Source: a virus
Virus record (IMG/VR): IMGVR_UViG_3300028837_003289
Span: 1 to 23,872 of that record
DNA length: 23,872 bases
Strand: one strand, 5' to 3'
Numbering within the stretch: the stretch's first letter is position 1; the number at the start of each line of letters is the position of its first letter. Under the pieces are notes generated by a model. It did no database searches. It was not told the DNA's origin and worked only from the letters and a program-made list of their open reading frames with translations. Of the stretch, positions 1-23,872 are shown piece after piece. Position numbers and translations under genes: made by a program.

Positions 1-453
1 AGTAGCTAATTCTGTACTATCAGTAATATCAGCAGAATATATAGTTTCCACTTCGCCAAGTGTGTCTATTTCGGTTTTTAAGTAATAGAGTGATAAATCA
101 AGACCCAATTCGGCTTTTGTTTGCCAAGCCATTTCGCCGGCAATATAAGCAGCAATATCATCATCTACAGGATCATTACCAAATTTTAATCCGGCTTCGG
201 GAATCTGTATTGTGCCACCAGTAGTTAAATCTTTAGGATACGATCCGTCCATTTTACTGTGAAAAAGTAATGCGCCTAAATCATTAATAATCGTTCTTGA
301 TTCGTTAGTGTCCTCGAGTGCGTCACTTTTGTCTGAACTATTGACGAGATATCCTACTCCAGACTGCTGTGTGAAGGTGTAATCTATAGCGAAGCCACTA
401 ATGCTAAATATCAGTAAAAATATTACACTTAACAATAATCCTTTTTTAAACAT
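1..453 (-). CDS. Exported protein of unknown function, C-terminus cut off by window edge
   Basis: The frame is open from an ATG at 453 to the window edge, so 151 residues are visible and the C-terminus is missing. The start follows a good ribosome site (GAAAGGAAGG) and overlaps the end of the HNH gene by 8 bases. The N-terminus is a clear signal peptide: MFKK, a hydrophobic core of about 15 residues, then SGFA before the likely cleavage point. The mature part is acidic and soluble. A stretch near the visible end (DTLGEVETIYSADI) recalls the low-complexity linkers of phage tail fibres, but this is only an impression. It could be an exported protein changing the host surface, or an adhesin. I do not recognise a family. 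Confidence 0.7.
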   Translation of the reverse strand, partial: MFKKGLLLSVIFLLIFSISGFAIDYTFTQQSGVGYLVNSSDKSDALEDTNESRTIINDLGALLFHSKMDGSYPKDLTTGGTIQIPEAGLKFGNDPVDDDIAAYIAGEMAWQTKAELGLDLSLYYLKTEIDTLGEVETIYSADITDSTELAT

Positions 454-1189
454 TATAAATCGCCTTCCTTTCAATATTCTTATTACAATAATTATCTGTT
501 TTTTTATGACAATCTTCACATAAGGTTACACTATTATTTATATTCCATAACTCTTCACAATTTAAAGCTTCTTCTAAAGTAGTTATCTCATAATATTGAA
601 TTATAGAAGAAAAAGATTTAATATGGTGAGCATTTAACTTTTCACCAATTTGTCCACATCTTTGACAGGTAAAACTATCACGGGTAAAAACATCACTTCT
701 CCATTGACGATATTTAAGTCTGGTTCTGATTGATCGTATTAATGGAGTTACTCCGCCCTTCCAATTAGACGCATTTTTACCACTCATTTTTTCTAGTGTT
801 TCTTTTGAACGGGGGATTCCTTTATTCCAAGGGATATGTCCTTTATTAGCTTCATTTAAAGAACGTATCAATATATTAAATCTTTTCAAACATCTATATA
901 TGGTAGGTAAACTTACTCCATATAATTTTGCAATTTTTCCCATCGGTAATTTTTCTTCTATATATTTATTGTATAGCCATTTTTTATCTATATTATTCCA
1001 AATCATATTCCAAGCTATTTGCCCCAAATGTCTTTCACTATTAGAACGGATTGGGATATTATACTTTTTTAACTGTCTACTTATAGTAATTCCATTTTTT
1101 TTGCATATTTTCCCGATTTGTCCAGTTGACAATCCCTCATCCCAATATTTCTTTCTTAACCATTCCTTATTTTGATATTTTTTTATCAT
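446..1189 (-). CDS. HNH homing-type endonuclease with tandem helix-turn-helix repeats
   Basis: A 247-residue free-standing HNH endonuclease. The nuclease domain fills the C-terminal third: CQRC at 175-178, the HH pair at 188-189 followed by IKSF, the LWNINNSVTLC strand, and CEDCHKK at 224-230, so both metal-binding CxxC pairs and the catalytic histidine are present. A WNKGIPRS segment near 121-128 resembles NUMOD3-type DNA-binding motifs. The N-terminal half contains two copies of a helix-turn-helix module (about 7-52 and 68-113), each ending in an I-(P/L)-IRS-N-E pattern, probably for target recognition. Such genes are mobile and often sit between phage structural genes. This one lies between a stop-interrupted small gene and an exported protein and overlaps both ends of its neighbours, as expected for a compact insertion. 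Confidence 0.9.
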   Translation of the reverse strand: MIKKYQNKEWLRKKYWDEGLSTGQIGKICKKNGITISRQLKKYNIPIRSNSERHLGQIAWNMIWNNIDKKWLYNKYIEEKLPMGKIAKLYGVSLPTIYRCLKRFNILIRSLNEANKGHIPWNKGIPRSKETLEKMSGKNASNWKGGVTPLIRSIRTRLKYRQWRSDVFTRDSFTCQRCGQIGEKLNAHHIKSFSSIIQYYEITTLEEALNCEELWNINNSVTLCEDCHKKTDNYCNKNIERKAIYNV

Positions 1190-1340
1190 CTTTTCCCTTC
1201 TCGTCTGGGTTATAATTTTGAATTGTACTTATAAGCACATCCCTAAGTCCCTTCATGCTGAACTGAGAGAGCCTATTATTTAGCTCCTCTTATAAAAACT
1301 GAGTTAGTATCTTGTCAATTTCTTTCGCTAAATTTTCCAT
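1167..1340 (-). pseudogene. Small gene interrupted by an in-frame TAA at codon 17
   Basis: An ATG at 1340 follows a strong site (GAAAGGAG, then 9 bases). The frame reads MENLAKEIDKILTQFL, meets TAA at 1290-1292, then continues open for 40 codons (EELNNRLSQFSMKGLRDVLI onward) to a TAA at 1167-1169. Both parts have the same helical, charged character, which suggests one ancestral protein of about 57 residues. TAA ends other genes here, so general recoding is unlikely. The downstream part could also start at an internal ATG (1256), but no good ribosome site precedes it. The 3' end overlaps the HNH gene start, so the endonuclease insertion may have changed the C-terminus. It could be a real nonsense mutation, a sequencing error, or a 16-residue leader peptide followed by a separate small gene. 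Confidence 0.5.
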
Positions 1341-1360
1341 AAATTATATTCTCCTTTCAT

Positions 1361-1426
1361 AAAATAAAAAAAGAGCCATCAAAGAAACGTTTAAGCTTCT
1401 AAAATGGCTCTCTAATTTGGAGCTCT
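1361..1426 (-). terminator. Structured terminator element, copy A
   Basis: Read on the minus strand, AGAGCTCCAAA is followed by an AGAGAGCCAT arm. This pairs with ATGGCTCT (1372-1379 with 1404-1411) around an inner stem (AGAAGC with GTTTCT). A run of eight T follows, so this is a good intrinsic terminator. It lies after the exported-protein gene ending at 1487 and before the small gene starting at 1340. A second copy at 17985-18057 shares the outer stem and also the upstream AGAGCTCCAAA, which lies outside the hairpin, so the element is more than a plain terminator. Confidence 0.75.
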
Positions 1427-1486
1427 ACATTATTTAATTTTTAGGAATTATCTTAAAATTTATTCCAATAGCATTTTGAATTTACT

Positions 1487-1996
1487 TTATTTTTCTTCTA
1501 TCCTTTTTAAAAGTATTACGACTTTATCAAATTCATAATCTATCGCAAGAAATTCTATATCTGTAAGTTTTACCATAGTAGGTTTGAGTATTCTAACCCA
1601 TTTGGTTTCTTTAGGATTGATTATATCGGGATAGTCTGTTATAGATGTTTTAATTTTTAGTTTATAGATATTTCCATCTTTAGTCACCAATCCATATTCA
1701 TCAATAAAATAATTCATTTCAATTGGCATTTTTGATTCATTGGTAATACTGAGGGTTATCGTCTCTCCTTCAATTGTTCCCCAGGAATATATTGAAGTAT
1801 TAACGAGATCTTCTCTTAAGTAGGCATAAGTCACTTTACCAGTTTTATCTCTCATCACTGAGAATGCATCTTTTGCTTTGCTTACATTTAATACCTGCAT
1901 CCCGAAAAACTGAGATTGGAGAGCGAATCCTATGTTTACCAAAACAAACATACATATTAAAATTATTCCCACCGATAATAAATATTTCCTTCTCAT
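1487..1996 (-). CDS. Exported or membrane-anchored protein of unknown function
   Basis: A 169-residue protein with an N-terminal signal or anchor: basic MRRKY followed by a hydrophobic stretch to about residue 24, ending NIGFALQS. The rest is predicted to be beta-rich, with patterns such as ETITLSITNESKMPIEMNYF that suggest an immunoglobulin-like or DUF4352-like sandwich; this is structural guesswork, not a recognised family. The start is well supported by GGGAGG five bases before the ATG. It lies 25 bases behind the transglutaminase-like lipoprotein and in front of terminator copy A. The two therefore look like one transcription unit starting at the promoter near 2571. An exported phage protein with no structural role suggests a change to the host cell surface, such as superinfection exclusion. 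Confidence 0.75.
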   Translation of the reverse strand: MRRKYLLSVGIILICMFVLVNIGFALQSQFFGMQVLNVSKAKDAFSVMRDKTGKVTYAYLREDLVNTSIYSWGTIEGETITLSITNESKMPIEMNYFIDEYGLVTKDGNIYKLKIKTSITDYPDIINPKETKWVRILKPTMVKLTDIEFLAIDYEFDKVVILLKRIEEK

Positions 1997-2021
1997 TTTA
2001 TCCTCCCAAGATAAAATTTAT

Positions 2022-2549
2022 TTAATTATTGTATCCTTTTTCTACGATATTCATATCGTAATTATATACAATATAAGATTCCCAAGTTTCTGAAAAATTA
2101 AAATCCATTATTTCCTTAAATGTATTTTTATATTTTCCAATTCCCCCTATATAATATCTCTCATCTGAAATTGAATAACCATTTTCTTCTTTAAAAACTC
2201 CTATAATATGTTTCATAGGATATCCAAAAACCCAAGGATAAACTTTTATTAAAATCTGATATGTTTCATAATCATGATAATTCGCTATAAATACCGCAAA
2301 TAATGAAAAATCACCACAATCTCCCTTTTTATTGAGAAATAATTCATAAGGAGTTAATGTTGTATAAGGATGCTCTTCTATCCCAAAGTTAGCCAGCATA
2401 TATTGACAAATTTCTTTCGGTGTCTGTAAACTTTCAATTATATTCAAAAATTCTAAATCATCAGGCAATACAAAATTACTTATATTATATAATCCACTAC
2501 AACCAGTTAAGAATATTAAAATTATAATTGATAAAATAATTTTTTTCAT
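2022..2549 (-). CDS. Lipoprotein with transglutaminase-like cysteine protease fold
   Basis: A 175-residue predicted lipoprotein. MKK and a hydrophobic core lead to a lipobox LTGC with the lipidated cysteine at 17. The mature part contains a likely catalytic triad of the transglutaminase-like superfamily: Cys78 in KKGDCGDFSLF, His114 in MKHIIGVF and Asp129 in YSISDERYY, in the usual order and spacing. The family includes peptidases, amidases and inactive binding proteins, so the substrate is unknown. The protein would sit on the outer face of the cytoplasmic membrane or in the periplasm. A strong promoter lies directly upstream (2571-2599) and the leader is very short. This fits independent expression as a lysogenic-conversion or exclusion gene, not virion assembly. 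A lysis-related role on the cell wall cannot be excluded. Confidence 0.8.
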   Translation of the reverse strand: MKKIILSIIILIFLTGCSGLYNISNFVLPDDLEFLNIIESLQTPKEICQYMLANFGIEEHPYTTLTPYELFLNKKGDCGDFSLFAVFIANYHDYETYQILIKVYPWVFGYPMKHIIGVFKEENGYSISDERYYIGGIGKYKNTFKEIMDFNFSETWESYIVYNYDMNIVEKGYNN

Positions 2550-2570
2550 TTAATTTTTCTTCCCCTAAAT

Positions 2571-2599
2571 ATTATATAACTTTTCATTATTTTTTTCAA
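2571..2599 (-). promoter_or_regulatory. Sigma-70-type promoter for the lipoprotein unit
   Basis: On the minus strand TTGAAA (2599-2594) and TATAAT (2576-2571) are separated by exactly 17 bases. The -10 is perfect and the -35 matches five of six consensus bases. Transcription would start near 2564, only about 15 bases before the lipoprotein ATG and inside its AGGGGAAG ribosome site, so the leader is very short. The -35 overlaps the last codons of the upstream small gene. Confidence 0.7.
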
Positions 2600-2790
2600 T
2601 TATTCTTATCTTTATCAATAATTATATTCCCTATTGTTATCTTATCTTTATCTTCTTTAATTTTATTCACTATCATATAAAAAGTTTCCATTCTATCAAA
2701 GTGATAATGGATATTTCTTAATTCCATAAGAATATTTTCTGACAATATTCTCTTTTTACAGAATGTTCTTATTAACCATCTTTTAAACAT
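2596..2790 (-). CDS. Small basic protein of unknown function
   Basis: A 64-residue protein. The start at 2790 (MFKRWLIRTF) is chosen because AAGGAGG lies five bases upstream; a longer frame with an earlier ATG lacks such a site. The N-terminus is basic and amphipathic (FKRWLIRTFCKKRI). The rest is helical then lysine-rich with a short ITIGNIIID strand. No family is recognised. It follows the fibre gene by 29 bases and probably belongs to the tail transcript. The promoter of the lipoprotein unit overlaps its 3' end. Position after a fibre gene would suit a small fibre chaperone or a lysis accessory protein, but nothing in the sequence shows either. Confidence 0.65.
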   Translation of the reverse strand: MFKRWLIRTFCKKRILSENILMELRNIHYHFDRMETFYMIVNKIKEDKDKITIGNIIIDKDKNN

Positions 2791-2819
2791 TATTACCTCC
2801 TTATGCTGATAAATCAATT

Positions 2820-3797
2820 TTATACTAAAACCCAACTACTTCCATTCCAACGTTTTAAATTTCCACCTACCATACAAATTTGCCCAATTGCATTATTTTC
2901 AGTAGGATCAGAAGCTAAATTAGGTAATTTTAATTGTCCTGTATTATATAAATAAAACGGCCTTCCGACACAACCAAGATCCATTCTATTACCAAAAGTA
3001 GAAAGTTCTACAGAACTTGTCGTTATACCCATAATTAAATAGGCAAGTCCTTCTTTATATAATCTTATTTTATTACTACCGCTGTCGTATAATCTCATCC
3101 AGCTGTCCTCGAATAAGATATCCTCATCCTCTCCGCCACCTACCCTGATCCTCGTTCCGTAGATCGTCCCGGCGTGAACCGTTCCTAAAACGGCTGAAAT
3201 TGCTTCTAAACTGTCAACGTTTATTTTACCGGCAGTAACCGCCCCTGCAGCTATTTTATCGGCAGTAACCGCATCCACTTTTATTTTTGCTGTTTCAATG
3301 GCGTCAGATGCTATCTTGATAGCGGTTATAGCACCGGCCAAGATTTTATCTGCGTTTACCGCCCCTGCTTTTATTTTATTGGTTTCGACGGCATTTGCAT
3401 TTATTTTAATAGCGGTTATTGCATTAGACGCAATTTTATCTGCAGTCACGTTCCCTGCTTTTATTTTTAGTGTCTCAATAGCGTTGGCCGCTATTTTTAT
3501 GGCAGTGATAGCATTGGATGCTATTTTATTGGCAGTTACGTTTCCCGCTTTTATCTTATTAGTTTCGATAGCGTCGGCCGCTATCTTGATGGCTGTTATT
3601 GCATTGGCCACAATCTTGCCGGCAGTAATCGAACCATCGGGGAGCATAAGTGTATTGTTATCTAAATCGAAATATACCAATCCGTTGGTGGATTCAATCT
3701 TCCCGGTCCGGATAAATTTACCATTTACGATCGTCTGGCCATAAGTTAGCGATATTCCTCTTACCCCGTCGACTACCGAATGTAATACCCCAATCAA
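2820..3797 (-). CDS. Tail fibre with decapeptide repeats (3' part of a frame-split tail gene)
   Basis: A virion tail-tip fibre or receptor-binding component. In the 325 residues from a TTG at 3797 there is an entry domain (GVRGISLTYGQTIVNGKFIR), then fourteen 10-residue repeats of ITAxKIxxxA type (residues 57-196), then a C-terminal head ending LKRWNGSSWVLV, a common phage fibre ending. The frame is open upstream to 3872 and reads as protein there (QIVVDETQRKFDDDETYYYF), but has no ATG or GTG and no ribosome site. The TTG also lacks one. Together with the overlap with the tail-associated gene, this suggests that the two frames were one gene of about 890 codons split by a -1 frame change. A naturally separate fibre started from TTG is the alternative. 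Confidence 0.8.
   Translation of the reverse strand: MIGVLHSVVDGVRGISLTYGQTIVNGKFIRTGKIESTNGLVYFDLDNNTLMLPDGSITAGKIVANAITAIKIAADAIETNKIKAGNVTANKIASNAITAIKIAANAIETLKIKAGNVTADKIASNAITAIKINANAVETNKIKAGAVNADKILAGAITAIKIASDAIETAKIKVDAVTADKIAAGAVTAGKINVDSLEAISAVLGTVHAGTIYGTRIRVGGGEDEDILFEDSWMRLYDSGSNKIRLYKEGLAYLIMGITTSSVELSTFGNRMDLGCVGRPFYLYNTGQLKLPNLASDPTENNAIGQICMVGGNLKRWNGSSWVLV
3210..3629 (-). repeat. Fourteen tandem 30-bp units encoding ITAxKIxxxA repeats
   Basis: Within the fibre gene 420 bases encode fourteen 10-residue units without a gap. A higher-order period of 90 bases is visible: a VTADKIASNA-like unit, an ITAIKIAANA-like unit, then an IETNKIKAGN-like unit. Such repeats form the thin triple-helical or beta-spiral shafts of phage fibres, and copy number can change by recombination. 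Confidence 0.9.
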
Positions 3798-3847
3798 GAA
3801 ATAATAATATGTCTCATCATCATCGAATTTCCTTTGAGTCTCATCGA

Positions 3848-5506
3848 CTACGATCTGCCCGGTACAATTGATTCAGGTCTAATATTTCCCATATCAAAAT
3901 ATCCGTCAGTGTCAAAAACCATTGTGCGGAGTTCTTCTGATGTTTTCCAGTTTCGTCTTGCCCGGATAATATCTCCACCTTCTCCAATCTCAATTCTCTT
4001 CTTTAAATCTTCTTGTTCAGAATATAGCCTTTGGATCAACTGTACTTCCAAGTGGTCAGTTAATTTTAGAGTACATTTATATTTATTTGCCACCGATTTG
4101 GTCAATTCCACAATCCGGGTTATTATATCTATACCTAAATCCGTATCCTCTATCGTAATGAAATCACCTGCCTCGAGTTCAATGAAATGGGTCTTGAAAT
4201 ATCTCCAGTCGGGTTCAAGGATATAAGTTACTCTTGGTTCGCAATTGTCATTGAGATAGGCCTGGGCTTTGGCCTGCAGAGCTGTTTCGGCAGTATTAAT
4301 ATAAGAATCTGGAAGAAATATATCGATTAAGACATACTTATTGCCTACTGCGGGCTTTAAAGTAGCATTTGGCATCACATAGCCCTGATCATCTCTAAAA
4401 GCTATTATGGTGAATTCTTTGGTAGTATGATTATAATTAGAGATCTCGAATTCATAACCGCCCAGATTCCCAGAATTAAAATGAACTTTGGCTGTAATCC
4501 CAGGGAGCAGGTGATCGTTTAGATTAAACATAGCAGGCTCGTTGGTATCTCTGAACTTTGTAATATCCTCGCCTACATCACTTATTTCTCCTTCCCGATG
4601 GGGATAAATATCTTCAAATATTTCCGTATGCTCAATAGTGCCGTATTTATCGATATTTTTCTCAAGGTAGGATTCGTCTTCAGAAACAAATTTCAATCTT
4701 CTGGAATAATCCCTGTAATCGCTTTTCAGATTTTTCCTTGATCCGAAGGCATATAGCCGAGTAATGATGTTCTTTTCGCTCAATGTGGTCCTGTGGATGT
4801 TCCTCAGACCCTGTTTGTATTTGAAAATTAGCTCCGGATATTCCTCCCCCGCCTTATCGGTGAAACAGATATTCTTCGTATAGCTATGAATAGTGAATTC
4901 AGCAGGTTTATAGCCATGTTCAGCTTCAGCGGCGGGTTTATAGCCTATCACCGCACTATCGGCAGCAATATAAGGCAGCCTTGCCCCCTCTGTAAAATCC
5001 AATGCAAACTCGAAATAGAATTCCCCTTCGAACTCACTACACAATTTTTGCAGGACCTGCATACAATTATTTTTTGAAAAGCTCAATAATTTATAGTCTG
5101 GTTGATAGTCTGAACAGTCTCCCTTTGCCCAGCCGGTATGCTCACGTCCCATATTGGTTACAATAAGGTCAATAAATGTTTCCAGATTCCCCACCAGGTA
5201 GAAGTCAGAATTCCCATCGCTATCCAAGAATTGTGTCTTGAGCAGTTCGTAACTTTCAGATTCAAAAGTGATATTATAATCATAAGAATTTATAGAATTT
5301 TTCTTTATATTAGGAAGGCTATTGATATGATATATAACACCACCATAAACAATAAAATCTCCAATACCGATATCCAAGAAAATATGGGAATTGAAGGATG
5401 ATCTGATGATATCTTCCCCAAGTAACTGGCGAATTAAACGGGTGTTGTTATCGGTTTTTATCGTCAGCCAGACTGATTTTCCTCTATAGATATCGAGTTC
5501 TGTCAT
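3848..5506 (-). CDS. Tail-associated (Tal/tail-tip) protein
   Basis: A 552-residue tail-tip protein next to the distal tail protein, the standard place for the Tal/baseplate-hub subunit. The N-terminus has the beta-rich hub pattern (SVWLTIKTDNN, DFIVYGGVIYHINSLPNI). A middle region around the FSKNNCMQVLQKLCSEFEG helix matches the endopeptidase-tail type of arrangement. The C-terminal part (TLKLTDHLEVQLIQRL, then EELRTMVFDTDGYF) recalls the linker into fibre domains in related phages. The start is supported by GGGAG seven bases upstream. The frame ends shortly after the FDMGNIRPESIVPG segment. One base of -1 shift there would join it directly to the fibre frame at QIVVDETQ, so the natural C-terminus is probably missing. 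No lytic enzyme motif was identified. Confidence 0.8.
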   Translation of the reverse strand: MTELDIYRGKSVWLTIKTDNNTRLIRQLLGEDIIRSSFNSHIFLDIGIGDFIVYGGVIYHINSLPNIKKNSINSYDYNITFESESYELLKTQFLDSDGNSDFYLVGNLETFIDLIVTNMGREHTGWAKGDCSDYQPDYKLLSFSKNNCMQVLQKLCSEFEGEFYFEFALDFTEGARLPYIAADSAVIGYKPAAEAEHGYKPAEFTIHSYTKNICFTDKAGEEYPELIFKYKQGLRNIHRTTLSEKNIITRLYAFGSRKNLKSDYRDYSRRLKFVSEDESYLEKNIDKYGTIEHTEIFEDIYPHREGEISDVGEDITKFRDTNEPAMFNLNDHLLPGITAKVHFNSGNLGGYEFEISNYNHTTKEFTIIAFRDDQGYVMPNATLKPAVGNKYVLIDIFLPDSYINTAETALQAKAQAYLNDNCEPRVTYILEPDWRYFKTHFIELEAGDFITIEDTDLGIDIITRIVELTKSVANKYKCTLKLTDHLEVQLIQRLYSEQEDLKKRIEIGEGGDIIRARRNWKTSEELRTMVFDTDGYFDMGNIRPESIVPGRS

Positions 5507-5523
5507 TTGTTCTCCCTATAAGA

Positions 5524-5943
5524 TTAGGTTGGATCTGGTTCTCGTAATTTTAAAATAAATTTGCCTACCAATAAAGAGCCATCCCAGCCGGTCAGCATAT
5601 CTAAGGCACCCCCATCTTTAAAATATACCCTCAAGCCAGTGCTTAATAATGGTAATGTTAGGGTATGAAGTCCCGGTCCCTCTAATACAGCTTTAAATGA
5701 ATTTAAATTAGATAAAAAATTAGCTTTTGTATCTGCCTTTATATAGCAAAACAGAAGTATATCCCTGGGTTCAAAAAAAATATCACCTTCATCAGTAAAA
5801 GCATCCTCCCCATGGGAATCAAGCCAACTATGGGCTGTCTCACCTTTTCTTTTTAAGAAATCCAAGGCGCCCTTAGTTTTTTGCACATAGACCCCGTATT
5901 CGGAGGCCATGTCCTTATTATCAAGCAAATATCCGGATTGCAT
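5524..5943 (-). CDS. Distal tail protein-like
   Basis: A 139-residue protein between the tape measure and the Tal-like protein, the usual place for the distal tail (Dit) protein that links tail tube and tip. The sequence starts YLLDNKDMASEYGVYVQKTK and has the pattern KRKGETAHSWLDSHGED, then a domain with FYIKAD-like strands and GLHTLTLPL. From memory this resembles small distal tail proteins of other environmental phages. The ATG at 5943 follows GGAGGGGGTTAAT, which lies in the end of the tape-measure gene one base away, so translation is probably coupled. Function is inferred mostly from position and length. Confidence 0.7.
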   Translation of the reverse strand: MQSGYLLDNKDMASEYGVYVQKTKGALDFLKRKGETAHSWLDSHGEDAFTDEGDIFFEPRDILLFCYIKADTKANFLSNLNSFKAVLEGPGLHTLTLPLLSTGLRVYFKDGGALDMLTGWDGSLLVGKFILKLREPDPT

Positions 5944-5944
5944 A

Positions 5945-7495
5945 TTAACCCCCTCCTATCGCCCTTAAATATTCACTTTCCAGAGAACTCCCCTCGTCTA
6001 ATCTATTACTGATATGTTCTAAATATCTGTTATATTCAGTATTATCAGCAATCCTCGAATTAATTATTATTATACTTTCCATATTATTAAGTATACCTAC
6101 GGTATTGATTCTAATCGCCTGGAATTGTCCCGCCAAAAGCCCAGCTGTTTCTTCTGTTATGCCCGCAATTGCTCCCTTCAAGCCTACTCTTCTTATTTCT
6201 TCTAATTCTATGCCCGCCGCCTCTAAGACTGCTTCCATAGTTTTCCATTGTGTTGCTGCTGCCTCAACCACATTCTGATATGTCCCCGTTAAAGCCCGTA
6301 TCTCCTGGGCCGTCAATCCACCTTCGTATAGAATAGCAAACTGATTATACCAACTCTGGATATATTTGGTGATAATAGCCTCTTTGAAAGCACCGATTAT
6401 CGCCCTTCGCATCATATCGTTAAAGGTATCGGTAAATACTTCAGCAGATGTTAACCCCTGATGAAAACCATCGGCGATAGAATCAGCAATCGTTTCTTCT
6501 GTTATATCTGCAATAGATTTCATTGCTTCTTCGGCTTGTTCTATTATTTCCTCGATTGTTTCTGCTTCTCCAATTTCTATGCCCGCTGCTTCTAAGACTG
6601 CCAATACCGCTTGCCATTGTATTTCTGCCAGTTGAAGTGTTAATAGGTATTTATTTGCCAATTCTTGTATTTCTTCAGCTGTTAATCCGCCCTCTGATAA
6701 TCGTGCAAAATATCTGTACCATTTCTGAAGATAGTCTGTAAGTATAGTCCTTTTAAATGCATCCAGTATTGCCTTTTTCATCATTTCATTAAAAGTGTCA
6801 GCGAAAACTTGAGCAGAATCTAACCCTTGTGCAAATCCTTCGGCAATAGCTTCAGCAATTGCTGAAGCGGTGGTCCCTGTAAGAATTTGGTTATATTGAT
6901 CATTTAGGTTAGCTATTTCTGCATTGATATCTTGTATAGTTGATAACCATTGTTCTATCTTTGCCTGGTCAGTTTCGCTCCAGGTAAACCAGAGGAATTG
7001 TGCGTAAGCTTCTTGTTCGGCTTCAATCATTTCATTATATACGGTAATTTGTTCATTAAGTAAATCAATCATATTCTGTATTGCTTCGGGCTTTGCAGTT
7101 CCTATGGCTTGGCTTAATATATTTTGTTGTTCCTGTAATTCAAGCGTGATTTCGTGCAATTCTTCTTCGATTTCCTCGACATCAGAATGATGGACGGTAA
7201 ATAGATTGAAGATAGCACCTATGCCGCTTATTATTCCACCTATAATTCCGAAAATATTGCCTGTCGCAAATCCAAATGTTATTTGACCGATTGAATCTAC
7301 CAGATTGGCTATATTATTTATCATAGAGGAAAGTTCTGTGTCAAATTCACCGACTACATTAGCTAAATTATGTAAGAGGGCAACTGTTTTATCAATCTCG
7401 TTTCTTGTGTTTTCCCATATTTGCTTTTGCGAGTCAGCAATTTTTTCATTAAGTAAAATTATGACATCGGCATACTCGGAATATTTTAATTTCAT
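5945..7495 (-). CDS. Tape-measure protein, C-terminal part in a shifted frame
   Basis: 516 residues from an ATG at 7495, but the frame is open up to 7750 and upstream codons read as the same lysine/glutamate-rich coiled coil (HKRTAELLSLTDIKYERDRL), with no ATG, GTG or TTG. It is therefore the end of the tape-measure gene at 7686-10121, joined by a +1 shift within 7689-7750. It has a glycine-rich hydrophobic segment (about 74-99, with GIIGGIISGIGAIF) that could enter a membrane during DNA delivery. A tandem duplication follows (about 211-308 and 337-432). The C-terminus holds an ITEETAGLLAGQFQAI region typical, from memory, of tape-measure ends. Together the two parts would give about 1390 residues, which suggests a tail of roughly 200 nm by the usual rule for tape measures. 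Confidence 0.8.
   Translation of the reverse strand: MKLKYSEYADVIILLNEKIADSQKQIWENTRNEIDKTVALLHNLANVVGEFDTELSSMINNIANLVDSIGQITFGFATGNIFGIIGGIISGIGAIFNLFTVHHSDVEEIEEELHEITLELQEQQNILSQAIGTAKPEAIQNMIDLLNEQITVYNEMIEAEQEAYAQFLWFTWSETDQAKIEQWLSTIQDINAEIANLNDQYNQILTGTTASAIAEAIAEGFAQGLDSAQVFADTFNEMMKKAILDAFKRTILTDYLQKWYRYFARLSEGGLTAEEIQELANKYLLTLQLAEIQWQAVLAVLEAAGIEIGEAETIEEIIEQAEEAMKSIADITEETIADSIADGFHQGLTSAEVFTDTFNDMMRRAIIGAFKEAIITKYIQSWYNQFAILYEGGLTAQEIRALTGTYQNVVEAAATQWKTMEAVLEAAGIELEEIRRVGLKGAIAGITEETAGLLAGQFQAIRINTVGILNNMESIIIINSRIADNTEYNRYLEHISNRLDEGSSLESEYLRAIGGG
6199..6865 (-). repeat. Tandem protein-level duplication in the tape-measure C-terminal part
   Basis: Two copies of a unit of about 97 residues (6865-6571 and 6487-6199) share GF-QGL-SA-VF-DTFN-MM-(K/R)-AI, then GGLTA-EI and (A/M)-VLEAAGIE. 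They are separated by about 28 residues. The DNA copies have diverged, so the duplication is old. Such duplications change tail length in tape-measure genes. Confidence 0.8.
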
Positions 7496-7685
7496 TTCTT
7501 CCAGGAATTTGATATACCCTTCTAATTCTTGATTATTTAATCTTTCTCCATATTCTGCTATCTTATCATTTATTTCTTGTCTTGCTTCACCGAATTTAAC
7601 TTCTGCTATTAATTGCTTTTCTATAATTTTTAATCTATCTCTCTCATATTTGATGTCTGTTAGCGATAATAATTCAGCGGTTCTT

Positions 7686-10121
7686 TTATGAATCGAAACA
7701 TTTATCGTATTTTTCGTTGATCTCCAATATATTTTTGTTATGCTTTTCCACTAGTTCTAAATATTCATCAGAGCCTTCTTTATATTTTTCGATTATAGTC
7801 CTGAATCTGTCCTCTTCTCCTTTGAGTTCCTTTTCCCTTGCCTCGGTAATATAATCGAAATATTCTTCTTCGGCTTTTTTCCTTTTATCTATTATCTCCT
7901 TATTGTATTCGGCTATATTAAGCATGATCTCTTTGGTTAATTCGGCAACGTCTCCATATTTCACCAGCATATCAGACAAAAATTTATCATAGTTTTTAGC
8001 ATCTTTAGCCAATTGTATATTATGTTCTTCTACGTATTCTTCCCCGAATTGGGCTACAATTCTCCAGTAAGATTTATATTGATCCGCCATATATGTCAAT
8101 CTTTCTTTTACGGCTTCGATTTCTGCATCGGTAATAGCAGGAACGATCGCGGGTTCCACTCCGGGAGGTTCCCCTTTGGGTTTGGGAGGAGTTATAATTG
8201 GCTTTTCTCTTAATTCTTTTAATTTCTCTAAAGTCTCCATCAAGGTATTTATCCTGATTGTCGACTCATCCAATTCAAGATTTAATTCGTGTTCCTTTAT
8301 GGTCACTTTCCCAGTTGCAATATCTAATTCTTCTAATGCCTCTTGATAAACTTCACTTGCGTTCATCGCTGCAGTGAATATTTCTTCCCTTAATCTATCT
8401 TGTTTGGCAGTGGTATCTATTCCCATTTGCATATCTTTCTGGATATCGCGTAACCTTTCACCAAGGTTCCTGACGACTATTCCCGCCTTACCTGATCCTG
8501 TAACAATATCATCTATCTGTTTGGTGAAATCATCGAAGGGATATTCCCTCATTGCGAGATAAAATTCCTCAATAAGAAGAGGTCCTCCCCTCTCAATTTC
8601 TTTATACCAGAAGTCTATTTCTTCCTCTAACCTTTCTAATTCTTTGCTGCCCTCATCCTCACTTCTCTTGAATCTTGCTATCTCTATTTCCGTTCGCTTT
8701 TTTTCGGCTTCCGCTATGGCCAATTTCGATTCTATAATCTTGATATCTAATTCCAAAGAACCCCTTTTAGCTTCAGTCAATATATCGAAGTCTCCCGCGA
8801 GATCTCTGGCAGCTCTTCCGAGATCGGGAAGTAGTATCATCAGGGATTTTTCGGCTGCCCTTAAATTGAATGTTTCTTCTTTGGTTAATTCTGTCTTGCT
8901 TCTTAATTCTTCTATAATAATGATTAACTCATCGATCCTTCTCTTCTTCCTTTGCAATGTATCAGCCAAATCACCATAAGCCCTTGCCATCCTTGAAAAT
9001 TCATCTGTAGCCCCGCTCATCGATATATTGATTTCCCTGGCCAGATCATTCATAAATCCGAGTATGCTGTCCCCCATCGGTTTTAATTTTGCCATTATCT
9101 TATTTTTTAGGATCGCCATCTGATTATCGGTAGTTTCCATCATGATTTCGAAGGCTTCCCCAGTAGCACCCAATGAATTTCCTATCTTATTTAAGGTTTT
9201 ATTAAATCCTTCGCCTTCATCTGTCATGATTGCAAGCAGACCGATAAGTCCCCGGACATTGGGGAATAATCTCATTAGAGCACCTTCATTGCCTTTTGTT
9301 GCTTCTATTATCTCCCTTAGAATCTGTTTAAAACCTTTTGATTTTAGAGCACTTATATCAAATTCAATTCCTAATTCCCTCGCTGCATCTGCTGCATCAC
9401 CCGTTCCTTTGGAAACACGCAACATGGCAGTTACTATTCCCCTAATACCGGTAGAGACAATATGGGGTTGTATTTTTTTCACTGCTTCGGCATATATCGC
9501 GGCAAGTTCATTAAATTCCAATCCAGCCTGAGCGGCCAGTCCGGTTACCATAGATATGGTCGGTCCGAGTTCTTCCATTTTCACCTTACCAAGTTTAACT
9601 ATGGTAAATAATTTATCGGAGATTTCTGCAGCTGTTCCGGCAGCTTTCCCGTAAGCATTCATTACATAGGTCAGGGCATCGGCAGCGGTAAACGTATCGG
9701 TAACGGTAGCGACGGCGAGCTCGGCAGAGGTTCGCAGTATCTTCATAGCCTCTGCCCCATCGTAACCAGCAGAAACTATCTGATAAAGTGCTTTCGAAAG
9801 TTTCTGAGCATTGTCCGGTACGGTCTTTGACATATCAATTATCTCTTTTGATATGCCCTTAAAATTATTCTGCACCGCTTTGGAGATAGTCTGTACTTCC
9901 TTCATTGCAGATTCAAAATTTCTGGAGAAATTATAAATCTGTTTGGTTATCTTCGTAAAGACTAAGGTAGCTCCAATGGCCAGGCCGGCAAAGACGTCCA
10001 TTCCGGTTATACTGCGGGTCAAGCCACGCAATATCCCTTTTGCCTGGACCGCGCCTGTCTGCAATCCTGTATTATCGATTCGAGTTTTCCAATAAAGTGA
10101 TCCGCCGGTTTCTAAAGCCAT
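7686..10121 (-). CDS. Tape-measure protein, N-terminal part
   Basis: 811 residues of the protein that sets tail length and later leaves with the DNA. Residues about 70-330 form the TP901-type tape-measure core: the FESAMKEVQTISKAVQNNFK segment, a SAGYDGAEAMK turn, then ADALTYVMNAYG and SMVTGLAAQAGLEFNELAA, followed by the GEAFEIMMETTDNQMAILKN end of that domain. Long coiled coils follow, and a proline-rich linker (PPKPKGEPPGVEPAIVP) lies near 650. The start is well supported by AAAGGTGG upstream. The frame stops at TAA (7686-7688) in the middle of a coiled coil after NEKYDK, and the natural continuation is found in the +1 frame. A one-base insertion, sequencing error or programmed shift are the options. 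Confidence 0.9.
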   Translation of the reverse strand: MALETGGSLYWKTRIDNTGLQTGAVQAKGILRGLTRSITGMDVFAGLAIGATLVFTKITKQIYNFSRNFESAMKEVQTISKAVQNNFKGISKEIIDMSKTVPDNAQKLSKALYQIVSAGYDGAEAMKILRTSAELAVATVTDTFTAADALTYVMNAYGKAAGTAAEISDKLFTIVKLGKVKMEELGPTISMVTGLAAQAGLEFNELAAIYAEAVKKIQPHIVSTGIRGIVTAMLRVSKGTGDAADAARELGIEFDISALKSKGFKQILREIIEATKGNEGALMRLFPNVRGLIGLLAIMTDEGEGFNKTLNKIGNSLGATGEAFEIMMETTDNQMAILKNKIMAKLKPMGDSILGFMNDLAREINISMSGATDEFSRMARAYGDLADTLQRKKRRIDELIIIIEELRSKTELTKEETFNLRAAEKSLMILLPDLGRAARDLAGDFDILTEAKRGSLELDIKIIESKLAIAEAEKKRTEIEIARFKRSEDEGSKELERLEEEIDFWYKEIERGGPLLIEEFYLAMREYPFDDFTKQIDDIVTGSGKAGIVVRNLGERLRDIQKDMQMGIDTTAKQDRLREEIFTAAMNASEVYQEALEELDIATGKVTIKEHELNLELDESTIRINTLMETLEKLKELREKPIITPPKPKGEPPGVEPAIVPAITDAEIEAVKERLTYMADQYKSYWRIVAQFGEEYVEEHNIQLAKDAKNYDKFLSDMLVKYGDVAELTKEIMLNIAEYNKEIIDKRKKAEEEYFDYITEAREKELKGEEDRFRTIIEKYKEGSDEYLELVEKHNKNILEINEKYDKCFDS

Positions 10122-10122
10122 T

Positions 10123-11313
10123 TTATTCCACCTTTAATAACCTTTTTCTGCACTTTTCGGTTGCAAGAAAAATATCCCAACGTATAGGCAGCCTATTATT
10201 ATTTAATCCGATCCCCATATTCATATATTCCCCTGCTTTTTCATAGTTCTTTTTCTCGAATTCATAAATGGCTAGCCAGTTCAAAATCTCCGGTAAAACT
10301 ATTTTTGAATTATTGATCAATAATCGTTCATATAAACTTCCCTTTGTTTTGCAAATGTCAAGTGCTGTTTCAAAATATCTTTTTGCCTTTTCGTTATCAT
10401 TCCCGGTCCAGTAATTTCCCAGCATCAGATATATTTGAGAGATCCTGCTCGAATAATGACAGGCCTCCTTTTCTATCCTTTCCGCACTTTCTATGTCATC
10501 TTTGGCCAGATATGATCCCACCAATTTTACAAAAACTTCAAGAAAGGCATTCCAGCCCTCGTTATAATCTTCTTTTCTCATCTCCTTAATCCATATCTCG
10601 CCATGTTTAATTGTATTTTTGAAATCATGGATCACATAATAAGTTTTGACTAAATGAGTTAAATTATGTAGGTTATCCGGATGTTCCTCAAACTCTTTTT
10701 GGAGCATTGGCAAACTACGCGCCATCTTATTATCTAACAGTTTTTCGCCCTTTTCCCCCTGAAATATATATCCGTAATGGTTAAAGATTATATGGGGGGC
10801 AAAAAGATAAGGAGCTTGCAGAATTGGCTTGTTATGGACGGCCTGCTCGAAATGGAGATCCTTTTCATTTTTGAATATTCTCGGTTGCAGCATTTCCGAA
10901 TATTGTTTTAGATCTTTAGTATAATAATTGTATAAATTCACAAATACAGTTGGTTCCTTATATGCCGGGTTCAGAATTATATCCTCTAACAGATATAGAC
11001 ATCCATGACGTAATTCTTCATCTGCATCCATATACATAATTTTATCCCCGGTAGCTTTTCTGATACCATGATTGCGGGCTTTGCTGAAATCCCAGGGGAT
11101 AAATTCTTTTTTATATATCTTGTTGGTAAATTTTTTGGCAATGTTTATCGTCCTGTCTGTCGATCCAGTATCCACTATAATCAATTCAGTAAGTGGTTCT
11201 AATGTTTTATCATCTTTCATCTGAATAATAGGCAAAAAGGAATCCAAACATCTTTGCAGATTTGCCTCCTCATTTTTTACTATCATGCATATTGATAATC
11301 TTGGTTTTTTCAT
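10123..11313 (-). CDS. GT2 glycosyltransferase with TPR-like C-terminus, inside tail module
   Basis: A 396-residue enzyme. The start at 11313 (MKKPRLSICMIVKNEE) is chosen because AAAGGAGAG lies just upstream and it overlaps the previous stop as ATGA; a longer frame exists without a ribosome site. The N-terminal GT-A domain has the nucleotide-binding DTGSTD at 48-53, WDFSKARNHG at about 74-83 and DADE at 96-99, the metal-binding DxD equivalent. The last 200 residues are helical repeats of TPR type. This architecture occurs in glycosyltransferases that modify proteins or peptides as well as lipids. It stands directly before the tape measure and behind two unusual genes, which suggests sugar transfer to a tail protein. 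Modification of host surface glycan is the alternative. Donor and acceptor are unknown. Confidence 0.85.
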   Translation of the reverse strand: MKKPRLSICMIVKNEEANLQRCLDSFLPIIQMKDDKTLEPLTELIIVDTGSTDRTINIAKKFTNKIYKKEFIPWDFSKARNHGIRKATGDKIMYMDADEELRHGCLYLLEDIILNPAYKEPTVFVNLYNYYTKDLKQYSEMLQPRIFKNEKDLHFEQAVHNKPILQAPYLFAPHIIFNHYGYIFQGEKGEKLLDNKMARSLPMLQKEFEEHPDNLHNLTHLVKTYYVIHDFKNTIKHGEIWIKEMRKEDYNEGWNAFLEVFVKLVGSYLAKDDIESAERIEKEACHYSSRISQIYLMLGNYWTGNDNEKAKRYFETALDICKTKGSLYERLLINNSKIVLPEILNWLAIYEFEKKNYEKAGEYMNMGIGLNNNRLPIRWDIFLATEKCRKRLLKVE

Positions 11314-11657
11314 TTTCTCTCCTTTAAACAGCTTATGGGATTGACACCCCATTTCCCTTTTATATCCGGTTTATAAGGTCCGGCCTCACAAATGATCCTT
11401 GCTTTTATTCCTCTTATTCCCTTTCCGTAATCGAGATTGATAAAGACATCCCTACAGGCATCCCCTACAAATTCGATTTTTGTTATTTCCCATTTTTTTA
11501 GGTTCTTTAATTCAAACCAATCCTCCAACCGCCGGGCATTGTTTTTGCGGAAAGCCCCTCTCCAGGTCGATTGAGTATATTTCGCCATTTTCACCCAATC
11601 TTTCTTTTTCCATGCAGTCAGGAATCTTCCCACTATCCTTTTTATTTCTTTATTCAT
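11310..11657 (-). CDS. NTF2/SnoaL-like small protein
   Basis: 115 residues. The N-terminal helix and turn (VGRFLTAWKKKDWVKMAKYT) and the following curved-sheet pattern (KKWEITKIEFVGDACRDVFI, GIKARIICEAGPY) are typical of the NTF2-like cone fold, a general ligand-binding or scaffold fold. No catalytic residues can be assigned. The start follows GGGAGGAATTT. It ends in an ATGA overlap with the GT2 gene, so the two are probably translated together. Its place between a peptidase and a glycosyltransferase within the tail genes is unusual. It might be a binding partner or specificity subunit for either enzyme; this is inference from order only. Confidence 0.6.
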   Translation of the reverse strand: MNKEIKRIVGRFLTAWKKKDWVKMAKYTQSTWRGAFRKNNARRLEDWFELKNLKKWEITKIEFVGDACRDVFINLDYGKGIRGIKARIICEAGPYKPDIKGKWGVNPISCLKERK

Positions 11658-11670
11658 AAATTCCTCCCTT

Positions 11671-12033
11671 TTATTGGTTTATTTTAATAAATGAAGTCTC
11701 CCTTTCAAATTTATCTAATTTCGCCCTTATTCCACGTGACGGATCATAATATTTATTATTATTCCAGATACAAAAATGTTTATTCTTGTATCTGGAATAA
11801 TGAATAGTGACTATACAGAGTTTCGGTTTATTATTGTTTTTTATCCTGACAGCTTTATCACTACAGGATATTCCTATCTTTTGTAGAGCATGATGCAATG
11901 TTTTTGTGCCCGTTTTGCCCCTTGAATTAAATAATTTTATCGATTCTTCAAGCGATATTCCGGCAATCATTGCCACGCATGTCTGGCCACACAGATTTGA
12001 GTTGTTGGGTTGTTTGACTAAGTTAATTATCAC
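11671..12033 (-). CDS. Papain-like (C39-type) cysteine peptidase
   Basis: A compact 120-residue domain with the features of C39-like papain-fold peptidases: the oxyanion glutamine Q8, the catalytic cysteine C15 in NLCGQTCVAMIAG, the catalytic histidine H86 in NKHFCIW and D97 in YYDPSRG. There is no signal peptide, so it acts in the cytoplasm or in the assembling tail. The start is GTG and overlaps the stop of the frameshifted chaperone extension as GTGA, which places it in the tail operon. C39-type enzymes trim leader peptides or act as amidases or deubiquitinase-like enzymes; here a tail protein could be the target. The codons around H86 lie in the loop of a perfect 16-bp inverted repeat, which is very unusual for coding DNA. 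Confidence 0.75.
   Translation of the reverse strand: MIINLVKQPNNSNLCGQTCVAMIAGISLEESIKLFNSRGKTGTKTLHHALQKIGISCSDKAVRIKNNNKPKLCIVTIHYSRYKNKHFCIWNNNKYYDPSRGIRAKLDKFERETSFIKINQ
11758..11801. repeat. Perfect 16-bp inverted repeat with 12-base loop in the peptidase gene
   Basis: The arms 11758-11773 (ATTATTCCAGATACAA) and 11786-11801 (TTGTATCTGGAATAAT) are exact reverse complements with a 12-base spacer. The repeat lies within coding sequence, and the spacer includes the codon of the proposed catalytic histidine (11776-11778). In mRNA it forms a strong hairpin; in DNA it could form a cruciform or bind a dimeric protein. No T-run follows, so it is not a classical terminator. Confidence 0.9.
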
Positions 12034-12263
12034 AACAAACCTCTTAATTCGTTAACGTCTTTAATCTCCATATCACTTATTTCTTTTCTTCTTTGTTTTT
12101 TGGGATCATAACTAGGAATACTACTCATCAGCATCGCCAGGTTAGTATATGAGTAATTCCATAGGATATCCCTCATGGACATCCGGGGAAAATAATGCAT
12201 CAATCCGCCGATTATTCGCCAGGGGTTACCTTTTTCTTGGTCTGTAGAAGGTTCATCCCCTTT
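12030..12263 (-). CDS. Tail assembly chaperone extension (T part of a G-T type -1 frameshift)
   Basis: The -1 frame behind the chaperone reads DEPSTDQEKGNPWRIIGGLM and onward to a TGA at 12030-12032. It contains FPRMSMRDILWNYSYTNLAM and PSYDPKKQ, the usual pattern of the T-domain in phage tail assembly chaperones. A canonical slip site, A AAG GGG, lies in the correct frame at 12263-12257. Slippage there would join residue 172 of the shorter protein to 75 residues of this part, giving about 247 residues. There is an ATG at 12200, but it lacks a good ribosome site and would remove the conserved GNPW start. In lambda the rare long form binds the tape measure while the tail is built; the same job is expected here. 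The stop overlaps the GTG of the peptidase. Confidence 0.85.
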   Translation of the reverse strand, partial: KGDEPSTDQEKGNPWRIIGGLMHYFPRMSMRDILWNYSYTNLAMLMSSIPSYDPKKQRRKEISDMEIKDVNELRGLL

Positions 12264-12772
12264 ATCGAAACTAAAGACGCCAAAAAAGGGTTTACATCCA
12301 TTTGTTGAACTATTAAGGTCATCAGCTTCAACCCCTCCTTCGCGGTCAGGTTTTCATTCAGAAATCTAATCAGACTTTGTGGTGGCTCTCTCTCGCTGTT
12401 GACAATTCCATATGCAATCATCTTGATCAGTTTGTCTTTATTCTCGATTATATTCTTCGCCCCCAGATCCAAAAGATTAATTTCCTTATTCTCGTCTTTC
12501 ATAGCCCCTACCAATTCATCAGTATTTAAATCCAATAAGATTTCACTTATTTTTAATAGGGTCCCCATTTTAATGGGATAGATAACGAATTTTCTTTCAG
12601 AGGGAATTAAATGATATTCATGAAGTATATTTTTCTTCTGGATCTTGATAGTAAAATCGACTCCCTTTTCGAGAATTGAATCTACAGCGTCTTGGCGGAT
12701 CTGATTATTTTCATTTTCACTCGGGGCCCCGAGCTTATCCTTGATTACCTTTTTTTTATTTTTTTTCGGCAT
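12212..12772 (-). CDS. Tail assembly chaperone (G-like short form)
   Basis: 186 residues in the standard place between the major tail protein and the tape measure. The N-terminus is lysine-rich (MPKKNKKKVIKDK), then a helical domain with IYPIKMGTLLKISEILLDL, then ENLTAKEGLKLMTLIVQQMD and NPFLASLVSIKGMN, a pattern seen in this family. Ribosome site AAAGGGAAAAT precedes the ATG. Most ribosomes would end at TAA 12212-12214 and make this short form. A fraction should slip at 12257-12263 into the -1 frame and make the long form. Together they keep the tape measure soluble while tube subunits add. Confidence 0.85.
   Translation of the reverse strand: MPKKNKKKVIKDKLGAPSENENNQIRQDAVDSILEKGVDFTIKIQKKNILHEYHLIPSERKFVIYPIKMGTLLKISEILLDLNTDELVGAMKDENKEINLLDLGAKNIIENKDKLIKMIAYGIVNSEREPPQSLIRFLNENLTAKEGLKLMTLIVQQMDVNPFLASLVSIKGMNLLQTKKKVTPGE
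12257..12263 (-). promoter_or_regulatory. Programmed -1 frameshift site A AAG GGG
   Basis: The heptamer AAAGGGG sits in the zero frame as A AAG GGG, matching X XXY YYZ. The -1 frame is open around it and through the whole T-domain. Two other in-frame heptamers lie slightly upstream, T TTT TTG at 12287-12281 and C CCT TTT at 12290-12284. AAAGGGG is preferred because it gives an acidic linker leading into GNPW. Confidence 0.75.
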
Positions 12773-12794
12773 ATTTTCCCTTTCTTAAATCATG

Positions 12795-12827
12795 CCCGCC
12801 CCCCAATTTTTTATAGTGAAGGACGGG
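12795..12827 (-). other. GC-rich hairpin after the major tail gene
   Basis: On the minus strand CCCGTCC (12827-12821) can pair with GGGCGGG (12801-12795), seven pairs with one G-T, around a 19-base loop. It stands out in AT-rich sequence and lies between the major tail stop and the chaperone ribosome site. No T-run follows, so it is more likely to protect the abundant major tail message from 3' decay or to lower downstream expression than to stop transcription. Confidence 0.5.
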
Positions 12828-12835
12828 AATAATTA

Positions 12836-13351
12836 TTATTCTGCTACTTGTGTAATCACTATTGGAGAAATCGCACCTGAAGAAGCTGGCATTAGCACAT
12901 CACAAGAAAAAGTTATCTGGCCTGATTCCGTTTTAGTAAACCGCAAATCTCCTCCACTATGGACAGATGCCCTGGGAATTGCTATTTTCAACTTGATACC
13001 ACTAATGGCTTTAGATATTGCTTCTATACAGCTTTCCTTTATAACGATGGCGGTTACAGATGCACTCCATACTGTTCCGGCAACAGTTCCACCAAAAGCC
13101 TCTATTAATACACCAGTGCCCATATCTCTTGTAGCAAATTCGATAGTCTTTTTGCTTGTTCCTAAAATTTGGACGTCTGGAATATCCGAATCTTCTATAA
13201 ACAAGTCTGTCACTCCAGGTGGTTCTATGATAAGATGGGCACTATCGGGAACGATAGCACCTATAGTTGTCAGAGTATCACCCATCTCATATGTTCCTCC
13301 TATAGCTCCAATTCTAATACTTGTTAATCCTATTAATCTTATCTTACTCAT
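12836..13351 (-). CDS. Major tail (tube) protein
   Basis: A 171-residue beta-rich protein of the size and place expected for the siphovirus tail tube subunit: behind the tail-terminator-like gene and before the chaperone pair. It is rich in I, T, G, S and A, with strands such as TVWSASVTAIVIKE and SGQITFSCDVLMPAS. The translation start has the GAGGTGAAAATATA leader shared exactly with the major capsid and decoration-like genes, a sign of high expression. Many copies would stack as hexameric rings. The family is assigned by position and composition, since no short diagnostic motif is visible. Confidence 0.75.
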   Translation of the reverse strand: MSKIRLIGLTSIRIGAIGGTYEMGDTLTTIGAIVPDSAHLIIEPPGVTDLFIEDSDIPDVQILGTSKKTIEFATRDMGTGVLIEAFGGTVAGTVWSASVTAIVIKESCIEAISKAISGIKLKIAIPRASVHSGGDLRFTKTESGQITFSCDVLMPASSGAISPIVITQVAE

Positions 13352-13365
13352 TATATTTTCACCTC
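13349..13365 (-). promoter_or_regulatory. Shared strong translation start, major tail gene
   Basis: GAGGTGAAAATATAATG is identical at this gene and at the major capsid and decoration-like genes (15924-15940, 16579-16595). Other genes have varied ribosome sites. Strong purine-rich site and AT-rich spacer suit high-level translation. Confidence 0.8.
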
Positions 13366-13372
13366 GTTTAAT

Positions 13373-13771
13373 TTATTTTTCTATGAAACAGCTTATTCTT
13401 AAATTAACATATGACATTGATTTTTGGTCAACGTCCTGTAATAGTATCTGATTCACGATATCAAAAATATAGTAATTTGAAGTATTATTATAGTCCTCTA
13501 TCTCGGCTATCACCGCATCGGCAATTGCCCTTAATCTTGTTATATCGGGTGTCCCATTGTTAAAATTCTTACAATAGCAATTGACCATAAAGGTAGCATC
13601 GTTTATTATTTCATCCCCATTATAGTTAGATAAGGGAATTATCACGATATCCTGCAATTCAGAATTCAATGGCTTTTTATTCCGGTAAACCCTGCCATCG
13701 ATTGTGGTCCGGACATCTTCCGTATTGATAACAGGAAATAGTATATCGTTTATATCGAATGTCGTTTTCAT
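13373..13771 (-). CDS. Tail terminator/completion-like protein
   Basis: 132 residues in the place of the tail-terminator (gpU-like) or tail-completion protein, between the gp10-like gene and the major tail gene. The N-terminus FDINDILFPVINTEDVRTTI and the block IVIIPLSNYNGDEIINDATF fit small alpha/beta proteins of that group, which form a ring closing the tail tube at the head end. The start overlaps the previous stop as ATGA. The name depends on position and size. Confidence 0.65.
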   Translation of the reverse strand: MKTTFDINDILFPVINTEDVRTTIDGRVYRNKKPLNSELQDIVIIPLSNYNGDEIINDATFMVNCYCKNFNNGTPDITRLRAIADAVIAEIEDYNNTSNYYIFDIVNQILLQDVDQKSMSYVNLRISCFIEK

Positions 13772-14193
13772 AAGCCATATTCCTTTATCTTTGACTTTAG
13801 GAGTGCCTTCGCTGCCGGCACGCTCCCGGTAATTACATCATACCCCTTCGATTCTACGGCTGCAGCGTATTCCATTCCCGCTACACAAATCAAGACAAAA
13901 CCCTTTTTATCTTCTCTTAATATTTCATCCGCTACTTTTTTCGCCTGGGCCTTACCTTCTGCTTTTCCTTCTATATTTTCCTGAATAATATTCCCATCCC
14001 GGGCAATGATATATCCGATTGAACTCCTCAGATTTCCGGTCTGGTCTTTATATGTCCTTATGTTCCTGGCATCATTGACAAAATTTTCGCCTACCATGGC
14101 CAGGGTCCAAATGATCCTTTGCTCTATGCTGACCGTAAATCTGTTTATCCGTCTGTCTACGTCCCCTTGTCTAAATCCAGGAATCAAAGGCAT
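13768..14193 (-). CDS. HK97 gp10-like head-tail component
   Basis: 141 residues with the usual pattern of gp10-like minor structural proteins: helix WTLAMVGENFVNDARNI followed by TYKDQTGNLRSSIGY (47-61) and a C-terminal strand and helix, VCVAGMEYAAAVE-like, here VLICVAGMEYAAAVESKGYD and PAAKALLKSKIKEY. These proteins act at the neck or join of head and tail. The gene begins one base after its upstream neighbour ends and ends in an ATGA overlap with the next gene, so the connector genes are translationally coupled. Confidence 0.8.
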   Translation of the reverse strand: MPLIPGFRQGDVDRRINRFTVSIEQRIIWTLAMVGENFVNDARNIRTYKDQTGNLRSSIGYIIARDGNIIQENIEGKAEGKAQAKKVADEILREDKKGFVLICVAGMEYAAAVESKGYDVITGSVPAAKALLKSKIKEYGL

Positions 14194-14194
14194 A

Positions 14195-14500
14195 TTAACA
14201 CTTCATTTCTATATGTTTTTGATATTCAAACAATTGTAAAATTATATGTTCCTTACTAAAAAAGGTTAATTTTGCAGCCTTAGGAACGTCTCCCGCACCG
14301 GCAAAAATCGGAGAAGAGATAAACCAGCTATATCCGATCATGTTCCCGGATTCCCCTATAATATATTTAGTGGAATTCGGTTGAATATTACAGACAATCC
14401 CTATCGATTCTAATGCCCCCACTGTATATATTCCGGCCGTGCTATATGTCCCAGGAGTATAATAACTTATAGTTGCCGTATGAGGATATCTCTTTATCAC
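14195..14500 (-). CDS. Head closure (stopper)-like protein
   Basis: A 101-residue beta-rich protein, MIKRYPHTATISYYTPGTYS at the start and WFISSPIFAGAGDVPKAAKL in the middle. Its size, composition and position between the adaptor-like and gp10-like genes fit the head-closure (stopper) ring that plugs the head after packaging. It overlaps the upstream gene as ATGA. There is no diagnostic motif, so this is a positional assignment. Confidence 0.6.
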   Translation of the reverse strand: MIKRYPHTATISYYTPGTYSTAGIYTVGALESIGIVCNIQPNSTKYIIGESGNMIGYSWFISSPIFAGAGDVPKAAKLTFFSKEHIILQLFEYQKHIEMKC

Positions 14501-14790
14501 CAGATTGCCTCCCCAGTAACTGTTGATTCGTCCATATCGTATTTTTTCAAGATTGTTTTTGCCATTGCGATTAGCTGATTCCCATTATATTTTACTGAAA
14601 AAGCCCCTTCTCTTAGGTCGGGATGTGCAGCCAAGGTAAAATACAAATTGGCTGCACATAAATCTATATCTTTAGCATTTGCTGCGACATAATCTCCTCC
14701 TGTCACAACCCCTCTGTCTAAAAGAAGTTTCTCTAATAGATCATCATTTTTATATTCGGTCTGTGACTGCAAAGCCTCTTTATTAGTCAT
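14497..14790 (-). CDS. Head-tail adaptor-like protein
   Basis: 97 residues, mostly helical: MTNKEALQSQTEY, LLEKLLLDRGVVTGGDYVAA, DIDLCAANLYFTLAAHPDLR and a C-terminal KTILKKYDMDES. A small all-helical protein directly behind the major capsid gene fits the adaptor ring bound to the portal (gp6/gp15 type). GGAGAC within the end of the capsid gene serves as ribosome site, so translation is coupled to capsid. Assigned by position and fold, with moderate confidence. Confidence 0.65.
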   Translation of the reverse strand: MTNKEALQSQTEYKNDDLLEKLLLDRGVVTGGDYVAANAKDIDLCAANLYFTLAAHPDLREGAFSVKYNGNQLIAMAKTILKKYDMDESTVTGEAIW

Positions 14791-14795
14791 TTAGA

Positions 14796-15926
14796 TTAGT
14801 CTCCCCAGGTAGTCGCATCTTCAGTATCAAGCGAAAGTACCCTATCTATCGTGGGCCAGGATGGGAATGCGTTCAATTCGCTTTTGGTGTATTCGGCCAC
14901 AGGGTCAACATCAGACCATTTAGAAATCAGGATAGGTCCTTTTTTGGCCTGAACCACTTGCTTCGGAGGATTTGTCTCCTCGGCTATTGGTCCATGTAAC
15001 ATATCTCCGCACTTTAAATCTTCCAGGAAAGTTACATATCTGGCAGATCCGTCAGCATCTTCCCAAGGATCAACATGTGAAATGGTATGACCTGCATCCT
15101 CAAAACTTACTCTGGTGTCGATTATCATTATCAACGGAAATCCTTCAGATTTTAAAGCATCGTTTGCCATTTCAAGTGTAGGAGCTCTTTTTACAGTAGG
15201 GCTGCCATATAAAGCAAATGGGGTTACAAAGTCCTTAACTTGAGTCGAAACCCTAAAGGCCAGCCACTTAGAACGGTTCATCAACATAAATCTGGGTGTT
15301 ATTCCGAGATCCCGGGCCGTATCCATGACGGCTTCTATGTCAGTAATAGGTTTGGAATTGGCATAATGTCCGGTTGTCCAAAGATTAGCAACACCATCTC
15401 CTGCTATAACTTTTTTATTTCCGATAGTTTGAGACGGAAGCCCAAAATCAATGGCCTCTTCGGTTATTACTCCTGCAGCATTTGTGACTGTGGAAAGAAT
15501 TATCTGTCCTTTAGATAATGCCTGGAATATCATCCATTCCAACCGGGCATTCACGCCATCCACGCAGTCATCTATATCTCCAAATACAAGGTCCAGTAAA
15601 GCCTTCTGTTCCGGTCTTGCCTGGGCTTTTAGTATATTGTAGGTATTCAGATCCATTTCTGTCATTTTTTTCTTCATTCTAATTGAGGGGATTTCTCCCG
15701 ATAACTTACTTACAGTCCTTCTGGTCTTTAAGGGTGCACTTGTATCGTATGCAACCACATCAGCAGCCACTCTATGCCCTTTAGAACCCACCAATGTCTC
15801 ATATGTGAGAAATGGAGTTGCCTTCAAGGGAAAGAATGTAGGCCAAAATAGTTTTTCATATACTCGTGCAATGAGATAGGCCTGCAAACTTTTTTTATCT
15901 ATTTCTTTTAGTAAACTATATTCCAT
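14796..15926 (-). CDS. Major capsid protein, lambda gpE-like
   Basis: 376 residues. The N-terminal third contains the TRRTVSKLSGEIPSIRMKKK segment and TEMDLNTYNILKAQA, which are typical of the gpE family of HK97-fold capsid proteins, followed by a DIDDCVDGVNARLEWMIFQA spine helix. The middle has DTARDLGITPRFMLMNRSKW, and the end shows the conserved-type GPIAEE and VVQAKKGPILI pattern. It lies behind scaffold and decoration genes, the lambda-like order. The start carries the shared GAGGTGAAAATATAATG. About 400 copies or more would form the icosahedral shell. There is no N-terminal delta domain; the separate scaffold gene upstream supplies that role. Confidence 0.9.
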   Translation of the reverse strand: MEYSLLKEIDKKSLQAYLIARVYEKLFWPTFFPLKATPFLTYETLVGSKGHRVAADVVAYDTSAPLKTRRTVSKLSGEIPSIRMKKKMTEMDLNTYNILKAQARPEQKALLDLVFGDIDDCVDGVNARLEWMIFQALSKGQIILSTVTNAAGVITEEAIDFGLPSQTIGNKKVIAGDGVANLWTTGHYANSKPITDIEAVMDTARDLGITPRFMLMNRSKWLAFRVSTQVKDFVTPFALYGSPTVKRAPTLEMANDALKSEGFPLIMIIDTRVSFEDAGHTISHVDPWEDADGSARYVTFLEDLKCGDMLHGPIAEETNPPKQVVQAKKGPILISKWSDVDPVAEYTKSELNAFPSWPTIDRVLSLDTEDATTWGD

Positions 15927-15940
15927 TATATTTTCACCTC
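15924..15940 (-). promoter_or_regulatory. Shared strong translation start, major capsid gene
   Basis: Same 17 bases as at 13349-13365 and 16579-16595. The identity extends further upstream here and at the tail gene as an AT-rich TTAAA tract. Confidence 0.8.
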
Positions 15941-15972
15941 ATTTAATTTCTAATTTTTAATTTTAATTTTTT

Positions 15973-16581
15973 TTATGCGAATCTAATTCTGGCGGTAAGA
16001 TTCAACTTGTCAGGATCAGAAGCAAAATATGGTGTTTCTGATTCGTCCACGGTACCCCTAACAACGGCCCCCGCGAAAATATTAGCCAATAGAGTTTCTA
16101 CGCCTACCTTTCTTATCTCTATGGTGTCCCGCAGAACAGCATCTGCACCATATAAAGCGGTTGCAGTACCAGCGGTGGAAGTTTCATATAAGATTGCACC
16201 CGAAGCAATTTGACCACCAGTTGCTAATAGCGCTTCCTCAATGGCAATTGCAGTGGGTGATACCCTTGTAATTGTTGAAGCAGTCGCCTCTTGTAAAAAT
16301 ATATATTCGCCAGCTTTAAACAAGTGATCGATAGGTTCAACATATAGAATGGTAGCCCCTGAAACTCCAGGATGGATTGCCCTTACGGATTTGATTACAT
16401 CATACAATCCCAAACTGGTAGTATCGGCGTGCAATAATGCTCCCTTTTTGATCTCTTTGATAGTAGTTGGAATCCTACTATCTTTAGTCCTTATAGTCAC
16501 TCCGCCAGGAATATCTTCTAAGATTTTTAGAAATACAGGATCATATACGACCCCATCTTCCTTTTTAATTTGTAAGCTCAT
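15973..16581 (-). CDS. Head decoration / head fibre-like protein
   Basis: 202 residues between scaffold and major capsid, the place of the decoration protein (lambda gpD). The sequence is rich in A, T, I and G, with a middle block VSPTAIAIEEALLATGGQIA and a C-terminal part DTIEIRKVGVETLLANIFAG and KLNLTARIRF. It is longer than gpD-type proteins and could instead be of the head-fibre type. Its start has the same 17-base leader as capsid and tail tube, which suggests that it is made in similarly high amounts. There is no catalytic motif. Confidence 0.65.
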   Translation of the reverse strand: MSLQIKKEDGVVYDPVFLKILEDIPGGVTIRTKDSRIPTTIKEIKKGALLHADTTSLGLYDVIKSVRAIHPGVSGATILYVEPIDHLFKAGEYIFLQEATASTITRVSPTAIAIEEALLATGGQIASGAILYETSTAGTATALYGADAVLRDTIEIRKVGVETLLANIFAGAVVRGTVDESETPYFASDPDKLNLTARIRFA

Positions 16582-16595
16582 TATATTTTCACCTC
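16579..16595 (-). promoter_or_regulatory. Shared strong translation start, decoration-like gene
   Basis: Third exact copy of GAGGTGAAAATATAATG. The scaffold gene, which is needed only in moderate amounts, has a different site (AAGGAGATAATAAA). Confidence 0.8.
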
Positions 16596-16604
16596 ATTAT
16601 TCAA

Positions 16605-17360
16605 TTATTTTTTTACTTTAATTTCTTCGCCTTTCTTGATTTCTTCCTCCGATAATCCCTGGAAAGGTTGCCCTTCGGCTCCTTCATTCTTCTCTTTAGC
16701 AAAGCTTTTCGCTATCTCTTCTCCGACGGACCCTGCCGGTTCGCCTTTCGAAGGGATCTCTCCCTCTTTAAGTTTCTTATCAATTTCGGCTTGTTTACGT
16801 CCGAGAACCTCGCCCTTTAAACTTTCGACACTTTTCTCAATGTCCTCGTCTTTCTCGACTGTAATATAAGGTAGGAATCCTTCACTTAAATCTGCTTTTT
16901 TTAAGGCATCTTTTATCAAAGTCTCCCGCTTTGTCTTAACAGTTGTTCCGCTCAGATCCTTTACCAAAGTAGTTAGACTCTTAACCTCTTCAGTTAGATC
17001 CGATATTTTCTTTTCACCCTCACTCATACCTGACTGTTCTTCCTTCTTCTTTTTTTCAATTTTTTCTTTTGTGGCTGCCTCTTCTTTTTCTTTCGCTGAT
17101 TTTAGGTCATGAGTGATGATGGCCTGCGATACCCTTCGGTCGGTCTCGCTCTGCAGGTGTTTATTGAAACTTTCTTCCAGCCCAGCCTCTTTGATAGCCT
17201 CAACAAGCTGTTCCGGTGTAAGTTCAATTTCCCCTTTTAACTTTTCGATCTCTGCATCAATTTGACTTTCCTCAGTCACCTTGATTTTTTCCGCTAACCC
17301 CTCATCAAGCCCTGCTTCTTTCAGTGCCTTTTTGATTAAAGTTTTTAGCTTCTCACTCAT
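16605..17360 (-). CDS. Capsid scaffold protein
   Basis: 251 residues, very rich in K and E and almost entirely helical, as in phage scaffolding proteins. Two helical N-terminal modules (TLIKKALKEAGLDEGLAEKI, then QLVEAIKEAGLEE) look like repeats and a third copy, IKDALKKADLSEGFLPYI, lies near 155. A central coiled coil (EGEKKISDLTEEVKSL) follows. The lysine-rich C-terminal tail would contact capsid. It lies directly before the decoration and capsid genes. No protease domain is fused, so removal of scaffold may be by exit or by a protease outside the window. Confidence 0.8.
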   Translation of the reverse strand: MSEKLKTLIKKALKEAGLDEGLAEKIKVTEESQIDAEIEKLKGEIELTPEQLVEAIKEAGLEESFNKHLQSETDRRVSQAIITHDLKSAKEKEEAATKEKIEKKKKEEQSGMSEGEKKISDLTEEVKSLTTLVKDLSGTTVKTKRETLIKDALKKADLSEGFLPYITVEKDEDIEKSVESLKGEVLGRKQAEIDKKLKEGEIPSKGEPAGSVGEEIAKSFAKEKNEGAEGQPFQGLSEEEIKKGEEIKVKK

Positions 17361-17380
17361 TTTATTATCTCCTTATAATT

Positions 17381-17563
17381 TTATTTTTTTAACTTAAATA
17401 ATTCCTCCAATTCCATTCCTTCCTCTTCAGTGATATCTCCATATTTAGGATGATCATGAATACCATGAATATAGCCTCTATAAAAATCATGAAAATAACC
17501 TCTTTTATAATCGGTCAATCCCTTAATTTCTTTCTTTAATTTTATAAAACCTTTTGATGGCAT
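17381..17563 (-). CDS. Small protein of unknown function
   Basis: 60 residues, with aromatic and histidine-rich centre (KRGYFHDFYRGYIHGIHDHP) and an acidic C-terminus EEEGMELEELFKLKK. The ATG at 17563 follows AAAGGG. It lies just before the scaffold gene and within a run of three small genes behind the promoter near 18080. No family is recognised. The coding call depends on start site, gene packing and composition. Confidence 0.6.
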   Translation of the reverse strand: MPSKGFIKLKKEIKGLTDYKRGYFHDFYRGYIHGIHDHPKYGDITEEEGMELEELFKLKK

Positions 17564-17573
17564 TTTTTACCCT

Positions 17574-17744
17574 TTAAATCTTTCTTATTTTCCTAATCAA
17601 TTCATCACAAAAACATCTAAAATCACCATAATTTACAGTTCCTTCAACATAATCATATTTTATAGTTACTTTGATTGTGCCATCTTCCTGTAATTTAGCG
17701 TTTTTCAATTCAGATATAATAAGTTTTAAATTTTCTTTTGGCAT
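17574..17744 (-). CDS. Small protein of unknown function
   Basis: A 56-residue frame, MPKENLKLIISELKNAKLQE then DGTIKVTIKYDYVEG and a cysteine pair in FRCFCDELIRK. AAAGGAA lies eight bases before the ATG at 17744. It fills the gap between two other small genes with 10 and 20 base spacers, which supports it as real. The strand pair and helix suggest a small alpha/beta protein. No family is recognised. Confidence 0.65.
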   Translation of the reverse strand: MPKENLKLIISELKNAKLQEDGTIKVTIKYDYVEGTVNYGDFRCFCDELIRKIRKI

Positions 17745-17764
17745 AATAAATTTCCTTTATAGTT

Positions 17765-17956
17765 TCATTCTTTTGAAACTATTTTTATAGCCGAATCTCT
17801 CAATGCTTCGGATATATCACCCTGCTTTTTTTTCATTGCCTTTTCTACTTCTGACATTAATTTCTTATTTTTCCTGATTTCTACAGCCTTAATTAAAGTA
17901 TCTACTGCGCTAGAGATTTCCCATTTTCTTTGTATCTCTTTTTCTGTTTCCGGCAT
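17765..17956 (-). CDS. Small helical protein, first gene after the promoter-leader
   Basis: 63 residues, MPETEKEIQRKWEISSAVDT then helices rich in K and E. The ATG at 17956 follows AGGAG; a longer frame with an MVLFFF start would begin inside the terminator hairpin T-run and is rejected. It is the first gene behind promoter and leader element B. From memory, short proteins beginning MPETEKEIQ-KWE occur before capsid genes in other environmental phages; their job is unknown. Confidence 0.65.
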   Translation of the reverse strand: MPETEKEIQRKWEISSAVDTLIKAVEIRKNKKLMSEVEKAMKKKQGDISEALRDSAIKIVSKE

Positions 17957-17984
17957 TTTCTTATATACTCCTAATTTAGTTATT

Positions 17985-18057
17985 TGCCAAAAAAAAAAGA
18001 GAACCATCCGAAGAAGTTTTAAAAACTTCTTAAAATGGCTCTCTTGTTTGGAGCTCT
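17985..18057 (-). terminator. Structured leader/terminator element, copy B
   Basis: On the minus strand AGAGCTCCAAAC is followed by AGAGAGCCAT pairing with ATGGTTCTCT (10 pairs, one G-T), with an inner perfect 9-pair stem AAGAAGTTT/AAACTTCTT on a 3-base loop, then ten T. It starts about 15 bases behind the -10 of a promoter and 29 bases before the ribosome site of the next gene, so all transcripts from that promoter must cross it. This fits an attenuator, an antitermination site or a terminator that yields a short RNA of about 80 bases. Compared with copy A the inner stem differs in sequence but still pairs. Confidence 0.75.
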
Positions 18058-18071
18058 GTCTATTTTTTTCT

Positions 18072-18099
18072 ATTATAACACTTTTTTTGATTTTTGCAA
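18072..18099 (-). promoter_or_regulatory. Extended -10 sigma-70-type promoter for the structural operon
   Basis: TTGCAA (18099-18094), a 16-base spacer and TATAAT (18077-18072), preceded by TGT to make an extended -10 TGnTATAAT. It lies directly behind the stop of the small gene ending at 18102. Transcription would start near 18065 and run through element B into the head genes. No other promoter was recognised in the long head-tail stretch to its left. Confidence 0.7.
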
Positions 18100-18101
18100 A
18101 T

Positions 18102-18416
18102 TTAGCTTTTATGTGCTGCTTTCTTTAATCTTTCTGCCGCCTCTTTTACTTTCTCTTTAGTTGCCGCTTCAAAGGTCCCCTTATTTTCTTTGCAATGCGT
18201 TCTTGCCGCCATTTCTGTCCAGGTATCTTTAGGATATCGAAACGCCTGGGTTGTAGTGGTAGTTTTTCCCTTCAATCTTCCGATAATTATAGACAGTTTT
18301 TTTCCGTCTCTGGGGCCTTTTCCTTCTCTTATACCACCCTCAATTCTTTTGAAACTATCTTTCTGAAATAGACCGGGACTTTTTATTCTGCAGCTATGTT
18401 CATTTGGATATGGCAT
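18102..18416 (-). CDS. Small conserved phage protein with NEHSC N-terminus
   Basis: 104 residues starting MPYPNEHSCRIKSPGLFQKD. The ATG at 18416 is preferred because GGAGG lies eight bases upstream; an in-frame GTG at 18425 overlaps that site. The NEHSCR-x5-FQKDSF pattern, then IIIGRLKGKTTTTTQAFRYP and WTEMAARTHCKE, recurs from memory in phage proteins near head genes and as a domain at the end of portal or protease proteins. Function is unknown. The C-terminus is a lysine-rich helix. It stands between the sugar cassette and the promoter for the head genes. Confidence 0.75.
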   Translation of the reverse strand: MPYPNEHSCRIKSPGLFQKDSFKRIEGGIREGKGPRDGKKLSIIIGRLKGKTTTTTQAFRYPKDTWTEMAARTHCKENKGTFEAATKEKVKEAAERLKKAAHKS

Positions 18417-18444
18417 CTGATTCACCTCCTAAACTGAAATATCT

Positions 18445-19194
18445 TTAATTCCTTATAATACTATCTCCCAACAATTCCCCCTGATAAATTCCATTATTAC
18501 CATAAGTAGGAATTCTTGAAAGAACACGTTTTCCTGTATAGTTGGTCAGGACATAGGTTAAATTTTCTGTTGGGAAAATAGATTCAAATCTCGTTTCAAT
18601 ATCATTAAAACGAATATATTCTTTATTCTTGATAAAGAAACAATTAACTTGAGTCATCCCAACTAACTTATAATTTTTACTTTCCGCCAATTTATTTAGC
18701 GAGAGAGCAGAACAACCAAAATTTCCATTTACTTTATTTATTAATTGTATATGCGGAGGAATTGTCGGATTGAATTCACAAATAACTACCCGGGGTTTTA
18801 GATTTTTCATGCTTTTAAATATATAATAGTCGTTCCCATCCACATCAATTAATAATAAATCTATCATGCTATCTGTTATATTTTCTCTTAGTAATATATT
18901 ATCAATACTATTTATTCCTTCAGGTTCCACTTTTATATTTAACGCACATATATCATAATCTTGGGTTTTCTGAATCATTTCTAAATATTTGTTCTTATCC
19001 GCCTCAATCAGAACTCCCTTCCAGCCTTTTTTAGTCCAAAGATTCGCTGTATTTGATAAATGAAATCCATCCCACGCGCCAAATTCAACACAAATTTTAT
19101 TGGTAGTCCCAATAATCTCAAATATTTTTTCAATTATACCATCCTCACCAAATTGAGAATATATATTATTTATATAATCTGAAAGACTTTTCAT
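18445..19194 (-). CDS. FkbM-type SAM-dependent methyltransferase
   Basis: 249 residues of the FkbM family, which O-methylates sugars or related hydroxyl groups. Visible features are the start SQFGEDGIIEKIF, the SAM-binding motif CVEFGAWDG at 35-43, the acidic strand end VLIEADKNK at 61-69, LLIDVDGNDYYIFKSM at 114-129 and CEFNPTIPPH at 139-148. The gene overlaps its upstream neighbour as ATGA and is the last of the sugar cassette. FkbM-type genes next to glycosyltransferases usually cap or decorate a glycan, which here could be on the virion or the host surface. No signal peptide, so it is cytoplasmic. Confidence 0.85.
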   Translation of the reverse strand: MKSLSDYINNIYSQFGEDGIIEKIFEIIGTTNKICVEFGAWDGFHLSNTANLWTKKGWKGVLIEADKNKYLEMIQKTQDYDICALNIKVEPEGINSIDNILLRENITDSMIDLLLIDVDGNDYYIFKSMKNLKPRVVICEFNPTIPPHIQLINKVNGNFGCSALSLNKLAESKNYKLVGMTQVNCFFIKNKEYIRFNDIETRFESIFPTENLTYVLTNYTGKRVLSRIPTYGNNGIYQGELLGDSIIRN

Positions 19195-20165
19195 AAAAAT
19201 TCCTTAAATCTTTGAATGTATGTATGGTCTTTTAGAACTCTCTCATGTCCCTTTTTGGAAATCTTCCCCCGTTTATCATTATCTGTCAAATAATATTCAA
19301 TTTTTTTAGTGGCATCAACCGCATTTTTATATGTCAGAATTTCCTCGCCTTGAATAAAATATTGACTAATTTCTTCTGATTCCTGTGTTAATAATAAACT
19401 TCCGCATCCAGGCACCTCAAAATCTCTCCCTTTAATTTGGATTTTTCCACCTCTTGAAGCGATGGACATATTGAGCACAATCTTACTTTGATTATATATT
19501 TTTATCATATCAGCTTGAGATATTCTTCCGCTTTCGTCCCATCCCTGGCCAAAAGCCCTAATTGGTATTCCGTGACTTTTCAGAGCATCAATAAAATTCT
19601 TTCGTTCTCCGTGGCACCGTCCTATAAAAGTTACATCGTAAATTTTCGGTAAGTTTAAGTTCCGATATAATAAATGATTACAACCCCATTGGCCCAAAAG
19701 CACTTCATGCTTTCCATTTCTTTTTTCATATCCGGATCTGTCAGTTGTGATAATCAAATCAAATAATTCCCAAACCGGTTTCGTCTCATCATATCTCCAA
19801 TGATCATCTGCTAACCAAATAACAGTTTTTACGGGAAGTTCACTCCAAACATTGTGCTTTACCCAATCATGAAAATGAAAATAAAATAAAATATCCGGAT
19901 TGTAATAATAGACTGCTTCCCATAGTAATTCAGACATCACATCGATACCATACTTTTGCGATAATCTCATATAATCAAAATAGATTAGTGAATATCCCAT
20001 ATTCAAGAATGTTTGGTAAAAATTATAATGTTCATAACTTAAGCCCCATTCTGGATGGCCATAATCATATTTGATACCTACATATAAAATGGTCTTTACA
20101 TCCGGGATTAATCTTTTCTCAAGCTCTTCATCAATTATAACCTCGGTTGATCTCAAATCTGACAT
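19191..20165 (-). CDS. CgeB-like glycosyltransferase (GT-B fold)
   Basis: 324 residues with two Rossmann-like halves. The N-terminal half has KTILYVGIKYDYGHPEW and the run NPDILFYFHFHDW, followed by VKTVIWLADDHWRY, as in CgeB/DUF3880 type proteins. The C-terminal half has IGRCHGERKNFIDALKSHG at about 181-199, then the donor-binding KGRDFEVPGCGSLLLT at 245-260 and SEEISQYF. The family includes spore-coat and LPS-type glycosyltransferases. It overlaps the methyltransferase upstream by 13 bases and the FkbM gene as ATGA. Donor and acceptor are unknown. Confidence 0.8.
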   Translation of the reverse strand: MSDLRSTEVIIDEELEKRLIPDVKTILYVGIKYDYGHPEWGLSYEHYNFYQTFLNMGYSLIYFDYMRLSQKYGIDVMSELLWEAVYYYNPDILFYFHFHDWVKHNVWSELPVKTVIWLADDHWRYDETKPVWELFDLIITTDRSGYEKRNGKHEVLLGQWGCNHLLYRNLNLPKIYDVTFIGRCHGERKNFIDALKSHGIPIRAFGQGWDESGRISQADMIKIYNQSKIVLNMSIASRGGKIQIKGRDFEVPGCGSLLLTQESEEISQYFIQGEEILTYKNAVDATKKIEYYLTDNDKRGKISKKGHERVLKDHTYIQRFKEFL

Positions 20166-20704
20166 ATTTTTAATTCCTTCCTATGAATCCGGATAATATC
20201 ATCTTCAACTTCAAAATTCCAATTCGATTTTCGTATTGAAACAAAATCTTTTAACGCTTCCAATGTCGGATAATCATTTTTTCCATTGAAGCAACGGGCA
20301 TCATCGATTAATATTATATAATTTTGCAATTGATGATTAAATATACAATTAAGCTCTTCCATGATAGGTGTATCTTTCCTTCCTTTTGCAGTGCATCCTC
20401 CCGAGTAATGTCCGTCTAACCAAAAAAGACAGGGATCATCAATATCTAAGAGAATATCCCTTAATACAATACCGCTATCCCCTTGGATAATTGTAATATG
20501 TTCAAAATTCGAGAATAATTGTTTCGCCCTGTCTGCTAAGATAGGGTTTAATTCAATCGATATTATTTTTTTGAAATCGTCCTTTACTTTAAGAACCATC
20601 TCCCCAAAATATGTGCCTGTCTCAATCAATGTATGACACTTAAATATTTTGGCATACACTTTGACCGCCTGTTCTTTTTCGGCATGAGTGGGAAGATTCT
20701 TCAT
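20153..20704 (-). CDS. Class I SAM-dependent methyltransferase
   Basis: 183 residues. HTLIETGTYFGE (about 24-35) is the SAM-binding loop, IISIELNP the acidic strand end, and FWLDGHYSGG (94-103) a conserved active-site type segment seen from memory in methyltransferases encoded with glycosyltransferases. EELNCIF and IILIDDARCFNG follow. No signal peptide or extra domain. The start overlaps the fusion gene as ATGA and the end overlaps the next glycosyltransferase by 13 bases. A sugar or a polyketide-like hydroxyl is a plausible target in this cassette. Confidence 0.8.
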   Translation of the reverse strand: MKNLPTHAEKEQAVKVYAKIFKCHTLIETGTYFGEMVLKVKDDFKKIISIELNPILADRAKQLFSNFEHITIIQGDSGIVLRDILLDIDDPCLFWLDGHYSGGCTAKGRKDTPIMEELNCIFNHQLQNYIILIDDARCFNGKNDYPTLEALKDFVSIRKSNWNFEVEDDIIRIHRKELKICQI

Positions 20705-22326
20705 AACATTTCCTTATATTTTCTAAAATTATTTATAAATTCTGTCCCCTGTTCGAATCCATAACTTTTCATGGCCTGATATATTATTCTGTTCTCCAAT
20801 TCTTTTTCATTTATTCTGAATATTTTATTTATCTCTACAAAGCAATAGGCAGTCTGTAATGGTATATCTTTTATCCTATCTTTAATTTGCTGCGATGCCG
20901 ATATATCACTATGTTCATAACCCCTGTATGTATAATAGATAGGTATAATTTTTTTTATTAATCCTGAAAATACCATGATATCAAGTAATAAAGTATCCTC
21001 GGCAATCTTTATCCTCTCGATATCAACCTTTTTCAACAAATTATTCATAATATCATAAGCTCCTAATAATTTATCTCTCTTAATAATAGTATTCCCGAGT
21101 GATATTTTACCTGAAAGAGTGAATAATTCCGATATGATGTAATCATAAGGTGACTTCAGATATTGATGATACCAGATGTTCCCCGTGAAATTGCTTTCTT
21201 TCATTAAAGCGCATGAATTCGATAGATGAGTATTCTCAGGACAATTCTTCAAATCACGCATAATCTTACCGATACATCCCGGGAATATCAGATCATCAAT
21301 ATCAAGAAAGAAAATATAATCATTATTTGCTTTCTTCAAGCCTTTATATCGTGCATTATATGCACCTGAATTGTTTTCAAGATTAATCAATTGAGAATTG
21401 GGGAAAATACGTAATTTCTCCTGTAATAATATTTTTGTGTTATCAGTCGAACAATCATTCACATAGATTATCTCTAGGTTTGGATAGCCTGCTTTCCATA
21501 AATTTTCAATTGATCTTTTTATATATTTCTCCCCATTGTAAACGGGAATAATAATTGAAACGCCCTCTTCGGAAAATTTTTCATTAAGACTTTTTTCCTT
21601 TGAGCCAATAGCAATTAGCCAATTGCCAATATTATTATCTCCGTTAAATGATTTGACCAGATTTTGTGACAATTGTAAGGGTATGAGTTCGGGATTTATG
21701 CGCTTCAGGTAATACGCTTCGGAGCCCAACCCTATGACCTGCTCGTGAAACATAGACAAACCAGCTTCTTTGAATAGACCCGATAACGTCAAAAAATCCC
21801 TCTCAAATCCGTATTCCCACGTCCCTTTTTTCTGTGAATACAATTTCGACAATTTATATGCATCCGATCCACCGTAAGGGATTCCCACTATAACATAACT
21901 TCCCAGCCTGCTCATTTCCTTAAGCATTTTGACAATTTGAGAATCATCAAAATGTTCCAAAAGCCCCATGCTGAAAACTATGTCATAATGATCATCTTTT
22001 GGTTCATATTTTTTAAAATCGAATAAATCTATCTCCCGAAATACGCAATTACTCATCCGATAATCACTGACGATTCTATTCGCCAGTTTGATGCTCTCCG
22101 GATCTTTATCTATTCCCATACATTTGGCACCTCTGAGAGCCAATTCGATGCAATACTGCCCAGTTCCGGTTCCTACGTCAAGGATGGATTTGTCTCTCAA
22201 ATCAAAATATTTCAACAGAATACCTATGAATTCAGACCTGAGAAGCATACCGCCCGGCTCATTCATAATAGAAACAGAATCTATATTCTGGTAGTTCTTC
22301 CAAAGGGAATTCCATACTTCACTCAT
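20701..22326 (-). CDS. Methyltransferase-GT2 glycosyltransferase fusion
   Basis: 541 residues with two enzymes. The first 235 are a class I methyltransferase: SAM-binding ILDVGTGTGQY (48-58), GIDKD (71-75), and the post-II segment VFSMGLLEHFDD at 117-128. From about 256 a GT2 domain follows: VSIIIPVYNGEKYIKRSIEN, YVNDCSTDN (289-297) and the metal-binding DIDDL at about 342. A linker of roughly 20 residues joins them. Fusion suggests that a sugar is attached and methylated by one complex, or that methyl transfer controls chain length as in LPS O-antigen termination. It begins immediately behind the stop of the GT4 gene with no spacer. Confidence 0.85.
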   Translation of the reverse strand: MSEVWNSLWKNYQNIDSVSIMNEPGGMLLRSEFIGILLKYFDLRDKSILDVGTGTGQYCIELALRGAKCMGIDKDPESIKLANRIVSDYRMSNCVFREIDLFDFKKYEPKDDHYDIVFSMGLLEHFDDSQIVKMLKEMSRLGSYVIVGIPYGGSDAYKLSKLYSQKKGTWEYGFERDFLTLSGLFKEAGLSMFHEQVIGLGSEAYYLKRINPELIPLQLSQNLVKSFNGDNNIGNWLIAIGSKEKSLNEKFSEEGVSIIIPVYNGEKYIKRSIENLWKAGYPNLEIIYVNDCSTDNTKILLQEKLRIFPNSQLINLENNSGAYNARYKGLKKANNDYIFFLDIDDLIFPGCIGKIMRDLKNCPENTHLSNSCALMKESNFTGNIWYHQYLKSPYDYIISELFTLSGKISLGNTIIKRDKLLGAYDIMNNLLKKVDIERIKIAEDTLLLDIMVFSGLIKKIIPIYYTYRGYEHSDISASQQIKDRIKDIPLQTAYCFVEINKIFRINEKELENRIIYQAMKSYGFEQGTEFINNFRKYKEML

Positions 22327-23268
22327 TTATATCTCCCTTATAATATTTTTGATCTGTTTTAATTGATTTTTGAGTGTCCAGCCCTTATCAATTACCCAAT
22401 TTCTATAAGCATTTGAATAATAATTTTTATTATTTATAATGTTTACTGCCCCCTCAGTTGTATTAAAAATAGCATATTTAGGATATAAACCTTTGGCGCC
22501 CCTAAAATTGTGAATCACCGGTTTAATTCCCCTGACCATGGCTTCAAAAATACCATATCCGAAACTTTCGTGTATCGATGTATGAAGCAGATAATTTTTA
22601 TCTTCCCAGAAGCTCTCCATGTCATTAATCCAGCCGTAGAATTTTACATTATCCCATAATCCCATTTCCTTGATCATATACTCCAAGTATATTTTATATC
22701 TCGGATCCTGAAACGATCCCGCCATGTGCAATATATATCTTTTATCGGTGTTGTATAGCCCTTCAGTTAATTTCTTCAGTATTTGTAAGGCCATTTGGGG
22801 ATTTTTCTTATAGTTAATGAATCCAACCCAGGCTATGTTATGTCCAGGTTGCCGCTCCCTCCATGGAGTAGAATCCAGATCAATTCCATTAGAAACGATT
22901 TTTATTTTAACTTTCTTCTCGATATCCGGTATAAATATTTTTAGAATTTCCTTAATATGTGGGGCCACCAGAATCAATCTATTCGCTACAAGCCAATTAA
23001 TCTGTTTAGGGAAATCCGTAAATATTTCATAGCTGTGAAGCCTGATTATAACTTTTTTGCCTTTGATCCCCTCGTAATTCGTTCCTATAATTGCCGATTG
23101 ATTGCACCATTCCAGCCAGACAATATCAGCCCAGTCAATCGCATTATAGATTTCCTGTTGGTTCCTGATTATAAATTTCCTGACATTATAATTATCTGAT
23201 AGTCCTTCGATTATCGGATCTATGAATTGATCAAGCCCCGCCAGGCATATAAAACCTATCTTTTTCAT
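22327..23268 (-). CDS. GT4 family glycosyltransferase
   Basis: 313 residues of GT-B type. The N-terminal half starts KKIGFICLAGLDQF and has IVWLEWCN (49-56). The C-terminal half holds VSNGIDLDSTPW (125-136), AWVGFINYKKNPQMAL (146-161) in place of the usual donor-site GR-x-KN motif, LHMAGSF, and ESFGYGIFEAMVRG (234-247), the family's EX7E motif. The start follows GGAGAG. It opens the sugar cassette and is read with the following fusion gene, TAA touching ATG. The missing arginine in the GR-x-KN segment is common in this family. Substrate unknown. Confidence 0.85.
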   Translation of the reverse strand: MKKIGFICLAGLDQFIDPIIEGLSDNYNVRKFIIRNQQEIYNAIDWADIVWLEWCNQSAIIGTNYEGIKGKKVIIRLHSYEIFTDFPKQINWLVANRLILVAPHIKEILKIFIPDIEKKVKIKIVSNGIDLDSTPWRERQPGHNIAWVGFINYKKNPQMALQILKKLTEGLYNTDKRYILHMAGSFQDPRYKIYLEYMIKEMGLWDNVKFYGWINDMESFWEDKNYLLHTSIHESFGYGIFEAMVRGIKPVIHNFRGAKGLYPKYAIFNTTEGAVNIINNKNYYSNAYRNWVIDKGWTLKNQLKQIKNIIREI

Positions 23269-23283
23269 TTATCTCTCCTTTCC

Positions 23284-23457
23284 TTATGTTTCTAATTTTT
23301 CGCCTGATTCTCTGCTGATTGCAATCCCCTGCTTGATAGCTTTTAATTTTGCTGCCGCTTCGGATTTTTCATCGCCGGCGGTATAGGTATAACAAGCTCC
23401 ACTATCCCCATATTTCCAGCCCGGTTTATCATCTTTTTTGCACTTTTTTAATGGCAT
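23284..23457 (-). CDS. Small conserved phage protein, KPGWKYGDSG family
   Basis: 57 residues, starting MPLKKCKKDDKPGWKYGDSG and then ACYTYTAGDEKSEAAAKLKA and IKQGIAISRESGEK. This pattern, from memory, occurs often in phage genomes near portal and head maturation genes, either alone or as a short domain. The aromatic and cysteine pair suggest a compact folded unit. The start at 23457 is internal to a longer frame, chosen since GGGAGG lies just before it, though the gap to the ATG is short. It overlaps the preceding small gene by 29 bases. Function unknown. Confidence 0.75.
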   Translation of the reverse strand: MPLKKCKKDDKPGWKYGDSGACYTYTAGDEKSEAAAKLKAIKQGIAISRESGEKLET

Positions 23458-23593
23458 TCCTCCCTTTTTGTTTTTTGATTCTTTCCTCTTCGTAAACCAT
23501 AAAATCAATACCCGGAAATTTTTCAATAAGCTCTATACCGCCATCAGGTTTCAAATAAGGATTCTTTTTTTTATCTTTTTTTCTTTTGGCCAT
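23429..23593 (-). CDS. Small basic protein of unknown function
   Basis: 54 residues, MAKRKKDKKKNPYLKPDGGI at the start and basic at the C-terminus as well (NAIKKVQKR). Starts at an ATG sharing one base with the upstream stop (TAATG) and runs 29 bases into the next gene, both usual for phage genes. The lysine-rich ends may bind nucleic acid. No family recognised. The frame is short and composition is biased, so the coding call depends mostly on the overlap pattern. Confidence 0.55.
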   Translation of the reverse strand: MAKRKKDKKKNPYLKPDGGIELIEKFPGIDFMVYEEERIKKQKGRNAIKKVQKR

Positions 23594-23872
23594 TATCTAT
23601 TCAACCACCTTTTATATTCTATACCGTATTTTTTGGCAAACATCTCCATTGCCTCATGGGTATGCTTTTGACTTATTATCCTTGACGCAAGTTTTATTGC
23701 TTCGTCATAATCTACCCCAGTACTCAATAATCTGATACGCTCTCTTTCGTAGATCGTCTGGTATTTATTTTGTAATATGCTATTTTCTATATTATAAAAG
23801 TTTTTTACTGCAGCCCCGGAACCTGGGAATTTTGCATCATCTATTATTTTAGCACTATACTCATATTTTGTC
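23593..23872 (-). CDS. C-terminal end of an unidentified phage gene
   Basis: The frame is open from the window edge to a TAA at 23593-23595, showing the last 92 residues of a protein. It contains KYEYSAKIIDDAKFPGSG, a long helix NSILQNKYQTIYERERIRLL, STGVDYDEAIKLASRII and the end KKYGIEYKRWLNR. It is helical and charged. Portal or head morphogenesis proteins are expected at this point in a phage genome, but nothing visible proves that. The N-terminus lies outside the window. Confidence 0.65.
   Translation of the reverse strand, partial: TKYEYSAKIIDDAKFPGSGAAVKNFYNIENSILQNKYQTIYERERIRLLSTGVDYDEAIKLASRIISQKHTHEAMEMFAKKYGIEYKRWLNR

What the first reader, a model, noticed from the sequence alone, without database searches (positions are those of the whole stretch)
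17985..18099. Promoter directly followed by a structured terminator that all operon transcripts must cross
An extended -10 promoter (TTGCAA, 16 bases, TGTTATAAT) is followed within about 15 bases by AGAGCTCCAAA and a two-part hairpin with ten T, then by the first gene of the head module. A terminator in this position would stop most transcription unless a phage factor or the RNA itself allows read-through. This would act like phage cis-acting antitermination sites or attenuators. The upstream GCTC can also pair with GAGC in the 5' arm of the terminator, a short possible antiterminator of 4 pairs. This would be a switch for late gene expression. Alternatively it makes a separate small RNA of about 80 bases.
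Basis: partly seen in the sequence, partly recalled or inferred. Interest (0 to 1): 0.72.

Follow-up and report, generated by a model that had tools for sequence, protein, structure and literature searches.

The report
Zinc-ribbon-controlled antitermination switch for phage late genes
Just before its head genes, and again before a tail-end gene, this uncultured phage carries a strong transcription stop signal whose foot overlaps a tiny RNA hairpin matching the binding site of phage Mu's zinc-finger protein Com; the same hairpin-plus-stop unit stands before late operons of well over a hundred other viral contigs that often also encode a Com-like protein, so it looks like a widespread, previously unrecognised on/off switch for late phage genes.

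Summary
On the minus strand a promoter (TTGCAA-16-TATAAT with TG) is followed by AGAGCTCCAAA and a strong hairpin with ten T. The same AGAGCTCC-hairpin-T unit recurs at 1426-1361. Scans of IMG/VR gave 206 such elements in 182 loci, mostly 10-45 nt before a gene, typically a late one (scaffold, portal, protease, terminase).

AGAG[NN]C(C) pairs with the 5' foot of the terminator and covaries: 23 of 23 dereplicated elements with a changed loop-closing base have the matching partner, and a pattern forcing an unpairable base gave 0 hits against 95.

The motif (GAGNNCC-N2-7-GAGNNCC, C-G closing pair) is the published SELEX consensus of Mu-like Com, an RNA-binding zinc finger; that consensus has N2-3, while both window copies have N6. 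Com-like genes occur in 21 of 28 element-bearing contigs against 2 of 28 random ones, including all 7 long relatives, upstream of the first of two or three elements.

Best explanation: the Com-like protein holds the small hairpin, removes the terminator's foot and opens the late operons. No transcription or binding was measured. Interest 0.86.

The parts
18072..18099 (-). sigma-70-like extended -10 promoter, TTGCAA-16-TATAAT with TG before the -10; expected start near 18065
   Evidence: kept in several relatives at the homologous head locus and promoter enrichment over all elements
18050..18057 (-). upstream half of the P1 (antiterminator / Com-type) hairpin, AGAGCTCC
   Evidence: conserved in the element family; first GAGNNCC of the Com SELEX consensus (PMC6483171)
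18037..18043 (-). downstream half of P1, GAGAGCC; at the same time the 5' foot of the terminator. P1 pairs 18054-18051 with 18041-18038; predicted cross-loop pair 18050-18043 with A18042 bulged
   Evidence: covariation; fold of the segment; second GAGNNCC of the SELEX consensus
17997..18045 (-). intrinsic terminator hairpin (13 bp foot, 9 bp upper stem)
   Evidence: -28.2 kcal/mol, z -5.2
17989..17998 (-). U tract, ten T
17765..17956 (-). first gene of the head operon (MPETEKE..., 63 aa), preceded by AGGAG; followed by two small genes, scaffold (17360-16605), 16581-15973 and major capsid (15926-14796)
   Evidence: homologues follow 15 of the elements
1419..1426 (-). second element, upstream half of P1 (AGAGCTCC)
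1406..1412 (-). second element, downstream half of P1 / terminator foot (GAGAGCC)
1361..1413 (-). second element, terminator hairpin and T tract; followed by AAGGAG and a short reading frame (MENLAKEID...)
   Evidence: homologous element and gene in G002, G003, G004

Best explanation
The unit is a protein-controlled transcription attenuator that keeps phage late operons off until a Com-like zinc-ribbon RNA-binding protein has been made. Host RNA polymerase starts at the promoter at 18099-18072 (or reads in from upstream genes, as seems the case at the second site) and within about 75 nt transcribes P1 and then the terminator. Without the protein the 13-bp terminator foot forms next to the U tract and transcription stops. 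With the protein, the small hairpin P1 (stem GCUC/GAGC, loop C...GA) is held. P1 uses the same bases as the U-proximal foot of the terminator, so only the upper stem can form, about 7-8 nt away from the U tract, and polymerase reads through into the head genes. Shown: the sequence elements, the mutual exclusion in the fold, covariation of P1, the match to the Com SELEX consensus, repetition before late operons, and co-occurrence with Com-like genes. Inferred: that the Com-like protein binds these hairpins, that binding lowers termination, and the early-to-late timing.
For: Unit structure in the window and a second copy. Element family: 95 IMG/VR stretches for the T form against 2 in 257 Gb of bacterial and archaeal genomes; at least 120 for variants; 206 elements in 182 loci, GC 0.32-0.68; 0 in 546 kb of random viral loci. 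P1 covariation: U7-a4 203/206 paired and, where a4 was left free, 23/23 after dereplication (0 of 10,000 permutations); U6-a5 110/122 against 54 expected; the unpairable pattern gave 0 hits. Holding P1 leaves a median of 7 extra unpaired nt between hairpin foot and U tract, in 185 elements. The SELEX consensus of Mu-like Com is NGAGNNCC(N)2-3GAGNNCCNN, with a hairpin closed by C-G and the GA protected by Com (PMC6483171); 72 of 206 elements match it exactly and the loop distribution peaks at N2-3, with a second peak at N6-7. Com-like genes: 21/28 element contigs against 2/28 random (p = 3e-7); with Pfam PF10122, 14/30 against 1/30 at E<=0.01 and 6/30 against 0/30 over cut-off. Present in 7/7 long relatives, same strand, 10-2627 nt before an element, with two or three elements per contig. 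Zn-ribbon ORF within 260 nt upstream of 37/206 elements, and close to the element in most of 10 further contigs. Downstream genes that could be identified are late genes. Promoters are enriched upstream.
Against: No RNA or binding data. The window itself lacks a Com-like gene; it is a fragment that begins downstream of where relatives carry it. Both window copies have a 6-nt spacer where SELEX favoured 2-3. 19 of 206 elements have a mismatch at U6-a5. 7 of 28 element contigs show no Com-like hit (fragments, or another factor). Com in Mu is known as a translational activator, so the proteins could act on translation here too. Without protein the terminator state is about 10 kcal/mol better, so strong stabilisation or kinetic trapping is needed. 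Most rows of profile A1 came from element contigs, so that enrichment is partly circular; the Pfam test is not.
Confidence: 0.74

Rival explanations
1. RNA-only or host-factor attenuator: P1 forms co-transcriptionally and competes with the terminator by kinetics, or a host protein (not Com) binds it; Com-like genes are neighbours for another reason.
For: P1 is transcribed before the terminator's 3' arm and folds on its own at about -4.5 kcal/mol; 7 of 28 element contigs have no recognisable Com-like gene; the element spans very different GC contents.
Against: The loop and flank identities (GAG..C C..GA) match the Com SELEX motif rather than just a stem; Com-like genes are enriched and often adjacent.
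Confidence: 0.12
2. Translational control as in Mu mom: the Com-like protein binds P1 and changes translation of the next gene; the terminator is just the end of the preceding unit.
For: Mu Com binds the same kind of hairpin and activates mom translation; hairpins of the same plan are found at the 3' end of com before DNA-modification genes in most of the cultured phages examined.
Against: Here the start codon and ribosome site lie mostly 10-45 nt beyond the T tract and outside the hairpin, and the conserved overlap is with the terminator foot.
Confidence: 0.07
3. Plain module-boundary terminator that stops upstream transcription, with a chance promoter in front; AGAGCTCC is a decorative repeat or a DNA operator.
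For: The element lies just after the 3' end of a same-strand gene; promoter-like matches are common in AT-rich DNA.
Against: Compensatory changes in P1, promoter enrichment well above shuffles, also in GC-rich contigs, and recurrence a short distance before late genes. A DNA operator is unlikely with spacers of 0-13 nt and an overlap with a terminator.
Confidence: 0.04
4. The promoter and terminator make a separate ~75-nt small RNA that acts in trans.
For: The distances fit a short RNA.
Against: The units stand repeatedly before different late genes on their strand; the hairpin loops differ between copies, and no stretch outside the P1/terminator parts is obviously kept.
Confidence: 0.03

Closest known systems
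Mu-type Com protein and its mom mRNA site (SELEX consensus NGAGNNCC(N)2-3GAGNNCCNN; PMC6483171)
   Same: Two GAGNNCC halves around a 3-4 bp stem closed by C-G, loop starting with C and ending with GA, often found close to a small CxxC...CPxC zinc-ribbon gene.
   Different: Here the second half is also the foot of an intrinsic terminator, the sites are repeated before late structural operons, and the predicted effect is on transcription. The window copies have six instead of two or three loop bases.
BglG/LicT-type RNA antiterminators (RAT hairpin overlapping a terminator), from general knowledge
   Same: A protein-stabilised small hairpin that shares bases with the terminator and so prevents it.
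   Different: The candidate protein is a zinc ribbon rather than a BglG/LicT protein, and the targets are phage late operons; the RAT consensus was not tested.
Lambda-type late control, PR'-tR' with Q (PMC6606751, abstract, for the Q mechanism)
   Same: A late promoter directly followed by a terminator that late transcripts must pass.
   Different: Q engages polymerase through a DNA site in the promoter; here a hairpin in the RNA overlaps one terminator, and each late operon has its own copy.
HK022 put RNA (PMC9378689, abstract)
   Same: A cis RNA element of a phage transcript that overcomes termination.
   Different: put RNA acts without a phage protein; in the present element the hairpin shares bases with the terminator and co-occurs with a phage protein. 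No Rfam family matched here.

Membership tests
Com-type RNA binding site (SELEX consensus) | Two GAGNNCC halves | tested here: met
   Both window copies GAGCTCC/GAGAGCC
Com-type RNA binding site (SELEX consensus) | Stem of 3-4 bp closed by C-G next to the loop | tested here: met
   GCUC/GAGC; loop-closing pair C-G in 172 of 206 elements, otherwise compensated in all but 3
Com-type RNA binding site (SELEX consensus) | Two or three bases between CC and GAG | tested here: not met
   Window copies have six; 72 of 206 elements of the family match exactly, second mode at six to seven
Com-type RNA binding site (SELEX consensus) | Bound by a Com protein | not testable with these tools
   needs EMSA or footprinting
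Com family (PF10122) regulator in the same phage | Zinc-ribbon gene over the Pfam cut-off | tested here: inconclusive
   None in the window fragment; 6 of 30 element contigs over cut-off, 14 of 30 at E<=0.01 against 1 of 30 random; divergent Com-like gene in 7 of 7 long relatives
Intrinsic terminator | Stable hairpin directly followed by a U tract | tested here: met
   -28.2 kcal/mol, z -5.2, ten T
Transcription attenuator with antiterminator | Two mutually exclusive helices sharing a strand, both conserved by covariation | tested here: met
   P1 and terminator foot share a4-a7; both covary
Transcription attenuator with antiterminator | Condition-dependent read-through | not testable with these tools
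   no RNA data
BglG/LicT RAT system | RAT consensus and BglG-type protein | not tested
   named from general knowledge only
Lambda Q late antitermination | Q-binding DNA element in the promoter and promoter-proximal pause | not tested
   no Q homologue looked for; the pause would need biochemistry
Any Rfam family | Score over the gathering threshold | tested here: not met

The most novel reading that the evidence does not exclude
Com-type zinc ribbons are a general class of phage antitermination proteins that open late operons one by one in many uncultured phages, and Mu's translational use of Com on mom is a special, possibly derived, case of an older transcriptional switch.
Probability: 0.4. 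Interest if true: 0.93.

Novelty: new variant of a known kind. Interest (0 to 1): 0.86.

Why it matters
How most uncultured phages time their late genes is unknown. If true, this gives one RNA signature and one small protein family that together predict late operons and their regulator directly from metagenomic contigs. It would add a new type of antiterminator (a zinc ribbon of some 35-60 aa acting on a hairpin), extend Com from a single DNA-modification gene to whole structural operons, and supply a compact protein-controlled terminator that is easy to test.

Tried and rejected
Rfam at gathering and at E<=1: only chance miRNA/sRNA matches far below cut-off.

Upstream AGAGCT pairing with the 3' arm of the terminator was considered: in the register tested, U6 pairs with the terminator's 3' base in 9 of 206, and the upstream half resembles the 3' arm rather than complementing it, so this was dropped.

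DNA operator reading: dropped because spacers vary 0-13 nt without helical phasing, and because the unit is fused to a terminator and lies on the gene's strand.

Pairing of CUCC with the downstream Shine-Dalgarno: possible in some elements, absent in others (by eye).

Host assignment: the two genome-contig hits look like chance matches by eye, one with a weak T tract, and were not used.

DNA searches for cultured relatives of three element regions found nothing. The major capsid has only distant cultured relatives, all below 60% identity.

A PDB search with the Com-like profile gave only general zinc ribbons.

Paper searches for a Com-dependent terminator found no report; only openly licensed papers are held.

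Full report
WHAT IS THERE. On the minus strand, from 18099 down, the window reads TTGCAA, 16 bases, TATAAT preceded by TG, then 14 bases, AGAGCTCC, AAACAA, GAGAGCC and a long hairpin that ends in ten T. The RNA folds at -28.2 kcal/mol, z = -5.2 against dinucleotide shuffles. A Shine-Dalgarno and the ATG of a 63-aa gene follow; this gene opens the head operon (two small genes, scaffold, a further gene, major capsid). A search of the window with its own element found a second complete unit at 1426-1361, same strand, 80% alike. GAGCTCC-N2-14-GAGAGCC is found twice and never in 100 shuffles. The simple terminator scan did not list the reported terminator, probably because of its length limits.

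A FAMILY OF ELEMENTS. A pattern of AGAGCTCC, 0-14 bases, AGAGRGCC, a loop and GGYYYTYTTT occurs in 95 stretches of IMG/VR, but in only 2 stretches of 257 Gb of bacterial and archaeal genomes. After requiring a stable hairpin, 206 elements in 182 loci remained, from contigs of 32-68% GC. A scan of all strong terminators in the related contigs also picked out AGAGCTCC-like sequence upstream: 82 exact and 8 one-off, against 0 and 2.4 in shuffles (part of those contigs had been fetched with that motif, so this is not fully independent). In 57 random viral loci (546 kb) there was none. The elements are intergenic; 174 of 206 lie between genes with a reading frame starting within about 160 nt of the T tract, mostly 10-45 nt. 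The genes that follow include scaffold, portal, head protease and terminase large subunit, and by eye an endolysin-like gene (L106) and tail-fibre-like genes.

THE SMALL HAIRPIN. Name the upstream half AGA-G4-N5-N6-N7-C and the terminator foot (N)GA-a4-a5-G-C-C. N7 pairs with a4 in 203 of 206 (C-G 172, U-A 15, A-U 11, U-G 4, G-U 1), and N6 with a5 in 187 of 206 (U-A 93, G-C 62, U-G 16, A-U 6, G-U 6, C-G 4). The first pattern had restricted a5 to A or G, so this was checked in three ways. Where a4 was left free and N7 was not C, 23 of 23 dereplicated elements pair (0 of 10,000 permutations). Where a5 was left free and N6 was not U, 57 of 69 pair against 45.8 expected (0 of 10,000). And a pattern asking for N6 = U with a5 = C or U, which cannot pair, gave no hit in IMG/VR, against 95 for A or G. 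The exceptions are mainly C-A and A-A at N6-a5, mostly in AT-rich contigs.

WHY IT EXCLUDES THE TERMINATOR. The bases a4-a7 are both the 3' strand of the small hairpin (P1) and the U-proximal foot of the terminator. When P1 is enforced, the foot opens by a median of 7 nt (IQR 7-8) in 185 elements, so the remaining upper stem no longer abuts the U tract. The terminator state is favoured by about 10 kcal/mol without a ligand, so a stabilising partner, or co-transcriptional trapping, is required.

THE CANDIDATE PARTNER. Nowacka et al. 2019 (PMC6483171) selected RNA with a Mu-like Com protein and obtained NGAGNNCC(N)2-3GAGNNCCNN: two halves around a 3-4 bp stem, an invariable C-G pair closing the loop, and the GA dinucleotide protected by Com. 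This is the present motif. 72 of 206 elements fit it exactly, and the spacer distribution, which the scans left free from 0 to 14, peaks at two to three, with a second peak at six to seven to which the window copies belong. In Mu itself the com/mom region shows AUGC-CUGCGA-GCAU, and most cultured phages with a com gene that were examined carry hairpins of the same plan at the end of com, usually before a DNA-modification gene.

CO-OCCURRENCE. Small zinc-ribbon frames lie within 260 nt upstream of 37 of 206 elements, often ending inside the element; four of nine tested exceed the PF10122 cut-off. With PF10122, 14 of 30 long element contigs match at E<=0.01 (6 over cut-off) against 1 of 30 random contigs (0 over cut-off). 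With a wider profile, 21 of 28 match against 2 of 28 (p = 3e-7); several of its rows come from these contigs, so this second figure is partly circular. All seven long relatives of the window that were read in full (36-53 kb) carry a Com-like gene of about 60 aa on the same strand, 10 to 2627 nt before an element. With two or three elements per contig, these stand before a ParB/terminase-type gene, the head (portal or scaffold) operon and a tail-side operon. In several further contigs the order com-element-gene was seen directly, while the one random contig with a clear Com-like gene had no element near it. The window has no such gene, as expected of a fragment that starts downstream of that position.

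PROMOTERS. Promoter-like sites with score >=11 lie within 100 nt upstream of 31 of 156 dereplicated elements, against 0.7 expected, also in GC-rich contigs. At the head locus the TTGCAA/TTGCCA...TATAAT promoter is kept in several relatives at two distances from the element. The second window copy has no convincing promoter by eye and probably gates read-in transcription.

MECHANISM. The best-supported reading is a per-operon antitermination switch: polymerase starts close to the element, P1 appears first, a Com-like protein made before the late phase holds it, the terminator foot cannot form, and late genes are transcribed. Anatomy, covariation, motif identity and co-occurrence are shown. Binding by the relatives' own Com-like proteins, the drop in termination and the timing are inferred.

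NOVELTY. The parts are known separately (Com and its RNA; protein-stabilised antiterminator hairpins; phage late promoters followed by terminators). Their combination as a repeated late-gene control element was not found in Rfam or in the openly licensed literature searched; subscription papers were not available.

Noticed in passing
window 1361-1290 (minus strand): The reading frame after the second element (MENLAKEIDKILTQFL) ends after 16 codons, while intact 56-57 aa homologues follow the same element in G002, G003 and G004.
   Followed up: partly
L042 8246-8330; L130 near 2566: The head-locus element is partly duplicated in tandem, with an inserted small hairpin (AGAACCCC...GGGTC) between the copies.
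   Followed up: no
L194 5469, L195 4653, L263 4856: Extra P1-like hairpins (AACGCC-n-GAGCGTC) lie inside the element loop, as if several protein sites were stacked before one terminator.
   Followed up: no
L189 from 2306 and homologues: The terminase large subunit following the element appears to contain an intein-like insertion (SDKTRILTTRGW...).
   Followed up: no
L334-L341, several Pseudomonas, Aeromonas and Escherichia phages: com-like genes, several of them unannotated, often sit directly before DNA methyltransferase or other modification genes and usually carry one or two Com-type hairpins at their 3' end.
   Followed up: partly
G046 (random contig), near 14015: A Com-like gene without a P1-terminator element within about 5 kb, so Com-like proteins also exist outside this arrangement.
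   Followed up: partly
window 3223-3557: Tandem 30/60-base repeats coding for a repetitive stretch of a 325-aa tail-side protein.
   Followed up: no
window 446-1189: Homing-endonuclease-like gene next to the second element.
   Followed up: no
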